A DNA stretch of 64,000 nucleotides from Marinobacter halotolerans (GTDB lineage Bacteria > Pseudomonadota > Gammaproteobacteria > Pseudomonadales > Oleiphilaceae), in the NCBI RefSeq assembly GCF_008795985.1, contig NZ_VMHP01000001.1:1736001-1800000 (forward strand). The letters are read 5' to 3'. Within the stretch, counting starts at the first letter, position 1. Every line of letters starts with the position of its first letter. This document shows, in pieces, positions 1 to 64,000 of this stretch. Under the pieces are notes generated by a model. The model had not been told where the DNA came from, did not search any database, and saw only the letters and a list, made by a program, of their open reading frames with translations. Position numbers and translations under genes: made by a program.

Positions 1-409
1 TGGACTGCTCGATGCCGTAAAGCAGCTCATTGGCCTGGCTGGCAATATTGTCGTGTGTGTAGCTTGCTTCCAGCAGGGTTTTTACCAGCATACACGCCCT
101 GGATGGTTCGGGGCTTTCCGGGCAGCAGGCAAGGGCGATATCCCGCAGATAATCCTGCAACGAATCAATGATTGAACCCTGTTCGCTCAGCAGCCCGCCC
201 AGCACGCTGTTGCCTTTTTCGACATAGGCATCCAGCGCTTCACTGAAGAGTTTGTCCTTACTGCCAAAGGTCGCGTAAATGCTGCCGGGGCGCATGTCCA
301 GGGCCTGCTCGATCTGTTTCATGGACGTGGCGTGGTAGCCGCGTTCCCAGAACAGGTGAACGGCTTTTTCCAGCGCGGTCTGTCGATCGTAGCGTGCGTT
401 TCTGGCCAT
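1..409 (-). CDS. TetR/AcrR family transcriptional regulator (3' end outside window)
   Basis: The translation, read on the minus strand, begins MARNARYDRQTALEKAV and runs off the left edge after about 136 residues. Residues 1-60 form the TetR-type DNA-binding domain: helix 1 (TALEKAVHLFWERGY), then the helix-turn-helix (TSMKQIEQALDMRPGSIYATF) ending in the usual G-S-I-Y-x-x-F-G-S-K-D-K-L turn. The rest is the start of the ligand/dimer domain, which varies between members, so the effector cannot be named. The start is the only ATG upstream of the HTH. An imperfect palindrome about 45 bp upstream could be its operator. Target genes are unknown; autorepression is common in the family. Confidence 0.86.
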   Translation of the reverse strand, partial: MARNARYDRQTALEKAVHLFWERGYHATSMKQIEQALDMRPGSIYATFGSKDKLFSEALDAYVEKGNSVLGGLLSEQGSIIDSLQDYLRDIALACCPESPEPSRACMLVKTLLEASYTHDNIASQANELLYGIEQS

Positions 410-453
410 GGTACTGCTCATCGGTGGCAAATCTGAGAGACCCTAACTATAAC

Positions 454-469
454 TTGAACGAACGCTCAA
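454..469. promoter_or_regulatory. Candidate TetR operator (imperfect palindrome)
   Basis: TTGAACGAACGCTCAA matches its own reverse complement at 12 of 16 positions (TTGA outer arms, CG/CG inner pairs). It lies about 45 bp upstream of the TetR-family start codon. Short dyads of this kind in front of tetR genes are usually the autoregulatory operator. This is inference from position and symmetry only. Confidence 0.35.
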
Positions 470-527
470 TAATAGCTGGGGCGACAGTGGGACCTGACGA
501 AGCACTCAGGAGCTCTGGAGGGAAAAC

Positions 528-1265
528 TCAGCTTAAGCGAATCACTCTCGCCATCAGTCTCCGCCAGTCGATGGGCAGAACGTCTTCCAGCCCAACCAGG
601 CGGGGGTCCCGGTTGGCGGGCAGCTCAAAAGGCTGCTTGCTGCCGTAGATTACGGTGTTGTTGGTTTTGCTTTTGAAAGCCAGTACCACCGCGAACTCCC
701 CCTGAAGCTGTCTGAAAAACGCCCCGTTAAGATCCGGCGTGCGGTGGTAATTCAACGCTATCCAGCCGCTGTCGGACAGAACCCTGCTGCATTGTTTGAT
801 AAACTCCCGCTGAACCTGGGTTGGGCTCATTCGCTCGGCGCTGTACATGTCCGCCATGATGAAATCCGTATGGCCATCGGGTAAGGCATCCACAGCATTG
901 CGGGCGTCTTCAACCGTCACGGTAAGACGAGGGGAGTCAGACAGATCGAAATACTCGCGGGCCACATCGACAACACTTTGGCGCAGTTCCACCGCATGAA
1001 CCTGGCACTCAGGCAGCGTGTGCAGCAGCGCATTGGCGACAACGCCGCCGCCAAGGCCCAGAATGGTGACGTGCGCAGGTCGGTGGAAGGCCACTGGCAA
1101 CAACATCGCGCGGCTGTATTCATGAACCGGCAGGTGCGGCCGACGCCGCGCGATCTTGCTCTGTTCGAAAACCGAATCGAAGGTCATCACCCGATGTTTG
1201 CGATAATCGATGACCAGAATGCCGCCAAGATCATCCCGGGCAAAGTGAATAATGTTGCCTTTCAA
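528..1265 (-). CDS. Spermidine-synthase-like, SAM-dependent methyltransferase-fold protein
   Basis: The protein has a Rossmann fold of the spermidine synthase/class I methyltransferase type. The glycine-rich nucleotide loop GLGGGVVANALL is at about residues 70-81, the acidic residue of HAVELRQ follows, then DARNAV and the MADMYSAE segment. Bona fide spermidine synthases have a D-S-S/T-D-P loop where this one has ADMYSAE, so polyamine synthesis is not assured and the substrate is unknown. The frame is open to 1337, which would overlap the divergent rlmA start. I prefer the TTG at 1265 (protein of about 245 aa, starting KGNIIHFARDD after the initiator) because GGAG lies at a proper distance upstream of it and rlmA then stays separate. 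Confidence 0.8.
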   Translation of the reverse strand: MKGNIIHFARDDLGGILVIDYRKHRVMTFDSVFEQSKIARRRPHLPVHEYSRAMLLPVAFHRPAHVTILGLGGGVVANALLHTLPECQVHAVELRQSVVDVAREYFDLSDSPRLTVTVEDARNAVDALPDGHTDFIMADMYSAERMSPTQVQREFIKQCSRVLSDSGWIALNYHRTPDLNGAFFRQLQGEFAVVLAFKSKTNNTVIYGSKQPFELPANRDPRLVGLEDVLPIDWRRLMARVIRLS

Positions 1266-1290
1266 TACCAGTGTCTCCGGTGAATGTGCT

Positions 1291-2133
1291 ATGAGCGTCG
1301 AGCCATTTTCTGCCCTTGCCTGCCCTTTGGACGGCAAACCGCTGAATCCCGATTCTACAACCTGGCGTTGCCAGGATGCCCACAGTTTCGACGTGGCCAG
1401 GCAGGGCTATATAAATTTGCTGCCCGTGCAGAATAAACGTTCTCTGCAGCCCGGGGACAGCAAAGAAATGGTCGCCGCCCGCCAGCGATTTCTGAATGCC
1501 GGTCATTACCTGCTCGTGGCAGAGGCTGTGCGTGACTCGGTTATTCGTGCTTTTGCCGGCAATTCAGGTGTGGTTTCCTGCCTCGATGCCGGCTGTGGCG
1601 AAGGCTATTACCTGCGGGAACTGGCTGCGGCCGACAATGGGCTGGCACTGTCCCTGATTGGCCTGGACATCTCCAAATGGGCGACCCTGGCCGCGGCAAA
1701 GCAGGACAAACGACCCCGTTGGCTGGTTGGTAGCAACGCTGGCCTGCCTATACTGCCCGGCACCCTGGACTGCATTCTCTGTCTTTTCGGTTTTCCCGTT
1801 TACAACGAATTTGCCCGCGTGCTGAAGCCGGGCGGGATGCTGATTCAGGCAGACGCGGGCCCGGACCACCTGAGGGAATTGCGGGAGATTATCTACCCGG
1901 CACTGAAATCTGAAAAGCCGGCGATGGAGCACGAACCAGAAGGCTTTTCCATCGCCGGGACGGATACCCTCAACTTCCCGCTGACGCTGACCCACCCGGA
2001 GGCCATCGCCGACCTGCTGGCAATGACTCCCCACTTTTACCGGGCGCCGCCTGAAGGACGAGAGAGAGCCGCAAGCTTGGAAATGCTGACGGTTACCATC
2101 CAGGTAAACCTTATCCAACGGCAGCGCATCTGA
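1291..2133 (+). CDS. rlmA: 23S rRNA (guanine-N1)-methyltransferase RlmA-type
   Basis: RlmA enzymes methylate N1 of a guanine in helix 35 of 23S rRNA (G745 in E. coli). The family signature is clear: an N-terminal zinc-finger region (ACPLDGK...WRCQDAHSFD), then GYINLLPVQNKRS and PGDSKEMVAARQRFLNAGHY, then the SAM loop LDAGCGEGYYL at about residues 98-108. Length is 280 aa, normal for the family. The second finger cysteine expected in C-P-L-C is an aspartate here (CPLD), so metal binding may be altered. ATG 1291 is chosen because GGTGA precedes it; the upstream in-frame ATG at 1252 has no support and would overlap the divergent gene further. Confidence 0.87.
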   Translation: MSVEPFSALACPLDGKPLNPDSTTWRCQDAHSFDVARQGYINLLPVQNKRSLQPGDSKEMVAARQRFLNAGHYLLVAEAVRDSVIRAFAGNSGVVSCLDAGCGEGYYLRELAAADNGLALSLIGLDISKWATLAAAKQDKRPRWLVGSNAGLPILPGTLDCILCLFGFPVYNEFARVLKPGGMLIQADAGPDHLRELREIIYPALKSEKPAMEHEPEGFSIAGTDTLNFPLTLTHPEAIADLLAMTPHFYRAPPEGRERAASLEMLTVTIQVNLIQRQRI

Positions 2134-2159
2134 ATTCCAATGGGCGATCGCCCGATCGG

Positions 2160-2507
2160 TTACTGATCCGCCCCGGCTTCCAGCAGGCATTCGACCAGGT
2201 CCGTGCGCTCGGCCATGGTCGCCACCATCAGTGGCGTCTGTGACTGATGATCCGGTAAATTGGGATCGGCTTCCCGGTCCAGCAGCATCCGGGCCGTCTC
2301 CGTGTGCCCGTTCTGGCAGGCCAGCATCAACAGGGTCTCGCCGTTGTTGGTGCGGATGTCTACCGGCACGCCCGCGTCGAGCATCACATTCAGGGGCCCG
2401 GTGCCACCGTTACGGGCCAGCTCGAAAAGCCCCTGTAGAAACGCAACGGCGTCTTCGTCTTTCTGGTTGTCCGGATTGCTGGGCTGGTCTGTTTTATCGC
2501 GGCTCAT
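2160..2507 (-). CDS. Small ankyrin-repeat protein
   Basis: This is a 115-residue protein. After a charged N-terminus (about 35 residues) come ankyrin repeats: NGETLLMLACQNGHTETARM, then LLDREADPNLPDHQSQTPLM followed by VATMAERTDLVECLLEAGAD. These show the consensus G-x-T-x-L-x-x-A and L-L-x-x-G-A-D. There is no signal peptide or membrane segment, so a cytoplasmic protein-binding adaptor is likely, with unknown partner. It sits convergent to rlmA and its end lies only 26 bp away. Confidence 0.84.
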   Translation of the reverse strand: MSRDKTDQPSNPDNQKDEDAVAFLQGLFELARNGGTGPLNVMLDAGVPVDIRTNNGETLLMLACQNGHTETARMLLDREADPNLPDHQSQTPLMVATMAERTDLVECLLEAGADQ

Positions 2508-2644
2508 AGTGTCTCTTTATGTTGCTCTGTTTGCTTTCATTCTGGCTCGGGTTTGCAGGGGATTCTGGACAGACCCACAACACCACTGTTAAAAACATGG
2601 TAACAGCGAAGTAAAAACCAATCAGGGCTCAGGAGATCAGCAAG

Positions 2645-3268
2645 GTGGATATTACAGTCCGAGGCATTGAAGAAGGCCAGCCGGTACCCGAGGAGTTTGC
2701 GTTCGGCGTATACAGTGAGCAGGACCACATGAGTTTTGGCCCCAACAAGAATCCGGAAGTGATCTGGGACAAGGCGCCGGAAGGCACCAAAAGCTTTGTG
2801 GTCATGATGTTTGACCCCGACGTGCCCAGCGTCGCAGATGACGCCAACCAGGAGGGGAAAGTCGTTTCGAAGGACATTCCCCGGGTGGATTTCTTTCACT
2901 GGCTGCTGGTGGATATTCCCGCCTCCACTTCCCGCATTCCCGAAGGGGAAGACAGTGACGGTGTCATGCCCAAGGGCAAGGAGCCGGGCCCTGGTCCCAT
3001 TGGTATTCGTGGCGTGAACAACTTCACCCAGTTTTTGGCCGGTAATCCCGACATGGCCGGCACCTACGGCGGCTACGACGGCCCCTGCCCGCCCTGGAAT
3101 GATGAGATCATTCACCACTACCACTACGAAGTGCATGCCCTGGATGTGGAAAGCCTTGGCCTTGACGGGGAGTTTGACGGCGCTGCGGTTCGCGACGCCA
3201 TGAAGGGGCATGTGCTGGATAGTGCACGTGTCACCGGTACCTACACCCTCAATCCGGATTTGTTCTGA
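2645..3268 (+). CDS. YbhB/YbcL-type phosphatidylethanolamine-binding (PEBP) protein
   Basis: The 207-residue protein has the PEBP fold signature: VVMMFDPDVPS (the D-P-D-x-P motif), FFHWLLVDIPAST (the H-W-L-V-x-D/N-I-P motif), GIRGVNNF, and GGYDGPCPPWNDEIIHHYHYEVHALD (the G-P-C-P-P and H-x-Y-x-F/V-x-x-x-A-L-D motifs). The bacterial branch is of uncertain role; E. coli YbhB binds small anions or ligands. The start is GTG 2645, with AGGAG about 10 bp upstream. No signal peptide is seen, so it is cytoplasmic. Confidence 0.88.
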   Translation: MDITVRGIEEGQPVPEEFAFGVYSEQDHMSFGPNKNPEVIWDKAPEGTKSFVVMMFDPDVPSVADDANQEGKVVSKDIPRVDFFHWLLVDIPASTSRIPEGEDSDGVMPKGKEPGPGPIGIRGVNNFTQFLAGNPDMAGTYGGYDGPCPPWNDEIIHHYHYEVHALDVESLGLDGEFDGAAVRDAMKGHVLDSARVTGTYTLNPDLF

Positions 3269-3271
3269 GCG

Positions 3272-3293
3272 GCCGATTATGTAACAAATCGGC
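3272..3293 (+). terminator. Weak hairpin after the PEBP gene
   Basis: GCCGATT and AATCGGC form a perfect 7-bp stem with an 8-nt loop immediately after the PEBP stop codon. No T-tract follows, so any termination would be Rho-dependent or weak. Confidence 0.25.
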
Positions 3294-3346
3294 GGTCTCC
3301 GGGTCTGTGCTGACAGCCTTTATTCACTCACAGACCAGGAGTTGCC

Positions 3347-4195
3347 ATGCGCTTTATCCGACTCACGGGGTTCACCGCCCTTTTATTGGTGTTCTTTGCG
3401 GGAGCCGCCCGGGCTGACGTGAATCCACAGCTCTACGAGCCCTACCAGAAGCTACTTGACCGTTTCCTGATCGAAAAGGATCTGCCCGGTGGTGGCCTGG
3501 TTTCCGCCTTCGATTACCGGGCCGCGTCGAATGACGGCAACACCCTGAAGTTGCTCTCGGACCAGCGCGAAGCCCTTGCCGGGTTTGATCCCTCCCGGCT
3601 TGGCGGAAAGCTGGAGTCGGTTGCCTTCTGGATCAACGCCTATAATTTTTTCATGGTGAATCAGTTACTGACGGAGCAGCCGGATGGCGAGCTGGTGGCG
3701 TCGGTGTGGGATTACGGTGGCCGCATCAACCCCTTTGTAGACAGCGTGTTTCAGCGCGAAAAGTTTGTGGTCGGTGGGGAGAAATACAGCCTGGACCACA
3801 TTGAAAAAGGCATTCTCCTGGGTGCTGACTATGCCGACAAAGGCTGGAAGGACGCCCGGGTTCATTTTGCGGTGAATTGCGCGGCCGTGGGCTGCCCGCC
3901 GCTACGCCAGGCGATTTACACCGCCGACAATCTTGAAGATCTGCTGGCAGAGAATACCCGCCGGGCCTTTTTAACCGACTACCACTTGAAGGTCGAGGGT
4001 AAAATTCTTTACGTCACTGAACTGTTCAAGTGGTATGAAGATGACTTCAAAGAGGCTGCCAGATCCCGCAAAGCGTTTATCAGGGAATGGGTGGATTCGG
4101 CCCTGGCAGAGCGTGTGACGCAAACGTCCTCCGTGATGTTTATTGATTACGACTGGTCGCTTAACAAGCCGTCCAACTTTCCGGAATTTCGATAG
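3347..4195 (+). CDS. Exported DUF547 protein
   Basis: This 282-residue protein starts with a Sec signal peptide (MRFIRLTGFTALLLVFFAGA, cleavage probably after ARA). The DUF547 core follows: AFWINAYNFFMVNQLL, then HFAVNCAAVGCPPL with its conserved cysteines, then an AFL/Y-rich tail. The domain is related to cysteine peptidase/transglutaminase-like folds, but no activity is established. AGGAG sits 7 bp before the ATG. The SDR gene follows 14 bp downstream, so the two are probably cotranscribed. Confidence 0.87.
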   Translation: MRFIRLTGFTALLLVFFAGAARADVNPQLYEPYQKLLDRFLIEKDLPGGGLVSAFDYRAASNDGNTLKLLSDQREALAGFDPSRLGGKLESVAFWINAYNFFMVNQLLTEQPDGELVASVWDYGGRINPFVDSVFQREKFVVGGEKYSLDHIEKGILLGADYADKGWKDARVHFAVNCAAVGCPPLRQAIYTADNLEDLLAENTRRAFLTDYHLKVEGKILYVTELFKWYEDDFKEAARSRKAFIREWVDSALAERVTQTSSVMFIDYDWSLNKPSNFPEFR

Positions 4196-4209
4196 TCTCG
4201 AGGTGGGAT

Positions 4210-4908
4210 ATGAAAAAGGTATGCGCAGTTATGGGGGTAGGCCCGGGCAACGGCGAAGCCTTTGTGCGGCGGTTCAGCGATGAGGGCTTTCAGATAGCGA
4301 TGCTTGCTCGCAGCGAAGACTACCTGAAACAGCTTGAGCAATCGGTATCCGGTACCCACGCGTTCCCCTGTGACCTGATGGAGCCGGGGCAGGTCACTTC
4401 GGTGCTGGCGGAAATCGAGTGCAGGCTCGGGCCGGTGTCGGTCATGCTTTATAATGCCGGTGGCGGTGTGTTCAAGAATGTGGAAGAAGCCAGCCTGGAT
4501 GACTTCGAAGCCAACTGGCGCCTGAATGTTCAGGGCCTGGTGGCCGCCACCAAAGCGGCCTTGCCACAGCTTCGCCAGCACGATGCCTCCAGCATTATCG
4601 TTACCAGTGCTTCAGCCGCTACCCGGGGCCGGGTCAACACGGCGCCCTTTGCTTCCGCCAAGGCCGCCCAGCGTAGTCTTGCCCAGTCCCTGGCCCGCCA
4701 GCTCGGCCCGGAAAAGATTCACGTGGCCAATGTGGTGATTGACGGCGTGGTCGACCTGCCCCGCACCCGCCAAATGCTTCCGGACAAACCGGATGACTTC
4801 TTTGTGCAGCCGTCGGCAGTGGCTGACGCTGTCTGGACACTCAGCCAGCAGGATCCGTCGGCCTGGACCTTCGAGCTGGATATCCGCCCGTTCGGGGAAA
4901 ACTGGTAA
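4210..4908 (+). CDS. SDR-family protein with the catalytic tyrosine replaced
   Basis: This is a 232-residue Rossmann-fold short-chain dehydrogenase/reductase. It has GVGPGNGEAF (cofactor loop, residues 9-18), NAGGG (82-86), and a serine-rich strand VTSASAATRG (131-140). The catalytic Y-x-x-x-K reads F147-A-S-A-K151, so the proton-donating tyrosine is phenylalanine. The cofactor glycine motif is also loose (G-x-G-x-G-N-G). The protein may have lost redox activity or act by another mechanism. GAGGTGGG precedes the ATG. It lies 14 bp after the DUF547 gene. Confidence 0.85.
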   Translation: MKKVCAVMGVGPGNGEAFVRRFSDEGFQIAMLARSEDYLKQLEQSVSGTHAFPCDLMEPGQVTSVLAEIECRLGPVSVMLYNAGGGVFKNVEEASLDDFEANWRLNVQGLVAATKAALPQLRQHDASSIIVTSASAATRGRVNTAPFASAKAAQRSLAQSLARQLGPEKIHVANVVIDGVVDLPRTRQMLPDKPDDFFVQPSAVADAVWTLSQQDPSAWTFELDIRPFGENW

Positions 4909-4934
4909 TTCACGTTCGCGTTTTCGGAAGCCAT

Positions 4935-5681
4935 TTATACCGGGTTGGTGGCCAGAATCTTCTTCAGAAAGTCCTGCGTCCGGGGATCCTTGGGGTTGTA
5001 GAAAATCTCGCTGGGCGGTCCCTGTTCCACAATCCGGCCGCCGTCGATAAAGATCACCCGGTCGGCGACATCCCGTGCGAAGGACATTTCGTGGGTCACC
5101 ACCATCATGGTTTGACGCTCAGAGGCCAGCTGTTTCATCAGTCCCAGCACTTCTTCCACCCATTCCGGGTCCAGGGATGACGTGGGTTCATCGAACAGGA
5201 TGACCTCGGCCCCCGTGGCCATGGCGCGGCCAATGCCCACCCGTTGCTGCTGCCCGCCGGACATGGCCGCCGGATAGGCATCCGCCTTATCGGCCAGTCC
5301 GATCTGCTGCAGTATCTCGCGAGCTCGTTTGTACGCTTTTTCCTTGGGCCATTTGTCCACCACCAGAAGGCGCTCGGCGATGTTCTGTAAGGCGGTCTTG
5401 TTGGCGAACAGCGCGTAGTTCTGGAACACGAAGGCGGTTCGCCGCCGCATGGACAGGATGTCTGAGCGGCTGGCCTTGCGCACATCCACCGTCAGGTCGC
5501 CCACGGTCATGGTTCCGGCGGTGGGCTGTTCCAGAAAATTGAGGCAGCGCAGTAGGGTGGATTTGCCGGTGCCCGACGGCCCGATGATCACCACGATCTC
5601 GCCTTTCTCGATGGCCAGATCAATACCGTCGAGAACGACCGTGTCGCCAAATTGCTTGCTCAGTGACTCCAGTTTGATCAT
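4935..5681 (-). CDS. Polar amino-acid ABC transporter, ATP-binding subunit
   Basis: The 248-residue ATPase belongs to the HisP/GlnQ class of polar amino-acid importers. It has Walker [10 protein letters not shown] (about residues 34-42), Q-loop [10 protein letters not shown] signature [16 protein letters not shown], Walker [15 protein letters not shown], and H-loop VVTHEM. Its ATG overlaps the permease stop by 4 bp, so translation is coupled. Substrate specificity cannot be read from this subunit. Confidence 0.93.
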
Positions 5682-6352
5682 CGGCTATAGGCCTTGTTCA
5701 GGCGGATTTCCAGGTAGTACTGAAGCTTGGACAGCATTTCTACCACGATCCAGTAGATAACGGCGGCCACGATAAAGGCTTCAAAATACAGGAAGCTGCC
5801 GGCGGCTTCCTTCTGGGTGGCCCCCATCAGCTCGGTGACGCCGAGGGTAAATGCCAGGGAGGTGGCCTTGATCATGTCGATGAAGTAGTTCATCAGGGTG
5901 GGCAGCGCTACCCGGGTGGCCTGGGGCAGGACGATCCGGCGCATCATCTGGCCGTTGGTCATGCCGATGGACAGAGCCGCTTCGGTCTGGCTGCGGTCAA
6001 CGCCCACAATGGCGGCGCGGATGGATTCCGCCATATAGGCGGAAAAATGCATGGTCAGGCCCATGATGGTTGCCGTGACGCCGTCTATCACCGTCAGCCC
6101 GCTGGCCAACTGAGGCAGCCCGTAATAGAACAGGAACAGCTGCACCAGCAGTGGCGTACCCCGGAAAAAGGAGATGAACACAATGGTCAGCTGGTTGAGG
6201 ACCGGAATGCCCAGTACCCGAACCACCGCAAACAGGCAGGCAAGGATCAGCGCAAGCGCCATCCCCGTGCCTGCCAGCTGAAGGGTCAGGGGCAGATACC
6301 CGAGCAGTACGGGTATCAGCCCCACCATATAGTCGACGTTTAACACGTCCAT
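5678..6352 (-). CDS. Polar amino-acid ABC transporter, permease subunit
   Basis: This is a 224-residue inner-membrane permease of the HisM/GlnP family with about five hydrophobic helices. The N-terminal part has the family [19 protein letters not shown] segment. The EAA loop reads [20 protein letters not shown] at about residues 140-160, where it docks on the ATPase. With a single permease gene present, the channel is probably a homodimer. It ends overlapping the ATPase gene and follows the binding-protein gene by 25 bp. Confidence 0.92.
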
Positions 6353-6377
6353 AGGCAGTCAGGCCTCTGTTGGGCCC

Positions 6378-7133
6378 TCAGGGCCGGGTGATGTCGGTGC
6401 CGAACCACTTCTTGGAGATGGCTTTCAGCTCGCCTTTATCCCGCAGAGAGGCAAGGGCCTTGTTCACCTCGTCGCGAAGTTCGCGGCCCGCCTCGGTATC
6501 CCGGAACGGGTAGGCGTTGGTGATCTGTGAGAAGGTGGGGCCGGCCAGCTCAAGCGGCAGTGGCTTTTCCTTGATAATCTGGCTGGCGCTCACCCGGTCC
6601 ATGACGAAGGCATCGACACGGCCTAGGGCGGTGTCGCGCTCAAGATTGCTTTCGTAGGTCTTGATATCGATCTGATCGGCGTAGGGAAGCTCCCTCAGCA
6701 GCGCTTCGAAATTGGAGCCCAGGTTCACCGCGACCGTCTTACCCTTCAGATCTTCCACGTTTTCGACTTCGGTATTGCCTTTTTTGGTGACCACCTGGGC
6801 GCCGTCATAGACGTAGGGGGCACTGAAGATATAGGCCTTTTGCCGGTCCTCGGTGATGGTGATCTGGTTGGCTACGGTGTCGATGCGACCGGATTCCAGC
6901 ATGCCCATCAGTCCGGAGAAGTTGGCAGTTTCAAACTGGATTTCACGGCCCATCTCCTCGCCGATCGCCTTCATGATGTCCACGTCAAAGCCCTTGAGCG
7001 TGTCCTGCTCCACAAAGGTGAACGGGAAGTACTGGCCGGACATGCCGACTTTCAGCGGGTCTTCCTGGGCCAGCAGAGGAGCGCTGACGACCAGTGAAAT
7101 CATCAGCAAAGTATTGATTAATAGTGTTTTCAT
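6378..7133 (-). CDS. Amino-acid ABC transporter, periplasmic substrate-binding protein
   Basis: The mature family-3 solute-binding protein is preceded by a Sec signal peptide (MKTLLINTLLMISLVVSAP, cut after LLA). Core motifs include VGMSGQYFPFTFVEQDTLKG, FDVDIMKAIGEEMG and the central GRIDTVANQITIT. Total length is 251 aa. The frame stays open to 7253, but the ATG at 7133 has a strong AAAGGAGG 6 bp upstream, and only this start gives the signal peptide at the N-terminus. First of the three transporter genes; the ligand is probably a polar amino acid. Confidence 0.92.
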   Translation of the reverse strand: MKTLLINTLLMISLVVSAPLLAQEDPLKVGMSGQYFPFTFVEQDTLKGFDVDIMKAIGEEMGREIQFETANFSGLMGMLESGRIDTVANQITITEDRQKAYIFSAPYVYDGAQVVTKKGNTEVENVEDLKGKTVAVNLGSNFEALLRELPYADQIDIKTYESNLERDTALGRVDAFVMDRVSASQIIKEKPLPLELAGPTFSQITNAYPFRDTEAGRELRDEVNKALASLRDKGELKAISKKWFGTDITRP

Positions 7134-7191
7134 AAAGCCTCCTTTGATATGCATCCTACCTGAAGCACTGTCTTGGGAGAAAACCGGACGA

Positions 7192-8376
7192 TTACAACCC
7201 TTGCGGGTACTGAACGAGCGCCTCGATATCACTGAGGATAGCCGGGGATTCACTGACCCGCACTAGCCAGCTTAGCGGAATGCCATGCTCGCTACCCACG
7301 CCATGCATCGCGGCCATGGCCGGCCCGATGATCCAGGCGCGGCCACAGGAGTCACCCCCACACTGGATATTGGCGCGAACCGCCTCGGTATAACTACTGG
7401 CATGGGTCAGGATATGAAAGATCACCGGCATGGCTTCATGCAGATAGCAGGTGCGCCCAAACGTGTCGCCGGCCTTTACCGCATCCAGCGATGCGCCGGA
7501 TTGCGCTCGGGACAGGCTTGCCTGGTCCGGCGCCTCGGCTTCGGCCGCTGCCAGCGCTGCCTGCATTGAATCGCCCCGGAAAAGATGATCCAGAAGCCTG
7601 GCCGCGCATTTTGCCCACGCCACGGCGTCGTCGTTGTGATTGGTCACTCGAACCGCCGCTTCGGTGACTTCCATCAACCGATCACTGCCACAATAGCAGG
7701 CCACCAGTGGCGGCAGTTTGGATACGGCGGGCAGTTGCATGTCGTCTGCGCCGCTTTCCGGCCGAAGATGCTGGTCGATGGTCTCAGTAATATGCACCCC
7801 GGCCTCCTGGACATCGGTTTCATGATAGGTCAGATCGATGGCCGTCCTTACCGGCGCGGCCAGTTGATCACCGCTGAGGCGCCGGGTGTAGGGTAAGACC
7901 TTCTGAACCAGTACCCGCTTCTGCTGATCGGTCAGGTGGGCCGTGGTGGTCTTCAGAGCCTCGTCGATCGCATTCTGCTCAATGACGTTAAGGTTGTTCA
8001 GGGTCACCCGCGTGGGGTTGTCGAGATAACCGCACCATCCACCACCAGGCCCGAAAAAATTCCGGAAACGCCGCTGGTAATCGCGGACATCCAGCTTCCC
8101 TTCATTCGCCAGCAGACTGTCGGTGATCACACCCGTGGCGGCGCCATAATGACTGACATCGCCGATTTTTTTGCCCTCATGGGCAAAATACCCGAGCCCG
8201 CCTTTGAAGTAGTCTGCCTTTGGTGGCAGGAATTCCGGGGACTGGCCGCCGACCTCCAGAATACGCGGGCTGTTGTAGAGCCAGTGGAGGCCGAGGCTGG
8301 CGGCATCGGCCACCCAGCCACCGGCGAGGGCATTGATCAGGCGGGCTTTGTCTTCGGGAGATCTGTTCTGATGCAT
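7192..8376 (-). CDS. ADP-ribosylglycohydrolase-family protein with modified metal motif
   Basis: The 394-residue protein matches the ADP-ribosylglycohydrolase (DraG/ARH) fold. The N-terminal GGWVADAASLGLHW corresponds to the G-x-x-x-G-D-A-x-G metal site. The C-terminal NIQCGGDSCGRAWIIGPAMA corresponds to G-G-D-T-D-T-x-A. The second aspartate of D-x-D is missing (GGDSCGR), a pattern I associate with a divergent subfamily whose substrate is unproven. It lies 58 bp upstream of the amino-acid ABC transporter on the same strand, so it may head that operon. Removal of ADP-ribose from a protein or small molecule is the family role; that is not demonstrated here. Confidence 0.82.
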   Translation of the reverse strand: MHQNRSPEDKARLINALAGGWVADAASLGLHWLYNSPRILEVGGQSPEFLPPKADYFKGGLGYFAHEGKKIGDVSHYGAATGVITDSLLANEGKLDVRDYQRRFRNFFGPGGGWCGYLDNPTRVTLNNLNVIEQNAIDEALKTTTAHLTDQQKRVLVQKVLPYTRRLSGDQLAAPVRTAIDLTYHETDVQEAGVHITETIDQHLRPESGADDMQLPAVSKLPPLVACYCGSDRLMEVTEAAVRVTNHNDDAVAWAKCAARLLDHLFRGDSMQAALAAAEAEAPDQASLSRAQSGASLDAVKAGDTFGRTCYLHEAMPVIFHILTHASSYTEAVRANIQCGGDSCGRAWIIGPAMAAMHGVGSEHGIPLSWLVRVSESPAILSDIEALVQYPQGL

Positions 8377-8444
8377 CGGATCTTCTCCTCTAGAGGCTGG
8401 GCGGGTGGTAATTGCTTCTTTTGAATCAGGGGATTTACGTCGAG

Positions 8445-9122
8445 TTACCGGTACCGATCAAGTTGTAACCATCGCGTAAGTCGGGATTGAGGGTTACGGC
8501 TGAGGGACCAGGGCAACCAGACCATGACGGCCAGAATGCCTAGGCCGGCCGCAACGGTCAGCGCCGGGTTGAGCGAGAATGTGTTGCCCAGACCGGCGAA
8601 GACCACCGTCATGGGCAGCATGCCCACAAAAGTCGCGATCGCAAAGCGCCAGGCATGAACACTGGTGACGCCGGCGGCGTAACTGATCAGTGCAAATGAA
8701 AACACCGGTACCAAGCGAGTGATCAGAATGGTCAGCGTCAGAAAGCGCTGTGATCCATCCCTGGCCAGAACCGGGTTATCGGGAAAACGCCTGCAGATTG
8801 CTTCTCGCCCCAGACACCGGGCAATCCAGAAAGCTGCCATGGCGCCAATTAGCGCGCCGGTAGCCGCGATGGCGGTGCCGGCAAACACACCGAAAGCGAG
8901 GCCTGCAGTAGCACTGACAGGCAGGGTGGGAATGGGGCCGACGACCACGGCAATCACCATTAACAGCATCAGCAACAGGGGGCCAACGACACCCTGGCTC
9001 TGAAGCCAGCTGGCCAGTACATCCGGTGAGAGCTTTGCGGGTAATCCCAGAATTTGCAGCAGCCACCAGGCGCCTGCCAGCGCGGAGATGACCAAAACAA
9101 CCACGGCGATTCTGAGTGCCAT
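8445..9122 (-). CDS. TVP38/TMEM64 (DedA-like) membrane protein
   Basis: The 225-residue protein is strongly hydrophobic with about six membrane segments. The SNARE-associated/VTT domain spans about residues 40-180: GPIPTLPVSATAGLAFG, TGALIGAMAAFWIARCLGRE and the LVPVFSFALISYAAGVTSV segment. VTT proteins act in membrane-lipid handling, and DedA relatives act as lipid scramblases or flippases; the exact role is unknown. A paralogous domain is fused to a flavoprotein in the divergent gene across the 316-bp gap. Confidence 0.87.
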   Translation of the reverse strand: MALRIAVVVLVISALAGAWWLLQILGLPAKLSPDVLASWLQSQGVVGPLLLMLLMVIAVVVGPIPTLPVSATAGLAFGVFAGTAIAATGALIGAMAAFWIARCLGREAICRRFPDNPVLARDGSQRFLTLTILITRLVPVFSFALISYAAGVTSVHAWRFAIATFVGMLPMTVVFAGLGNTFSLNPALTVAAGLGILAVMVWLPWSLSRNPQSRLTRWLQLDRYR

Positions 9123-9438
9123 CTGGGGCCTTTTTCAAAACGGGTAAATGGTGGACCAGGAGCCGATCCGGTTCGCAGGAATTCTAGCGGGGTTTGTCTG
9201 CGTTGTCGGCAGTCCCTGACGCTTTCCACTCCGTATAAGCGCGCTTGGGACACCGTTTTTAGGACCTTGTGATAAAGATGTTATTGGACATCCAAAACCC
9301 GCTGACGGATGGTATGTCTATGTCCTGTATGGATAGTTACTGTTTTATGAGTAAGCGTTCAAAAATTTTAGTCGGAACACCGTGTAACATCCAGCGCCTG
9401 TTCGTGTCTTTCAGGGCGTAGCGTTTCTATTTTCAACG
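9123..9438. other. Divergent intergenic region between two TVP38 genes
   Basis: These 316 bp separate the minus-strand TVP38 gene from the plus-strand TVP38-flavoprotein fusion and presumably hold both promoters. The half nearest the fusion (about 9260-9435) is visibly AT-richer than its surroundings. A short CATCC/GGATG dyad sits near 9290-9312. No promoter pair good enough to name, and no ORF or RNA gene, was seen. Confidence 0.4.
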
Positions 9439-11640
9439 ATGGATCAAACTATGAATTCGAAAAAGCTCATTCTGCTGATCGTGATCGGCGCCGTGGTGGC
9501 GCTGTTTATAGGCTTTGGCGGCCCGGAAGTGCTGACACTGGAAAACCTCCAGAAGCATCAGTCTTCCATTGGCCAGTGGATCAGCCAGAATCTGCTTGTG
9601 GCAGTGCTTGGGTTTGCCGCGGTTTATGTGGTGGTGACGGCGCTGTCGCTTCCCGGTGCAGCGATCATGACACTCGCCGGCGGTGCGTTTTTCGGCAATA
9701 TCTACGGTCTGATCGCGGTGTCGGTGGCCTCAACGGTGGGTGCTTCTCTGGCTTTCCTGGTGGCCCGCTTCCTGATGAGGGACACACTGCGTAACCGATA
9801 CGCGGAAACCGTGGCGAAAATGGACCGGGGTATCGCCAAAGACGGCGCGTTTTATCTGGCAACCCTGCGCCTGGTTCCGGTATTCCCCTTTTTCCTGATC
9901 AACCTGGCCATGGGTCTGACCGGCATGAAATTGAAGACCTATGCGCTGGTCAGCTGGGTGGCGATGCTGCCGGGCACCTTCGTTTACGTGAATGCAGGCA
10001 CCCAGCTTGCCCAGATTGAGTCCACCGGGGACATTCTTTCGGCGGACCTGCTGCTGTCGTTTGCGCTGCTGGGCCTGTTCCCGCTGATTGCCAAGTTCAT
10101 CGTCGGCTTCATCCGCAAGCGCCGCGTCTACGCAGGCTGGCAGAAGCCCGATTCGTTTGATTACAACCTGCTGGTGATTGGCGGTGGTTCTGCAGGCCTG
10201 GTATCGGCCTACATCGCCGCGGCCGTCAAAGCGAAGGTAGCGCTGATTGAAAAGGACAAGATGGGCGGCGACTGCCTGAATACCGGGTGCGTGCCGTCGA
10301 AGGCTTTGATCCGCAGCGCCAAGGCCGCGGACACCATGCGACACGCCAATCGTTACGGCCTGGAATCGGTGCCGGTGAAAGGCTCGTTTGCCAAGATCAT
10401 GGGCCGGGTTCAGGACGTGATCGCCAAGGTGGAGCCCCACGATTCGCCGGAGCGTTACCGTAGCCTGGGTGTGGACTGCATCTCTGGCACCGCCAGCTTC
10501 GTATCCCCCTGGGAATTGGAAGTGGTGCATAACGACGGACGCACCGAGCGCCTGACGGCAAAGAGTATTGTGGTAGCCACCGGTGGCAAGCCTGCCATGC
10601 CGCCGATTCCGGGGCTGGCGGACATGGATCCGCTGACGTCGGATAACCTCTGGAATTTGGAAACCCAGCCCGAGCGCTTGCTGGTGCTGGGCGGCGGCCC
10701 CATCGGGTCCGAGCTTGCCCACGCTTTCCAGCGTCTGGGCAGCCAGGTGATCCAGGTCGAGATGGGCGATCGCCTGCTGGCCAAGGAAGACGCGGATGTG
10801 TCGGATCTGATCCGCAAGCAGTTTGAAGACGACGGTATTGATCTGCGCCTGAACCATGCCGCCAAGGAGTTTGCAGTAGAAGACGGCGAGAAAGTGGCAT
10901 ACTGCGACCATAACGGCGAGCGGGTGCGGATTCCGTTTGACCAGGTGCTGGTGGCGGTGGGCCGTGCGGCGCGGACCGATGGCCTGGGGTTGGACAAAAT
11001 CGGGGTCGAAACCCTGCCAAATGGCACAGTGCCGGTGGAGGAAGACATGAGCCTGCGCTTCCCCAACATCTTCGCCTGTGGCGATGTCGCCGGCCCCTAC
11101 CAGTTTACCCATGCAGCCGCCCACCAGGCCTGGTATGCGGCGGTGAACGGGCTGTTCGGACAGTTCAAGCGGTTCAAGGTGGATTACCGGGTCATGCCCT
11201 GGGTGACTTTCACCTCGCCGGAAGTGGCCCGGGTGGGGCTGAGTGAGGCGGAAGCCAAAGAGCGAGGTGTCGCTTACGAAGTGACCCGTTACGGCCTGGA
11301 CGATCTGGACCGGGCGATTGCCGAGAGCGACGATTACGGCTTTATCAAAGTGCTGACGCCGCCGGGCAAGGACAAGATTCTGGGTGCCGTCGTTGTTGGT
11401 ACCCACGCGGGTGAGATTCTGGCGGAATTCACCCTGGCCATGAAGCACGGCCTGGGCCTGAACAAGATACTGGGTACCATTCATCCGTACCCGACCTGGA
11501 ACGAGTCTGCCAAGTTTGCCGCCGGCGAATGGAAACGCGCACACGCACCCCAGGGCATACTCCGCCTGCTGGAGAAGCTCCATGGCTGGCAGCGTGGTGA
11601 TCGATCTGAGCGCAAATCAGCGATCGAACGTACAACCTAA
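9439..11640 (+). CDS. Fusion of TVP38/TMEM64 membrane domain with FAD/NAD(P) disulfide oxidoreductase
   Basis: One 733-residue chain carries two families. Residues 1 to about 225 form a TVP38/TMEM64 membrane domain (LSLPGAAIMTLAGGAFFG; LRLVPVFPFFLINLAMGLTG). Residues about 235-715 form a mercuric reductase/lipoamide dehydrogenase-type flavoprotein: FAD loop VIGGGSAGLVSA, redox pair C279-L-N-T-G-C284 followed by VPSKAL, NAD loop VLGGGPIGSELA, second FAD motif IFACGDVAG, and the C-terminal dimer-interface IHPYPTWNE. There is no N-terminal HMA domain and no C-terminal vicinal cysteine pair as in true MerA, so mercury reduction is unlikely. It is probably a membrane-anchored thiol/disulfide or quinone-linked reductase. 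The radical SAM gene follows 33 bp downstream. Confidence 0.9.
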   Translation: MDQTMNSKKLILLIVIGAVVALFIGFGGPEVLTLENLQKHQSSIGQWISQNLLVAVLGFAAVYVVVTALSLPGAAIMTLAGGAFFGNIYGLIAVSVASTVGASLAFLVARFLMRDTLRNRYAETVAKMDRGIAKDGAFYLATLRLVPVFPFFLINLAMGLTGMKLKTYALVSWVAMLPGTFVYVNAGTQLAQIESTGDILSADLLLSFALLGLFPLIAKFIVGFIRKRRVYAGWQKPDSFDYNLLVIGGGSAGLVSAYIAAAVKAKVALIEKDKMGGDCLNTGCVPSKALIRSAKAADTMRHANRYGLESVPVKGSFAKIMGRVQDVIAKVEPHDSPERYRSLGVDCISGTASFVSPWELEVVHNDGRTERLTAKSIVVATGGKPAMPPIPGLADMDPLTSDNLWNLETQPERLLVLGGGPIGSELAHAFQRLGSQVIQVEMGDRLLAKEDADVSDLIRKQFEDDGIDLRLNHAAKEFAVEDGEKVAYCDHNGERVRIPFDQVLVAVGRAARTDGLGLDKIGVETLPNGTVPVEEDMSLRFPNIFACGDVAGPYQFTHAAAHQAWYAAVNGLFGQFKRFKVDYRVMPWVTFTSPEVARVGLSEAEAKERGVAYEVTRYGLDDLDRAIAESDDYGFIKVLTPPGKDKILGAVVVGTHAGEILAEFTLAMKHGLGLNKILGTIHPYPTWNESAKFAAGEWKRAHAPQGILRLLEKLHGWQRGDRSERKSAIERTT

Positions 11641-11673
11641 AAATTCGAATAGTGACCAGAAAACGGAGCAAGC

Positions 11674-12636
11674 ATGCCCCTGACTCAAACAGCAGAAAAG
11701 CGCATTCCGGCGGTGGAAGTACTCGAGCCCCGGGCGCGCGACAGCTGGACCCATACTCGCAACGGCGATCCGCGTGGGTACATCGATTCCGACAAGCTGA
11801 AAGAGCTGTGGATCCACACCGGCACCGCCTGCAACCTGGCCTGCCCCTTCTGTCTGGAAGGCTCTCACCCCGGTGATGGTCGCATTCCGGGCATGAAGCT
11901 GAGCGATGTGAAGCCGTTTATCCACGAAGCGCTGGATATGGGCGTTGAGCAGTTCTCCTTCACCGGCGGCGAGCCGTTCGTGATCCGGGATTTTGTCAAT
12001 ATCCTGAATTACGCCAGCCAGCACCGGCCCTGTTTCGTGCTGACCAACGCCACGGACCCGCTGCTGAAACGCAAGCACCAGGTGACGCCGTTGCTGGACA
12101 ACCCCTATCCGATCCACTGGCGCGTCAGCCTGGACTTCCCGGACCGGGCCCGTCATGACGTGGACCGCGGCCAAGGCAGTTTCGACAAAGCGCTGGAAGG
12201 CATTCGCTGGCTGGTAGATCAGGGCTTTGAAGTGTCCATCGCTCGCCAGACGGATGAAAACGAGCATCCGGCGGATGTAGAAGCAGCTTTCCGCGGCATT
12301 TTCCGCGACTGGGGCATTCCGGAAACTTTGGCCTTCACGGCTTTCCCGGATCTGGGCACGCCCGGCTCGGAAGATGGCAGCCCGGAAATCACGGAAACCT
12401 GCATGGAGAAGTATCCCACCAAAGAGGCCCGTTCCCATTTCATGTGTACTTACACGCGTATGTTGGTGAAGCGGGATGATCAGGTTCGGGTGTATGCCTG
12501 CACGCTGGTGGATGATGATCCGCAGTATGATCTTGGGGGTACGCTGGCGGAGAGCATGGATGAGCGCATTATGTTGCGGCATCACCGGTGTTTTGCCTGT
12601 TATCGGTTTGGGGCCAGTTGTTCGGCTCCGTCTTGA
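11674..12636 (+). CDS. Radical SAM protein of unknown function
   Basis: The 320-residue protein has the radical SAM cluster motif C53-N-L-A-C57-P-F-C60 (CxxxCxxC), followed by the SAM-binding FSFTGGEPF at about residues 94-102. The C-terminal third is rich in cysteine (MCTYTRM, VYACTLV, then CFACYRFGASC at the extreme end), suggesting an auxiliary iron-sulfur cluster as in SPASM-like proteins. The substrate is unknown. It follows the membrane flavoprotein by 33 bp, so that enzyme could be its electron or thiol partner; this is inference. It is unlike ArsS, MoaA or PqqE in motif context. Confidence 0.85.
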   Translation: MPLTQTAEKRIPAVEVLEPRARDSWTHTRNGDPRGYIDSDKLKELWIHTGTACNLACPFCLEGSHPGDGRIPGMKLSDVKPFIHEALDMGVEQFSFTGGEPFVIRDFVNILNYASQHRPCFVLTNATDPLLKRKHQVTPLLDNPYPIHWRVSLDFPDRARHDVDRGQGSFDKALEGIRWLVDQGFEVSIARQTDENEHPADVEAAFRGIFRDWGIPETLAFTAFPDLGTPGSEDGSPEITETCMEKYPTKEARSHFMCTYTRMLVKRDDQVRVYACTLVDDDPQYDLGGTLAESMDERIMLRHHRCFACYRFGASCSAPS

Positions 12637-12689
12637 TTTTGGAGTTGCCTTCGGTTTTAGGACTGGTTGCTGGGAGTTGGCGGCATGGT

Positions 12690-12767
12690 GGTAGGTTTTT
12701 ATTTCTTTGGGAAAAAGAACTCGCTTCGCTCAGACACCTTTATTCCCGGCAGAAATAAAAACCTACC
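12690..12767. repeat. Long intergenic palindrome 1
   Basis: Perfect 16-bp arms GGTAGGTTTTTATTTC (12690-12705) and GAAATAAAAACCTACC (12752-12767) flank a 46-bp middle. A second nested pair, GGGAA-AAAG and CTTTA-TTCCC, continues the stem with one bulge. The element is in the 411-bp gap after the radical SAM gene. It could act as a terminator of that unit, but its size and nested symmetry look more like a dispersed intergenic (REP/MITE-like) element. No second copy was seen in this window. Confidence 0.7.
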
Positions 12768-12881
12768 CCCACACCGCGGTTAGCCACTGCTATTCGTTGG
12801 TTAAAACCCCAAGACGAAAGATCTTTTGAAGTCTCGTTGAGCGCCGGGGACGGCAAAACGGGTGTCAGAACAAGGGGGCGG

Positions 12882-12974
12882 TAGACCGGGGTTCAAAAAA
12901 TGTGGCGCGCCATGGACGGCGCGCCTCAAGCCCCCATGGATGGGCTCGTAAGCGTTTTTTTGAACCCCGGTCTA
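12882..12974. repeat. Long intergenic palindrome 2
   Basis: Perfect 19-bp arms TAGACCGGGGTTCAAAAAA (12882-12900) and its reverse complement (12956-12974) flank a 55-bp core that contains smaller GGCGCGCC and CCCATGGATGGG palindromes. The arms extend outward with two mismatches (GGGGGCG versus CGTCCCC). It shares no sequence with palindrome 1. The layered symmetry and lack of coding capacity suggest a non-autonomous mobile or REP-like repeat. Apart from the two palindromes, 12637-13047 holds no feature I can see except a GAGGA ribosome site before the symporter. Confidence 0.7.
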
Positions 12975-13047
12975 TCGTCCCCGAAAACTCCAGAGCCAGC
13001 AGCCCAATAAAGGCCCCGGAACAAAAAAAGAAGAGGAAAACAGAACA

Positions 13048-14451
13048 ATGAATTTCACGGAAGCTTCCCTGTTTTGGGGATTCCTGGTGGTTTATGGGGT
13101 GGTGATGTATGTGCTGTCACCCAAGAGCAAGAGCGCTGATTCTTTCTACAAAGGCGCCGACGATCAGGGTAATCCGGTGAGTCAGTGGTCACTGACGGCC
13201 AGTATTTTTATCAGCTGGATTTTTGCCAAGTCGGTGACCAATGCCGCCAACCTGGGTGCCGCCTATGGTGTGACGGGCGGGCTGGCTTATGCCAGTTACT
13301 GGCTGTCGATTCCGGTGGCCGGCTACATCATCTATCTGATCCGCACACAGACCGGCGCGCGCAGCCTGCAGGAATTTCTGACGTCACGGTTTGGCCGGCT
13401 GGCCAGTCTGGCGTTTGCGGCGGCGATTCTGATTCGTTTGTACAACGAGGTCTGGAGTAATACCGCCGTGGTGGGCGGCTACTTCGGGCTGCCCGGCGAG
13501 TGGCCCTATTACACCGCTGCCATGCTGTTCACCATGTTTACCCTGGCCTACAGCCTGAAAGGCGGCCTGCGTTCGTCGATTTTCACCGATGTCATCCAGA
13601 CCTTTGTGTTTGTGTTCTTCGTGGGCGCGGTGCTGTTTCTGATTATTCCGGTGAACGATACCAGTGCCCTGCTGACCAATGGCGAATTCAAACTCAATGC
13701 CGGCTTTGATCTTCTGCTGGTGGCGCTGCTGCAGATGTTCAGTTACCCCTTCCATGATCCGGTGCTGACTGACCGGGGTTTTGTGAACAAAGAGAAAACC
13801 ATGCTCAAGAGCTTTATTGTGGCCGGGCTGCTGGGTTTTGTGGCGGTGTTTATTTTCAGCCTGGTGGGCGTGCATGCGCGGCTTAATGGTATTGAAGCCA
13901 TGGGCAATGCGCCGGCGGCGGTTGGTCAATCCCTGGGTCTGGCGGCGCTCTTCTTTATGAGTGTGATCATGATGACGTCTGCCGGCTCTACCCTGGATTC
14001 CACCTTCAGCTCCCTCGCCAAGTCCCTGGCTGTGGATCTGCCGCGCCTTGCAAAGCGGGCTCAGGATCGGTTGCCGAGTGTGCGTGTAGGTGCGTTGATC
14101 ATGATCATCTTTGCGTTCCTGGGTAATATTCCGATGTTTGCCGGCACCGATATACTTCTGGCCACGACCATTTCCGGCACCATGGTGATGGGGCTGGCGC
14201 CGGTGTTCCTGTTTTATGGTTTTACCCGCTGGTCGCCCTGGAGTTTCCATCTCAGTTTCTGGACCGGGCTGGGGCTGGGTGTGTTGTTGGCGGCGGGGTT
14301 GATTCCGGCCAGCTGGGCGATTGGTGATGGCGCTTACGCCTTGCTGTTGGGTACAAACGCCTACGGATTCATTATCTGCACCGTCGGTTTCTTCCTGCCG
14401 CTGGCATGGCGGCTGCTGGTGGGTCGTTCGCTGGCCGCGGGCGAGGTCTGA
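13048..14451 (+). CDS. Sodium:solute symporter (SSS family)
   Basis: The 467-residue protein has about 12-13 transmembrane helices. SSS features include the early SWIFAKSVTNAANLG segment, YSLKGGLRSSIFTDVIQTFVF (the classic G-G-L-x-A/S-x-x-x-T-D-x-x-Q signature) and the SAGSTLDSTFSSLAKSLAVD core helix (T/S-A-x-S-T-x-D-S). It is expected to import an unidentified organic solute with Na+. GAGGA lies 10 bp before the ATG. The phosphoesterase-like gene starts 2 bp after its stop, so the two are cotranscribed. Confidence 0.9.
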   Translation: MNFTEASLFWGFLVVYGVVMYVLSPKSKSADSFYKGADDQGNPVSQWSLTASIFISWIFAKSVTNAANLGAAYGVTGGLAYASYWLSIPVAGYIIYLIRTQTGARSLQEFLTSRFGRLASLAFAAAILIRLYNEVWSNTAVVGGYFGLPGEWPYYTAAMLFTMFTLAYSLKGGLRSSIFTDVIQTFVFVFFVGAVLFLIIPVNDTSALLTNGEFKLNAGFDLLLVALLQMFSYPFHDPVLTDRGFVNKEKTMLKSFIVAGLLGFVAVFIFSLVGVHARLNGIEAMGNAPAAVGQSLGLAALFFMSVIMMTSAGSTLDSTFSSLAKSLAVDLPRLAKRAQDRLPSVRVGALIMIIFAFLGNIPMFAGTDILLATTISGTMVMGLAPVFLFYGFTRWSPWSFHLSFWTGLGLGVLLAAGLIPASWAIGDGAYALLLGTNAYGFIICTVGFFLPLAWRLLVGRSLAAGEV

Positions 14452-14453
14452 TC

Positions 14454-15404
14454 GTGACAGAAGGGCGCAGTTGTCCCATCGCCTATCGCTATAAGCCCGA
14501 GCTTCTCTGCGCAGAGCCAGAAAAGGTCGATGCCGATGTGATTTATATCATTGGCGGGCTCTATGGAAATTCCTGCGCCCTGGATGAGATCGAGCGGATG
14601 GCGCGGGAAGAGGAGCGGCAGGGGCGTTCTGTTGAGCTGGTTTTCAATGGCGACTTTAACTGGTTTAACGTCAGTGACGATCTGTTTCGGGACATCAACG
14701 AAAGGGTACTGAAACACAGGGTCAGTCTGGGTAATGTTGATTACGAGTTGGCAAACCCTAACGACGGGGCTGGCTGTGGGTGTGCCTATCCCGACTTTGT
14801 GGATCAGGCCGTGGTTGAACGGTCCAACGCCATTATGGAGCGTCTGCAACAGGTAGCCGCCCGACATCCGGATATCCAGGGCAGGCTGGCCGAGCTGCCC
14901 CGGTACCGGTGTCTGTTGTTTGGAGGCCTAAAGGTTTTGGTCCTTCATGGTGACCCGGAGTCCCTGGCCGGCTGGGGGCTGGCCTACGAAGCCTTTGCCG
15001 GTGGTAATGAATCCATTCTGAATGACTGGTTCCAGCGTTCGGATGCCGACATTATTGCCTGTACCCACACCTGCCTGCCGGTGTTGTGGTCGGCTCAGGT
15101 AGAGGGGCGTCCGCGAGTTGTGGCCAATAATGGTTCCGCCGGTATGGGGAATCTCAGGTCCGATGCCCGGGGATTGATTACCCGTGTCGCGCTGGGCTCT
15201 GACCATGACAGTTCCCTGACACGGCTGCACAACCGCGGAGTTAATGTGTCGCTGGTGCCGGTCGAGTTTGATAACCGTGCCTGGTTGTCAGAATTTGACC
15301 GGCTCTGGCCCATTGCCTCGCCGGCAGCGGATTCCTATCGCGAGCGGCTGGTGACAGGCACGTCTCTTGAAGTTGCTGATCTGTTGTTTCCCCGCAGGAG
15401 CTGA
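14454..15404 (+). CDS. Metallophosphoesterase-like protein with degenerate metal sites
   Basis: The 316-residue protein follows the order of calcineurin-like phosphoesterase blocks, with changes. GGLYGNSCALDEIE replaces G-D-x-H-G; LVFNGDFNWFN resembles G-D-x-x-D/N; SLGNVDYELAN resembles G-N-H-D/E; VLVLHGDP resembles the H-G motif; and ACTHTCLPV resembles G-H-T-H. Several metal ligands (D and H of block 1, H of block 3) are missing, so catalysis is doubtful or unusual. GTG 14454 is the likely start, with GAGG just upstream overlapping the symporter end. Coupling to the symporter suggests both handle one compound, not identified. Confidence 0.68.
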   Translation: MTEGRSCPIAYRYKPELLCAEPEKVDADVIYIIGGLYGNSCALDEIERMAREEERQGRSVELVFNGDFNWFNVSDDLFRDINERVLKHRVSLGNVDYELANPNDGAGCGCAYPDFVDQAVVERSNAIMERLQQVAARHPDIQGRLAELPRYRCLLFGGLKVLVLHGDPESLAGWGLAYEAFAGGNESILNDWFQRSDADIIACTHTCLPVLWSAQVEGRPRVVANNGSAGMGNLRSDARGLITRVALGSDHDSSLTRLHNRGVNVSLVPVEFDNRAWLSEFDRLWPIASPAADSYRERLVTGTSLEVADLLFPRRS

Positions 15405-15491
15405 TGAATTGCGGCGCTGGAAAACTCGGGCAGGCGGTCTATTCTGTTCTATGGGGGGCGGAGGTTGGCTTTGGGTCGCCGGTGGCGTCAC

Positions 15492-15519
15492 TTGATAAAT
15501 ATTTTGTGGTCTATATAAT
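15492..15519 (+). promoter_or_regulatory. Sigma-70-type promoter of ectA
   Basis: TTGATA (15492-15497) and TATAAT (15514-15519) are separated by 16 bp in AT-rich DNA, 34 bp before the ectA start codon. The -10 is a perfect consensus. AT-rich sigma-70-type promoters in front of ectA are usual for osmotically induced ectoine genes. Confidence 0.72.
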
Positions 15520-15553
15520 TCAACACTAATTTTTTAAGCGAAACTTTCACGAC

Positions 15554-16063
15554 ATGACTTCAGATAGCGCGAATTCCACCGCCATTGTTCTGCGTCCCCC
15601 GGTCAAGGACGATGGCTATCGACTGCACCAGCTCGTGGACCAGTGTCCGCCACTGGACCCCAATTCCATCTACTGCAACCTCCTGCAGTGCAGCCATTTT
15701 GCCGCCACCGGCGTTGCCGCTGAAAAGGACGGCGATCTGGTAGGTTTCATTTCGGGATATATTCCGCCCGAACAGCCTGAAACGGTTTTCGTCTGGCAGG
15801 TTGCCGTTCACGAAAAGGGTCGGGGCGCCGGTCTTGCGAAGCGGATGCTCAAGGATATTGTGGGGCGGGACGCTTGTCGCAACGTCACCCACATGGAAAC
15901 CACCATTACTGCTGACAATGAAGCTTCCTGGGCGCTCTTCCGCTCATTTGCCAGGGATATGGGAGCCGAGCTGACCCATCACGAGCATTTTGAAAAAGAC
16001 GCTCATTTTGGTGGTCACCACGATTCCGAGTTCCTTCTGAGAATCGGGCCTTTCAAGGCATAA
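15554..16063 (+). CDS. ectA: L-2,4-diaminobutyrate N-acetyltransferase EctA
   Basis: EctA transfers acetyl from acetyl-CoA to L-2,4-diaminobutyrate, giving N-gamma-acetyl-diaminobutyrate, the EctC substrate in ectoine synthesis. The 169-residue GNAT protein shows the family blocks CPPLDPNSIYCNLLQCSHF (about residues 31-49), VGFISGYIPPEQPETVFVWQ, and the acetyl-CoA loop GRGAGLAKRML, followed by METTITADNEASWALF. These are diagnostic of EctA, not generic GNAT. Normally ectB and ectC follow; here the next gene is the ectoine-type aspartokinase, 66 bp downstream. ectB and ectC must be elsewhere or lost. Confidence 0.92.
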   Translation: MTSDSANSTAIVLRPPVKDDGYRLHQLVDQCPPLDPNSIYCNLLQCSHFAATGVAAEKDGDLVGFISGYIPPEQPETVFVWQVAVHEKGRGAGLAKRMLKDIVGRDACRNVTHMETTITADNEASWALFRSFARDMGAELTHHEHFEKDAHFGGHHDSEFLLRIGPFKA

Positions 16064-16129
16064 GCACGAATGAATTCACTCAATTCACTTCTTGTGCAGA
16101 GAACGTGCAACGAAATTAACGGATAGTTT

Positions 16130-17572
16130 ATGAGCAGCCAAAAGCACACCGTGGAGAAGATCGGCGGCACCTCAATGAGTAACTACGAGGCAGTTCGCGA
16201 CAACATCATCATTGGTGACCGTAAGAAAGAAGATCTTTACCAGCGCATTTTTGTTGTCTCCGCCTACGGCGGGGTTACCGATGAACTGCTGGAACACAAG
16301 AAAACCGGCGAGCCCGGAGTTTATGCCTTGTTTGCCGATGCGGAATCGGACTGGGCCTGGGGCGATGACCTCACCAAACTGGTCAAGTTCCTGACGGACA
16401 AGAACGCGGATCTGTTTCATGACCCGATGCTCAAGCAGCAGGCGGATCAGTTCATCACAGATCGTATTGAAGGCGTTCGGGGTTGCCTGATCGACTTGCA
16501 GCGGCTTTGTTCCTACGGGCAGTTCCAGCTTGAGGAACACCTGCTGACCGTGCGCGAAATGCTGGCAGGTATTGGCGAGGCCCACAGTGCGTTCAATACC
16601 GCGCTCAAGCTTCAGCAGGAAGGTATCAACGCCCGGTTCGTAGATCTGACCGGCTGGCGGGATTCGGAACTGCTGCCACTGGATCAGAAGCTTAAGCAGG
16701 CATTTGATGCGGTGGATCTGACCCGTGAGCTGCCTATTGTCACCGGCTACGCTCAGTGTCAGGAAGGGCTGATGCGCACCTTTGACCGGGGCTACAGTGA
16801 GATGACATTCAGCCGTGTAGCGGTCATTACCGACGCACGCGAGGCCATCATCCACAAGGAATACCACCTGAGCTCGGCCGACCCCAATATTGTTGGTGCC
16901 GACAAGGTTGTACCCCTGGGCCGCACCAACTATGACGTGGCGGACCAGCTGGCCAACCTGGGAATGGAAGCCATTCACCCCAAAGCGGGTAAGGGCCTGC
17001 GTCAGAATGAAACACCGCTGCGCGTTATGAACACCTTCGAGCCGGAACACACCGGTACGCTGATCACCGGCGATTACGTCAGTGAGGTGCCGCAGGTGGA
17101 GATTATTGCCGGCGCCAAAGGTGTCTTCGCCATTGAGGTGTTCGACCAGAACATGCAGGGCGAGCCCGGTTCCGACCGTCGTATTCTGGACGTTCTTAGC
17201 CGCTATAAAGTGCGGTTTATGGCCAAGGATACCAACGCCAACACCATTACCCACTACGTGGGCAGCACCCTCAAACACGTGAAGCGTGTAGTCAAGATGC
17301 TGAAGGAAGAGTTCCCGAACGCCGAGGTCAACACCCGCAAGGTGGCCCTGGTCTCCGCCATTGGCAGTGACATGAAGGTGCCCGGTATCCTGGCGCGTTC
17401 GGTCAAAGCCCTTGCGGATGAGAGCATCAGTGTTCTTGCCATGCATCAGTGCATGCGTCAGGTCGACATGCAGTTTGTGGTGGATGAAGACGATTACGAG
17501 AAAGCCATCGTGGCGCTTCACGCTGTTCTGATAGAGCCCCACAATCACGAGTACGCCATCGTCGCCGCTTGA
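16130..17572 (+). CDS. Ectoine-associated aspartate kinase
   Basis: Aspartokinase phosphorylates L-aspartate, the first step toward aspartate semialdehyde and diaminobutyrate. The 480-residue protein has the kinase start VEKIGGTSMSNYEAV, an internal FDRGYSEMTFSRVAV, VITDAREA and GMEAIHPKAG, and two C-terminal ACT domains (VEIIAGAKGVFAIEVFDQ; VALVSAIGSDMKVPGILARS). The inserted N-terminal region (YALFADAESDWAWGDDL) and overall pattern match the Ask_Ect isozyme linked to ectoine clusters, thought to escape normal feedback inhibition. Probably cotranscribed with ectA. Confidence 0.92.
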   Translation: MSSQKHTVEKIGGTSMSNYEAVRDNIIIGDRKKEDLYQRIFVVSAYGGVTDELLEHKKTGEPGVYALFADAESDWAWGDDLTKLVKFLTDKNADLFHDPMLKQQADQFITDRIEGVRGCLIDLQRLCSYGQFQLEEHLLTVREMLAGIGEAHSAFNTALKLQQEGINARFVDLTGWRDSELLPLDQKLKQAFDAVDLTRELPIVTGYAQCQEGLMRTFDRGYSEMTFSRVAVITDAREAIIHKEYHLSSADPNIVGADKVVPLGRTNYDVADQLANLGMEAIHPKAGKGLRQNETPLRVMNTFEPEHTGTLITGDYVSEVPQVEIIAGAKGVFAIEVFDQNMQGEPGSDRRILDVLSRYKVRFMAKDTNANTITHYVGSTLKHVKRVVKMLKEEFPNAEVNTRKVALVSAIGSDMKVPGILARSVKALADESISVLAMHQCMRQVDMQFVVDEDDYEKAIVALHAVLIEPHNHEYAIVAA

Positions 17573-17610
17573 TATTGCGGCGCCGCTGGCTCCCGCCGAC
17601 AAAGCAATCC

Positions 17611-17663
17611 AGCTCAGGCCCGTTTGCGTATTTTTAACTAAACACGTGATCGGAACCTGAGCT
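17611..17663 (+). promoter_or_regulatory. Inverted repeat abutting the sigma-factor start codon
   Basis: AGCTCAGG (17611-17618) and CCTGAGCT (17656-17663) are perfect complements, and the second arm ends at the base before the ATG. The stem would hold the ribosome-binding region (GGAA at 17652-17655) in or beside the loop. It could be a protein operator or an RNA structure controlling translation of the sigma factor. Function is inferred from position only. Confidence 0.35.
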
Positions 17664-18662
17664 ATGAGTGAACTACAAAGCCTGGGGCCGTCTCCGACAC
17701 AAGCCCGCACAGACGATCCCGAATCCCTCGTCGGGCTTTACTTCAGGGATGCGTCCCGCTATCAACTGCTGAGCGATGTGGCTGAGAAAAAGCTCTCCCG
17801 TCGTCTTTCCTTCTGCTACCGGGTGCTTAGCCGGGAGCTTGCCCTTCCGTCGGACACCCCACAGACCTATCGGGAAGTCGTCGGTAGTCTCGGTGATGCT
17901 TGTGCCTTCTCGACGCGGTGTCGTCGAGCCTGGCAGCTGGCATCAGCGAGCAGGCGTCTGCTGATCCAGAGCAACCTTCGCCTGGCCGTCCACATTGCTC
18001 GTCGATATTCCAATCGCGGAATTCCGATGACTGACGTCATACAGGACGCCAACGTTGGACTGATCAAAGCCGTGGAGCGTTTCGACCCCACCAAGGGCTT
18101 CCGCTTTTCCACCTATGCGTACTGGTGGATCAGCGAAGAGGTCAAGCGGTGTATGAAGCGCGGTGTCCGCCTGGTACATACGCCGGAAAACGTCGTGGAC
18201 GAGATCCGTTTGCTACAGAAAGCATCGCTAGCGCTGAACCAGACCCTGGGGCGTATGCCTTCCCAGTCTGAGCTGGCGGAGGAGATAGAAGTGTCCCCGT
18301 CCCGGGTGGGTGAGCTGCGCGCGCTGGCCATTGCCGAGCTGTCGGTGGATTCCCCGCTGTCTTCCGGGGGTGACGTTACGCTGGGTGACAGCCTCAGCGC
18401 GAGTGAAGGGTCGGCGCCTGACCATGATATGGCCGATCGTGACCGTAAGCGCACATTAGCGACCCTGCTGGCGGAGTTGAACGAGCGTGAAAAGGACGTG
18501 TTGTCCCGCCGGTTTGGCCTTGGCTTGCCAGAGCCGGAAACCCTTCAGGTTATTTCGGATGACCTGGGCATAAGTCGGGAGAGAGTACGTCAGATAGAAA
18601 AAGGCGCAATCAGGAAACTGAAAAGCCGCTTTGATAATCCGGAAGATGTTTTTTTCAGCTGA
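17664..18662 (+). CDS. Sigma-70 family RNA polymerase sigma factor (RpoS/RpoD-like group)
   Basis: The 332-residue sigma factor has region 1.2 (ESLVGLYFRDASRYQLLSD), region 2 (LIQSNLRLAVHIARRYSNRG; DVIQDANVGLIKAVERFDPT; FRFSTYAYWWISEEVKR), region 3 (LGRMPSQSELAEEI), and region 4 (LNEREKDVLSRRFGL; ISRERVRQIEKGAIRKLKSR). It lacks the long region 1.1 and the non-conserved insert of RpoD, and lacks the RpoH-specific box, so it is a group-2-like alternative sigma. It lies 91 bp after the ectoine aspartokinase; a stress or osmotic role is plausible but not shown. Confidence 0.86.
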   Translation: MSELQSLGPSPTQARTDDPESLVGLYFRDASRYQLLSDVAEKKLSRRLSFCYRVLSRELALPSDTPQTYREVVGSLGDACAFSTRCRRAWQLASASRRLLIQSNLRLAVHIARRYSNRGIPMTDVIQDANVGLIKAVERFDPTKGFRFSTYAYWWISEEVKRCMKRGVRLVHTPENVVDEIRLLQKASLALNQTLGRMPSQSELAEEIEVSPSRVGELRALAIAELSVDSPLSSGGDVTLGDSLSASEGSAPDHDMADRDRKRTLATLLAELNEREKDVLSRRFGLGLPEPETLQVISDDLGISRERVRQIEKGAIRKLKSRFDNPEDVFFS

Positions 18663-18672
18663 GGCGCCTGCC

Positions 18673-19116
18673 TCAGCTGAACAAGACCAGTCCTGCCACA
18701 ATCTGGCAGACCACCACCACTGAAGTAAGCCCCAGCCGCAGTCGCAGATACCATTCCGGCCAGTAGGCCCTCATCCAGCGGGCGTCAACGACGTAGAGGC
18801 CCAGATAAGCAAGCGTATACAGAGCCACCTGGCCGGCGGGTGACAGAAGCAGGCCGATGCCCGCCGACAGGAAAAACAGCTGGCTGAGCAGCATGGTCAT
18901 TAGTGGAGAAAGGGGATAACAGCGGTTGTCCAGCTGCATGGCCAGCGGCCAGTAAATACCCGCCATGAACGCCAGTATGCCCGCACTGTAAATATAGAAA
19001 TAGTGCAGCAGGTCCAGCGTGTTCTGCGACATGGTGAACAGCAGCACAATCGCAGTGAGGAACGGAATCAGCCCCAGAATGCCAACCAGAATCGCCAGAC
19101 GGGCGACCGCAATCAC
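18673..19116 (-). CDS. DUF3429 integral membrane protein
   Basis: The 147-residue protein has about five hydrophobic helices. The family hallmark is a short AxAILAFMAGIYWPLAMQL-like stretch (YSAGILAFMAGIYWPLAMQL at about residues 43-62), followed by more membrane segments and a W-rich turn (DARWMRAYWPEWYLRLR). Function is unknown. The GTG start overlaps the stop of the DUF6482 gene in a GTGA, so translation is coupled. Last gene of the apparent pdxH-tag operon. Confidence 0.83.
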   Translation of the reverse strand: MIAVARLAILVGILGLIPFLTAIVLLFTMSQNTLDLLHYFYIYSAGILAFMAGIYWPLAMQLDNRCYPLSPLMTMLLSQLFFLSAGIGLLLSPAGQVALYTLAYLGLYVVDARWMRAYWPEWYLRLRLGLTSVVVVCQIVAGLVLFS

Positions 19117-19418
19117 GAGTTCTGCCCCTGCACCCTGATTCTCATGGGCTCAACGGTGGACGGCTCCATACCCACCATTTCATGGTAGGCGGATGGGTGG
19201 ACCACCTCGGTTGCCGTAATTCGGAAAGAACCGAGAGTGTCCTGAATCTGCCAGCTGCTCCGAAACAGGCGGGTTTTTCCATCCTTACCGGACAACAGGT
19301 GGTAGTCGCCATCGATTACCAGTCGTGCCATGTATTGCTGGCCTTCCAGGGAAATAATTTCCAGCAGATCGATGGTCAGATCCGCTGTTTGCTTGAGTTC
19401 GTCTAGAGTAATTCGCAC
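19113..19418 (-). CDS. DUF6482-like small protein
   Basis: This small cytoplasmic protein of 101 residues starts RITLDELKQTADLTIDLLEI after the initiator and contains repeated beta-type segments (GQQYMARLVIDGDYHLL; TRLFRSSWQIQDTLGSF). It resembles the DUF6482 family, which has no known function. The frame is open to 19553, but that would overlap the end of tag. GTG 19418 has GGAG six bases upstream and gives the family-size protein. Cotranscribed with tag upstream and DUF3429 downstream. Confidence 0.7.
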   Translation of the reverse strand: MRITLDELKQTADLTIDLLEIISLEGQQYMARLVIDGDYHLLSGKDGKTRLFRSSWQIQDTLGSFRITATEVVHPSAYHEMVGMEPSTVEPMRIRVQGQNS

Positions 19419-19513
19419 GGGCGACTCCGGGAAATGTGCTGCCGGGGGATTTACGACCGATAGATTATTTAAGATCAGTCGATAGTCTGGACCACTTGTC
19501 TTTTCGCCGGATT

Positions 19514-20092
19514 TCAGGGCGCCATGGCGCGGCACTGGGCATGACGGGGGCAATACACCAGATGGTCATTCACCATGCCAGTAGCCTGCATGAACGCGTA
19601 AACAATGGTGGGGCCGACAAAGTTGAAGCCTCTGCGCTTCAGGGCCTTTGACATGGCCTGAGCCTCTTCGGTGAAAACCGGTACGTCTGCAAAGGCTTGC
19701 CAGCGGTTCTGTATAGGTTCTCCGCCCACAAAGGACCAAAGAAAATCACTGAACGCGGTACCCTCAGAGGTGAGTTCCAGATAGCCCCGGGCGTTGCGAA
19801 TAATGGATTCAACCTTGAGCCGGTTACGGATGATGCCGGGGTCCTGGAGTAGGGACTGGATTTTCTGTTCGTCGTACCGGACGATGCACTCCGGGTCGAA
19901 GCCGTCATAGGCGGCGCGATAGGTTCCCTGTTTTTTGAGGATGGTGAGCCAGCTCAGCCCCGCCTGCTGGCCGTCCAGACAGAGTTTCTCGAACAGCGCC
20001 AGGCTGTCGTATTCCGGCACGCCCCAGACATTGTCGTGGTAGGCCACGTAGATGGGGTCATCGCCACACCAAGGGCATCGCTGCTCTTGCAT
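19514..20092 (-). CDS. tag: DNA-3-methyladenine glycosylase I
   Basis: Tag removes 3-methyladenine from alkylated DNA. The 192-residue protein contains RCPWCGDDPIYVAYHDNVWG at the N-terminus with the zinc cysteine, YDSLALFEKLCLDGQQAGLSWLTIL, and the C-terminal HLVYCPRHAQC zinc ligands (H, C). The helix-hairpin-helix-like middle and length match E. coli Tag. It begins 23 bp after pdxH on the same strand. Confidence 0.94.
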   Translation of the reverse strand: MQEQRCPWCGDDPIYVAYHDNVWGVPEYDSLALFEKLCLDGQQAGLSWLTILKKQGTYRAAYDGFDPECIVRYDEQKIQSLLQDPGIIRNRLKVESIIRNARGYLELTSEGTAFSDFLWSFVGGEPIQNRWQAFADVPVFTEEAQAMSKALKRRGFNFVGPTIVYAFMQATGMVNDHLVYCPRHAQCRAMAP

Positions 20093-20115
20093 AATCCTTC
20101 CTTGAAGTTTGCGTG

Positions 20116-20775
20116 TCAGGGCTGCAGGCGCTCAATGGTCCAACCGTCGCCCTTGCGGACATACTCGAACCGGTCGTGAAGGCGGCTTGGCCGGCCCTGC
20201 CAGAACTCAATGCGCTCGGGAATCACCCGGTAACCGCCCCAGAAATCCGGCAGTGGCACCTCCCCGTCGCTGAACTTCCGTTTCATCTCCGCCACCTTCT
20301 GTTCCAGCAGGCCGCGGGAGTTAATGGCTTTGCTCTGCTCAGAGACCCAGGCGCCGATCTGGCTGCCCCGTGGCCTGGACGCAAAGTAGCGCAGCGATTC
20401 TGTTTTACTGACTTTCTCAACGCCACCCTGGATTTTTACCTGCCGGTTCAGGCCCAGCCAGGGAAATAGCAGTGCCGCCCGCGGATTGTCTGCAAGCTCG
20501 GCGGCTTTGCGGCTGCCGTAGTTGGTGTAGAACACGAAACCGGTGTCGTCGAAGTATTTCAGTAAGACCGTCCGGATGTCCGGCATGCCGTCGGCGCCAG
20601 CTGTTGCCAGCGACATGGCATTGGGTTCCAGGATGCCGGCGGCTCGGGCCTCCTCGAACCATCGCTCGAACTGCTGTACGGGATTGTTATCCAGTGCCTC
20701 CCGGTCCAGGCCTGCACTTTCAAAATCACGCCGCATATCTCCAATGTCCACAGGTACCGCCTCTCTTTGTTTCAT
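20116..20775 (-). CDS. pdxH: Pyridoxamine 5'-phosphate oxidase
   Basis: PdxH oxidises pyridoxine or pyridoxamine 5'-phosphate to pyridoxal 5'-phosphate using FMN and oxygen. The 219-residue sequence contains [33 protein letters not shown], the FMN-binding [21 protein letters not shown] and [31 protein letters not shown], and the C-terminal [17 protein letters not shown] with ERLQP at the end. The open frame extends to 21105, but the ATG at 20775 gives the normal length. Heads a minus-strand operon with tag, and is divergent from the MHYT gene. Confidence 0.93.
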
Positions 20776-20957
20776 CAAATCCACGGACAGGGTATCCAGT
20801 TCAGTGCGCCCTGTCAGTTCACCAGAATGCCTCCGGCCGGTTACAAAAGGAAAAGAAATTTTGTGAAACGAATCACACAACGCACCCGTATGTATTTCCG
20901 ATTCGAAAGCCCGGCATTTTCCGGCCGGTGAAAAAAAAACCGAAAAGGTAAGTAACG

Positions 20958-22229
20958 ATGTTAGCGAATTATGATTTATCGCTGGTGACCGCCTCCTTTG
21001 TTGTGGCCGTCTTTGCCGCATATACAGCTCTGTATTTCGGCGCCAGGCTGAAAGATACCAAGGGCGGTGCTCGTATGATCTGGCTGGGCATTGGTGCCCT
21101 GGCAATGGGCACTGGCGTGTGGACCATGCACTTCGTGGGCATGCGCGCCAGCCCGATGATGGCCGAGATGACCTATGGGGCTGGCCTCACAACCGTATCC
21201 TGGCTGGCAGCGCTGGTTGCTTCCGGCATTGCGCTCCATCTGATTGGCCGTGAAACACTGTCGCCCACGCTGTTAATTGTGGCGAGTGTCGCCATGGCGG
21301 CCGGTATCGTCACCATGCACTATCTCGGCATGTACGCCATGAATATGTCGCTGCCGCCGGTGTTCGACGTGCTGTGGCTGACCATATCGATTGTCATCGC
21401 ACTGGTAGCGTCAGGTGCCGCGCTGGCGATTTGCCGCAGGGTTGGTGAGGAAACCGGCAACAAGGCTCTGGCTCTGCAACTGGTATCTGCTCTGGTGATG
21501 GCCACAGCGATCTGCGGCATGCACTACACCGGCATGCTGGGTATGAACTACCCGGAAGCGGCGGTGCCGGCGGCGGATAACGCGCTGGGCGGTGATTTTC
21601 TGGGGCTACCCCTGGCTGGCCTCTGCACCCTTTTGCTGGCACTTTCGATATTTGTCACGGGCCTGGACATCAATGCCCGTCGACAGGCCAGAGAGCAGGC
21701 GGAACAGGAACAGCAATGGGTGGAATCGGCAGCGTTTACCGATAGCAGTACCGGCCTGCCTAACCGCTCAGCGCTCGAACAGCGGGTGCTCGACCGGATT
21801 GCCAGTAAAGAGGGCACGGCAACCTTCGCATTGATTTACCTGGATATCGCCAATTACCGGGATATGTCTGTGGAACAGGATGCCCGTACGCTGGAGCATA
21901 CGGTGCAGTACATCGCCCGACAGGTTGTGGCCTGCCTGGATGAGGGTGTGTTCCTGGCGCGGTATTCCAGCAGTGCATTCATTGCACTGGTTGATAACCC
22001 CCAGAGTGGCGCTCACCAGTTCATGTATAAGCGCCTGCGCAAACTTGAAGGCTTGAAAACCGAAGCTGGCGGGCCGGTTTTATGGCGCGCCGGACAGTCG
22101 CTCTACCCGGATACCGGGCATTCCAGCCGCCGTCTGATCAGGGCCGCCATGGTGGCGCACTCCCTCGAGGACGTGGGTTCTTTCGACAACCTGTCAGACG
22201 ATCCCAACCTGATCCGCACCGGCTCATAA
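20958..22229 (+). CDS. MHYT-domain membrane sensor with degenerate GGDEF domain
   Basis: The 423-residue protein begins with seven membrane helices holding three MHYT repeats (TMHFVGM at about residue 55, TMHYLGM at 116, GMHYTGM at 193), proposed to bind copper and sense gases such as O2, CO or NO. A coiled linker ([14 protein letters not shown]) leads to a GGDEF-type domain that keeps [16 protein letters not shown] and [12 protein letters not shown], but the catalytic GGDEF is replaced by [13 protein letters not shown]. It is therefore expected not to make cyclic di-GMP and may act as a receptor or scaffold. Confidence 0.86.
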
Positions 22230-22342
22230 CGGCTTCGGCTGACAAAGCGGCCTGCGGAAGACTATCCTGTACACAGTGAATGGAAACAAAGAGGGCACCA
22301 ACCGGCGCCCTCTCCGCTATTCAGGTACAGGAGTGTCTGGTT

Positions 22343-25234
22343 TTGGCCCGAAAGTTATCTGTTATCGCCCTGATTCTGGTTGTGCTCTACGCTCTTGCCG
22401 GGTTCGTGGTATTGCCATGGTGGCTCGAGCGAGCGATTCCCGAGCGCCTGGAACAGCATATGGGCTGGCAGGGAACGGTTGAAAGCGTCAACGTCAATCC
22501 GTTTGCCATGAGCATTGAAATGGCCGGGCTGAACGCACAAGACGGCGAAGGCGAGCGGGTACTGGCGTTTGAGCGAATGTACGCCAATCTGGGTTTTCTG
22601 AGGCTGGCGACCGGCATCGTCGCCCTGGAGAATTTCGAGCTGGATGGACCCTTTGCCCGCCTGGATCTGCAGGAAGATTACAGCATCAATCTTGTTCGGG
22701 ACTGGCGCGCCAACAACCCGCCTGCGCAGAACCAGCCTCAGCCTGGCGCCGAGCCATCCGACCCGGTAAAAGTCTATCTTGACCGGTTCCGGGTCACCGG
22801 CGGCGAGGTGCTTTTCCGGGATTTCAGCTACGAAGAACCTGAAAAGTTCCAGATAGCCCCTCTGGATCTTGCCCTGAACGATCTGGCGACCTGGCCCAGA
22901 GAAGACGGGCCCAGTGCTTATTATCTGAAAGCCGCGATCGGTAGCCAAACGGTTGAATGGGACGGGGACCTCAGCCTCACGCCGCTTTACTCCTCCGGTA
23001 CCCTGCGGATTGCTGATGTTGCACATAGCACTCTGGCCCACTTCCTCAGACCCTATCTTCCCTACTCCCTGAAGAGTGGCACCCTGACCGTCAGCTCTGA
23101 CTACGAGCTGCAGTCCACGGAGCAATTCTCTTTTTCCACCTCCGGCGGCGAAGTGACCATTACCGATCTGGCTCTGGCCATGACTGCCGACAGCGACACC
23201 GAACTGTTACGATCCGACCGGCTCCAGATTCCCGGGGTCCAGTTTGATCTGATTAACCGCCAGTTATCGGTTGGTACGGTGGCGCTGGAGAAGCTTTTGC
23301 TCAATCTCCAGCGCAATGAGGCCGGAGTTCTGAACCTGATGGAGCCTTTTGAAGGTGATGAAACCTCGCCAGCTCCGGCTTCGGGGTCTGATCAGTCTCC
23401 TTTCCGGTGGACTGTTGGCGGCGTGGAGCTGACCGGCGGAACGGTGAACTGGGTTGATCAGCAGCCCGGCAGTGCCGCCGAACTGAGCGCCCAACAGCTG
23501 GATGTGACCATCGGGCAACTGTCCCACAAACTGGGGGAACCGGTGGATTACAAGGCCGGGCTGACACTGGCATCCGGTGGCCGGATTAATCTGAGCGGCC
23601 AGACCACCTTGCAGCCTTTTACCCTGGAAGCCGGCATCAGCGTTGCTGATCTGAACCTGGTACCCCTGAGCCCCTACCTCAGTAGCGCCACCAATCTCTT
23701 GCTGCAGGATGGACTGCTGGGTGTCGACGGCAATCTCGACCTGGACAACCAGCAGCCACCGCTGACCGGAACCTTTGCCGGCACCGCTCAGCTTTCCTCG
23801 CTGAGTGTCCGGCTTGAGGATTCGGGCGAGTCATTACTCGCCTGGCAAAACCTGCGTCTGGACCCGGTAGAGTACAACCTCGAACCCGCGCGACTGGAAA
23901 TCGGCACCCTCACCCTGTCGAACCCCAATATGACTGTGGTCCGTGAAGCGGGTGGCGCGCATAACGTGGCGAAGATCATGTCCGGTACCGAGTCAGCGAC
24001 AACCACGGAGGCCGCGTCCGGGGAGGGTTCGGATGCGGACAGCCAGGGGTTCATTTTCCGGATTGGCCAGATTCTGTTGGAAAGCGGTCAGGTTTCCTAT
24101 GCTGATCGCACCCTGGAGCCGGTGTTCTCCACAACGTTTGATCAGTTGAACGGGTCTGTCACCGGTCTGAGCAACGTAAAGCCGCAGACCGGCAAGCTGT
24201 CGCTTCAGGGCCGGGTGGGAGACGTGGCCAGTCTCAAGCTCAACGGCACAATAGGCACCCTGGGCACAGAGGACGAGAATAACCTGATGCTTAAGCTGGA
24301 TGGCGCCTCCATGCCGGCGCTCTCTCCCTACCTGAGTCAGTATCTGGGGTACGTGGTTGACAGCGGTAAGCTGACTCTGGATCTGGATTACAAACTGGTT
24401 GGCTCAAGAATCGATGCGTCCAATCGTGTGCTGATTGACCGCCTGGAACTGGGCGCGCCGGTGGCCAGTGAAAATGCCGTGAACGCGCCGGTCAAGCTCG
24501 GCCTGGCGCTGCTGCGCAACAACGAGGGCGTCATTGAGGTGATGCTACCGATCCAGGGTGATCTTGAGAGTCCGGATTTCAACATCGGGCCGGTCATTGC
24601 CCGAACCTTTGTGAATCTGATTGCCAAAGCGGCCACCTCGCCTTTCAGTATGCTGGGTTCACTGGCCGATATGACGGGTCTGACCGGCGAGGAACTTGGC
24701 TATGTCAGCTTCCAGCCGGGCAAGGTCGCGTTGGCCTCCGGTGGTGAACAAAAGCTGCAGGCCTTGTCAGAGGCGCTGACCAAACGCCCCTCCCTGCTGC
24801 TGAAGGTTCGCGGGGCGGCCTCGCCAGAGGTGGACGGGCAATTTCTGCGCCGTCAGAAACTGGCGGAGCAACTGGAGATGAGTGAGCTGTCTTCAGCGGC
24901 GGGCCGTATCGATCGCCTTGAATCCCGGTATAGGGACGCCGGTTTTGAGCAATCACTGGACGCTTTCCGGCAGCAGGTTGCCGGAACCCAGAGCGGCGAA
25001 CCGGACGACTCGGCCTGGGAGCAGGCGCTGGTCAACCGCCTGTTGTCGCAGGTTGAACTGGCGCCGGAGGTGCTGACCGAGCTGGCCAGGCAGCGCGGGG
25101 TCTGGTTAAGCAACACCTTGCGGGAAGACCTCGATGTGCCGGAAGACCAGCTATTTCTGCTTGAGCCCCAGCAGCAGGCGGAACAGAGCAGCGAGGGCGC
25201 GGTGAAGGTCAATTTCGAGCTCGAAGCCCGTTAG
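22343..25234 (+). CDS. DUF748 (AsmA-like) large envelope protein
   Basis: This is a very large protein (about 963 aa) with an N-terminal membrane anchor (LSVIALILVVLYALAGFVVL) followed by an all-beta repetitive body with AsmA/DUF748-type segments: repeats such as TVEWDGDLSLTPLYSSGTLR, FSLQGR- and LSGQTTLQPF-like strands, and LELGAPVASENAVNAPVKLG near the end. The last 150 residues (LLKVRGAASPEVDGQFLRRQ) resemble the OmpA-like tail seen in this family. AsmA-like proteins span the periplasm and are linked to phospholipid transport. TTG 22343 has AGGAG at a proper distance; the ATG at 22280 has none. Confidence 0.83.
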   Translation: MARKLSVIALILVVLYALAGFVVLPWWLERAIPERLEQHMGWQGTVESVNVNPFAMSIEMAGLNAQDGEGERVLAFERMYANLGFLRLATGIVALENFELDGPFARLDLQEDYSINLVRDWRANNPPAQNQPQPGAEPSDPVKVYLDRFRVTGGEVLFRDFSYEEPEKFQIAPLDLALNDLATWPREDGPSAYYLKAAIGSQTVEWDGDLSLTPLYSSGTLRIADVAHSTLAHFLRPYLPYSLKSGTLTVSSDYELQSTEQFSFSTSGGEVTITDLALAMTADSDTELLRSDRLQIPGVQFDLINRQLSVGTVALEKLLLNLQRNEAGVLNLMEPFEGDETSPAPASGSDQSPFRWTVGGVELTGGTVNWVDQQPGSAAELSAQQLDVTIGQLSHKLGEPVDYKAGLTLASGGRINLSGQTTLQPFTLEAGISVADLNLVPLSPYLSSATNLLLQDGLLGVDGNLDLDNQQPPLTGTFAGTAQLSSLSVRLEDSGESLLAWQNLRLDPVEYNLEPARLEIGTLTLSNPNMTVVREAGGAHNVAKIMSGTESATTTEAASGEGSDADSQGFIFRIGQILLESGQVSYADRTLEPVFSTTFDQLNGSVTGLSNVKPQTGKLSLQGRVGDVASLKLNGTIGTLGTEDENNLMLKLDGASMPALSPYLSQYLGYVVDSGKLTLDLDYKLVGSRIDASNRVLIDRLELGAPVASENAVNAPVKLGLALLRNNEGVIEVMLPIQGDLESPDFNIGPVIARTFVNLIAKAATSPFSMLGSLADMTGLTGEELGYVSFQPGKVALASGGEQKLQALSEALTKRPSLLLKVRGAASPEVDGQFLRRQKLAEQLEMSELSSAAGRIDRLESRYRDAGFEQSLDAFRQQVAGTQSGEPDDSAWEQALVNRLLSQVELAPEVLTELARQRGVWLSNTLREDLDVPEDQLFLLEPQQQAEQSSEGAVKVNFELEAR

Positions 25235-25246
25235 GCGGCTGGGTAG

Positions 25247-26059
25247 TCAGTGCGTACCGGCAATGTTGCGGGGCAGCTGCAAGCCGTGCTCTCTGACCAG
25301 TTCCTGGTAACGGCCGCTGTCGATCAGTGGCTGAAGCAGGCCTTCAATGGTATCGACACCGACCGGGCCGTTTTTGCGGGTGATCACCCGTAACTGGTAG
25401 GTCTGGTCTAACTGTTCCGAGATCAGAAGATCATCCCGATGTTCGGGAAACCGGGAGAGGTAGGTGTTGAGGAAGGAGCGGCTGACGACCGCCACTTCTG
25501 CCACAGACGGTCGGTCGGCCCTGATCAGCTTGAGATTGCGCCGGTGGCTGTGTGAAAGCTCGATATTGAACCGTTTGCTGAGTTCTTCGCTGTCGGTTTC
25601 GAAACCCGCGAAACCGTAATGGTAGCCGGCAATGGCAACAATTCTGCGCTCACTCAGGTTGTCAAAGAAGGACTGGTCCCGGTTGTCCTTTTTCAGTGCA
25701 ATGTAGACTTCCTCATCTTTCAGCATCGGTGCAGAGAAGTTGATGTCATCCTGGTTCCAGCTCCAGTCCGGGTTTTCGAAAAACATGACATCGAAAAGGC
25801 CGTTACTGAAGTCCAGATACCGGCGTCTGGGGGAGGTGTGAATCACTTCGAAGCTGAACGTATCCTGCTGAGTGCGGAGCGCGTCGAGAAGGTCGCCAAG
25901 CAACCCGTTTGCCTGATTATCCTCATCGACCATTGCAATGGGCGGGAAATTGTAGGCCCCGATCCGGATGACGGATTTTGGCGAGGCGAAAGCGGGCAGG
26001 GCGAAAAAGAAAACCGCACACGCGGACATCAGAATCATGGATTTGAGGTATCTTGGCAT
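25247..26059 (-). CDS. Periplasmic transporter substrate-binding domain protein
   Basis: The 270-residue protein has a signal peptide (MPRYLKSMILMSACAVFFFA, cut near AFA) and a family-3 solute-binding fold: RIGAYNFPPIAMVDEDNQAN, GLLGDLLDALRTQ, FDVMFFENPDWSW, and a C-terminal DTIEGLLQPLIDSGRYQELV. No transporter genes are adjacent, so it may be a stand-alone binding protein or sensor. ATG 26059 is preferred because GGAG lies 5 bases before it and the signal peptide then starts at residue 1. It faces yfbR divergently. Confidence 0.84.
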   Translation of the reverse strand: MPRYLKSMILMSACAVFFFALPAFASPKSVIRIGAYNFPPIAMVDEDNQANGLLGDLLDALRTQQDTFSFEVIHTSPRRRYLDFSNGLFDVMFFENPDWSWNQDDINFSAPMLKDEEVYIALKKDNRDQSFFDNLSERRIVAIAGYHYGFAGFETDSEELSKRFNIELSHSHRRNLKLIRADRPSVAEVAVVSRSFLNTYLSRFPEHRDDLLISEQLDQTYQLRVITRKNGPVGVDTIEGLLQPLIDSGRYQELVREHGLQLPRNIAGTH

Positions 26060-26173
26060 CGAGGCTCCGTGCACGCTGCGCATTCAAGAATTGAATGTCC
26101 GTTCAGAATAGCATTCCCGTTGATGGCCCAAAAGGCCAGAAGCAAAACAATTGTAAAACAGGAGAAGTGATCG

Positions 26174-26767
26174 GTGAGTCGTCCATTGAGCCATTTTTTT
26201 GCCTATATTTCCCGGCTCCGGTGGATCAGGCGATGGGGTCTGATGCGCAATGCCATTGAGGAAAACGTCGCCACCCACAGTTGGGAAGTAGCCACCCTGG
26301 CCCACGCGCTGGCGATTATCCGCAACCGGCATTTTGCGGGCCAGGTCAACGTTGACCGGATTGCAGCCGCCGCCCTCTACCATGACGCCACCGAGGTGAT
26401 CACGGGGGATATGCCCACGCCGGTGAAATACCATTCCAAAGTGATGCGGGAAGCCTTCGGCGACATTGAGCATAAGGCTGAGGCGGAGCTGCTGGCGCTC
26501 TTGCCCGAGGATCTGCAAGCGGACTTTGCCCCTTACATTCGCGAATCCCGGTGGTCCGATGAGGAAAAAGAGCTCATCAAGGCCGCCGACCGGCTGTCGG
26601 CGCTACTGAAGTGTCAGGCGGAGATTCAGGCAGGTAACAAGGAGTTTGAACCGGCCGCCGGTCACATCCAGCAGAAGCTGGAAGCCGACGGCCTGCCGGA
26701 AGTCATCTACTTTCTGGAAGTCTTCGCTCCGGGCTATCAGCGTCCGCTGGATAACCTGCTAGGCTAG
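26174..26767 (+). CDS. yfbR: 5'-deoxynucleotidase YfbR-type HD phosphohydrolase
   Basis: YfbR removes phosphate from deoxyribonucleoside 5'-monophosphates. The 197-residue HD protein has the metal motifs ENVATHSWEVATLAHAL (H), ALYHDATEVITGDMPTPVKY (H-D, with the family-typical E-V-x-T-G-D-x-P-T-P-x-K-Y), and KAADRLSALLKC (D). The GTG start follows AGGAG. Its end overlaps the convergent SPFH gene by 4 bp. Confidence 0.92.
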   Translation: MSRPLSHFFAYISRLRWIRRWGLMRNAIEENVATHSWEVATLAHALAIIRNRHFAGQVNVDRIAAAALYHDATEVITGDMPTPVKYHSKVMREAFGDIEHKAEAELLALLPEDLQADFAPYIRESRWSDEEKELIKAADRLSALLKCQAEIQAGNKEFEPAAGHIQQKLEADGLPEVIYFLEVFAPGYQRPLDNLLG

Positions 26768-27798
26768 TCGCTGCCCGCGCCGGCCACCATGCCGCCGCGC
26801 ATTGCATCCTTGTTGAGGGTCTGACGCACCAGATCCTCAGGATTTCCCGCCAGCTCCCGGAACATGCCCATGGAGCCGAGCAGTGCAGACGATTCGTAGG
26901 GCACGAAGACACGCTCGCCCTCTTTTGCCATGTTTGGCAACACTTTGATGTAACTCTGGCCAAGCAGATAACCAATAACGGTTTTCTTGTTTTCCTCGGA
27001 CTCACCCATGGCGCTGAGTACCAGGCGAATGGATTCCTTTTCACCTTCAGCCCGGAGGATGGCAGATTCCTTGTCGCCCTGGGCATTGAGAATAGAAGAT
27101 TCACGTTCACCCTGAGCCATGGCGATGGCGGCGGATTTTTCACCTTCGGCTTCGGTCACCGTGGCGCGACGTTTACGCTCGGCCGCCATCTGCAGGCGCA
27201 TGGCCTCTTCCACCTCTTCCGGCATGCTGATGTCCTGAACCTCAACCCGGGTCAGCTTTACGCCCCATTTGGACGCCGCTTCTTCCATTTCCGCCTGAAT
27301 GGCGCTGTTTACTTCGCTGCGGGATTCAAACAGCTTGTCCAGCTCCATTTTGCCCACCACGGAACGCAGGGTGGTCTTGGCCAGAACCTCCACCGCCTGG
27401 CTCATGTTGGCCACTTCGTAGACCGCACGGCGGGGATCAATGATCTGGTAATACAGGGCACCGTTGATGTTCACGGTGACGTTGTCGGTGGTGACCACCG
27501 GCTGGCCGGGAAAATCCATCACCGTTTCGCGGCGGTCAATGCGGGTTTCAAAACTGCTGCTGGGATGGTACTCATCACCGATGCGCATGTAGCGAGTCAT
27601 GGTAATAGCCCGTGGGCGCTCGATAAACGGGATGATGATGTTCACGCCGCTTTCCAGGACCCGGTTGAACGACCCCAGCCGCTCAATAACCATCACCTCG
27701 GACTGACGCACAATTACCAGGCCCTTGGCGATGATGAAAATACCGATGACAACGACAATCAGGCTGATGACCAGCCCGGGTGACAAAAGACTCTCCAT
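26764..27798 (-). CDS. SPFH/band-7 membrane protein (stomatin/QmcA-like)
   Basis: The 344-residue protein has one N-terminal membrane helix (LVISLIVVVIGIFIIAKGLV) and an SPFH/band-7 domain (about residues 25-200: VRQSEVMVIERLGSFNRVLE; RRETVMDFPGQPVVTTDNVT), then an alanine/glutamate-rich coiled coil with repeated AxGEKES motifs. Such proteins form large oligomeric cages with NfeD partners in lipid microdomains. ATG 27798 is used, with AGGAG 8 bases upstream; a GTG at 27804 overlaps the NfeD stop. Cotranscribed with the NfeD gene. Confidence 0.92.
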   Translation of the reverse strand: MESLLSPGLVISLIVVVIGIFIIAKGLVIVRQSEVMVIERLGSFNRVLESGVNIIIPFIERPRAITMTRYMRIGDEYHPSSSFETRIDRRETVMDFPGQPVVTTDNVTVNINGALYYQIIDPRRAVYEVANMSQAVEVLAKTTLRSVVGKMELDKLFESRSEVNSAIQAEMEEAASKWGVKLTRVEVQDISMPEEVEEAMRLQMAAERKRRATVTEAEGEKSAAIAMAQGERESSILNAQGDKESAILRAEGEKESIRLVLSAMGESEENKKTVIGYLLGQSYIKVLPNMAKEGERVFVPYESSALLGSMGMFRELAGNPEDLVRQTLNKDAMRGGMVAGAGSD

Positions 27799-27800
27799 GT

Positions 27801-28259
27801 TCACTGCTCCTTTTGATGATTCAGAGTAACGACGGCGGTGGTGCCGTCGAAGGTTTCAAAAACAACCCGGGTGTCTGCCGGTAGTTCGGTTTCCCCGGTA
27901 TCGCTAATTCGTAAACGATAGAAGTCCCCGTTCACTTTAATACCGGTCGCGTCGTCGAAGTCCCGTTTGATGGTCCGGTATACGGTGCCCCGCTCCACTC
28001 CGGTTCCCGTTGTCCCGTAGGAAACCCCTTTAGGAGAAAAGCGGGGCTTGATCCAGATAATGGCGACCGGTACCAGAAGGCCCGACAGCACACCCATGCC
28101 GATCAGTTGCCATTCGAAAGAAAATCCGGCGAATGCCAGGATAGCGGTCAGAGCGGCAGCGATCCCCAGTGCCAGCAGTACCAGCACGCCGGAGGCAAGC
28201 TCCGCAAGGCCAAGAATCAGGGCCAGGATCAGCCAGAGGTGGGTCAGACTCCATTCCAT
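27801..28259 (-). CDS. NfeD family protein (SPFH partner)
   Basis: The 152-residue NfeD-short protein has hydrophobic helices (about residues 8-70: LWLILALILGLAELASGVLV; AALTAILAFAGFSFEWQLIG) and a C-terminal OB-fold domain (VNGDFYRLRISDTGETELPA, then DTRVVFETFDGTTAVV). It lacks the N-terminal protease part of long NfeD proteins. It is thought to bind the SPFH protein encoded immediately downstream (gap of two bases). Confidence 0.88.
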   Translation of the reverse strand: MEWSLTHLWLILALILGLAELASGVLVLLALGIAAALTAILAFAGFSFEWQLIGMGVLSGLLVPVAIIWIKPRFSPKGVSYGTTGTGVERGTVYRTIKRDFDDATGIKVNGDFYRLRISDTGETELPADTRVVFETFDGTTAVVTLNHQKEQ

Positions 28260-28455
28260 AGATGGTTATCCACAGGTCGGGAAATTGATCAGAGGCAGCG
28301 ATTGTACCCCGCGCCGCAGCGGCGGTCACCGCCACTGGCTCAGTTGCCGGGACGGGTGCTGATAATTTGCCATAGGTTCCGGGCGGACACCTGCTAAAGT
28401 GCATGGATCCAGTACGACCAATATGAATAATTGAAGCTAACAAGAGGTCATCCAC

Positions 28456-29271
28456 ATGAAAGATCTGAACAATCGCGTTGCCGTGGTTACCGGCGCCGGG
28501 TCCGGTATCGGGCGGGCGCTGGCAAAGGCGCTGGCCGAGAAGGGGTGCCGCCTGGCGCTGTCGGACGTCAACGAGATGGGGCTGGCGGAAACCGCGGCGG
28601 CCTGCAGTGAGACTGAGGTACGTACTTACCTTCTGGATGTGGCCGACCGGGACGCCATTTACGCCCACGCCGACCAGGTGGCCAGTGATTTCGGTGCGGT
28701 CAATCTGATCATCAATAACGCCGGTGTGGCGCTGTCGGCCTCGGTCCGCGAGATGACCGATGAGGATTTCAAGTGGGTGATGGATATTGATTTCTGGGGT
28801 GTGGCCCACGGTACCAGGGCGTTTCTGCCCCACCTGATCGCCTCCGGTGATGGCCATGTGGTGAATATTTCCAGTGTATTCGGGTTGATCGGTGTGCCGA
28901 GACAGAGCGCCTATAACTCCGCCAAGTTTGCCGTACGCGGCTTTACCGAAGCGCTGCGTCAGGAAATGAAGCTGGAAAAGCAACCGGTGGCCGTCAGCTG
29001 TGTTCATCCGGGCGGTATCCGCACCAACATCGCCAACTCCGCCCGCATGGGTTTGTCCGATAACGCCGAGGCGCTGAAGGCCGGCTTTGACAAGTTGGCA
29101 ATGACCACGCCAGAGAAGGCAGCGGCCACGATTGTGAAAGGTATTATGAAGGACGAGTCGCGAATTCTTGTGGGGCCTGACGCCTGGGGTATAGAGGCTC
29201 TGAACCGGCTGTTGGGCGCGTCCTATCAGCCGCTGGTGGAACGCTTTTCCCGGAAGAATCTGTACATTTAA
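28456..29271 (+). CDS. Classical SDR oxidoreductase
   Basis: The 271-residue short-chain dehydrogenase/reductase has TGAGSGIGRALA (cofactor loop, about residues 13-24), LSDVNEMG (cofactor 2'-region acid), NNAGVALSASV, ISSVFGLIGV with catalytic serine, and Y-N-S-A-K in the segment RQSAYNSAKFAV. PGGIRTNIA follows. All catalytic residues are present. The substrate is not known; the acidic residue after the second strand suggests NAD(H). Upstream DNA (28260-28455) holds its promoter and that of NfeD on the other strand. Confidence 0.88.
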   Translation: MKDLNNRVAVVTGAGSGIGRALAKALAEKGCRLALSDVNEMGLAETAAACSETEVRTYLLDVADRDAIYAHADQVASDFGAVNLIINNAGVALSASVREMTDEDFKWVMDIDFWGVAHGTRAFLPHLIASGDGHVVNISSVFGLIGVPRQSAYNSAKFAVRGFTEALRQEMKLEKQPVAVSCVHPGGIRTNIANSARMGLSDNAEALKAGFDKLAMTTPEKAAATIVKGIMKDESRILVGPDAWGIEALNRLLGASYQPLVERFSRKNLYI

Positions 29272-29358
29272 GTGATCAGTTGCCGCTCTGGGGCAGGCCT
29301 TGTATATTTCTATAACAGAGGCGGTTATTAACCGCCTCGTGTTACGGAATCCAACGCC

Positions 29359-30435
29359 ATGAGCACTCCCAAGGAAGCCGATCTTGGTGTCTCACTTGAG
29401 CAGAGCCGCTCAGGTCTCAGGGACAACCATCGACGTTCGCTGACGCGAACCCTGTTTCTGGTAACGGGGGCCGCTCTGCTGATATTCGGGTCGCTCCAGT
29501 TCATCAACGGCCATTTTCTGCTGGCCACGGCCGAATTTATCGCCAGCGGTGTCCTCTTTTTCGGGCGATACCGGATCTATAGCTCGCCAAACCTTGAGCA
29601 TTGGATCTACGGCTATCTGGTTTCAGGATTCTCGTTCTCGCTTTTGATTCTTGTCGTCCCGGATGCCTCTATCACCGCCTACACCTGGATACTGATGATC
29701 CCGGTGCTTTCCTACCTGCTGCTGGGCAAAAGCGCGGGTTTCCGCCTGAGCGCGCCTTTTCTGGTTGCCGGCTGCCTGGTTTACGCCTTTTCTGTGGATT
29801 CGTTTGCCAGTGCCTTTGCCCTGATTGATCTGCTCAACCTGGTTCTGTGTGCCGTATTGATGCTGCTGTTCGTCCACATCTACGAGACCCGGCGGGAAGA
29901 AGCTGAAATGAAGCTGTTCAACATGGCACAGAACGATTCCCTGACTGGTCTGGCCAATCGGTCAAGCTTTCAGAGCACCCTGGCCAGAACCATTGCCGAG
30001 TGCGATCGCAGCGGTTCCGGCTTCGCGCTGGTGGTGATGGACGTGGACCACTTCAAACTGGTCAATGACACCATGGGCCATGATGCCGGTGACCGCGCCC
30101 TCAGCCGCATCGGCAAGCTGCTCACGGAGCGCCTGCGGGCCACGGATTCGGTCGGGCGGCTCGGCGGTGAGGAGTTCGGCCTGATCCTGCGGGACGTCAA
30201 ACCGGACGATTCCTTTGAATTGATGGAAGAGCTGCGGGAGCGAATCGCAGCCAGCGAGTTGCCCTATGGCGATGCCACGATCCGCCTGACCGCCTCTTTC
30301 GGCATTGCCCACTTTCCCGAGCACGGCCGCAGCGCCGAAACTCTTTACCGCGCCGCCGACCGCTGCCTGTTTGCAGGCAAGCAGGCCGGTCGGAACAAAG
30401 TCATCCGTGCCGGCGTTTCGGCGGTGAGGCGGTAG
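29359..30435 (+). CDS. Membrane-anchored diguanylate cyclase (GGDEF)
   Basis: The 358-residue protein has an N-terminal domain with about five hydrophobic helices (residues about 25-180), then a complete GGDEF domain: NDSLTGLANRSSF, VVMDVDHFKLVNDTMGHDAG, active site GRLGGEEFGL, and TASFGIAHF. The inhibitory I-site is present as R-A-T-D, five residues before GGEEF. It is predicted to make cyclic di-GMP under product inhibition, with a membrane sensor of unknown ligand. Confidence 0.9.
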   Translation: MSTPKEADLGVSLEQSRSGLRDNHRRSLTRTLFLVTGAALLIFGSLQFINGHFLLATAEFIASGVLFFGRYRIYSSPNLEHWIYGYLVSGFSFSLLILVVPDASITAYTWILMIPVLSYLLLGKSAGFRLSAPFLVAGCLVYAFSVDSFASAFALIDLLNLVLCAVLMLLFVHIYETRREEAEMKLFNMAQNDSLTGLANRSSFQSTLARTIAECDRSGSGFALVVMDVDHFKLVNDTMGHDAGDRALSRIGKLLTERLRATDSVGRLGGEEFGLILRDVKPDDSFELMEELRERIAASELPYGDATIRLTASFGIAHFPEHGRSAETLYRAADRCLFAGKQAGRNKVIRAGVSAVRR

Positions 30436-30600
30436 CCAAATCGTCGGGTCCAGCTGACCGATTGTGAACCAAGTCCGTTTTTACAGTCATCTCTCAACCC
30501 TTTGACGGATGGCTGGCCAGCCCCTTGAGCCTAGCATTGAACCCTCTGTTGAACTTTCCGCTCCCAATGCTGCGGTAAAAGAATGACTAAGGGGCTGACC

Positions 30601-31689
30601 ATGAACCTGACCAACCTTGCCATTGATGCCACCAGCCTGACGGATGCGCTTGACCAGACGCCGGCGATTGAGGCGGGTAATAGCCTGGCAGCTTACCCGC
30701 AACAGTGTGACCCGCGGGTGTCGGAACAGTTTCTGCGGGCTTTTGGTCGTCAATCCAGCAGCTATTTTGCGCTTCAGCCAGACTGTCATCACTACCTGGA
30801 TCACCAGGCGGGTTTTGTTCCTTACGTGCCGGTTTCTCTGCTGGGCCAGCGTGTCAATGTGGTACCGACACGGCCACTCGCGTCTGATGGTGACATGCTC
30901 AGAGTGCTGGCGGGTTTCGAGCGGGACGTGCCGGGCCGGGCGCTGTTTGTGGGTGTGGACCGCGCCATGGCGCTAACCCTGGGCAAGCGGGGATACGATG
31001 CCACCATGATGGGGACCGAATTTGCCATCAATCCGGCGGATTTTTCTGTTCGCGGGCGCGCCATGAAACAGCTACGCCATGCCCGTAACCTTGACCGTCG
31101 CTGCCATGTCCGCGTGCAGGAACAGGCAGCGGGCGCGGTAAGCCGTAGACAGGTGGAAGAGATTTCCCGCTCCTGGCGCAGTAACAAGGCCGTCAAACAG
31201 CGGGAGCTTGGCCTGCTCACCCGACCACCGGTATTCGACGATGAATGGGGTGTCCGGAAGTTCTACGGGTATGTCGACGACGCGCTCGCCGCGTACGTCT
31301 TCTTCGACCCCTATTTCAGGGACGGTAAGCTGCATGGTTACTGCGCTAACATTCTCAGAGCCTCGCCGGAAACCAATCGGATGGGGGTGCTTGACCATAT
31401 TATGCTCAGGGCGATTGAGCAGTTCCGTAATGAAGGGATAGGGGAAGTCTCTCTCGGGATTGCCCCGCTTCATGGCGTCCGCCGTTTCGCAAATGACCGC
31501 CCAGGGCTGCGCTGGGCGCAACAGGGACTCTACCGCTGTGGCAACCGGCTGTATGCCTTTGCGCCGCTGGCTTACCACAAATCCCGGTATCGCCCCCGTG
31601 AAACGCCCTGGTTTGTTTGCGCCCGTAACATCAGCAGTCTTCGTGTTGTGGCCACTCTGCTGAAGGGAACCGGCCTGATCTCGACGTAA
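30601..31689 (+). CDS. DUF2156 (phosphatidylglycerol lysyltransferase C-terminal-like) protein
   Basis: The 362-residue protein matches the catalytic C-terminal domain of MprF-type lysyltransferases: an N-terminal GNAT-like half (PDCHHYLDHQAGFVPYVP), AMKQLRHARNLDRRC, EISRSWRSNKAVKQREL, and the acceptor half AAYVFFDPYFRDGKLHGYCA, then NILRASPETNRMGVLDHIM. The MprF flippase helices are missing, so it is a soluble or peripheral acyl/aminoacyl-transferase of unknown acceptor. ATG 30601 has AAGGGG upstream and is favoured over 30583. Its stop overlaps the start of the regulator gene (TAATG). Confidence 0.76.
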   Translation: MNLTNLAIDATSLTDALDQTPAIEAGNSLAAYPQQCDPRVSEQFLRAFGRQSSSYFALQPDCHHYLDHQAGFVPYVPVSLLGQRVNVVPTRPLASDGDMLRVLAGFERDVPGRALFVGVDRAMALTLGKRGYDATMMGTEFAINPADFSVRGRAMKQLRHARNLDRRCHVRVQEQAAGAVSRRQVEEISRSWRSNKAVKQRELGLLTRPPVFDDEWGVRKFYGYVDDALAAYVFFDPYFRDGKLHGYCANILRASPETNRMGVLDHIMLRAIEQFRNEGIGEVSLGIAPLHGVRRFANDRPGLRWAQQGLYRCGNRLYAFAPLAYHKSRYRPRETPWFVCARNISSLRVVATLLKGTGLIST

Positions 31690-34469
31690 TGACTCAAAAA
31701 CCGGAATCCCGGTCTCAGAACGGAGAGTCGACCCTGGATGAGGGTCAGATCCGTCGCTATTCTGGACATCATCAACCGTGGATGATGTGCCCGATGGTAG
31801 CGGAAACCAAACTGTCCCGGCCGAGACTGCCCCATCGGCTCATAGAAGACGAAACCAGACTCAGGCTCCTGGATTGCGCCGGTGATGTGCCGTTTACACT
31901 GCTTTCTGCGCCGGCCGGGTTTGGCAAAACCACCCTCGTTACCCAGTGGCTGGAAGACCGGAAACCAGCTCATGCCTGGCTTACGATCGATGCCCGGGAC
32001 GATACACCTCACCTTTTCTGGCGTTCGGTCAGTGCAGCGCTGGCACGCGTCGACCCGAGCCTGGCGCTTCGCGAGAGTACCCTGCTGTCGGCATTGGAGC
32101 CGGGCGCCGTGGTCGATCCCGTGGCCCTGCTGGTCAACCGGCTCTCCGACTATGCCAGAACCTGGCAGGCGCCCCAGCGGCTCTTCCTGATTCTTGATGA
32201 TTTTCACCTGATCCGTCAGGACGCGTTGCTGGAACAGGTCCGCCGTTTTATCGATTTCGCACCGGGCCTGCTTCGGTTGATCTGTATTTCCAGAACCGAC
32301 CCGCCGATCCGGATTGCCCAGCTGTTAGCACGTGAACAGATGCTCAAACTCGGGGCTGATTCCCTGTGTTTTGATCTTGAACTGACGGGTCGCTTCGTGC
32401 GGCTTCGCCGGGAGGATGCCAGTACCATCGATATAGCCCGGCTGCACGAACGCACGGGAGGCTGGCCCGCTGCGTTGCAGCTGTCTGCCATGTCATCCTC
32501 CCTGGACCGGGCGGCGGGCAATTCCGTGGCTAATGACGGTGCCGATGCGCTGGCGGCCTACCTTCTGGAGGAGGTTTTTGACGAGCTGGATGCCTCGCTT
32601 CAACAGTTCCTGCTGGATGTCAGCCTGCTGCCGCTTTTCTCCGAGGACATTGCCGATCGCGCCCGAGGCAAAAGCGATGCCGCACGTCAGATTGCCGCAA
32701 TGCGCGACCACAACCTGTTACTGCAGCACTTCGGTTCCGGCCAGTGCTGGTATCGGCTTCACGATCTGCTGGCGGAATGGTTGCGTCCCAGAGTGGATGC
32801 CGGGCCACATGCCCGTGGCATCCGCATGGTCGCGGCGGAGGCGTTTGCCGATCTCGGGCTGATGAACGAGGCGCTCGATCTTCTGGTTTCCGAGCACTGC
32901 TTTGAGGAGGCGGAAGCACTATTGCCTGGGCTGCTTCTATCGGACGATCTGTTGGGCTTTCGTAGCCTACCGGACCGCTTTCCGCCGGATTTCCGGCGAC
33001 GTTCAGCGGCTCTGACCATACTGCAGGCGCTTTTCTCTTCCATGGAGGGGCGCTTCGGGAAGGCTCTGGAGCTGACTGAAAGCGCCGATGCGCTGCTTGT
33101 CGGGCAGAGCGGGCAGGATGCTGAGACCCTGAGGTTTGTCGCACTGCTGCTTCGCTGCATGTCGTCCCGCTTCACCGGCCGGGCAGGGGCCGCCCGGGAC
33201 TCGATCCGGGAACTTTCGCAAAGGCTGGAAACCGGAAGCAGCAACCTGCACAACTGGGGCCTTTACATCCTCGGTGTGGACGCGTCCATGGACGCAGAGC
33301 TGGAGACAGCGGAGCGGATTCTTGGCCGGGCACTGGCGGGCGCCCTGGTCAGCGATGACACCAACTGTGTTTTGCGATGCCTTGCCGTGCTGATTCCGGT
33401 GCTGATTCATCAGGGCCGGATTAATGAAGCGGTGAGATGCTTTGATCGAACCCGCGACAAGCTCTCGGGCTTGCCGCCGTTGCGAGACCAGGAAGCCATG
33501 CTGGCCTATCTTGACGGTATGCTGGCGCTGGAACGGATACAGTTGCGCTCCGCCCGGGCGATCCTGGCAGAAGCTTCCCGCCTCGCACCTGAACGGATGA
33601 ATCTGATGGATCAGGTATATCTCGCTTTCGAGAGTTTCCGGGCCGCGATGATTGCCGGTGACGAGACCGCCTGGCGTTCCAGGCTGGATGATATTACCGA
33701 ACTGCACCAGCTAATGGGCGGTGGCGAATGGACCTACAACATCCCGGAATGCCCCGCGCTGCAGGCTCTGGCCAGCCTCAGACAGGGCGATGCGTCGGTG
33801 TTACTGGCCTGGGCTCAACGGTTCGATAACACAGAGGCCAGGCAGAGCCGGAGTCGGTTTTTCCAGCTGAACGAGCGGTTACTGCTCCTGTTGGGTAAAA
33901 TGATCATGGGTCTGGCGGTGGATGAGGGTCTTGAACGCCTGGTGGTGGACGCGGAACAGGGCAGCAACCATCTGGTGGTGTGCCACGTTCGACTGATGCA
34001 GGTGTTATTGCTGGCCTACCGTGATAGATCCCGGGATCAGGCTGCTGCCCTGCTGGGCGAAACCCTGCGGTGGTTTGTTCCATTGGGCCTGCTTAGACCG
34101 TTCGTTGATGCGGACCCCACGTTTGATCCGGTTCTGGAGCAATGTCTTCACCATGAATCGGTAGCCGCTTTTGCCCGTGAGGTGATCGATATACGCCGCG
34201 GTGTCGGGGAAGACGCCGGCAGTGATACCGAGCCACTGGTTGCTGGCGATGATGATACTGCAGTAATGTTACCCGAGCCGCTTAGCCAGAGGGAACGGCA
34301 CGTGCTCCGGTTGCTGTCCCAGGGATTGAGCAACAAGGTGATGAGCAATCAGCTTGGGATCACGGTGGCAACGGTCAAATCCCACCTCAGTAATATCTAT
34401 GGCAAGCTGGATGCCGGCAACCGGGGTCGGGCCGTGGCCCGCGCCCGGTCCCTGGGCCTGCTGGATTAG
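31689..34469 (+). CDS. MalT-type (LAL) LuxR family transcriptional regulator
   Basis: This is a 926-residue regulator. A STAND-type ATPase domain has Walker A SAPAGFGKTTLVTQW (residues 73-87) and Walker B LFLILDDFHLI. A long helical TPR-like sensor follows (about residues 400-850). The C-terminal LuxR helix-turn-helix is LSQRERHVLRLLSQGLSNKV, then QLGITVATVKSHLSNIYGKL. Such proteins oligomerise with ATP when inducer binds. The ATG shares its A with the stop of the DUF2156 gene, so translation is coupled. The regulated genes and inducer are unknown. Confidence 0.9.
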   Translation: MTQKPESRSQNGESTLDEGQIRRYSGHHQPWMMCPMVAETKLSRPRLPHRLIEDETRLRLLDCAGDVPFTLLSAPAGFGKTTLVTQWLEDRKPAHAWLTIDARDDTPHLFWRSVSAALARVDPSLALRESTLLSALEPGAVVDPVALLVNRLSDYARTWQAPQRLFLILDDFHLIRQDALLEQVRRFIDFAPGLLRLICISRTDPPIRIAQLLAREQMLKLGADSLCFDLELTGRFVRLRREDASTIDIARLHERTGGWPAALQLSAMSSSLDRAAGNSVANDGADALAAYLLEEVFDELDASLQQFLLDVSLLPLFSEDIADRARGKSDAARQIAAMRDHNLLLQHFGSGQCWYRLHDLLAEWLRPRVDAGPHARGIRMVAAEAFADLGLMNEALDLLVSEHCFEEAEALLPGLLLSDDLLGFRSLPDRFPPDFRRRSAALTILQALFSSMEGRFGKALELTESADALLVGQSGQDAETLRFVALLLRCMSSRFTGRAGAARDSIRELSQRLETGSSNLHNWGLYILGVDASMDAELETAERILGRALAGALVSDDTNCVLRCLAVLIPVLIHQGRINEAVRCFDRTRDKLSGLPPLRDQEAMLAYLDGMLALERIQLRSARAILAEASRLAPERMNLMDQVYLAFESFRAAMIAGDETAWRSRLDDITELHQLMGGGEWTYNIPECPALQALASLRQGDASVLLAWAQRFDNTEARQSRSRFFQLNERLLLLLGKMIMGLAVDEGLERLVVDAEQGSNHLVVCHVRLMQVLLLAYRDRSRDQAAALLGETLRWFVPLGLLRPFVDADPTFDPVLEQCLHHESVAAFAREVIDIRRGVGEDAGSDTEPLVAGDDDTAVMLPEPLSQRERHVLRLLSQGLSNKVMSNQLGITVATVKSHLSNIYGKLDAGNRGRAVARARSLGLLD

Positions 34470-34473
34470 AACT

Positions 34474-35361
34474 CTATTGAAGCGTCCGGCGGTTGCCGTT
34501 GCGGTACTCCGGCGCAATGTATTCCTGGATATCTGACTTGAACCTGGTAATCAGGTCACTGTTGTCGTGATCCCAGGGGTGGAAGCCGGGTTTGAAGTAT
34601 TCCAGCCAGGTCGGGATCAGGCTGGAAAAGGTACCGTTACGGCCCCAGAGTCGCCACAGGCCGCCGGCCGCGCCTTTCAGGGAGAACCCCTTGCGATCAT
34701 TCAGCATCATGCGGGCGGTGCAGTAACTGCCCATAGCGCCCAGCGCCGCGGTGCTGAACAGAAGGTAGAAAGCGCGTTCAGCGTAGGTGCCGCCGGCTTG
34801 CTGAAAAACGTCATAGGCGACTGACTTGTGTTCGGTCTCCTCAATGGCGTGCCACACCCAGAGAGGGCGCATGGTTTCGTGCATATCCTCTCGCACGTCG
34901 TCCCGGGCCAGCAGCATGTCGGCCATCATGGCGGTGAGATGTTCCAGCGCACAGGTGATGGCCAGCTGGTGTCGCTCAGGTAGTTTTTTGGCAATGCCCA
35001 ACACCACCGCCAGATGGGCTTCCAGTTTCTCCACTGGCATGCCCTGGTCGCGCACATGCTGGTTCATGGCGATGTGTTCCAGCGAATGCATGGCTTCCTG
35101 ACCGATAAAGCCACTCACTTCCTGCTTTAGCTGCGGGTCGGTGAGGATGCTGCGAAAGTGTCTTACAGAGTCCACAAAAAACTGTTCCCCCTGGGGGAAA
35201 AGAACGGACAGCGCATTCATTGTGTGGCTGATCAGGTAGTTTTCCGCCACCCAGTAACGGGGCACCTGTTCACCGAATTCGAATCCCATACGCTGGGGTT
35301 TTATCTCCACATTCTCGGGCGTTCGTGCCGCGGGTTTGGTGGCGGTTCCGGTTGTCTGCAT
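34474..35361 (-). CDS. PF10118 predicted metal-dependent hydrolase
   Basis: The 295-residue protein belongs to the family annotated as metal-dependent hydrolases: PRYWVAENYLISHTMNALSV, FPQGEQFFVDSVRHFRSIL, FIGQEAMHSLEHIAMNQ (E-x-x-H), and WVWHAIEETEHKSVAYDV (E-E-x-x-H). These E-x-x-H pairs resemble ferritin-like or diiron carboxylate proteins; the activity is unproven. AGGAG precedes the ATG. It is divergent from the AraC-type gene, a common regulator/target layout. Confidence 0.85.
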   Translation of the reverse strand: MQTTGTATKPAARTPENVEIKPQRMGFEFGEQVPRYWVAENYLISHTMNALSVLFPQGEQFFVDSVRHFRSILTDPQLKQEVSGFIGQEAMHSLEHIAMNQHVRDQGMPVEKLEAHLAVVLGIAKKLPERHQLAITCALEHLTAMMADMLLARDDVREDMHETMRPLWVWHAIEETEHKSVAYDVFQQAGGTYAERAFYLLFSTAALGAMGSYCTARMMLNDRKGFSLKGAAGGLWRLWGRNGTFSSLIPTWLEYFKPGFHPWDHDNSDLITRFKSDIQEYIAPEYRNGNRRTLQ

Positions 35362-35521
35362 GGTTTTCTCCTCAGCGCGTTCGCGCAGTGACTGATGTCA
35401 TGGATCCAGTCTGAGGGAGTCCAGCCGGGCCGGGAATGCGCGAAGGGGACGGAGGTCGTGGAATCAGGGCCAGTCGGCGCAAAGGGTTTGCGTTCCATTG
35501 ACTGGATTGACGGCGCCCCTA

Positions 35522-35554
35522 CCCCCATGCAGCCACAGCCCCGGGGTATGGGGG
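35522..35554. promoter_or_regulatory. Inverted repeat upstream of the AraC-type gene
   Basis: CCCCCAT (35522-35528) and ATGGGGG (35548-35554) form a 7-bp dyad with 19-bp spacing, 50 bp before the AraC-type start and 160 bp from the divergent hydrolase. It could be a regulator site or an RNA hairpin; evidence is symmetry only. The rest of 35362-35603 shows no further feature. Confidence 0.3.
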
Positions 35555-35603
35555 CTCTGTTAGGATCAGATCAGGTGCGCCAACCGACAATAAAGGAAAC
35601 GCA

Positions 35604-36710
35604 ATGACAAACGCTGGCCCGGATCGAGAGCGGCAGATGCTGGGACTGTTCCTGGTCCCGGGTGTTTACATGCGCGTACTGGCGGATGTGGTGCGTCAGC
35701 TGGGGCATAACGAGCGCGGCCTCTACGAGGGGCTGAGTTTTGGTCCGGCAGATCTGGCTTCCAACGACAGCCGCGTGTTCGTTACCGACGCCATTGTAAT
35801 GACCGAACGCGCCCTGGCGATGGCGGGCAATCAGGGGCTAAGCTTTCTGCTGGCCCGGGAACTGCGGGTCACTATCCATGGCACGCTGGGTTTCGCCGCG
35901 CTGACCAGCCCCACCCTGTCCGGAGCGCTGGATTCGGTGCGCCGCTACCTGCAACTGCGGGTGCCCTTCCTGACCATCAGCCTCACCGACACCGGTAAGG
36001 AAATGCTGGTGCGGCTGCGTTCGGAGTTCGAGTTGCCCCGCCAGACTCCATTTCTTGCCGAAACTGTGGGGGCCACGCTGATCATGCTGACGGAGCAGCT
36101 CATCGACCGGGACGATGCACAGCAAAAAGGATACGCCCTGGAGCACGGTAAACTTCCCGGCGTGAAAGTGCAGCTCAGTGCGCCGGAGCCCGACTATTAC
36201 CGCAGCTTTGCCCACCAGCTACCGGTGCGCTTTGAATACGGCCAGCCCCAGGAAACCCTGGTCTTTCCCAAGGGTCTGCTGGATGTGAAAATGCGTCTGG
36301 CGGATGCTGACGCGTCCCGGATGGCCCGGGAGCAGTGCGAGTTCGAATTGCAAAAGGCGCTGAAAGACCAGGGGGATATCGCTCACGCCGTGCAGAACGT
36401 GTTACATATGACTCCTGGTCCGCTGCCGTCGCTGGACAGCATGGCCGAGCGCTTCTGCGTGTCATCTCGCACGCTCAAGCGACGTCTGGCGGAAAAAGAC
36501 ACCACCTACCGTGAAATTGTCGAGGCGGTGCTCAAGGACCGGGCAATTCAGTTGCTGCGCTACACTAACCAGTCGGTCAGCGAGATTGCCTTCGAACTGG
36601 GGTATGCGGATCTGTCCAATTTCAGCCGGGCCTTCCGCAAATGGACCGGCAAATCCGCTGGCGAATTCCGCCAGGAGGGCCCGGATCCTGCACCGGAAGT
36701 GGGGCCCTGA
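35604..36710 (+). CDS. AraC family transcriptional regulator (OruR/ArgR-like, Arabinose_bd type)
   Basis: The 368-residue protein has an N-terminal effector domain of the 'Arabinose_bd' type (FVTDAIVMTERALAMAG; GTLGFAALTSPTLSGALDSV) and a C-terminal AraC double helix-turn-helix: PSLDSMAERFCVSSRTLKRR, then AIQLLRYTNQSVSEIAFELG and YADLSNFSRAFRKWTG. Relatives in lipid-degrading bacteria sense fatty or aromatic metabolites, but the ligand is unknown. It probably controls the divergent PF10118 gene. Confidence 0.9.
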   Translation: MTNAGPDRERQMLGLFLVPGVYMRVLADVVRQLGHNERGLYEGLSFGPADLASNDSRVFVTDAIVMTERALAMAGNQGLSFLLARELRVTIHGTLGFAALTSPTLSGALDSVRRYLQLRVPFLTISLTDTGKEMLVRLRSEFELPRQTPFLAETVGATLIMLTEQLIDRDDAQQKGYALEHGKLPGVKVQLSAPEPDYYRSFAHQLPVRFEYGQPQETLVFPKGLLDVKMRLADADASRMAREQCEFELQKALKDQGDIAHAVQNVLHMTPGPLPSLDSMAERFCVSSRTLKRRLAEKDTTYREIVEAVLKDRAIQLLRYTNQSVSEIAFELGYADLSNFSRAFRKWTGKSAGEFRQEGPDPAPEVGP

Positions 36711-36759
36711 GTCCTGACCCACTGGCACACACAAACCACGGCTACAAGGAAACCAGATC

Positions 36760-37170
36760 ATGGCACCTGTTCAGGATACGCACAGTAAAATCATCGGCTA
36801 CCTGCTCTGGATTTTTGGCTTCCTCGGGGCCCACCGGTTCTATTTCGGCAAACCGGTGACCGGAACCATCTGGTTCTTTACCTTTGGCCTTTTCTTCATC
36901 GGCTGGATTATCGACCTGTTCCTGATCCCCGCCATGGACCGCGAGGCCGATCTTCGCTACGAATCAGGGGTTGTGGACTACAACATCAGCTGGATTCTGC
37001 TCACTTTCGTTGGCGTACTCGGTATTCACCGCATGTACATGGGCAAGTGGCTGACGGGCATACTCTACCTGCTGACCGGCGGTCTTTTCCTGGTGGGCGT
37101 GCTCTATGATTTCTGGACCATGAACGAGCAGATAACCGTTCGCAACCACGAGATCGCCTCTGGGCTCTGA
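36760..37170 (+). CDS. Tandem TM2-domain membrane protein
   Basis: The 136-residue protein contains two TM2 modules. The first is YLLWIFGFLGAHRFYFGKPV, then GTIWFFTFGLFFIGWIIDLF. The second is WILLTFVGVLGIHRMYMGKW, then LTGILYLLTGGLFLVGVLYD. Each is a G-x-x-G/x-H-R-F/M-Y-x-G/M-K turn between two helices. Function unknown. AAGGAA lies upstream of the ATG. It stands alone between the AraC gene and the convergent wax synthase gene. Confidence 0.86.
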   Translation: MAPVQDTHSKIIGYLLWIFGFLGAHRFYFGKPVTGTIWFFTFGLFFIGWIIDLFLIPAMDREADLRYESGVVDYNISWILLTFVGVLGIHRMYMGKWLTGILYLLTGGLFLVGVLYDFWTMNEQITVRNHEIASGL

Positions 37171-37182
37171 TTTCATCAGGCC

Positions 37183-38550
37183 TCAGAGACCCCAGGCCGC
37201 TTCCAGCTCCGCCAGCCCCTCTTCCAGGTAGTCCAGCATACGTTGCAGGCTTGGAAGGGTACGGCGGCAACCGATCAGGCCGAACTCGATCTGGTCACAG
37301 TAGCTGGTCAGGGTCATGTTCAGGGCGATGCGGTCCATGGCGATGGAGACCGGATACATGCCTTCCAGCTTCGCACCGTTCCAGTAACTGGGCTCTTTCG
37401 GGCCAGGCACATTGGAAATCACCACGTTGAAGGTTTGCCACTTGGGTGCCATCCCCGTCAGCAGGTTGAAACTGGCCGGGGCCAGCAACATGGCGGTGTA
37501 GTTCAGGATTTCCTCTGCCGACATGCTGGCATACCGTTCCTTTGACGCCTTCACATCCTCGTGGATATAGCTTAGCCGCTGGGCCGCGTCGTTCAGATGC
37601 GTGCCGAGGGACGCCAGAATAATGCCGACCTGATTGCCTTCGGAACTGTCGTCCTTGCGCAGGGAAACCGGCACCATCGCGACCAGAGGTTTCTCCGGCA
37701 GGGCGTCCTGGTTCATAAGATAGGTGCGAAGAGCAGTGGCGCACATGGCCATCACCACGTCATTGACCGTTGTTTCCGACGCCTTGCAGACGGCGCGAAT
37801 GCGTTTCAGGCAGTAGGACTGGGCGGCAAATCGGCGGGAGCCGGTAATCTTGCCGTTCAGCACACACTGGGGCGCGTGGAAGATGGAATCGTAGGCGGGG
37901 TCTTTCCGGGCCCGGTTGACGGTACTCAACAGTGCTTTGGATACCGCCGGCACAGTGCCCAGCTGCTTGCCCGATTCGCCCAGTAGATGGGCGACATTCC
38001 GCCACATGGACGGGCCATTGTCACTTGTGCCTGTGCGGCTGCGCCGGGGCAGGCTCCAGATCGGCGGCATGTCCCGCTGCTCCGGATCGTCGGACAGCAT
38101 ACGCTGAAACAGGCGCATGGCGGATACACCATCCACCAGGGAATGATGCACCTTGGTATAGACTGCAAACTGGCGGTCTTGCAGTCCCTCGATCAGATGA
38201 AACTCCCACAGCGGCCGTTCCCGGTCCATCAGGTGGCTGTGCTCCGTGGATACAAACGCCAGCAGTTCCCGAATACGCCCGGGCGTGGGCAGGGCTTCAA
38301 ACCGGAAATGGTGTTCCAGGTCCAGATGTTCGTCTTCCACCCAGACCGGCTGACCGAACCGGCTGTCCAGCCGGCGATCAAAAGGCGCCGTGACGGTCGT
38401 CTGTTCCCGCAACTGGTTGGCAAGCTGCGACACGTAGTAGTCCGGCGCGTCCTCAGGGAATGAGAACAGTTGCAGACCTCCCACGTGCATCGGCTGCTGG
38501 CGCTTTTCCATCCACAGGAAAACCTGGTCTACCGGGCTGAGTCGTTTCAT
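37183..38550 (-). CDS. Wax ester synthase / diacylglycerol O-acyltransferase (WS/DGAT)
   Basis: The bifunctional enzyme transfers acyl groups from acyl-CoA to long-chain alcohols or diacylglycerol, giving storage wax esters or triacylglycerols. The 455-residue protein starts MKRLSPVDQVFLWMEK and has PLWEFHLIEGL, the catalytic H135-H136-S-L-V-D140-G (consensus HHxxxDG), TVNDVVMAMCATALRTYL (ND motif), and a C-terminal SNVPGPKEPSYWNGAKLEG. All key residues are present. Marinobacter genomes carry several such paralogues. Confidence 0.94.
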   Translation of the reverse strand: MKRLSPVDQVFLWMEKRQQPMHVGGLQLFSFPEDAPDYYVSQLANQLREQTTVTAPFDRRLDSRFGQPVWVEDEHLDLEHHFRFEALPTPGRIRELLAFVSTEHSHLMDRERPLWEFHLIEGLQDRQFAVYTKVHHSLVDGVSAMRLFQRMLSDDPEQRDMPPIWSLPRRSRTGTSDNGPSMWRNVAHLLGESGKQLGTVPAVSKALLSTVNRARKDPAYDSIFHAPQCVLNGKITGSRRFAAQSYCLKRIRAVCKASETTVNDVVMAMCATALRTYLMNQDALPEKPLVAMVPVSLRKDDSSEGNQVGIILASLGTHLNDAAQRLSYIHEDVKASKERYASMSAEEILNYTAMLLAPASFNLLTGMAPKWQTFNVVISNVPGPKEPSYWNGAKLEGMYPVSIAMDRIALNMTLTSYCDQIEFGLIGCRRTLPSLQRMLDYLEEGLAELEAAWGL

Positions 38551-38760
38551 CAGGGTACTCTTTTTGTTTTGATAGTCGTTGCAAATGCAGTGTTGCAGTA
38601 TTTTGCGAGACGCGAAAGCTCCGGCGGATTCATTTTTGGGCAGGCCATCGGTCGATTGATTATCAGCGGCAATGCAGGTCTGCCGGGCCTTATGCCTCGT
38701 AAATCTGTTTTAAGCCACTACCGGAAGCATTATCGCCACCGTCTTGTAAGGAGAGCACCT

Positions 38761-39846
38761 TTGAAACCGTTTTTCTGGCATCCCGCACTTTGGGTACTGC
38801 TGCTATTGGGCCTTCCCCTTGCCCAGGCACAGGCCCAGAGCATGCCCAGTGTGGCGTTGGGAAAGGTGACAGAGTCCCAGATCATCAGTGAAATAAAGCT
38901 CAATGGCACCGTGAACGCCCTGCGCAGCTCCCGATTGTCTTCCGCGGTGTCCGGGTTGATTGAAAGGGTCGCGGTTGATGCCGGTGACCGGGTGTCGGAA
39001 GGTGACCTGCTGATTGCGCTGGAGGACGAGACAGCGACGTTCGACCGTAACGAATCCCGCGCAGCCCTGAATGAGGCGGAAGTTCGGGTGGCGGAGGCTC
39101 AAAGACGTCTGGATGAGGCCCTTGCCCTGGGTGCAGGCAGCAACATTGCGGCCACCGAGGTACGCAGCCGTGAGGCGGAGTTGGCAGCTGCCAGGGCGTC
39201 TGTTGCCCGATTGCAGGCCCGGCTGGGCCGTCTGCAGGTTGACCTGGATCGCCATAGTGTTCGGGCGCCTTTCAGCGGTGTGGTCAGTCAGCGATCAGTG
39301 GATCTTGGTGAGTGGGTGGTGCCCGGTGACGAGCTGATGACCCTGGTGGACACCAACAACCTGCGTCTGGATTTCGCGGTGCCCCAGAGCGTCTACAGCC
39401 GGATTTCCGACCAGTCCCGCCTGCTGATTCAGTCGGCCGCGGCGGACCAGGACCCCGTCGAGGCCAGGATAGCAGTGTGGGTACCGGTAACCGATGCCCG
39501 CGCCCGAACCTTCCTGTTGCGGGCCGAAGCCCCGGCATCAAAGACTCTGCTTCCGGGAATGTCCGTTGAGGGGCTGTTACAGGTCAGCACCGGCGAACAG
39601 GGCCTGACGGTGTCCCGGGATGCCATCAACCGGTATCCGGAAGGTCGTACCACCGTATGGATTGCCGAACCGGCGGATGAAGACCGCTATAAGGTCCGTG
39701 AGAAGCGGGTCTCCCTGGGTGGCAGCTTCAGCAACCGGGTGGAAGTGCTGAGCGGACTGGAAGGTGGCGAACAGGTGGTTGTGCGAGGCAACGAATCCCT
39801 GCGTGAAGGAACCCAGGTGCGCCTGGCCGAACGGAGCGCGCGCTGA
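38761..39846 (+). CDS. RND efflux periplasmic adaptor (membrane fusion) subunit
   Basis: The 361-residue adaptor has an N-terminal signal peptide (KPFFWHPALWVLLLLGLPLA, cut near QAQ). Lipoyl halves follow: LSSAVSGLIERVAVDAGDRV and VRAPFSGVVSQRSVDLGEWV. A coiled-coil hairpin between them is rich in A, E and R (NEAEVRVAEAQRRLDEALAL). TTG 38761 is the likely start: AGGAG lies seven bases before it and the signal peptide is then N-terminal, although the frame is open to 38470. It ends overlapping the pump gene by one base (TGATG). Confidence 0.88.
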   Translation: MKPFFWHPALWVLLLLGLPLAQAQAQSMPSVALGKVTESQIISEIKLNGTVNALRSSRLSSAVSGLIERVAVDAGDRVSEGDLLIALEDETATFDRNESRAALNEAEVRVAEAQRRLDEALALGAGSNIAATEVRSREAELAAARASVARLQARLGRLQVDLDRHSVRAPFSGVVSQRSVDLGEWVVPGDELMTLVDTNNLRLDFAVPQSVYSRISDQSRLLIQSAAADQDPVEARIAVWVPVTDARARTFLLRAEAPASKTLLPGMSVEGLLQVSTGEQGLTVSRDAINRYPEGRTTVWIAEPADEDRYKVREKRVSLGGSFSNRVEVLSGLEGGEQVVVRGNESLREGTQVRLAERSAR

Positions 39847-42800
39847 TGTTCTCCGGAGTGATACGACACGGCACTCTGGTTGCCGTCATTACGCTTATTT
39901 TCGCGGTTATTGGCGCCGTAGCCGCGTTACGCATCCCGATTCAGATGATCCCTGACCTGGAGACCCGCACGGTGACCGTGGAAACCCGGTGGCCGGGTGC
40001 GACCCCTCAGGACATCGAAAAAGAAATCCTGATCGAACAGGAACAGTACCTTCGCAATGTGCCCAACCTGAGTGAGATGGTGTCCAGTGCCTCCAGCGGA
40101 TCTGCGGAAATCGAACTGGAATTTCCCTTTGGCGTGGATATCACTGAAACGCTGATCCAGGTGAACAATGCCCTGAGCCAGGTGTCGGATTACCCACAGA
40201 ATGTGGATGAGCCGCGCATCGTGGCAGCGTCTTTTTCCTCGAACGCGTTCATGTATTTCCGCATCACCACCCTGCCGGACAATCCCCGGGAGCTGGACAT
40301 CGAACTGATGGGGGATTTTGTCGAGGACCGGGTACGCCCACGGATGGAAAGTGTTTCCGGCGTATCGGAAGTGCGCGTGGGTGGCGCCGCCGACCGCCAG
40401 ATGCAGATTCTGGTGGACGAAGCGGCCCTGGCCCAACGGGGTCTGAGCCTGCTGGATTTGCGGGATGCGATTAATTCACGCAATCAGGACGTATCCGGCG
40501 GAGAAGTGGCGGCCGGTAAACGCCGGTATCTGCTGCGGACCGTAGGCCGCTTCCGTGACCTGGAAGAACTGCGCAATCTGGTGGTGTCCCGTCAGGGTGA
40601 CAGTGTGGTGCGTCTGTCGGAGGTCGCCAGCGTTCAACAGGGACATTCGCGAATCCGGGAAATCTCCTGGATTGACAGTCAACGGGCCATCAGCCTGTCG
40701 GTAAGGCGAGAAGCCGGTTCCAACGTTATCCGCATCAAGGAACAGATGCTGGACGAGGTTGAGCGCATCAATGCCGAGGTACTGGAACCGGAGGGCATGC
40801 GGCTTGCGCTGACTGCCGACGATGCCCGTTACGTGCAGGCTTCCATCGCCAACGTCTGGACGAATCTGGGCATCGGTGCCGCCTTTGCCACTCTGGTGAT
40901 GTTCCTGTTTCTGCGTTCCGGCAAGGCCACGCTCACCGGTGTCATCGGTATTCCCCTCTGTGCCATCGCCGCCTTTCTGGGGCTGATGATTACCGGTCGC
41001 ACCATTAACGTTATTTCGCTGGCGGGTGTGGCGTTTGCCATCGGTATGACGGTGGACAACAGCATTGTGGTGCTGGAGAACATCGAGCGCCACCGGCGTC
41101 TGGGGCTGGACCGGTTCGAGTCGGCCCTGAAAGGCGTGAAGGAAGTCTGGCCGGCGGTGCTGGCGTCCACTACCACAACCATGCTGGTGTTCCTGCCCAT
41201 ACTGTTCATCGAGGAAGAGGCCGGCCAGCTCTACTCGGATGTGGCCATTGCCATCTCGGCGGCTATTCTGGCGTCCATGTTGATCGCGGTGACCGTGATT
41301 CCGGCATTGAGCGCCCGGCTCGATTTCGGAAACCGTAACAGCAACGCCGATGCCCAGGGCAATGTGGTGTCCGGCGGCTGGGCCGGCGGTATTGTCAAAG
41401 CGGTACGCTGGATGGTGAGCGGGCGGTTAAGGCGCCTGGTGGTTATAGGCGGCACCGTTGCCGCGAGCCTGTGGGTCATCCTGTTCCTGACCCCACCGGC
41501 GGAATATCTGCCGGAAGGGGAAGAACCGAAAACCTTCGCATACATGAGCGCCCCGCCGGGCTACAATCTGGACGAAATGGCGGCCATCGCCCAGCAGGTA
41601 GAGGATTACTTTCTGCCCCACGTAAATGCCGAACCGGGGCCCTATGAGAGCGGTGAAACGCCGGTGCCGCCCATGGCGTATCTGAATCTGGAGGCCACGC
41701 CCACCAGCATCCGCATCATTTCGGAGACCATCAACCCGAGTCACATTGATGCGCTGATGGCGGAAATTACCGGTTTCTACGAACAGTTTCCCGGCATGAG
41801 GGCGTTTGCCGCCAAGGGGTCGATCATTTCCAGTAACGATGGCGGCACCCGAAGTATCAGCCTGGACATCTCCGGGCCGGATCTGGTGTCCATTTACCGG
41901 GTCGCCAACATCGCCTACGAGCGGGCCCGTAGCATTTTCGACAACCCCCGTATCCAGAGCAGGCCCTCGACTTTGTCGCTTGCACAACCGCTGATTCAGG
42001 TGCGGCCGGATTGGGATCGCGCGGCCGAGCTGGGCCTGGATACCGAAGCCATCGGCTTCACCGTGGCGTCGCTGACGGAAGGCTCCTATGTGGATGATTT
42101 CTTCCTGGAAGACGACAAGATCGATATCTACCTGTATGGCAGTGGCGGCGGAAATCCGGGGCTGGCGAAACTCCCGGACGTGATGGTTCACACGCCCCAG
42201 GGCGCAACCCTGCCGCTCTCAAGCCTGGCCAGCATCGAGGAAACCGTGGACACCAGTACCGTCCGGCGGCTGGACGGCCGGCGTACTGTCACTCTGAACG
42301 TGATTCCGCCGGACGACGTGCCCCTGGAAGTGGGTGTGCAGCGGGTGCAAACGGAACTGCTGGGCGCCATGCGGGACAGCGGTGAGATCCCACTTGATGT
42401 GGCCATCGACATCTCCGGCGCCAGCGACCAGCTGAATGCGACCAAGGAGGCGCTGACCGGTAATTTCCTGATTGCGTTGGTGATTGTCTACCTGTTGCTG
42501 GTAGCCATCTTCGCCCACTGGGGTTTCCCGTTGCTGATCCTGACGGCTATTCCGCTGGGCATTGCCGGCGGTATTGTGGGTCTGTCGCTGATGAATCTGG
42601 TGGGTGGCCTGATACCGCTGATCGGGCTGCGGCCTCTCAGTCAGCCATTCGACATGATTACCATGCTGGGCTTTCTCATTCTGATGGGTACGGTGGTGAA
42701 CAACCCGATTCTGGTGGTGGAACAGGCCCGGCAAAATCTCAGGCATCGCGCAACCTCGGTGGTGGATGCGGTCGTCATGGCCGTGGAAACCCGACTGCGG

Positions 42801-42998
42801 CCCATTGCCATGACAACCCTGACCACCATCTGCGGCCTGTCACCATTGGTGTTCCTGCCGGGCGAAGGCACGGAGCTGTACCGTGGCGTCGGTGCCATCG
42901 TCCTGTTCGGACTGTTGGGCGCTGCCACCGTCACCCTGACCTTCCTGCCGGCGCTTACCGTGTTTGTTTTGGGGTGGCGGCGTAGGACTGTTGCCTAA
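39846..42998 (+). CDS. RND efflux pump inner-membrane subunit
   Basis: The 1050-residue AcrB/MdtBC-like proton-driven transporter has a first helix at residues 8-28, DNSIVVLENIERHRRLGLDR (RND D-N-x-I-V-V-x-E-N box), FLIALVIVYLLLVAIFAHWG and GTVVNNPILVVEQARQNLRH. Two large periplasmic loops lie between. The start overlaps the adaptor stop, so the two are translationally coupled. No outer-membrane TolC-type gene is adjacent, so it probably uses a shared outer channel. The substrate is unknown. Confidence 0.93.
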   Translation: MFSGVIRHGTLVAVITLIFAVIGAVAALRIPIQMIPDLETRTVTVETRWPGATPQDIEKEILIEQEQYLRNVPNLSEMVSSASSGSAEIELEFPFGVDITETLIQVNNALSQVSDYPQNVDEPRIVAASFSSNAFMYFRITTLPDNPRELDIELMGDFVEDRVRPRMESVSGVSEVRVGGAADRQMQILVDEAALAQRGLSLLDLRDAINSRNQDVSGGEVAAGKRRYLLRTVGRFRDLEELRNLVVSRQGDSVVRLSEVASVQQGHSRIREISWIDSQRAISLSVRREAGSNVIRIKEQMLDEVERINAEVLEPEGMRLALTADDARYVQASIANVWTNLGIGAAFATLVMFLFLRSGKATLTGVIGIPLCAIAAFLGLMITGRTINVISLAGVAFAIGMTVDNSIVVLENIERHRRLGLDRFESALKGVKEVWPAVLASTTTTMLVFLPILFIEEEAGQLYSDVAIAISAAILASMLIAVTVIPALSARLDFGNRNSNADAQGNVVSGGWAGGIVKAVRWMVSGRLRRLVVIGGTVAASLWVILFLTPPAEYLPEGEEPKTFAYMSAPPGYNLDEMAAIAQQVEDYFLPHVNAEPGPYESGETPVPPMAYLNLEATPTSIRIISETINPSHIDALMAEITGFYEQFPGMRAFAAKGSIISSNDGGTRSISLDISGPDLVSIYRVANIAYERARSIFDNPRIQSRPSTLSLAQPLIQVRPDWDRAAELGLDTEAIGFTVASLTEGSYVDDFFLEDDKIDIYLYGSGGGNPGLAKLPDVMVHTPQGATLPLSSLASIEETVDTSTVRRLDGRRTVTLNVIPPDDVPLEVGVQRVQTELLGAMRDSGEIPLDVAIDISGASDQLNATKEALTGNFLIALVIVYLLLVAIFAHWGFPLLILTAIPLGIAGGIVGLSLMNLVGGLIPLIGLRPLSQPFDMITMLGFLILMGTVVNNPILVVEQARQNLRHRATSVVDAVVMAVETRLRPIAMTTLTTICGLSPLVFLPGEGTELYRGVGAIVLFGLLGAATVTLTFLPALTVFVLGWRRRTVA

Positions 42999-43002
42999 GT
43001 CC

Positions 43003-43025
43003 TTGGGGGAGTCGCCACCCCCCAA
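43003..43025 (+). terminator. Hairpin after the RND pump gene
   Basis: TTGGGGG (43003-43009) and CCCCCAA (43019-43025) form a GC-rich 7-bp stem with a 9-nt loop right after the pump stop codon. There is no T-run, so termination strength is doubtful. Confidence 0.3.
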
Positions 43026-43073
43026 ATCGGCTTTTCGGGCTAGGGCACGGGCCTGTCGGGGTAAAAGAACGCT

Positions 43074-43442
43074 CTATGCGACAGCAGACTCTTTATTAGC
43101 TGCCGGGATTTCTACACGGACGTTTTCGCCATCCAGCAGGACCGGGTAGGTTTTGACCTTTACGGTCTCATCTTCCAGGCACTGACCGGTTTCCAGGTTG
43201 AAGTGCTGCTTGTAAAGCGGTGAAGCCACCACCGGCTGACCTTTCAGATCCCCGGTAATGCCCCTTGCCAGCACGTTCTTCCCGGTAAACGGATCGGTAT
43301 GGCTAATCGCAAACAGCGCCGGCAACCGATGCGGCAGATAAAACACCGCCACGGGTCCATCTTCAGTCCAGACCGCAACGCCGGATTCTGCAATCAAGTC
43401 ATCAACCGTACAAACAACATCCCAACTCGTCTGTGTCTTCAT
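43074..43442 (-). CDS. nirD: Nitrite reductase (NADH) small subunit
   Basis: NirD is the Rieske-like small partner of the NirB siroheme nitrite reductase, which reduces nitrite to ammonium. The 122-residue protein shows DVVCTVDDLIAESGVAVWTE, FYLPHRLPALFAISHTDPFT, NVLARGITGDLKGQPVVASP and LYKQHFNLETGQCLED, as in assimilatory NirD. It lacks Rieske Cys-His pairs, normal for NirD. ATG 43442 is supported by GGAG upstream. Last gene of the FAD oxidoreductase-nirB-nirD operon, 189 bp after nirB. Confidence 0.92.
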   Translation of the reverse strand: MKTQTSWDVVCTVDDLIAESGVAVWTEDGPVAVFYLPHRLPALFAISHTDPFTGKNVLARGITGDLKGQPVVASPLYKQHFNLETGQCLEDETVKVKTYPVLLDGENVRVEIPAANKESAVA

Positions 43443-43534
43443 AACGTTCTCCAATCTCTTAACGGTCCTTCCACGTCATCAGCGTGAAACCCAATAAATC
43501 TGTAAGCCGCGACAACTCATAGTCCAGTGAGTGT

Positions 43535-43577
43535 GGGGGTCGGAATTTTTTCCCAAGGGAAAACAATTCCGACCCCC
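43535..43577. repeat. REP-like palindrome between nirB and nirD
   Basis: The arms GGGGGTCGGAATT (43535-43547) and AATTCCGACCCCC (43565-43577) are perfect complements. The stem continues inside as TTTTCCC/GGGAAAA with one bulged C, giving about 20 paired bases around a tiny loop. Its near-perfect symmetry and position inside an operon fit a REP-type element, the kind spread by single-strand (Y1/RAYT) transposases. No second copy was seen in this window. It could also protect or process the operon mRNA. Confidence 0.7.
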
Positions 43578-43631
43578 GCGCTCCACCCCAATCTATAAGT
43601 CCTGCAGTCCCAGACTCCCGAGTTACCAGTC

Positions 43632-46151
43632 TTAAGCAGGCTCCACCTCAGATTCGAGCACAGGCCGCTTCTGCCCCCGCTCCGAAGTCCACTGCTGCAC
43701 CGGATCCTTCTTCTCCGGCGCATTCACAAACTCGCGGAAGCGCTTGCGCTTCTCCGGGTCCTCAACGGCGGTCTTCCACTCGCACTGATAAGTGCCCACC
43801 AGGCCCTCCATGTGCTCTTCCAGCTCCGCGCCAATGCCCAGGCTGTCTTCCAGCACCACCTGCTTGAGGTAATCCAGACCGCCCTCCAGGTTTTCCATCC
43901 ACACACTGGTGCGCTGCAGACGGTCCGCCGTGCGCACGTAAAACATCAGAACCCGGTCAATGGTGGAGACCAGTTCCTCATCGTTCAGGTCGGTGGCAAA
44001 CAGGTCGCCATGGCGCGGGCGCATGCCGCCGTTGCCGCAGACGTAGAGGTTCCAGCCGTTTTCGGTGGCAATCACGCCAATGTCCTTGCTTTGGGCTTCC
44101 GCGCATTCGCGGGTACAGCCCGATACAGCAAACTTGATCTTGTGGGGGGCCCGCAGGCCCTTGTAGCGGTCTTCCAGGTGAATCGCCATGCCCACGCTGT
44201 CCTGTACGCCATAGCGGCACCAGGTGCTGCCAACGCAGGATTTCACCGTGCGCAGGGCTTTGCCGTAGGCGTGGCCGGTTTCAAAGCCGGCGGCGATCAG
44301 CTTTTCCCAGATCTCAGGCAGCTCGCTCAGGGTCGCACCGAACAGATCGATGCGCTGGCCGCCGGTGATCTTGGTGTACAGGTTGTATTCCTTGGCCACC
44401 TGGCCCAGCACAATCAGCTTGTCCGGGGTGATTTCCCCGCCCGGCACGCGGGGCACGATGGAATAGGTGCCGTTTTTCTGCATGTTGGCCATGAAGGTGT
44501 CGTTGGTGTCCTGCAGGGGCACGTGGTCGGTGGCCAGCACGTGCTCGTTCCAGCAGGTGGCCAGGATCGATCCCACCGCCGGTTTGCAGATGTCGCAGCC
44601 GTGGCCCTTGCCATGGTCACGGATCAGGGTCTGGAAGGTGCGGATGCCATTCACCTTGACCAGATGGAACAGCTCCTGACGGCTGAAGGGAAAGTGCTCG
44701 CAGATGTCCTTGCTGACTTCCACCCCGCGCTTTTCCAGCTCGCTGTCCACCACTGTTTTCAGCAGGGCGGCACAGCCACCGCAGCCGGTGCTGGCTTTGG
44801 TTTCGCCTTTGACAGCACCAAGGTCGCTGCAGCCCGCGTCAATCACGCCGCAGATGTCGCCCTTGGTGACGTTGTGGCAGGAGCAGATCGAGGCGGTTTC
44901 CGGCAGGGCATCCGGGCCCAGAGCGGGAGCACCCCCTTCACTTTCCGGAAGAATCAGCGTTTCCGGGCTCTCCGGCAGGTCGATCTCGTTCAGGGCGTAC
45001 TGCAACAGGGTGTCGTATGGGCCGTTGTCGCCGACCAGAATGGCGCCGAGCAGCTTCTTGCCGTCTTCACTGATGACCATGCGGCGGTAATGTCCCGCCT
45101 GTTCGTCATTGAAGCGGATGCTCTTGGCGCCCTCTGTCTGGCCGTGGGCATCGCCGATGGAGCCCACGTCCACGCCCAGCAGCTTCAGTTTGGTGCTCAT
45201 GTCTGCGCCGGTGAAGGCGGCTTCCTGATCGCCGTTCAGTACCGAGGCCATGGTGCGGGCCATGGTGTAGCCGGGGGCAACCAGGCCAAAGATTTTTTCG
45301 CTCCATAGGGCGCACTCGCCGATGGCGTGAATGTGCGGGTCGGAGGTGGTGCACTGATCGTTGATGATGATGCCGCCACGTTCGCCGATGTCCAGGCCGC
45401 AGCTTCGGGCCAGCGCATCCTGCGGGCGGATACCGGCGGAGAACACAATCAGGTCGGTTTCCAGATGGGTCTCGTCACTGAAGTTCATCCGCAGGCGGGC
45501 GTTTTCGCCGTCGATGATCTCGGTGGTGGCTTTTTCGGTGTGGACCTGAACGCCAAGCTCTTCAATCTTGTGCTTGAGCAGGGCGCCGCCGTCGCTGTCC
45601 AGCTGTACCGGCATCAGGCGCGGGGCAAATTCCACCACATGGGCTTCAAGGCCCAGACTTTTCAGGGCATTGGCCGCTTCCAGTCCCAGCAGGCCGCCGC
45701 CGACCACGACGCCGGTCTTCACGCCATTGGCGCTGGCGCGGATATCATCAAGATCTTCCAGGGTGCGGTAGACCAGGCAGTGAGGGTTGTCGTTGCCCTT
45801 GATGGGTGGCACGAACGGATAGGACCCGGTGGCCAGTACCAGCTCGTCGTAGGTGTATTCGCCCTGAGCTGTTTTGACTACCTGGCCGTCTCGGTCGATT
45901 CCGGTGACACCTTCGTCCAGATGCAGGTCAATCTGATGTTCGGCGTACCATTCGGCGGTACCCATGGCCAGGTCGCTGTGGGTGGAGCCGCTGAAGTATT
46001 CAGACAGGTGCACCCGGTCGTAGGCCAACAGTTTCTCTTCGCCAAATACCTTGATATCAAAGTCGGCGGCTGCAGGTGTATCCACCAGCTTTTCCAGAAA
46101 GTGGTGGCCGACCATGCCGTTGCCGATGACGATCAGTTTTTTCTTGCTCAT
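43632..46151 (-). CDS. nirB: Nitrite reductase (NAD(P)H) large subunit
   Basis: NirB reduces nitrite to ammonium with NAD(P)H through FAD, iron-sulfur and siroheme. The 839-residue protein has FAD binding (VIGNGMVGHHFLEKL), NAD binding (VVGGGLLGLEAANALKSLGL), a BFD-like [2Fe-2S] segment (ICSCHNVTKGDICGVIDAGC), and the siroheme/[4Fe-4S] cysteines KSCVGSTWCRYGVQDSVG and SGCTRECAEAQ. The frame is open to 46301, but ATG 46151 has GAGAGGAAAC upstream and starts at the FAD domain. It lies 25 bp after the FAD oxidoreductase gene. Confidence 0.95.
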   Translation of the reverse strand: MSKKKLIVIGNGMVGHHFLEKLVDTPAAADFDIKVFGEEKLLAYDRVHLSEYFSGSTHSDLAMGTAEWYAEHQIDLHLDEGVTGIDRDGQVVKTAQGEYTYDELVLATGSYPFVPPIKGNDNPHCLVYRTLEDLDDIRASANGVKTGVVVGGGLLGLEAANALKSLGLEAHVVEFAPRLMPVQLDSDGGALLKHKIEELGVQVHTEKATTEIIDGENARLRMNFSDETHLETDLIVFSAGIRPQDALARSCGLDIGERGGIIINDQCTTSDPHIHAIGECALWSEKIFGLVAPGYTMARTMASVLNGDQEAAFTGADMSTKLKLLGVDVGSIGDAHGQTEGAKSIRFNDEQAGHYRRMVISEDGKKLLGAILVGDNGPYDTLLQYALNEIDLPESPETLILPESEGGAPALGPDALPETASICSCHNVTKGDICGVIDAGCSDLGAVKGETKASTGCGGCAALLKTVVDSELEKRGVEVSKDICEHFPFSRQELFHLVKVNGIRTFQTLIRDHGKGHGCDICKPAVGSILATCWNEHVLATDHVPLQDTNDTFMANMQKNGTYSIVPRVPGGEITPDKLIVLGQVAKEYNLYTKITGGQRIDLFGATLSELPEIWEKLIAAGFETGHAYGKALRTVKSCVGSTWCRYGVQDSVGMAIHLEDRYKGLRAPHKIKFAVSGCTRECAEAQSKDIGVIATENGWNLYVCGNGGMRPRHGDLFATDLNDEELVSTIDRVLMFYVRTADRLQRTSVWMENLEGGLDYLKQVVLEDSLGIGAELEEHMEGLVGTYQCEWKTAVEDPEKRKRFREFVNAPEKKDPVQQWTSERGQKRPVLESEVEPA

Positions 46152-46176
46152 GATGTTTCCTCTCTCTTGCTGGCGG

Positions 46177-47406
46177 CTAAGCCGCTTCGCAGTAATGCTT
46201 GCCAAAGGCCAGATGATCGCGGAATGCGCTGATGTCATCTGCCTGCTGAATGCGTTCACTGAACCAGGGGCCGTCACTGGTGTCGCCAACCAGAACCACA
46301 CCTTTTAGTCGCTGATCGCAGATCAGCAGCCGGCAATAGCGGTTGGTTTCAAGGTCCTGCCAGACCACCGATTCGGTGTGCCGATCTGCACGGGTTTGGC
46401 CGCAGGAGAAAATGGGTATACCGCTGATCTTGAGCCGCGCGGGAATAGTGGCCGGTTCGAAGGCGCTGTCACTGGCCGGGTTGGCCAATTGTTCTGCCAG
46501 TACCCGGGCCTGTTGGTAGCCCGGCTCCACCAGGCCAAAGGTTTCGCCGTCAAACTCACAGCATTCGCCCAACGCGTGGATGCACGGATCGCTGGTGGTC
46601 ATTTGCGAGTCCACGACAATGCCCCGTCCGCAGGCAAGGCCCGCGTCCCTTGCAAGCTGTACGTTGGGGGTAATGCCCGCAGCGACTACAACAATGTCGG
46701 TACTGATCAGGGTTTCGTCGTCCAGTTGCACGGCGCGAACCAGGTTGCGCCCCAGGAAAGCCGAGGGCGAAGCGCCGGTGCGGATGTTCATGCCTCGGTC
46801 AGTCAGGGCATCCGCCAGCAGGACGCCGCCGGTTTCATCCAGCTGGCGATTAAGCAGGTGCTGGCTGCGGTGCAGCACGGTCACGGCCATGCCCCGGCTT
46901 CGCAGCCCTTCTGCCGCTTCGAGTCCGAGGAAGCCGCCACCAATCACCACCGCGCGGCGGTGGCGCTGGCTGAGCTCGATCAGGCGACGGGTGTCGTTGA
47001 GATCGCGGAAAACCAGCACGTTTTTGAGCCCCTCGCCCGGAATGCCCAGCGGAGCCGGCTGTGAACCGGTCGCGAAGACCAGTCTGTCGTAGCGTTCGAC
47101 CCGGCCGGCAGCCGTTGTCACGGTGCGGTTTTCCCGATCCAGGCCGGTGACCGGATCGCCCTGGTGCACGGTGATGTTGTGGCGGGTGAACCAGTCAGCG
47201 GAGGACAGGGCCAGGCTGCGCTCGTCTGCCTCACCTGCCAGCACGGACGAGAGCTGGATTCGATTGTAGGCGGGCGTGGGTTCGCCGTTGAAGACCACGA
47301 TCCGGCCATAAGGGTGCCGGGGCTGGTCAACAAGCTGCTCGAGCAGGCGTTGCGCCACCATGCCATGGCCGCAGATCACCAGCGTTTGCGGCTGCTCCGT
47401 ATCCAT
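46177..47406 (-). CDS. FAD/NAD(P) oxidoreductase of assimilatory nitrate/nitrite reduction
   Basis: The 409-residue flavoprotein resembles the N-terminal FAD/NAD half of NirB: LVICGHGMVAQRLLEQLVDQ, YDRLVFATGSQPAPLG, AVVIGGGFLGLEAAEGLRSR, and IHALGECCEFDGETFGLVEP. It has no siroheme domain. It probably delivers electrons from NAD(P)H to NasA, which lacks a flavin module of its own (as NasC or the NasB N-terminus do elsewhere). First gene of the nir operon, downstream of a sigma-54 promoter and an attenuator leader. ATG 47406 follows GGGA; in-frame ATGs further up (47436, 47541) lie in the leader. Confidence 0.85.
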   Translation of the reverse strand: MDTEQPQTLVICGHGMVAQRLLEQLVDQPRHPYGRIVVFNGEPTPAYNRIQLSSVLAGEADERSLALSSADWFTRHNITVHQGDPVTGLDRENRTVTTAAGRVERYDRLVFATGSQPAPLGIPGEGLKNVLVFRDLNDTRRLIELSQRHRRAVVIGGGFLGLEAAEGLRSRGMAVTVLHRSQHLLNRQLDETGGVLLADALTDRGMNIRTGASPSAFLGRNLVRAVQLDDETLISTDIVVVAAGITPNVQLARDAGLACGRGIVVDSQMTTSDPCIHALGECCEFDGETFGLVEPGYQQARVLAEQLANPASDSAFEPATIPARLKISGIPIFSCGQTRADRHTESVVWQDLETNRYCRLLICDQRLKGVVLVGDTSDGPWFSERIQQADDISAFRDHLAFGKHYCEAA

Positions 47407-47477
47407 CGTTTCGATTCCCGCAATAGGTCCCGCCATAGGTCCGTTCGCTCCCGTCCGGTCTGGCTTTTCGCCAGACC

Positions 47478-47533
47478 AAAAAAAGCCGGAGTACCAATTC
47501 TTCGAAAAGATTTGATAGCCCGGCGCCAATGCC
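47478..47533 (-). ncRNA. NasT-type (ANTAR) attenuator in the nir operon leader
   Basis: Read on the minus strand, a small hairpin TTGGC-ATTGGC-GCCGG has a hexaloop with A1 and G4, the class recognised by ANTAR proteins; its core is 47522-47533. Its 3' arm GCC starts the left arm of a terminator: GCCGG...CCGGC with an inner CAAATCTT/AAGAATTG stem on a TTCG loop, then seven Ts (47484-47478). The two structures cannot coexist fully. A GC-rich hairpin (47554-47573, 7-bp stem, 6-nt loop) lies 20 nt upstream. NasT is expected to stabilise the first form and allow read-through in nitrate. Confidence 0.7.
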
Positions 47534-47601
47534 AACAACAATGATCTGATGGTCCGGCCGAATCCGCGGCCGGGACAGTCTTCCTTGTCTATCTAATACT
47601 T

Positions 47602-47617
47602 TGCGAAGGTCGTGCCA
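47602..47617 (-). promoter_or_regulatory. Sigma-54 promoter of the FAD oxidoreductase-nirBD operon
   Basis: Minus-strand TGGCACGACCTTCGCA matches the -24/-12 consensus TGGCACRNNNNTTGCW except one base, with exact GG-N10-GC spacing. The transcript would start near 47591, about 18 nt before the first leader hairpin. It is driven by RpoN with an NtrC-type activator. Confidence 0.75.
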
Positions 47618-47637
47618 ATTATTAAAAGCCCTAAAAG

Positions 47638-48525
47638 TCAGGCAGTTACTGATAATTTCGGTTCTTCTTCCTGCTCTTCTGTGCGCCGTGATAGGGCGGG
47701 TTGCACCGCAGGGGTGCCTTTATCCTCGGTCTTGCCCGGGAAACTCTGCTTTTCATAGAGGAACGATAGAACCGCCTGCCGATAGCGTACATACTCCGGA
47801 TGATCCGCCAGCGTTACCCGGTTCCGGGGCCGGGGCAGTTCGATGTGCAACTCCTCTCCGATAGTGGCGGCGGGCCCGTTGGTCATCATCACGATGCGGT
47901 CCGACAGCAGCACTGCTTCGTCCACGTCGTGGGTGATCATGATCACCGTGCTGTTCAGGTCCTGCTGGATCCTCATCAGCGAATCCTGCAGGTGGGCCCG
48001 GGTCAGTGCGTCCAACGCCCCGAAAGGTTCGTCCATCAGCAGCACGCTGGGCTTCATTGCCAGAGCGCGGGCGATGCCCACACGCTGGGCCATTCCGCCG
48101 GAAATCTCGCCGGGGCGTTTGTCCAGGGCGTGGTCCATGTTGACCAGCTTCAGGTTGTGAAGAATCCAGTCCCGGCGTTCGCGCTTGCTCATGCTCTTCT
48201 TGAACACCTGCTGTACCGCCAGCTCGACGTTTTCATACACGGTGAGCCACGGCATCAGCGAATGATTCTGGAATACCACGGCCCGTTCCGGCCCGGGGGT
48301 ATTCACTTCATGGCCATCCAGCACGCAGCCACCACGCGTAGCCTGCAAAAGCCCGGCGACAATGTTCAGAACGGTGGATTTACCGCAACCGGAGTGGCCA
48401 ATCAGCGACACAAACTCGCCTTTGCGAATCTTCAGATCAACGTTCTCCAGCGCCACGAAGGGTCCGTTCTGGGTGTCGAACGCCATCTGAACGTTGGTCA
48501 GTTCTAAATGTGGTTTGTTGCTCAT
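47638..48525 (-). CDS. nrtD: Nitrate/nitrite ABC transporter, ATP-binding subunit
   Basis: The 295-residue ATPase belongs to the NrtD/SsuB/TauB importer group. It has Walker A GHSGCGKST (about residues 43-51), FQNHSLMPWL (Q-loop), ISGGMAQRVGIARALA (signature), LLMDEPFGALD (Walker B) and ITHDVDEAVLLSDRI (H-loop). It lacks the extra solute-binding domain of NrtC. Last gene of nrtA-nrtB-nrtD on the minus strand, 10 bp after the permease. The symbol is by context. Confidence 0.88.
   Translation of the reverse strand: MSNKPHLELTNVQMAFDTQNGPFVALENVDLKIRKGEFVSLIGHSGCGKSTVLNIVAGLLQATRGGCVLDGHEVNTPGPERAVVFQNHSLMPWLTVYENVELAVQQVFKKSMSKRERRDWILHNLKLVNMDHALDKRPGEISGGMAQRVGIARALAMKPSVLLMDEPFGALDALTRAHLQDSLMRIQQDLNSTVIMITHDVDEAVLLSDRIVMMTNGPAATIGEELHIELPRPRNRVTLADHPEYVRYRQAVLSFLYEKQSFPGKTEDKGTPAVQPALSRRTEEQEEEPKLSVTA
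47702..47718. promoter_or_regulatory. NtrC-type enhancer site inside the 3' end of nrtD
   Basis: TGCACC-GCAGG-GGTGCC matches the NtrC dyad TGCACC-N5-GGTGCA at 11 of 12 positions. It lies 85-116 bp upstream of the sigma-54 promoter of the nir operon, a normal enhancer distance, but within the coding end of nrtD. Confidence 0.65.
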
Positions 48526-48535
48526 ATCAGACTCC

Positions 48536-49531
48536 TCATTCGTTCCAGGCGACTTTCTTCTGGATAACCAGCATCACCCGATCCAGTAGAAACCCGATGA
48601 AGCCGATCGCAAGTACGGCGACCATGATGCGACTCAGGGATTCGCTGCTGCCATTCTGGAATTCGTCCCAGACAAACTTCCCGAGGCCGGGGCTCTGGGC
48701 GAGCATTTCGGCGGCGATCAGCACCATCCAGGCGATGCCCAGGGAAACCCGGAGGCCGGTGAAGATCATGGGCACCGAGGATGGAAGGACGACCTTGCGA
48801 ACATGGGTCCAGAACGACAGGCGGAGCACTTTGGAAACGTTCAGCAGGTCGGGATTGACCGCCGACACACCGACACTGGTATTGATCAGCGTGGGCCAGA
48901 GGCTGCACAGGGTGACGGTGATCATTGACGTCAGGAAGGATTTCTCGAACATCGGGTCATCGCTGACGTAAGTGGCCGAGACCACCATGGTCACCAGCGG
49001 CAGCCAGGCAAGCGGGGATACCGGCTTGAACACCTGGATCAGCGGGTTTACCGCCGCCGAGAAGTGGCGGTTCAGGCCCACAATGATGCCAAGCGGTACG
49101 GCAATGACCGTTGCCAATGCAAAGCCCGCCAGCACGGTGATCAGGCTGGTCAAGATCTGGTCGAAGAATGTGGGCGCACCGGTGTAGTCGCGGATTTTCA
49201 CGTCCGCATCCGGATTCTCCGCCAGAATGCGTTGGTTGCGCTCCAATTGCATCGCCAGAAACTTGTCGGCGCGTTCACGCTGGGCGCTGTGTTCCTGCCA
49301 CAGCTGGCCGGACTGGTCCCACACCTCCGCCGGGCCTGGGAAGGCGCCGAGGGAGGTCTGTACCTGGGGGGCGGCCAGATGCCAGAACCCCAGGAACAGG
49401 ACAATGCCGATGGCGGGCAGCAACATCTGCCGGCCGGTTTCCGCAAGGCTCCGTCCGGCCAGTCGATCGGCCAGGGCGCGGAGCCAGCGCATTCCCGACG
49501 AGGTTGGAGCGTTCTGGCTGATGGTCGTCAT
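48536..49531 (-). CDS. nrtB: Nitrate ABC transporter, permease subunit
   Basis: The 331-residue inner-membrane permease of the NrtB/SsuC type has about six helices: LLPAIGIVLFLGFWHLAAPQ near residue 37, then FALATVIAVPLGIIVGLN, LAWLPLVTMVV and the C-terminal EAA-type loop INTSVGVSAVNPDLLNVSKV. An insert of about 70 residues after the first helix (residues 70-130) is typical of proteobacterial NrtB. It is cotranscribed with nrtA (50 bp gap) and nrtD. Confidence 0.9.
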   Translation of the reverse strand: MTTISQNAPTSSGMRWLRALADRLAGRSLAETGRQMLLPAIGIVLFLGFWHLAAPQVQTSLGAFPGPAEVWDQSGQLWQEHSAQRERADKFLAMQLERNQRILAENPDADVKIRDYTGAPTFFDQILTSLITVLAGFALATVIAVPLGIIVGLNRHFSAAVNPLIQVFKPVSPLAWLPLVTMVVSATYVSDDPMFEKSFLTSMITVTLCSLWPTLINTSVGVSAVNPDLLNVSKVLRLSFWTHVRKVVLPSSVPMIFTGLRVSLGIAWMVLIAAEMLAQSPGLGKFVWDEFQNGSSESLSRIMVAVLAIGFIGFLLDRVMLVIQKKVAWNE

Positions 49532-49581
49532 GTGATGTCTCCTGACATTCCGTCGTTACGGATCGTCTTTACTGGTCGTTG

Positions 49582-50949
49582 TTACGGGGTTTCAGCGCCG
49601 TTCAGGCCGATCTCGAAACTGTTGATGTAGGCGTTGGGCTCGCGGGGAGTGAACGCCACGCCGTCGATCAGTTCGCCCTGATGGGGACGGGCGAAGTTTT
49701 CCGCGTCCAGGTCCGGGAAGTCCCCGGCGCTGAGGCTGCCGTCTTCGATCAGGGATTTAGCTGCTTGCTTGTAGATGTCCGCGCGATAAACCTTGGCGGC
49801 GGTTTCCATGTACCAGTCGTCGGACTTGGGCTCGGGAATCTGGCCCCAGCGGCGCATCTGGCTGAGATACCAGATGGCATCAGACGGATAGGGATAGGTT
49901 GCGTAGTAGCGGAAGAACACATTGAAGTCAGGCACTTTTCGGACGTCGCCCTTCTCATACTCAAAGGTGCCGGTCATGGAATTGGCAATGACTTCCTCAT
50001 CTGCCCCGACATAGCTGGAGCGGGCCAGAATTTCCACGGCTTCCGGGCGGTTGGCGTTGTTGTTTTCATCCAGCCAGTGGGCGGCACGAATCAGTGCGCG
50101 CAATAGGCGAAGGTGGGTGTTCGGGTTCTTCTCGGCCCAGGCTTCGGTCACGCCAAAGACTTTTTCCGGGTTGTTGGGCCAGATTTCATAATCGGTAATC
50201 ACCGGTACACCAATGCCCTTGAACACGGCCTGTTGGTTCCAGGGCTCGCCCACACAGTAGCCTTGTATGGTTCCGGCCTCCATGGTGGCCGGCATCTGGG
50301 GCGGCGGGGTTACTGACAGGTGGACATCAGCATCGATTGTGCCACTGGTATCGCCTCTCTGCGGTGCATAAAGGCCGGGGTTCAGGCCTCCGGCGGCCAG
50401 CCAGTAGCGCAATTCGTAGTTGTGGGTGGAAACCGGAAACACCATGCCCATGCGGAAGCGTTCTCCCCGGTTGCGGTAGGATTCGATCAAGGGTTTGAGG
50501 GTGCTGGCGCTGATCGGATGAACCGGATTGCCCTGGGTATTACTCGGAATCTGCGGGCTCATCTGCTCCCAGACGTCGTTGGAAACGGTGATGCCGTTGC
50601 CGTTCAGGTCCATACTGAACGCGGTGATGATGTCCGCCTGGGTGCCGTATCCGATGGTGGCACCGAGGGGTTGGCCCGCCAGCATGTGGGCGCCGTCGAG
50701 GGTGCCTGTCACTACGCCATCCAGCAGCACCTTCCAGTTGGCCTGGGCAATCAACTCCACAAACAGGCCTTCATCCAGGAAAAAGCCTTTCTCCCAGGCG
50801 ACTGCCAGCGGGGCCATATCGGTCAGTTTGATAAACCCCAGTTTCAGATCCGGTTTTTCCGCCGGTCCGATCTCCGCCTGGGCGGTACCCAGGCCTGTTG
50901 CCAATAGTAGTGCGGCGGCCAGTGTTCTTAATTTCTTGGTGCTCTCCAT
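49582..50949 (-). CDS. nrtA: Nitrate ABC transporter, periplasmic substrate-binding protein
   Basis: NrtA binds nitrate in the periplasm for NrtB/NrtD. The 455-residue CmpA/NrtA protein has a signal peptide ([20 protein letters not shown], cut after AQA) and the family core [60 protein letters not shown] and [16 protein letters not shown] 50949 is used because GGAG lies 6-10 bases upstream and the signal peptide then starts at residue 1. First gene of nrtABD, behind a sigma-54 promoter and attenuator. Confidence 0.93.
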
Positions 50950-51000
50950 GATGTGCTCCCTGTATTGCGCCTGAAATGCGCGCCTGAAGGTTTTACAGAC

Positions 51001-51047
51001 AAAAAAAAGCCTGCCACCCGTGGTCGGGAGGCAGGCGCCAATGCCTG
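51001..51047 (-). ncRNA. NasT-type (ANTAR) attenuator in the nrtA leader
   Basis: On the minus strand, hairpin CAGGC-ATTGGC-GCCTG (51047-51032) has a hexaloop with A1 and G4. Its 3' arm is also the start of a strong terminator: GCCTGCC-T-CCCG, loop ACCA, CGGG-T-GGCAGGC, then eight Ts (51008-51001). The hairpins are therefore mutually exclusive. A second stem, CCCGGTC/GATCGGG with 7-nt loop (51069-51089), lies 21 nt upstream, matching the layout of the nir leader. The hairpin core GGCATTGGCGCC is identical in both leaders. Confidence 0.76.
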
Positions 51048-51114
51048 ATGATCTGTTTAAGGTTTCACCCCGATCGACGGAGGACCGGGAATCCAAATTG
51101 TCTGAAAGGTAACA

Positions 51115-51130
51115 AGCAGATGGTGTGCCA
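51115..51130 (-). promoter_or_regulatory. Sigma-54 promoter of nrtABD
   Basis: Minus-strand TGGCACACCATCTGCT matches the -24/-12 consensus with one change (CTGC for TTGC) and exact GG-N10-GC spacing. The start would be near 51104, about 15 nt before the first leader hairpin. The 308-bp gap between nasS and nrtA (50950-51257) holds this promoter, its possible enhancer and the attenuator. Confidence 0.77.
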
Positions 51131-51205
51131 GATTTCTATCTCATTGAAAAACATGAAGAGTTCAAAATTCGGCCGGCAAGGCAAGGGGCTCCAGAGCTCC
51201 GCGAC

Positions 51206-51220
51206 CCACCGTTTTAGTGC
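51206..51220. promoter_or_regulatory. Candidate NtrC site upstream of the nrtA promoter
   Basis: On the minus strand GCAC-TAAAACG-GTGG resembles the NtrC core GCAC-N7-GTGC (7 of 8 core bases; 8 of 12 over the longer dyad). It is 76-105 bp upstream of the sigma-54 promoter. Weaker than the site in nrtD. Confidence 0.35.
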
Positions 51221-51257
51221 GTGACGCTTCATTCCTGGGCGCCGCGCTGGGCCATGC

Positions 51258-52442
51258 TCAGTCCACCGCACCCACGCGCCAGTCGTGAAGTTGCTCTCCC
51301 AGAAGACGGTCGCTTGCCACGTGCACTGGGCCGTAGCGACCGGACAGGGTGAAGGGTTCCTGATGCCGCCCTTCCGTCTTGCTGTCGATCACCGGTGTAT
51401 CAATGCCCATGGAGGCGGCGGCCTCCCGGAACAGATCCGGACGGTAGACTTCTCTGACCATTTCGCCGGTCACCGAACCTAGTTGCTGACGTAGCGCCAG
51501 ACGGGATGCCAGCCAGTGGCCCTGGGAAACCCAGGGAAAATTGGCAGAATGCTGGAAAAAGTGCTGATGCAGGCGCGGATGGAACAGGCTGTAGGGATGG
51601 CTGTCCAGGGCGTTAATGCGCTCACCCAGGTATTCGGGGCGGGCAAGAATTTCCCGCAGCAGGCCATGGTTGTGCGCATTGTCCAACCACTGGCAGGCGG
51701 CTAACAGGGCCCGGATCAGGTGGCGATGCATGGTGCTGTGTTGTTCGGTCCAGTCCGAGCGCATGCCCAGGACCTTTTCCGGGGCGTTCTGCCATATCTG
51801 GTGTCCGGAATGGAGAATGCGCCCCAGCTGCTCGTATTCCAGCAGGCTGTTCCAGGGCTCACCTACGCAGCAGCCCTCGACAACTTCCGCTCGAAAGGCG
51901 TCGGCCATCTGAACCGGAGACACCGGAATAATCTGTACCTGTGACTGGGCATCCGGGCCCGCCGACGCCAGCCAGTCCCGCAGTTGCAGGTCGTGGCTGG
52001 ACCAGGGCGATACCGAAGCAAGGCGTATGGGTTCCCGTCGGGAGCGGGCCAGCGCCACCAGCGCATGGGCCGTGGCAATGGGATCGTCCAGATCAGTCCC
52101 TGAGGTGATCAGATAGTTGTAGATAGTGTTGTTCAGGGTAATACCGTTGCCATTGCGGCTCAGCACCATGCCAACAACCACCGGCACCCGGGGACGATCC
52201 ATTGCCAGGGACATGCTCAGGGGCATGGGAGCCAGCATATGTCCGCCATCTACCAGCCCGAAGCTCACCTTGTCCCGCAGCGATGCCCAGGACTCCTCGC
52301 GCACGAGTTCCACGTCCAGGCCTTCCGCATCGAAAAGGCCCAGCTCGCGGGCAACGATCAGTGGGGCGCTGTCCAGTAGAGGCACGAATCCGAGCTTCAC
52401 GTGAAAGCCTGAGTGCCGATGGAGTGGTGTCGGGTTTACCAT
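51258..52442 (-). CDS. nasS: NasS-type cytoplasmic nitrate sensor (CmpA/NrtA homologue)
   Basis: The 394-residue protein is a homologue of NrtA (VKLGFVPLLDSAPLIVAREL, GLVDGGHMLAPMPLSMSLAM, GCCVGEPWNSLLEYEQLG) but has no signal peptide: it begins MVNPTPLHRHSGFHVKLGF. That is the mark of NasS, which stays in the cytoplasm, binds NasT, and releases it when nitrate is bound. It follows nasT by 45 bp. AGGAAATC precedes the ATG. Confidence 0.88.
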   Translation of the reverse strand: MVNPTPLHRHSGFHVKLGFVPLLDSAPLIVARELGLFDAEGLDVELVREESWASLRDKVSFGLVDGGHMLAPMPLSMSLAMDRPRVPVVVGMVLSRNGNGITLNNTIYNYLITSGTDLDDPIATAHALVALARSRREPIRLASVSPWSSHDLQLRDWLASAGPDAQSQVQIIPVSPVQMADAFRAEVVEGCCVGEPWNSLLEYEQLGRILHSGHQIWQNAPEKVLGMRSDWTEQHSTMHRHLIRALLAACQWLDNAHNHGLLREILARPEYLGERINALDSHPYSLFHPRLHQHFFQHSANFPWVSQGHWLASRLALRQQLGSVTGEMVREVYRPDLFREAAASMGIDTPVIDSKTEGRHQEPFTLSGRYGPVHVASDRLLGEQLHDWRVGAVD

Positions 52443-52487
52443 TCAGATTTCCTGGTGTTCGGTTTCTTTATTTTGAGGCTCTCGGGA

Positions 52488-53108
52488 TTATGAGGCTCTC
52501 TGGATCTCGCCGTTGCGGTTTCGGCCTTCGGTGACCGCAATCACCCGCTCAGCCATAACTGCCAGGCGTTCACTGTGTTCCATCGCGGCACTGCGCAGCA
52601 TGCGATGGGCGGTTTCCTCGTCGCAGTTTTCGTGGCGCATGATCAGACCTTTGGCTTTCTCGATCACCTTGCGATCTTCCAGGGCGGTGCGGGTTTCCTC
52701 CAGTTCGGCCCGTAGGGCCTGGAAAGACTCGAACTGCACGACGGCTGAATCAATGATGGACCTGACCCGCTCGGGCTGGATGCCATCAATGACATAGGCA
52801 CTCACGCCAGCCTTCACGGCTGCCTGCATGGTGGCCCGGTCACAGGGTTCATTAGCTGAGAATACGATAGGCCGCGGCGCGTGGGTGTTCAGCGTACTCA
52901 GGTTCTCCAGGGTGTCCCGGTCGGGCGAGTCCATGTCGATAATGACCATATCTGGTTGATCCCTGGCGACGGCGGCTGTCAGTCCGGTGGCGTCCGGACG
53001 TTGGCGGATGACATCGTGGCCTTCGTGCCGGAGGGCTTCACACACCTGACTGGCCCGTTCCGGATCCTTGTCGATAAGCAGAATGCGAAGGGGGGTTTGC
53101 GAACTCAT
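52488..53108 (-). CDS. nasT: NasT-type ANTAR antiterminator/response regulator
   Basis: NasT binds hexaloop hairpins in leader RNA and prevents termination. The 206-residue protein has a receiver-like domain (RILLIDKDPERASQVCEALR; MVIIDMDSPDRDTL) and a C-terminal ANTAR domain (ALEDRKVIEKAKGLIMRHEN; EETAHRMLRSAAMEHSERLA). The frame is open to 54203, overlapping nasA, but ATG 53108 has GAGGAAAG upstream and starts at the receiver domain. First gene of nasTS, under a sigma-54 promoter. Confidence 0.91.
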   Translation of the reverse strand: MSSQTPLRILLIDKDPERASQVCEALRHEGHDVIRQRPDATGLTAAVARDQPDMVIIDMDSPDRDTLENLSTLNTHAPRPIVFSANEPCDRATMQAAVKAGVSAYVIDGIQPERVRSIIDSAVVQFESFQALRAELEETRTALEDRKVIEKAKGLIMRHENCDEETAHRMLRSAAMEHSERLAVMAERVIAVTEGRNRNGEIQRAS

Positions 53109-53166
53109 GATGCTTTCCTCGGTACAGGCACTGAATGCTGGGTTTGTCGCTCTGATGCCGGTTACC

Positions 53167-53182
53167 AGCAATAATTTTGCCA
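53167..53182 (-). promoter_or_regulatory. Sigma-54 promoter of nasTS
   Basis: Minus-strand TGGCAAAATTATTGCT fits the -24/-12 consensus with one change (A for C at the sixth base), an intact TTGC block and exact GG-N10-GC spacing. The start would be near 53155, 47 bp before nasT. No attenuator is seen in this short leader. Confidence 0.68.
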
Positions 53183-53339
53183 GCCCATGGGAAACGCCTC
53201 TATTGCACGGGCCTGGCTGTCGTCTGGGTTCGGCGCCACCCACTATTTCTGCCAGCTTGTGGGGCATTTTTCCGGGGACTGCACCGTAATGTGACCTGCG
53301 CCGCCCTGCTAGATCGCGGAAATTGGGGCTTTTGGGAGC

Positions 53340-53355
53340 TGGCCCTGGATTTGCA
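53340..53355 (+). promoter_or_regulatory. Sigma-54 promoter of nasA
   Basis: TGGCCCTGGATTTGCA matches the -24/-12 consensus with intact TGGC and TTGC blocks and GG-N10-GC spacing. The start would be near 53366, leaving about 97 nt of leader. It lies back to back with the nasTS promoter in the 354-bp gap 53109-53462. Only half-sites like TGCACC (53280-53285) hint at NtrC binding in between. Confidence 0.73.
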
Positions 53356-53385
53356 GCAATGTGGTTCAGGAATATAAATGACAAT

Positions 53386-53446
53386 GGCAAAGAAGCCCGC
53401 CGGTCTGCTCGATCTTCATGAGAAAGCAGACCGGCGGGCTTTTTTT
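53386..53446 (+). ncRNA. NasT-type (ANTAR) attenuator in the nasA leader
   Basis: A strong terminator has perfect arms AGCCCGCCGGTCTGCT (53394-53409) and AGCAGACCGGCGGGCT (53425-53440), a 15-nt loop and a T-run to 53446, 16 bp before the nasA start. Its left arm overlaps a short hairpin GGC-AAAGAA-GCC (53386-53397) with hexaloop A1 and G4. The stem is only 3 bp and there is no room for an upstream hairpin, so the antiterminator is less certain than in the nrtA and nir leaders. The terminator itself is clear. Confidence 0.75.
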
Positions 53447-53462
53447 GTTTACAGGAGACGCC

Positions 53463-56144
53463 GTGACTACTGAAGGCACTGCCCCGGACACTGACGACAG
53501 CTGCATTCGCACTACCTGCCCCTACTGCGGTGTGGGGTGTGGCGTATTGGCAACTGTGGAGGCTCAACAGGGCGTTGAAGGCGACCGGGCCCACCCGGCC
53601 AATTCTGGACGGCTCTGTGTCAAAGGCGCCAGCCTGCACGAGACCACGGGCCGTGAGGGCAAGCTGATGTTTCCCATGGTGCGGGGCCGTCGGCGTGACT
53701 GGAGTGTTGCGATAGACCAAGCAGCCCAAGCCATCCGTACAAGCATTGACGATTACGGGCCGGAATCGGTCGCTTTCTATCTGTCCGGGCAGCTGCTGAC
53801 CGAGGACTACTACATCGCCAACAAACTGGCCAAAGGGTTTATCGCAACCCCCCATGTAGACACCAACTCCCGACTCTGTATGTCGTCGGCGGTTGCCGCC
53901 CACAAGCGCGCCTTCGGGGCCGATGCGGTGCCGGGCTGCTATGAGGATCTCGAGCTGGCCGACCTGCTGGTACTGGCGGGCAGCAACGCGGCCTGGGCCC
54001 ACCCGGTGCTCTATCAGCGTATGAAGGCGTCTGCCCGGGAAGGCCGCCGGGTGGTGGTGATTGACCCCAGACGGACTGCCACCACCGAGCTGGCGGATCT
54101 GCATCTGGCACTGCGGCCGGGCACCGATACCATCCTGTTTAATGGATTGCTGGTATGGCTGGCCCGGCAGCAGTACCTGGATAGCGATTACATTGCCGAG
54201 CACTGTCAGGATTTTGAAGCAGCACTGGAAATGGCCGAGGCGGCGGCGCCGTCAATGGCATCGGTGGCAGAGCAGTGTGATCTGGACCCGGACGACGTGG
54301 AGGCTTTCTATCAGTGGTTCGGGCAAACGCCCAGAACGGTGACGGGATTTTCCCAGGGCATCAACCAGTCTGTCGCGGGAACCGACAAGGGCAACGCCAT
54401 CATTAACTGCCACCTGGCAACCGGGCGTGTTGGCAAACCCGGTGCCAGCCCCTTTTCCCTGACCGGCCAGCCCAATGCCATGGGTGGGCGCGAAGTCGGC
54501 GGGCTGGCAAATACACTGGCGGCGCATATGGATTACCACACCCCCGGGGCCAGGGAGCGGGTTCAGCGCTTCTGGGGATCCGAGGCCATTGCCGATGGTC
54601 CCGGTCTTAAAGCCGTGGATCTGTTCGAAGCGGTGCACCGCGGCGATATCCGTGTGTTGTGGATCATGGGTACCAACCCCGCCGTCAGCCTGCCCGATTC
54701 CGAACGGGTACAGCAGGCGCTGGCACGCTGCCCTACCGTGATTGTCTCTGACTGTACCGCCACCACCGACACCACCGTTCACGCGGATATTCTGCTGCCC
54801 GCCGCCGGTTGGGGTGAAAAAGACGGCACGGTGACCAACTCGGAAAGATGCATTTCCCGACAGAGGTCGTTTCTGCCCCTGCCCGCTGAGGTCCGACCGG
54901 ACTGGTGGATCATGAGCGCGGTGGCAGGGAAACTGGGCTTCGGCGACGCCTTTGGTTACCAGAACCCGGCTCAGATATTCCGTGAGCATGCCGCCCTGTC
55001 AGCATTCGAAAACGATGGCAGCCGGATCTTCAATATTGCCGGGCTCGCCGGAATCTCTGATGACGATTATCGATCGCTTCAGCCGGTCCAGTGGCCGGTG
55101 AACGACACCACAGAGGACGCATCAAGACTCTATGGTGATGGCCGTTTTACCACCGACAACGGCCGCGCCCGGTTTATACCGGTGGCCACCGTGCTGCCTA
55201 CGCAGCTACCGGACTCGCAGAGCCCGGTGGTGGTGAATACCGGCCGTATCCGCGACCAGTGGCACACCATGACCCGCACGGCAAACACGTCCCGTTTGCT
55301 GGCCCACCGCCAGGAACCCTTTGTCGAGATGCATCCCCAGGATCTGCACCGCTACGGAGTCATGTCGGGACACCTGGCCAGCCTCACCCTGGGGGGCGGC
55401 CGGTTCGTGGGTCGGATCAGGGAGAGCAGCCAGCAGCGGCCGGGGGAGGTGTTTATTCCCATCCACTGGAGCCGGCAGTTCAGCTCCCACGGCATTGCCA
55501 CCGTTCTGACCCGGAACGTGACAGACCCGGTGTCCGGACAGCCGGAATCCAAGCATGGCCTGGCGTCTATCAGCCCGTTTCGCGCGGCCTGGCATGGCCG
55601 CCTCCTGGTTCGCAAGAGCCGCCCCAGACGGTGGCAGGCTGACTACTGGTGTCGCGTACCTTTGGCGCACAGTGAGAGCTGGTGGCTGGCGGGTCGAACC
55701 CCTCTTGAATGGCCCGGAACTCTGTCGGACTGGCTCAACGGTCGAGCCCAGCTGGTAATGGCAGACCCGGCAGAAGGACGTTACCGGGCCGCCCGGATTG
55801 TCGACGGGCGGCTGGAAGCGGTTCTGCTGTTGGATCGCGACCCGACCCGGTTGCCGGACGTGACATGGCTGGATGCCTGTTTTGCGGAACAGGCACTGTC
55901 TGAGGCGCAGCGTCGAAACCTGCTTTCCGCCCGGGATGTGGCGGTGGAGGATACCGGCGCCATTGTCTGCAGTTGTTTTCAGGTAGGGGAGAAACAGATT
56001 GCAGGGGCGATTGACGAAGGCCGGAATACCGTCCAGGCCCTGGGCAGTACCCTGAAATGCGGCACGAACTGCGGATCCTGTATCCCGGAATTGCGCACCC
56101 TGATTGACCAGGCAGTGCCTGCAACTGTGGCGGAATCGGACTGA
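53463..56144 (+). CDS. nasA: Assimilatory nitrate reductase catalytic subunit
   Basis: NasA reduces nitrate to nitrite in the cytoplasm using molybdopterin (bis-MGD) and a [4Fe-4S] cluster. The 893-residue protein starts with TTCPYCGVGCGVLATVEAQQ (cluster cysteines), then GRLCVKGASL, VDTNSRLCMSSAVAAHKRAF, GQPNAMGGREVGGL, and the C-terminal molybdopterin-binding domain (VVVNTGRIRDQWHTMTRTAN). It ends in a BFD-like [2Fe-2S] domain (CSCFQVGEKQI; CGTNCGSCIPELR). GTG 53463 follows AGGAG; the in-frame ATG 53418 lies inside the terminator hairpin and is unlikely. Confidence 0.94.
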   Translation: MTTEGTAPDTDDSCIRTTCPYCGVGCGVLATVEAQQGVEGDRAHPANSGRLCVKGASLHETTGREGKLMFPMVRGRRRDWSVAIDQAAQAIRTSIDDYGPESVAFYLSGQLLTEDYYIANKLAKGFIATPHVDTNSRLCMSSAVAAHKRAFGADAVPGCYEDLELADLLVLAGSNAAWAHPVLYQRMKASAREGRRVVVIDPRRTATTELADLHLALRPGTDTILFNGLLVWLARQQYLDSDYIAEHCQDFEAALEMAEAAAPSMASVAEQCDLDPDDVEAFYQWFGQTPRTVTGFSQGINQSVAGTDKGNAIINCHLATGRVGKPGASPFSLTGQPNAMGGREVGGLANTLAAHMDYHTPGARERVQRFWGSEAIADGPGLKAVDLFEAVHRGDIRVLWIMGTNPAVSLPDSERVQQALARCPTVIVSDCTATTDTTVHADILLPAAGWGEKDGTVTNSERCISRQRSFLPLPAEVRPDWWIMSAVAGKLGFGDAFGYQNPAQIFREHAALSAFENDGSRIFNIAGLAGISDDDYRSLQPVQWPVNDTTEDASRLYGDGRFTTDNGRARFIPVATVLPTQLPDSQSPVVVNTGRIRDQWHTMTRTANTSRLLAHRQEPFVEMHPQDLHRYGVMSGHLASLTLGGGRFVGRIRESSQQRPGEVFIPIHWSRQFSSHGIATVLTRNVTDPVSGQPESKHGLASISPFRAAWHGRLLVRKSRPRRWQADYWCRVPLAHSESWWLAGRTPLEWPGTLSDWLNGRAQLVMADPAEGRYRAARIVDGRLEAVLLLDRDPTRLPDVTWLDACFAEQALSEAQRRNLLSARDVAVEDTGAIVCSCFQVGEKQIAGAIDEGRNTVQALGSTLKCGTNCGSCIPELRTLIDQAVPATVAESD

Positions 56145-56148
56145 ACGA

Positions 56149-56826
56149 TCAGGCCGCGGTTTTGCGCAGAAGCTGCATGGGCACCCGGTAGCGCACGCCC
56201 CGGGAGAACCCTGTGCCACGGACCGTGCAGGTCTTGCGATTGACCCGAAGAATCTCCCCGCGCTTCTCCCCCCTGCCTGTGGCAAAGGCGACGGCATCAC
56301 CGATGGCCCAGCATGACCGGTCCCCAGTCAGCTCGGGCAGTTCAAAACCCTCCGGCGACAACGCCAGCCCCTGCCGCTCGGCAAGATCTGCCAGAGTAGT
56401 TCTTGTCGCCTTTGCCCGCCCACTGGTATGAAGATCGTCCAGAATTCTGTAGAAATGCCGGTTATGCACCGACCCCCGGAATCGCTGGCTCGCATTGTGT
56501 TGCAACAGGTGGGCGAACTCATGGCAGCAGGTGTGGGCCAGCAGATTTAGCGGGCTGAGCTCCCCGTCAAAATACCCGCGCTGCTGGATTTCCCGCCCCG
56601 AAAGCCAGCCGCCAGCGGTTTCCGGCCGATACTTGGCCTCGATCATCTTCGCGCCATAGGTAATCTGATGCTGCCCTGTGCCGGGGTCAAACCGGTGATA
56701 GGTGGCCTGTCCAGACCCCACTCGGCAAATCAGCTGGTTGTGGGAGGGCGACCAGAGAACCTGTTCGGTCACGGTGCACATCAGTTTGCCGATTTGTCGG
56801 GCGTTGCTTGGCTTCGTGGTCGTCAT
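56149..56826 (-). CDS. SprT-like zinc metalloprotease-domain protein
   Basis: The 225-residue protein has an SprT-type core: NQLICRVGSGQATYH, then LAHTCCHEFAHLLQH with the HExxH zinc motif (H-E-F-A-H), then the third ligand region HNRHFYRILDDL. The C-terminal part (GDAVAFATGRGEKRGEILRV, CTVRGTGFSRGVRYRVP) is a small beta domain. SprT-like proteins resemble Spartan, a DNA-protein crosslink protease, but the bacterial role is unproven. Convergent with nasA, 4 bp apart. Confidence 0.82.
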   Translation of the reverse strand: MTTTKPSNARQIGKLMCTVTEQVLWSPSHNQLICRVGSGQATYHRFDPGTGQHQITYGAKMIEAKYRPETAGGWLSGREIQQRGYFDGELSPLNLLAHTCCHEFAHLLQHNASQRFRGSVHNRHFYRILDDLHTSGRAKATRTTLADLAERQGLALSPEGFELPELTGDRSCWAIGDAVAFATGRGEKRGEILRVNRKTCTVRGTGFSRGVRYRVPMQLLRKTAA

Positions 56827-56979
56827 TACATCCAGGGTTCAGCGCTAATGTGGCTTGCTTGTTGAGTGGGGATAAGGTTAACGATGGAATGGCCAGTTTG
56901 CTATGGCTTGAGTCGTTAATGTTGTTTAGAGTCTCTCCACATTTTGTGCAGTGGTAGTTTCAGGAGACGCCTTTCCATC

Positions 56980-59091
56980 ATGAATGCCGAACAGCTCAAA
57001 CAGCTTGAAGACGACCTCTGGTCTGCTGCCGATAACCTGCGGGCCAATTCCGATCTCAAATCCAGCGAATACGCCACGCCGGTGCTTGGGCTGATTTTCC
57101 TGAAGTTTGCCGACAACAAATACAAGCGTGCTGAGGCAGAAATTACCAAAGAGTTTGCGGCGCTGAAGGGCGGCCGTCGCGAAAAGTCGATCTCTGACAT
57201 TGCGATTCAGAAGTGCGGCTTTTACCTGCCGGATCACGCGCGCTACAGCTACCTGCTGAACCTGCCGGAAAGCGAGGATCTGGCCAAGAAAATCAAACAG
57301 GCCATGGAAGCCATCGAAGACTACAAGACCGAGCTGGACGGCATTTTGCCGAAAGACGAGTATTTCGCGCTCACGCGTACCAGCAATACGCTGCTGGGCG
57401 AATTGCTGAAAACCTTCTCTGACATACCCATTGATGCCGGCGGTGACATCTTCGGCAAGATTTACGAGTATTTCCTTGGTAAGTTCGCGCTGAGCGAAGG
57501 GCAGAAAGGCGGCGAATTTTTCACGCCCACCTCGGTGGTCAAACTGATGGTGGAAATCATCGAGCCCCACCACGGCACGGTGTATGACCCGGCCTGTGGA
57601 TCCGGGGGCATGTTCGTACAGTCCCAACAGTTTGTGGAAGCCCACCGCAGAAAACTGGACGAGCTTGGCGAGGCGCATCATGAAGATCAGCTGTACGTGT
57701 ACGGCCAGGAGAAAACTCTGGATACCGTCAAGCTGGCCAAAATGAACCTGGCGGTGAACGGCCTTCGGGGCGATGTTCGGCAAGCGAACAGTTACAGCGA
57801 AAAACCGTTCGAAGAGGTTGGTCAGTTCGACTTTGTCATGGCGAACCCGCCGTTCAACGTCGACGATGTGCCCCTGGCAACGGTTGAGAACGATCCCCGT
57901 TTCAACACCTACGGCCTGCCCCGCAAGAAAACCAAGGCCAAAGCCAGCGAACAGGGCAAGGAAACGGTCCCCAACGCCAATTACCTGTGGATCAACCTGT
58001 TCGCCACCTCCCTGAAGGACAACACCCAGGACAGCGGAAGGGCGGCTCTGGTAATGGCCAATTCGGCTTCCGATGCCCGGCACAGCGAAGCGGACATTCG
58101 CCAGACCCTGATCGAGAACAACCTGATCTACGGCATGCTCACTCTGCCGTCCAACATGTTCTACACAGTCACCCTGCCCGCCACCCTCTGGTTCTTCGAC
58201 AAGAACAAGCAGGAGGACCGCATCCTGTTTATCGACGCCCGCAATATCTTTTCGGTTATCGATAAAACGCACCGGGAGTTCAGTGAAGAACAAGTCCAGA
58301 ACATCGCCATTATCAGCAAGCTGCATAAGGGTAAGCGGGCGGACTTTGTCCGGCTGGTGGACAGCTACTTCCGCAAGGGCATGGAACAACTGCGGGCCAA
58401 CCGGGAAAAGGTGGAACCGGTCAGTGAACAGTTGCTGGACGTGCTGGACGATGCCCAGGGCAAACAGGCCGTGGGCGAACTGGTCAGCCAGTGGCAGGGT
58501 CTGAAAGCCCTGCAGCAGGCCAGCGATGCTTACTTCCAGTCCGCCAACCTGCACCTGACCACCCCGGAGGCCATTGAAGCCGCCAACCGAGCCCAGCAGG
58601 CACTGAGAGCGACATTCGATCCCTTCTTCCAGCAACTGCACACCGGCCTGAAACAACTGGACAAAGTGGTGCGCCAGCACGAAAAAGCCAGAGCGGAAGA
58701 AGCCAGACAAGCCGGTAAACGAACCACCACCGACCGTAACGCCCGCCGATTGAAAGAAGCACTGGAGGAGCTGCACAAAGAGGTTCGAAGTGCAGAGGCC
58801 TATTACCAGCACATCCACTGGTTGCAGGAGCGTTTCCCGAATGCCCAGTACGAGGATGTAACTGGCCTGTGCAAACTGGCGACACCGGAGGAAGTGAAAG
58901 AGCAGGATTATTCCCTGAATCCGGGGCGGTATGTAGGGGTTGTGATTGAAGAGGACGGGAAGACAGAAGAGGAGTTCCTCTCAGATTTGTCGGAAATGAA
59001 GATCCAGTTGCGTGAGCTCTCAGGAGTAGCAGAAGTACTTACGCGCGATATCGTAAGTAGCCTGGACGAGTTGTGTGGAGATGATGCATGA
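56980..59091 (+). CDS. hsdM: Type I restriction-modification system, DNA methyltransferase (M) subunit
   Basis: HsdM makes N6-methyladenine in the HsdS recognition sequence. The 703-residue protein begins with an HsdM N-terminal helical domain (EDDLWSAADNLRANSDLKSS), then KGGEFFTPTSVVKLM, SAM motif I YDPACGSGGMFVQS, catalytic FDFVMANPPFNVDD (NPPF), and the closing SLNPGRYVGV. It is longer than the usual 500 or so residues: about 200 extra residues (470-670) form a charged, coiled-coil-like insert (KARAEEARQAGKRTTTDR). ATG 56980 is used; AGGAG is somewhat distant. The hsdS start overlaps its stop by 4 bp. Confidence 0.95.
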   Translation: MNAEQLKQLEDDLWSAADNLRANSDLKSSEYATPVLGLIFLKFADNKYKRAEAEITKEFAALKGGRREKSISDIAIQKCGFYLPDHARYSYLLNLPESEDLAKKIKQAMEAIEDYKTELDGILPKDEYFALTRTSNTLLGELLKTFSDIPIDAGGDIFGKIYEYFLGKFALSEGQKGGEFFTPTSVVKLMVEIIEPHHGTVYDPACGSGGMFVQSQQFVEAHRRKLDELGEAHHEDQLYVYGQEKTLDTVKLAKMNLAVNGLRGDVRQANSYSEKPFEEVGQFDFVMANPPFNVDDVPLATVENDPRFNTYGLPRKKTKAKASEQGKETVPNANYLWINLFATSLKDNTQDSGRAALVMANSASDARHSEADIRQTLIENNLIYGMLTLPSNMFYTVTLPATLWFFDKNKQEDRILFIDARNIFSVIDKTHREFSEEQVQNIAIISKLHKGKRADFVRLVDSYFRKGMEQLRANREKVEPVSEQLLDVLDDAQGKQAVGELVSQWQGLKALQQASDAYFQSANLHLTTPEAIEAANRAQQALRATFDPFFQQLHTGLKQLDKVVRQHEKARAEEARQAGKRTTTDRNARRLKEALEELHKEVRSAEAYYQHIHWLQERFPNAQYEDVTGLCKLATPEEVKEQDYSLNPGRYVGVVIEEDGKTEEEFLSDLSEMKIQLRELSGVAEVLTRDIVSSLDELCGDDA

Positions 59092-60410
59092 GCGCATTGG
59101 TTGCTAGGCACTGGCCACTTACCAACCTCGGATCAGTAGTCAAATTTCTCTCAGGTGGTACGCCCAACAAAAGCACTGAGAGCTATTGGAATGGCCAGAT
59201 ACCCTGGGTTACTTCTGGAGAGATGACATCCGAGCGCATACACAATACCGAGTACGCTCTGACCGAAGAAGGTGCTCGAACTGGTAGCCGGCTCGTTCCG
59301 AAAGGAACTTCTTTCATTGTTGTGAGAGGCATGTCGCTAGCCAAAGAATTCCGTGTCTCGATGGCTATGAGGGATATGGCGTTTAATCAGGATGTAAAAG
59401 CGGTCATACCCTGTGATGAGTTTGACCGGACCTTTACATACTACTATCTCAAATCGCAGTCTAACCCGATTAAAGATTCTGCTTCTGAAGCAGCCCACGG
59501 TACGAAAAAGCTTGATATGGCGGTACTGGAACAATGGCCTATACCCAGAGTTCCATTGGAGACTCAGAAAAAGATAGCAGCAGTTTTGTGCCACTACGAT
59601 GACCTGATCGAAAACAACAAACGACGCATCACTTTGCTGGAAAACATGGCCGAGGAAATCTACCGCGAGTGGTTTGTGCGCTTCCGGTTTCCGGGGTGGC
59701 AGGAGGCGGGGTTTGAAAAGGGGCTTCCTGCCTCCTGGGTGGTGGCACAGGGCGATGATTTGTTTGAAGTAGTTAAGGGCAAGTCTTACTCCAGCGAAGA
59801 AATATCCGATCAGTTGAATGGTGGCCGCCCTTTCATCAACCTCAAGAATTTCAATCGTGGTGGTGGATACAGAAGCAACGGTTTGAAGTATTTCCGAGGG
59901 GAGTTCCGAGATCAGCAGCAGGTGAACCGTGGCGACGTTGTGATGGCAGTGACCGACATGACACAGAACCGAGAGGTTATTGGTCGAGCTGCGCGTGTTC
60001 CATATTTGGGAGAAACCAACGGGATCATCTCTCTGGATGTTGTAAAAATATCTGCCTTTTTCTGGCCGGATATTTTTACCCATGCCCACCTGCGCTATTC
60101 CGGAGTATCTGAAGCATTGAAGGAGTTGGCTAATGGTGCAAATGTTCTGCATTTGAAGCCGGATCTCATTGGAAAACAGAAATATCTTGTTCCAGATACG
60201 CCGACAGTGGAGAAGTTCGTGAAGCTGCTTGAGCCGGTTTATGAGCAGATAGAGAAATTGGAACAGCAAATCGATATGTTGGAGTGGACGAAAAACCAAC
60301 TCCTCCCCCGCCTGATTTCCGGCAAACTCTCCGTGGAAAACCTGGATATCCAGTTCCCGCCCTCGATGAATGGCGACCAGTCGGACAGTGCCGCCGAAGC
60401 CGCCGCTTGA
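59088..60410 (+). CDS. hsdS: Type I restriction-modification system, specificity (S) subunit
   Basis: HsdS determines the bipartite DNA target. The 440-residue protein has two target-recognition domains (about residues 1-165 and 215-370) separated by conserved helices (RRITLLENMAEEIYREWFVR; IEKLEQQIDMLEWTKNQLLP) with RLISGKLSVENL at the end. TRD 1 contains the typical FLSGGTPNKSTESYWNGQIP and VTSGEMTSER; TRD 2 has GDVVMAVTDMTQNREVIG. The gene is visibly AT-richer than its neighbours in the TRDs, common for recombined hsdS genes. It overlaps hsdM (ATGA). Confidence 0.94.
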   Translation: MSALVARHWPLTNLGSVVKFLSGGTPNKSTESYWNGQIPWVTSGEMTSERIHNTEYALTEEGARTGSRLVPKGTSFIVVRGMSLAKEFRVSMAMRDMAFNQDVKAVIPCDEFDRTFTYYYLKSQSNPIKDSASEAAHGTKKLDMAVLEQWPIPRVPLETQKKIAAVLCHYDDLIENNKRRITLLENMAEEIYREWFVRFRFPGWQEAGFEKGLPASWVVAQGDDLFEVVKGKSYSSEEISDQLNGGRPFINLKNFNRGGGYRSNGLKYFRGEFRDQQQVNRGDVVMAVTDMTQNREVIGRAARVPYLGETNGIISLDVVKISAFFWPDIFTHAHLRYSGVSEALKELANGANVLHLKPDLIGKQKYLVPDTPTVEKFVKLLEPVYEQIEKLEQQIDMLEWTKNQLLPRLISGKLSVENLDIQFPPSMNGDQSDSAAEAAA

Positions 60411-60422
60411 ACCCTCGATACT

Positions 60423-60474
60423 AATCAGACAAACTGTCACCAGATATTAATAAGTGGTGACGATTTGTCTGATT
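60423..60474 (+). promoter_or_regulatory. Palindromic operator at the abiEi start
   Basis: AATCAGACAAACTGTCACC (60423-60441) and GGTGACGATTTGTCTGATT (60456-60474) are complementary at 17 of 19 positions, with a 14-nt AT-rich spacer (TATTAATAA) that could contain a promoter -10. The second arm covers the TTG start codon of abiEi. AbiEi antitoxins are known to bind inverted repeats in their own promoter, so this is a probable autorepression site. It also allows an RNA hairpin over the start. Confidence 0.62.
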
Positions 60475-61085
60475 CCGGCTCTGCCCAATCTTCCCGGGCA
60501 CAACTCCAAACCCTGTTCCGACAGCACGGCGGACAGCTTCGCCTGAGTGAGGCGCTGGCCCGGGGCTTTAGTCGGTACCAATTCTATCAGCTCCGGGACG
60601 ACGGACTGATCGAGCCGGTCAGCCGTGGTCTATACCGGCTGGGGGACCTGCCGCCCATTCAAAATCCGGATCTGGTGGCCGCCGCCACCCGTTTCCCCCA
60701 TGCGGTGCTTTGCCTGATTTCGGCCCTGGATTGGCATGGCATCACCACTCAGATTCCCCATCAGGTGCATCTGGCGGTGGCGCGGGATGCACGCCTGCCG
60801 GTTCTGGATTATCCGCCGGTGGCCGGGTACCGGTTTTCCGGGGCGGCTTTTAGCGCAGGCATTGAGCAGGTGGAGGTGGATGGCATCAATCTGAACGTCT
60901 ACAACCCGGAAAAAACCCTGGCGGACTGCTTCAAGTTCCGCAACCGCATCGGCATGGATGTGGTGCTGGAGGCTCTGGAATTATACCGCACCCGTAAAAC
61001 CTTTCTTCCGGGCAAACTGATGGAATACGCCAGAGTCTGCCGGGTCGCCAACGTTATGGCGCCATACGTGGAAGCCAAACTCTGA
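60465..61085 (+). CDS. abiEi: AbiEi-type antitoxin/transcriptional regulator (type IV toxin-antitoxin)
   Basis: AbiEi represses its operon and counteracts AbiEii. The 206-residue protein has an N-terminal winged-helix region (FRQHGGQLRLSEALARGFSR, then DDGLIEPVSRGLYRL) and the AbiEi antitoxin domain (TRFPHAVLCLISALDWHGIT, VEVDGINLNVYNPEKTLADC, FKFRNRIGMDVVLEALELYR). No good ATG is available: the TTG at 60465 fits the domain start, with GGTGA upstream, and lies in the palindrome. It sits between hsdS and hsdR, 55 bp after hsdS. Confidence 0.88.
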   Translation: MSDSGSAQSSRAQLQTLFRQHGGQLRLSEALARGFSRYQFYQLRDDGLIEPVSRGLYRLGDLPPIQNPDLVAAATRFPHAVLCLISALDWHGITTQIPHQVHLAVARDARLPVLDYPPVAGYRFSGAAFSAGIEQVEVDGINLNVYNPEKTLADCFKFRNRIGMDVVLEALELYRTRKTFLPGKLMEYARVCRVANVMAPYVEAKL

Positions 61086-61133
61086 GTGAATCGCACCCGG
61101 TCAATGGAAAAACCGAAGTGAAAGGAGATCACG

Positions 61134-62039
61134 ATGGCCAAAAACACCGCCGCGTCTGTTCGTCAGAAGCTGCTGAATAAAGCCCGGGAAGAAAAACGCC
61201 CCTTTCAGGAATTGTTGCAGTATTACGCGATGGAGCGCTTTCTTTACCGGCTTAGCCAGTCGCCTCACAGTGGGAATTTTACCCTCAAGGGTGCACTGAT
61301 GCTCTGGGCCTTGCAGGGGCCGACCAGCCGTCCGACACGGGATATCGATATGTTGGGCCAGACCAGTAATGAGCCGGAGGCGATTCTGGCTCAGGTGCGA
61401 GGCGTTATCGCGACTGAGGTTACGGATGATGGCTTGCGTTTTGATCCGGATACCCTGAACGCAGAAGCGATCACCGAAGATGCAGACTATCAGGGGCTGC
61501 GGGTGACGTTTACCGGCTTTCTCGACACGGCCAGAATTCCGATGCAACTGGATATTGGCTTTGGCGATCCCATCTTTCCGTTTCCCTCCTGGCTGGAATT
61601 TCCAACCCTACTGGATTTCCCGGCTGCACGGATTCAGTGCTACACCCCTGAATCGTCCATTGCCGAGAAGTTCCAGGCGATGGTGAACCTGGGCGAACTG
61701 AACAGCCGGATGAAGGACTTTTACGATATCTGGCTTCTGTCCCGGCAGCATGAATTCCGGTTGGATCATTTGAAGGGGGCGGTCGAGCGCACGTTCGAAA
61801 AAAGAGCAACCGACATTCCTGCAAGCAATCCCTTTTCTGCCGCGTTTGTGGACAGCAAGCAGCCACAGTGGCAGGCTTTCCGTAATCGCCTTGGCCAAGA
61901 CCATGTGCCAGAGGCCTTTTCGGAAGTTGTAGAGGCGGTGGTTGAGTTTCTCAGTCCTGTGATGGCGCGCAGCGCCGAGGATGTCCTCGAGGAAACCTGG
62001 CGCCCACCCGGTCCATGGAGTTGGCAGGCCGATGGCTAG
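61134..62039 (+). CDS. abiEii: AbiEii/AbiGii-type nucleotidyltransferase toxin
   Basis: AbiEii toxins are nucleotidyltransferase-fold enzymes that stop growth during phage infection. The 301-residue protein has the motifs FTLKGALMLWALQG, then RPTRDIDMLGQ (the D-x-D catalytic pair), SSIAEKFQAMVNLGELNSRM (E-K), and KDFYDIWLLSRQHEFR (D-F-Y-D). All motif residues are present. AAAGGAGA lies upstream of the ATG. The hsdR start overlaps its end by 8 bp, so restriction-subunit translation is coupled to the toxin. Confidence 0.91.
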   Translation: MAKNTAASVRQKLLNKAREEKRPFQELLQYYAMERFLYRLSQSPHSGNFTLKGALMLWALQGPTSRPTRDIDMLGQTSNEPEAILAQVRGVIATEVTDDGLRFDPDTLNAEAITEDADYQGLRVTFTGFLDTARIPMQLDIGFGDPIFPFPSWLEFPTLLDFPAARIQCYTPESSIAEKFQAMVNLGELNSRMKDFYDIWLLSRQHEFRLDHLKGAVERTFEKRATDIPASNPFSAAFVDSKQPQWQAFRNRLGQDHVPEAFSEVVEAVVEFLSPVMARSAEDVLEETWRPPGPWSWQADG

Positions 62040-64000
62040 TTTTATCTCGGAAGATAATATAGAGCAGGCGCTGTTGCAGCGTCTCCAGCACATTCACGGT
62101 TTCAATGTGCTGGACTGCTATACCGCCAAGCCGGAAGACCTGAACGATGGCTCAAACCGTGCCGATAAGCGGGATGTCATATTCCCCGTTGAGTTAAAAA
62201 CCGCCTGCCTTCACCTGAATCCCGATATCCCGGAAGCCAACGTCGATGAGGCCATGGGGCGAATTATGGAGCGGCGTGCGGCCATGTCTCCGATTGCCGC
62301 CAACCGCGAACTGTACGACTTGATCCGGGACGGGGTGCCCGTCGAGTTTGATGATGAGCGGGGCATCAAACAGCACGAGAAAGTCCGGCTGGTCAATTTT
62401 GACGAACCGAAACAGAATCGCTGGCTGGCCGTCTCCCAGCTATGGATCAAATCCGTCGGACAAGCTCCCAAAGCCGCCTATCGTCGCCCGGATGTGATCC
62501 TGTACGTCAATGGATTGCCTCTGGTCTTTGTCGAGCTGAAGAACTCCAACGTGCGGCTGCGCAATGCCTTCGAGGATAACCTGCGCAGTTATCGGCACGA
62601 CATCCCCCAACTTTTTCACTGCAATGCCTTTTGCGTGCTGTCCAATGCCCTGGAAACCCGTGTGGGCAGTTTCACTGCCGGCTGGGAGCATTTCTTCAAC
62701 TGGTTCCGGGTGGAGAGTGAGGATGAAGCGGTCAACCGTAAAGAAATTACCCAGCAGGGCACCAGCCTGGAACACGCCGCCGACGGCCTTTGTGAAAAGG
62801 CTCGCCTGCTGGATTACGTCGAGAACTTCATCCTGTTCCACAAAGGCGAAACCAAGATCATCGCCCAGAATCACCAGTTCCTGGGTGTCAACAACGCCTA
62901 CGCGCGTTTCCTGAATCGCCGCGAGCACGACGGCAAACTGGGCGTGTTCTGGCATACCCAGGGCTCGGGCAAGAGCTTTTCGATGATCTTTTACGCTCGC
63001 AAAATTTTCCGGAAAGCCACTGGCAACTTCAGCTTTGTGGTGGTGACCGATCGCCAGGATCTGGACGGGCAGATTTACCGGAACTTCCTTCATACAGAGA
63101 CGGTTCGCGAACAGGATGCTGCGCAACCGGCCAATGCTGAGGAAATGCGTAAGTTTCTGGGCCAGAACAAGAAAGTGGTCTTCACGCTGATTCAGAAATT
63201 CCGGTACGACAAGGGCCGCAAATACCCAAAACTGTTTGACCCGGATAAGGAAAACCGGGAAATCATCGTGATGGTGGATGAGGCCCACCGCACCCAGTAC
63301 AAGAATCTGGCTGAAAACATGCGAGCAGGCCTGAAGGGGGCGCATTTCCTGGCCTTCACCGGTACGCCGCTGCTGGGGCGTGATCGTAAGACCAATAACT
63401 GGTTTGGCGATTACGTGTCCGAGTACAACTTCCAGCAGGCCATGGAAGACAACGCCACCGTGCCACTGTTCTATGAGAAACGGGTACCCAAGGTTCTGAT
63501 CCAGAACGACGATCTCGGTGATGAATTCTACGAGCTACTGGAAGACGAAAACCTGGATGAAGCCCAACAGGAAAAGCTCGAGAAAAAGTACGCCCGGGAA
63601 CTGGAATTGATCAAGCGGGACGACCGCCTGGATACCATTGCCCGGGACATCGTGTACCACTTCCCGCGTCGTGGTTATCTGGGCAAAGGCATGGTGATCA
63701 CACTAGACAAATTCACCGCCGTGCGCATGTACGACAAGGTGCAGCAGCACTGGAAAGACGAACAGAAACGCCTGCTGAAGCTGATCAAGGAGTCGACCAA
63801 CGAGGTTGAAAAGACCCGCTTCAAGAAGATCCGAGATTATATGAAAACGGTCGAGATGGCCGTGGTGATCAGTGACCCGAAAGCGGATGAGGAGAGGTTC
63901 GAGAAACAGGGGCTGGACATCAAGCCCCACATCAAGCGGCTGGACCAGCTTGATCAACACATGCACGACGTGGAGTACAACTTCAAGGACCCGGAACACC
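62032..64000 (+). CDS. hsdR: Type I restriction-modification system, restriction (R) subunit (3' end outside window)
   Basis: HsdR is the ATP-driven translocase and nuclease. About 656 residues are visible, starting MASFISEDNIEQALLQRLQ. The nuclease domain has RRPDVILYVNG then LVFVE168-L-K170 (D...E-x-K). The motor domain has Walker A WHTQGSGKSFSM (G311-S315), the Q/Ia region VVTDRQDLDGQ, DEAH box MVD416-E-A-H419-R, and FTGTPLLG (motif III). The rest of the motor and C-terminal helical part is missing. Overlap with abiEii is 8 bp. Expected total length is about 1000 residues. Confidence 0.94.
   Translation, partial: MASFISEDNIEQALLQRLQHIHGFNVLDCYTAKPEDLNDGSNRADKRDVIFPVELKTACLHLNPDIPEANVDEAMGRIMERRAAMSPIAANRELYDLIRDGVPVEFDDERGIKQHEKVRLVNFDEPKQNRWLAVSQLWIKSVGQAPKAAYRRPDVILYVNGLPLVFVELKNSNVRLRNAFEDNLRSYRHDIPQLFHCNAFCVLSNALETRVGSFTAGWEHFFNWFRVESEDEAVNRKEITQQGTSLEHAADGLCEKARLLDYVENFILFHKGETKIIAQNHQFLGVNNAYARFLNRREHDGKLGVFWHTQGSGKSFSMIFYARKIFRKATGNFSFVVVTDRQDLDGQIYRNFLHTETVREQDAAQPANAEEMRKFLGQNKKVVFTLIQKFRYDKGRKYPKLFDPDKENREIIVMVDEAHRTQYKNLAENMRAGLKGAHFLAFTGTPLLGRDRKTNNWFGDYVSEYNFQQAMEDNATVPLFYEKRVPKVLIQNDDLGDEFYELLEDENLDEAQQEKLEKKYARELELIKRDDRLDTIARDIVYHFPRRGYLGKGMVITLDKFTAVRMYDKVQQHWKDEQKRLLKLIKESTNEVEKTRFKKIRDYMKTVEMAVVISDPKADEERFEKQGLDIKPHIKRLDQLDQHMHDVEYNFKDPEH

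Follow-up and report, generated by a model that had tools for sequence, protein, structure and literature searches.

Three leaders of the Marinobacter halotolerans nitrate locus as probable NasT-read attenuators of a largely single-hexaloop type

The RNA targets of ANTAR proteins have been described as dual hexaloops (PMC3369931, PMC8934654), like those for EutV and eut, NasR and nasF or AmiR and amiE, in which the second hairpin, P2, has at least 3 bp, an A1/G4 hexaloop and a 3' arm common to a terminator (PMC3369931). Several attenuators can be present in one locus, as in the E. faecalis eut locus with four (PMC3369931). For EutV antitermination, both hexaloops, properly spaced, are given as a requirement by Walshe et al. 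(PMC8934654) and Ramesh et al. (PMC3369931), and in a survey of ANTAR RNAs (PMC8164766), curation selects dual stem-loops whose linker measures 2-25 nt. EutV was also described to bind single hexaloops (PMC8934654), and the affinity of NasR was reported as about 12 uM for P2 alone versus 1 uM for P1P2 (PMC7496416). Whether and why P1 is needed is left open in the structural model of PMC8934654, the latest that was found. In Paracoccus, a nitrate-dependent release of NasT from NasS and induction were described, with NasT binding the nasA leader RNA after nitrate (PMC3795266). For P. putida, activation of nitrate reductase as well as nirBD by NasT is described (PMC7261876). In Azotobacter, Pseudomonas, Paracoccus and Bradyrhizobium, nasT-nasS lie beside the genes, and attenuator-type leaders precede nas and nir genes. 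An attenuator-type leader was reportedly found by Romeo in 2012 for P. aeruginosa nirBD.

The nitrate locus of Marinobacter halotolerans was analysed in a window of 64,000 nt of contig NZ_VMHP01000001.1 (GCF_008795985.1) and in the 3.78 Mb genome. Here, also nasS and nasT are both encoded at the locus:

53463..56144, plus strand, nasA, molybdopterin nitrate reductase with a BFD-like domain (PF00384, PF04879, PF01568, PF04324)
52488..53108, minus strand, nasT, 206 aa, receiver-like domain (PF00072) and ANTAR domain (PF03861, 9.6e-18)
51258..52442, minus strand, nasS, putative nitrate/nitrite sensor of the NMT1-like family (PF13379), named from locus and homology
49582..50949, minus strand, nrtA, binding protein of a nitrate ABC transporter (PF13379)
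48536..49531, minus strand, nrtB, 3' of nrtA
47638..48525, minus strand, nrtC, 3' of nrtB (domains of nrtA, nrtB and nrtC together PF13379, PF00528, PF00005)
43632..47406, minus strand, NirX and nirB (PF07992, PF18267, PF01077, PF03460, PF04324)
46177..47406, minus strand, NirX, FAD oxidoreductase with Rubredoxin_C
43074..43454, minus strand, nirD, 3' of nirB, assigned from synteny in relatives

A preliminary description had placed nasT in the locus, and its product is the sole ANTAR protein of the genome (one match in the own-genome search). The same description had noted AnnGnn hairpins opening the terminator 5' arms in the leaders of nasA, nrtA and the nir operon, and all three are present:

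53340..53355, plus strand, nasA sigma54-like promoter TGGCCCTGGATTTGCA (score 13.9 of 15.6, predicted start about 53366, kept in same-genus leaders)
53386..53397, plus strand, nasA P2 mini-hairpin GGC-AAAGAA-GCC, A1/G4 hexaloop, putative antiterminator
53395..53446, plus strand, nasA intrinsic terminator, 15-bp stem and U tract, its 5' arm begun by the P2 3' arm
51115..51130, minus strand, nrtA sigma54-like promoter TGGCACACCATCTGCT (score 14.2, predicted start about 51104)
51069..51089, minus strand, nrtA upstream hairpin CCCGGTC-CTCCGTC-GATCGGG, loop not AnnGnn, stem covarying in closer relatives
51032..51047, minus strand, nrtA P2 mini-hairpin CAGGC-ATTGGC-GCCTG, A1/G4 hexaloop
51001..51036, minus strand, nrtA intrinsic terminator, helix with 91.6% pairing; of its 11 pairs, one is open in 11 of 13 sequences
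47602..47617, minus strand, nir operon sigma54-like promoter TGGCACGACCTTCGCA (score 14.6, predicted start about 47591)
47554..47573, minus strand, nir upstream hairpin P1 CCGGCC-GCGGAUUC-GGCCGG, or 7 bp with hexaloop CGGAUU, G at loop position 1
47520..47535, minus strand, nir P2 mini-hairpin TTGGC-ATTGGC-GCCGG, A1/G4 hexaloop
47478..47524, minus strand, nir intrinsic terminator, helix 97.1% paired, four of 10 pairs changed on both sides

In 3 of 3 leaders, P2 has at least 3 bp, and a GCC doubles as its 3' arm and as the first part of the terminator 5' arm. When both strands were scanned for an AnnGnn hexaloop with at least 3 bp and a 3' arm running into a terminator of at least 6 bp before a T-tract, exactly these leaders were identified in the 64 kb; with the remaining 15 classes of letters at positions 1 and 4 of the loop, 0-3 matches each and 12 in total were obtained, as uninspected counts. 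The whole-genome pattern GGCANNGNNGCC-N15-45-TTTTTT, which covers stems of the GGC type and counted known leaders at more than one T-tract end, identified the same leaders and one match without a terminator, and its reversed control gave one match. At the gathering score, no curated Rfam family matched the leaders, and at E<=1 the sole match was a microRNA precursor, far under its cut-off. The stem energies range from -2.8 to -7.0 kcal/mol for P2 and from -17 to -36 kcal/mol for the terminators (nasA, -2.8 versus -35.5 kcal/mol). P2 alone is thus weak compared to the terminators, which implies that a protein must hold it.

In the proposed mechanism, RNA polymerase with sigma54 would start at each of the three promoters, presumably with NtrC acting under nitrogen shortage. 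As long as nitrate is absent, NasS would hold NasT, and the GCC opening the terminator 5' arm would pair in the terminator, so that transcription stops. With nitrate, NasT would be freed and bind the P2 hexaloop, and P2 would retain the GCC; this would shorten the terminator stem and allow the polymerase to read into nasA, nrtABC or nir. The anatomy, conservation, covariation and lack of a canonical P1 were established by computation; the start sites, NasT binding, read-through and nitrate response are predicted for all three leaders, and at nasA the switch would have to operate with P2 alone. In our view, the three leaders probably attenuate transcription under the control of nitrate and are read by NasT, in a largely single-hexaloop variant of ANTAR antitermination.

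The sigma54-like elements were scored on a self-made -24/-12 consensus of the TGGCAC-N5-TTGC type with a maximum of 15.6. Eight sites in the 64 kb score at least 13.9, three being those upstream of nasA, nrtA and nir, with the nir site the top-scoring one in the window, and a fourth lies upstream of nasT. A score of at least 12.9 was obtained upstream of 68 of 68 same-genus leaders with an A1+G4 P2. In each of the three leaders of the window, the terminator starts 40-79 nt after the element.

For comparison, 100 loci were fetched of 125 order-level genomes with NasT, and 14 families yielded leaders. Within the genus, A1 and G4 of P2 were identified in 68 of 70 leaders from NasT loci (nasA 22/24, nrtA 24/24, nir 22/22), while loop positions 2, 3, 5 and 6 vary; the shuffles used in this analysis preserve base content only. 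The two exceptions are both nasA leaders, one having lost P2 by deletion (L033) and one with G1 (L051). The covariance alignment suggested in the preliminary description revealed that the terminator and upstream stems covary, with 91-96% pairing versus 15-53% in slid controls; for nrtA, 13 of 28 leaders entered the alignment (A3). In the comparison of leaders, L055 was left out for nrtA, as the match there is the NasS gene. When P2 was part of the structure, the observed value was reached by 500 of 500 shuffles, and further pair types in nir did not differ from shuffles (14 observed versus 13.8). Leaders that are not conserved or loops that mutate freely had been named as findings that would speak against the preliminary reading; the leaders are conserved, with P2 exceptions in 2 of 70. 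The further proposal that one NasS-NasT switch acts on reductase, transporter and nitrite reductase is supported indirectly, by the sole ANTAR protein, the kept A1/G4 and the covarying stems.

It appears very improbable that the terminators simply end the upstream transcripts, nasTS and nrtABC, and that P2 is present in the terminator arm by chance. The nrtA and nir terminators do sit between same-strand genes; however, nasA is divergent from nasT, so that no nas gene precedes it on its strand, each terminator follows closely on a sigma54-like element, no other real GGC-stem overlap occurs in the 3.78 Mb, and A1/G4 are kept in P2 while the other loop positions vary. The 12-mer common to the P2 hairpins of nrtA and nir is not lasting, with the nrtA loop differing from the nir loop in most relatives. 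Three matched leaders with such a 12-mer had been regarded as unusual, which does not hold, since the trio is common across the genus and the eut locus has four attenuators (PMC3369931); P. putida NasT is likewise described with two targets (PMC7261876).

Unlike in the dual-hexaloop RNAs, a canonical P1 (at least 3 bp, A1/G4 hexaloop) was absent from all three leaders of the window by a detector requiring an AnnGnn hexaloop, at least 3 bp and at least two G-C among the inner three, which a P1 of another form would escape. A canonical dual hexaloop was identified in one of 69 Marinobacter-group leaders, L046 nrtA, with a strong 6-bp P1; the same detector gave 8/8 in the related family f18, 3/3 in f7 and 2/2 in f40. 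In this count, a match was taken as a leader with a sigma54-like score of at least 12 within 130 nt. The Marinobacter group consists of the window, L032-L055, L125, L075, L077 and L078; of its 71 rows, two were subtracted as chance matches, both in L032 at a distance from the leaders (positions 4910 and 8862), one of them having been counted dual. Outgroup rows L173, L211 at 354 and L080 at 15494 look like chance and were kept in the counts, and the dual count of L160, L211 at 354, L226, L227 and L234 stems from a second AnnGnn hairpin located after the first.

The second GC-rich hairpins that had been noted 21 and 20 nt upstream of P2 were recovered for nrtA (21 nt to the 5-bp stem, 23 nt to GGC) and nir (20 nt); both are non-canonical, their loops breaking the ANTAR loop rule when tested. 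The leaders could still be dual-hairpin targets, with these hairpins as P1 and a NasT tolerating a P1 loop of 7-9 nt or larger, a reading that we regard as possible but rather doubtful. In its favour, the P1 stem of nir covaries (helix 95.1% paired, two of six pairs changed on both sides) and a loop A-N-G-G-A of 7-9 nt is present in 16 of 22 NasT-type and 27 of 28 NasT-less leaders; the nir hairpin, with this enlarged loop in relatives, may still be a recruitment hairpin, although the window nir loop has G at position 1. The gaps of 20-23 nt lie within the 2-25 nt range of PMC8164766, and hexaloop P1 hairpins occur in L046 nrtA (canonical), in genome G013 (L288), which has an odd ANTAR match and a true hexaloop AUGGAC (read by eye), and in f23 nasA leaders, where three of five have a hexaloop P1 with G1 (GACGAT, GACGAA, GATGAA) and one of five the canonical AACGCT. 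For nrtA, the upstream helix is 90.1% paired with five of seven pairs changed on both sides in 13 sequences, but the loops span 3 to 13 nt across relatives; since the stem is kept in close relatives and the loop varies, it is a structural spacer at most. In NasT-less relatives, P2 of nrtA is preceded by 27-55 nt (82 nt in one leader), and strong stems are present in 3 of 27 of these leaders. For nasA of the window, no hairpin was found in the approximately 20 nt between predicted start and P2.

The start sites of all three leaders are predictions, and a start farther upstream would give room for additional structure. A hairpin CCUGGAU..UUCAGG upstream of nasA P2 overlaps the sigma54-like promoter and is probably untranscribed. 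A long helix CAGACAA/TTGTCTG that the nrtA leader forms in its MFE fold was attributed to chance, its 5' half not being kept in the closest relative, and a weak P1 in the nir linker, C-AUUGUU-G (closing pair, then mismatch), is altered in relatives (L044, AUUAGU). NasT His168, corresponding to the G4-contacting Tyr164 of EutV, is no simple cause of P1 loss, as majority-Tyr Marinobacter are also without canonical P1.

For nasA, P2 could alternatively act in translation by hiding or exposing the ribosome site, with the terminator secondary. ANTAR RNAs over ribosome sites have been reported (PMC3369931), and five NasT-less relatives without a nasA terminator carry a remnant like CAGGCAAAGAGG, altered in some copies, directly before the start codon. 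However, the likely nasA ribosome site in the window, ACAGGAGA, lies beyond the terminator and outside P2, and the terminator is strong, so that this role seems extremely improbable.

A NasR-like (NIT-ANTAR) protein was identified in 62 of 120 Marinobacter genomes searched, one of the 62, G070, with a split across two contigs. Similar leaders are present in those genomes read that carry NasR instead of NasS-NasT, so that the two sensors appear to share one set of RNAs. Among 30 NasT-less relatives read, A1+G4 are present in the nasA P2 of 20; G4 has been lost in two and the terminator in five; some A1+G4 calls were made by eye (nrtA of L299, L304 and L309, nasA of L299 and L305), and a few gene labels in the upstream-hairpin survey were assigned by motif and may be wrong (L311). 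With the NasR attenuation of Klebsiella nasF, these Marinobacter genomes have a NasR-like protein in common, and those read show leaders of the kind present in the window; the window genome has NasT, not NasR, and its leaders lack the canonical P1 described as needed by NasR for full in vitro affinity (PMC7496416).

It is quite possible, and proposed tentatively, that ANTAR antitermination in Marinobacter and several related families proceeds with a single hexaloop, the antiterminator hairpin being sufficient and the recruitment hairpin dispensable, most plainly in nasA, and that the same three switches are read within one genus by NasS-NasT or the one-component NasR, the RNA regulon being fixed and the sensor exchanged. 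Such a sensor exchange, with the leader set conserved, would demonstrate separate evolution of ANTAR output and sensor input. Compared to the known NasS-NasT systems, the Marinobacter leaders are P2-only or have P2 with an unusual P1, behind three separate sigma54-like promoters, whereas f18-type families carry P1 and P2. The locus, in which a single NasT faces one leader without P1, one with a variable P1 loop and one with an enlarged P1 loop, provides a natural test of the need for P1. A survey requiring two hexaloops (PMC8164766) would miss single-hexaloop leaders and thus undercount ANTAR regulons.

The necessity of both hexaloops stated for EutV (PMC8934654, PMC3369931) is at variance with single-hexaloop antitermination, for which NasT-leader binding (PMC3795266), NasR on P2 alone (PMC7496416) and EutV on single hexaloops (PMC8934654) are precedents. 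In the minimal motif of Walshe et al. 2022, one hexaloop is likewise the contact unit; single hexaloops are expected there without a polymerase race, whereas the Marinobacter ones sit in attenuators (PMC8934654). The structure described in that work, with G4 stacked and A1 uncontacted, predicts the pattern identified here, in which G4 is strictest and A1 is sometimes replaced by G.

The nitrate locus of M. halotolerans consists of nasT, nasS, nrtABC and NirX-nirB-nirD in leftward order, with nasA divergent. The nasT product, a receiver-like domain joined to ANTAR, is the only ANTAR protein of the genome. It had been claimed in the preliminary description that the nasA, nrtA and nir leaders each carry a hexaloop hairpin overlapping an intrinsic terminator, and all three were identified as stated, with a GCC common to the hairpin (P2) and the terminator in each. 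Sigma54-like elements precede the leaders, and sites of this kind scoring at least 13.9 number eight in the whole window. The features are as follows.

53386-53397, plus strand: nasA P2, GGC-AAAGAA-GCC; terminator 53395-53446
51032-51047, minus strand: nrtA P2, CAGGC-ATTGGC-GCCTG; terminator 51001-51036
47520-47535, minus strand: nir P2, TTGGC-ATTGGC-GCCGG; terminator 47478-47524
53340-53355: sigma54-like element before the nasA leader, score 13.9 of 15.6
51115-51130: sigma54-like element before the nrtA leader, score 14.2 of 15.6
47602-47617: sigma54-like element before the nir leader, score 14.6 of 15.6
53167-53182, minus strand: sigma54-like site TGGCAAAATTATTGCT, one of the eight, about 60 nt upstream of nasT

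The predicted transcription start lies 20 nt (nasA), 59 nt (nrtA) and 58 nt (nir) upstream of the P2 stem, and the promoters would be under NtrC control. On both strands of the 64 kb, a detector for the overlap of P2 and terminator gave exactly three matches, all of them these leaders; the 15 alternative letter combinations for loop positions 1 and 4 gave 0-3 matches each, 12 in total. The pattern GGCANNGNNGCC-N15-45-TTTTTT, which covers this stem only, was found across the 3.78 Mb genome in the three leaders and at one site without a terminator, and the reversed control pattern matched once. The terminators are present in the minimum free energy folds of all three leaders; compared to 200 shuffles each, nasA and nrtA folded better than all, and nir was matched or surpassed by 6.

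NasT was found in 25 of 120 genomes of the genus, M. confluentis being the closest named relative. Conservation was followed across 24 syntenic loci together with the window itself, counting those leaders that could be read. The covariance alignment proposed in the preliminary description revealed that the leaders are conserved, with A1 and G4 of the P2 loop kept in 22/24 nasA, 24/24 nrtA and 22/22 nir leaders, and that helices covary. The two exceptions are L051, with the nasA loop GCCGAA, and M. iranensis (L033), in which a deletion upstream of nasA took away P2 along with the terminator's 5' arm, so that its nasA is expected to be free of attenuation. Loop positions 2, 3, 5 and 6 are variable, in a tally that includes twelve leaders of four further genomes picked by the A/G detector and hence conditional on A/G. 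Alignment of the nir leaders gave 97.1% pairing in the terminator helix, with changes on both sides in 4 of 10 pairs, and 95.1% in the helix of the upstream hairpin (P1), with such changes in 2 of 6, compared to only 15-46% pairing in slid controls; the count of further pair types was not above shuffles. P2 itself gives no covariation signal, because it scarcely varies. In M. salarius R9SW1 (L025/L054) a stop lies inside nasT, which may be a sequencing error; the neighbouring genes are likewise incomplete.

Two nitrate sensors alternate in the genus, NasS-NasT or a NIT-ANTAR NasR. On a recount, 62 of the 120 genomes have a frame of at least 400 aa with an ANTAR match, together with a NIT match, in one case across two contigs; these frames are labelled NasR here, the NIT-ANTAR arrangement having been seen by Pfam in one example. 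NasT and NasR are both present in a single genome (G022), and ANTAR matches are absent from 25 of the 120. When 80 of the 95 NasT-less genomes were searched for nirB, 57 matches were obtained, and nir leaders were taken from the best 30 loci: 27 from NasR genomes, the others from G079 (broken frame), G013 (partial, odd ANTAR) and G053 (no ANTAR). The same nir leader with an AnnGnn P2 was present in 28 of these best 30; the exceptions are the G013 locus L288, with loop GCTGGC, and the G053 locus L294, without a leader and with the start of NirX missing. For nrtA, 33 matches were found among 40 genomes and 30 loci were taken, 28 from NasR genomes; A1 and G4 are present in 29, the exception being L312 of G013 (TTTGGT). 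Among 30 NasT-less nasA leaders, A1 and G4 occur in 20, G1 in two, G4 is missing in two (L304, L320), L306 was not resolved, and five NasR-type leaders (L315, L318, L319, L321, L322) are without a terminator. Most of those five keep near the start codon a remnant of the P2 5' arm and loop, clear in L318, L319 and L321, that resembles a ribosome site.

The ANTAR target, as described in PMC3369931 and PMC3369936, consists of two A1/G4 hexaloop hairpins, the second of which overlaps the terminator. The present leaders would act like an ANTAR attenuator, but they lack the dual-hexaloop feature of that target: a canonical P1, with an AnnGnn hexaloop, was found in none of the three window leaders and in 1 of 69 leaders of the Marinobacter group (2 of 71 rows in the raw table, from which two L032 rows, chance matches off the leaders, one scored as dual, were dropped). 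The single case, nrtA of L046, is a strong 6-bp hairpin, GCTGCC-AGCGCC-GGCAGC, about 46 nt upstream of P2 and is perhaps a surviving ancestral form. Canonical hairpins numbered 0, 1 and 0 per leader set, compared to 0.6-1.3 in shuffled sets. Among other groups of loci, in a table of which a few rows are chance matches, canonical P1 was not found in Tamilnaduibacter (0/3) and the families f14 (0/6), f37 (0/4), f11 (0/2) and f34 (0/1), occurs in a minority of f38 (1/4), f23 (1/5) and f5 (1/4) and in 7 of 14 other named loci, and was found in every leader of f18 (8/8), which is taken to be a putative Pseudomonas-like family, f7 (3/3), f40 (2/2), f32 (2/2), f27 (1/1) and f33 (1/1). The detector therefore sees P1 where it is present. 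Fisher's test of the Marinobacter group (2/71) against f18 gave 1.7e-9, uncorrected for kinship.

Three states of P1 were identified at the one locus. In the window's nasA leader, the 20 nt preceding P2 contain no hairpin of at least 4 bp. The upstream stem of nrtA has a loop of 7 nt in the window and of 3-13 nt in relatives; in an alignment of 13 closer relatives, out of 28 leaders, it is 90.1% paired with changes on both sides in 5 of 7 pairs, and its loop pattern suggests a spacer. The nir P1 loop is G-C-G-G-A-U-U-C in the window and A-N-G-G-A, in 7-9 nt, in 16 of 22 NasT-type and 27 of 28 NasT-less leaders of relatives, a pattern suggesting that the nir P1 continues to be read. The nir leader of L288, whose genome has a partial and unusual ANTAR match, contains a true P1 hexaloop, AUGGAC, and a G at position 1 of P2.

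Since P2 alone (-2.8 to -7.0 kcal/mol) is far weaker than the terminators (-17.3 to -35.5 kcal/mol), a protein would have to hold P2 against the terminator. According to PMC7496416, NasR binds P2 alone at about 12 uM and P1P2 at about 1 uM. For EutV, PMC8934654 describes one hexaloop contacted at a time, with G4 stacked and A1 uncontacted; read-through requires both loops, which its authors explain by dimer recruitment through P1, and they call for further study of the use of single hexaloops. In the present leaders, a nearly fixed G4, an A1 sometimes replaced by G and the loss of P1 fit the EutV contacts. If the window attenuators work, the P1 requirement derived from EutV would be contradicted. 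Neither P2-only attenuators nor a sensor swap at the genus level appeared in titles or abstracts of a literature search, which lay mostly outside subscription papers and leaves absence unproven. In 182 aligned NasT proteins, residue 168, corresponding to EutV Tyr164, which stacks on G4, is His in the window and L032 and Tyr or Phe in other readable Marinobacter; His is also found in f11 (3/3), f14 (8/9) and f38 (4/4).

Four f14 loci (L205, L206, L209, L214) contain P2-only leaders with the hairpin starting 4-5 nt past the predicted sigma54 start, a spacing counted for three f14 leaders. Downstream of the leader, L205 and L209 have a frame of 414-420 aa with a signal-peptide-like start; in L206 and L214, nasT lies 284-290 nt beyond it. 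In four f18 loci (L226, L227, L239, L240), a dual-hexaloop leader precedes a nasS-like gene (31-33% to NrtA), and in these loci NasT may be regulating the operon that encodes it.
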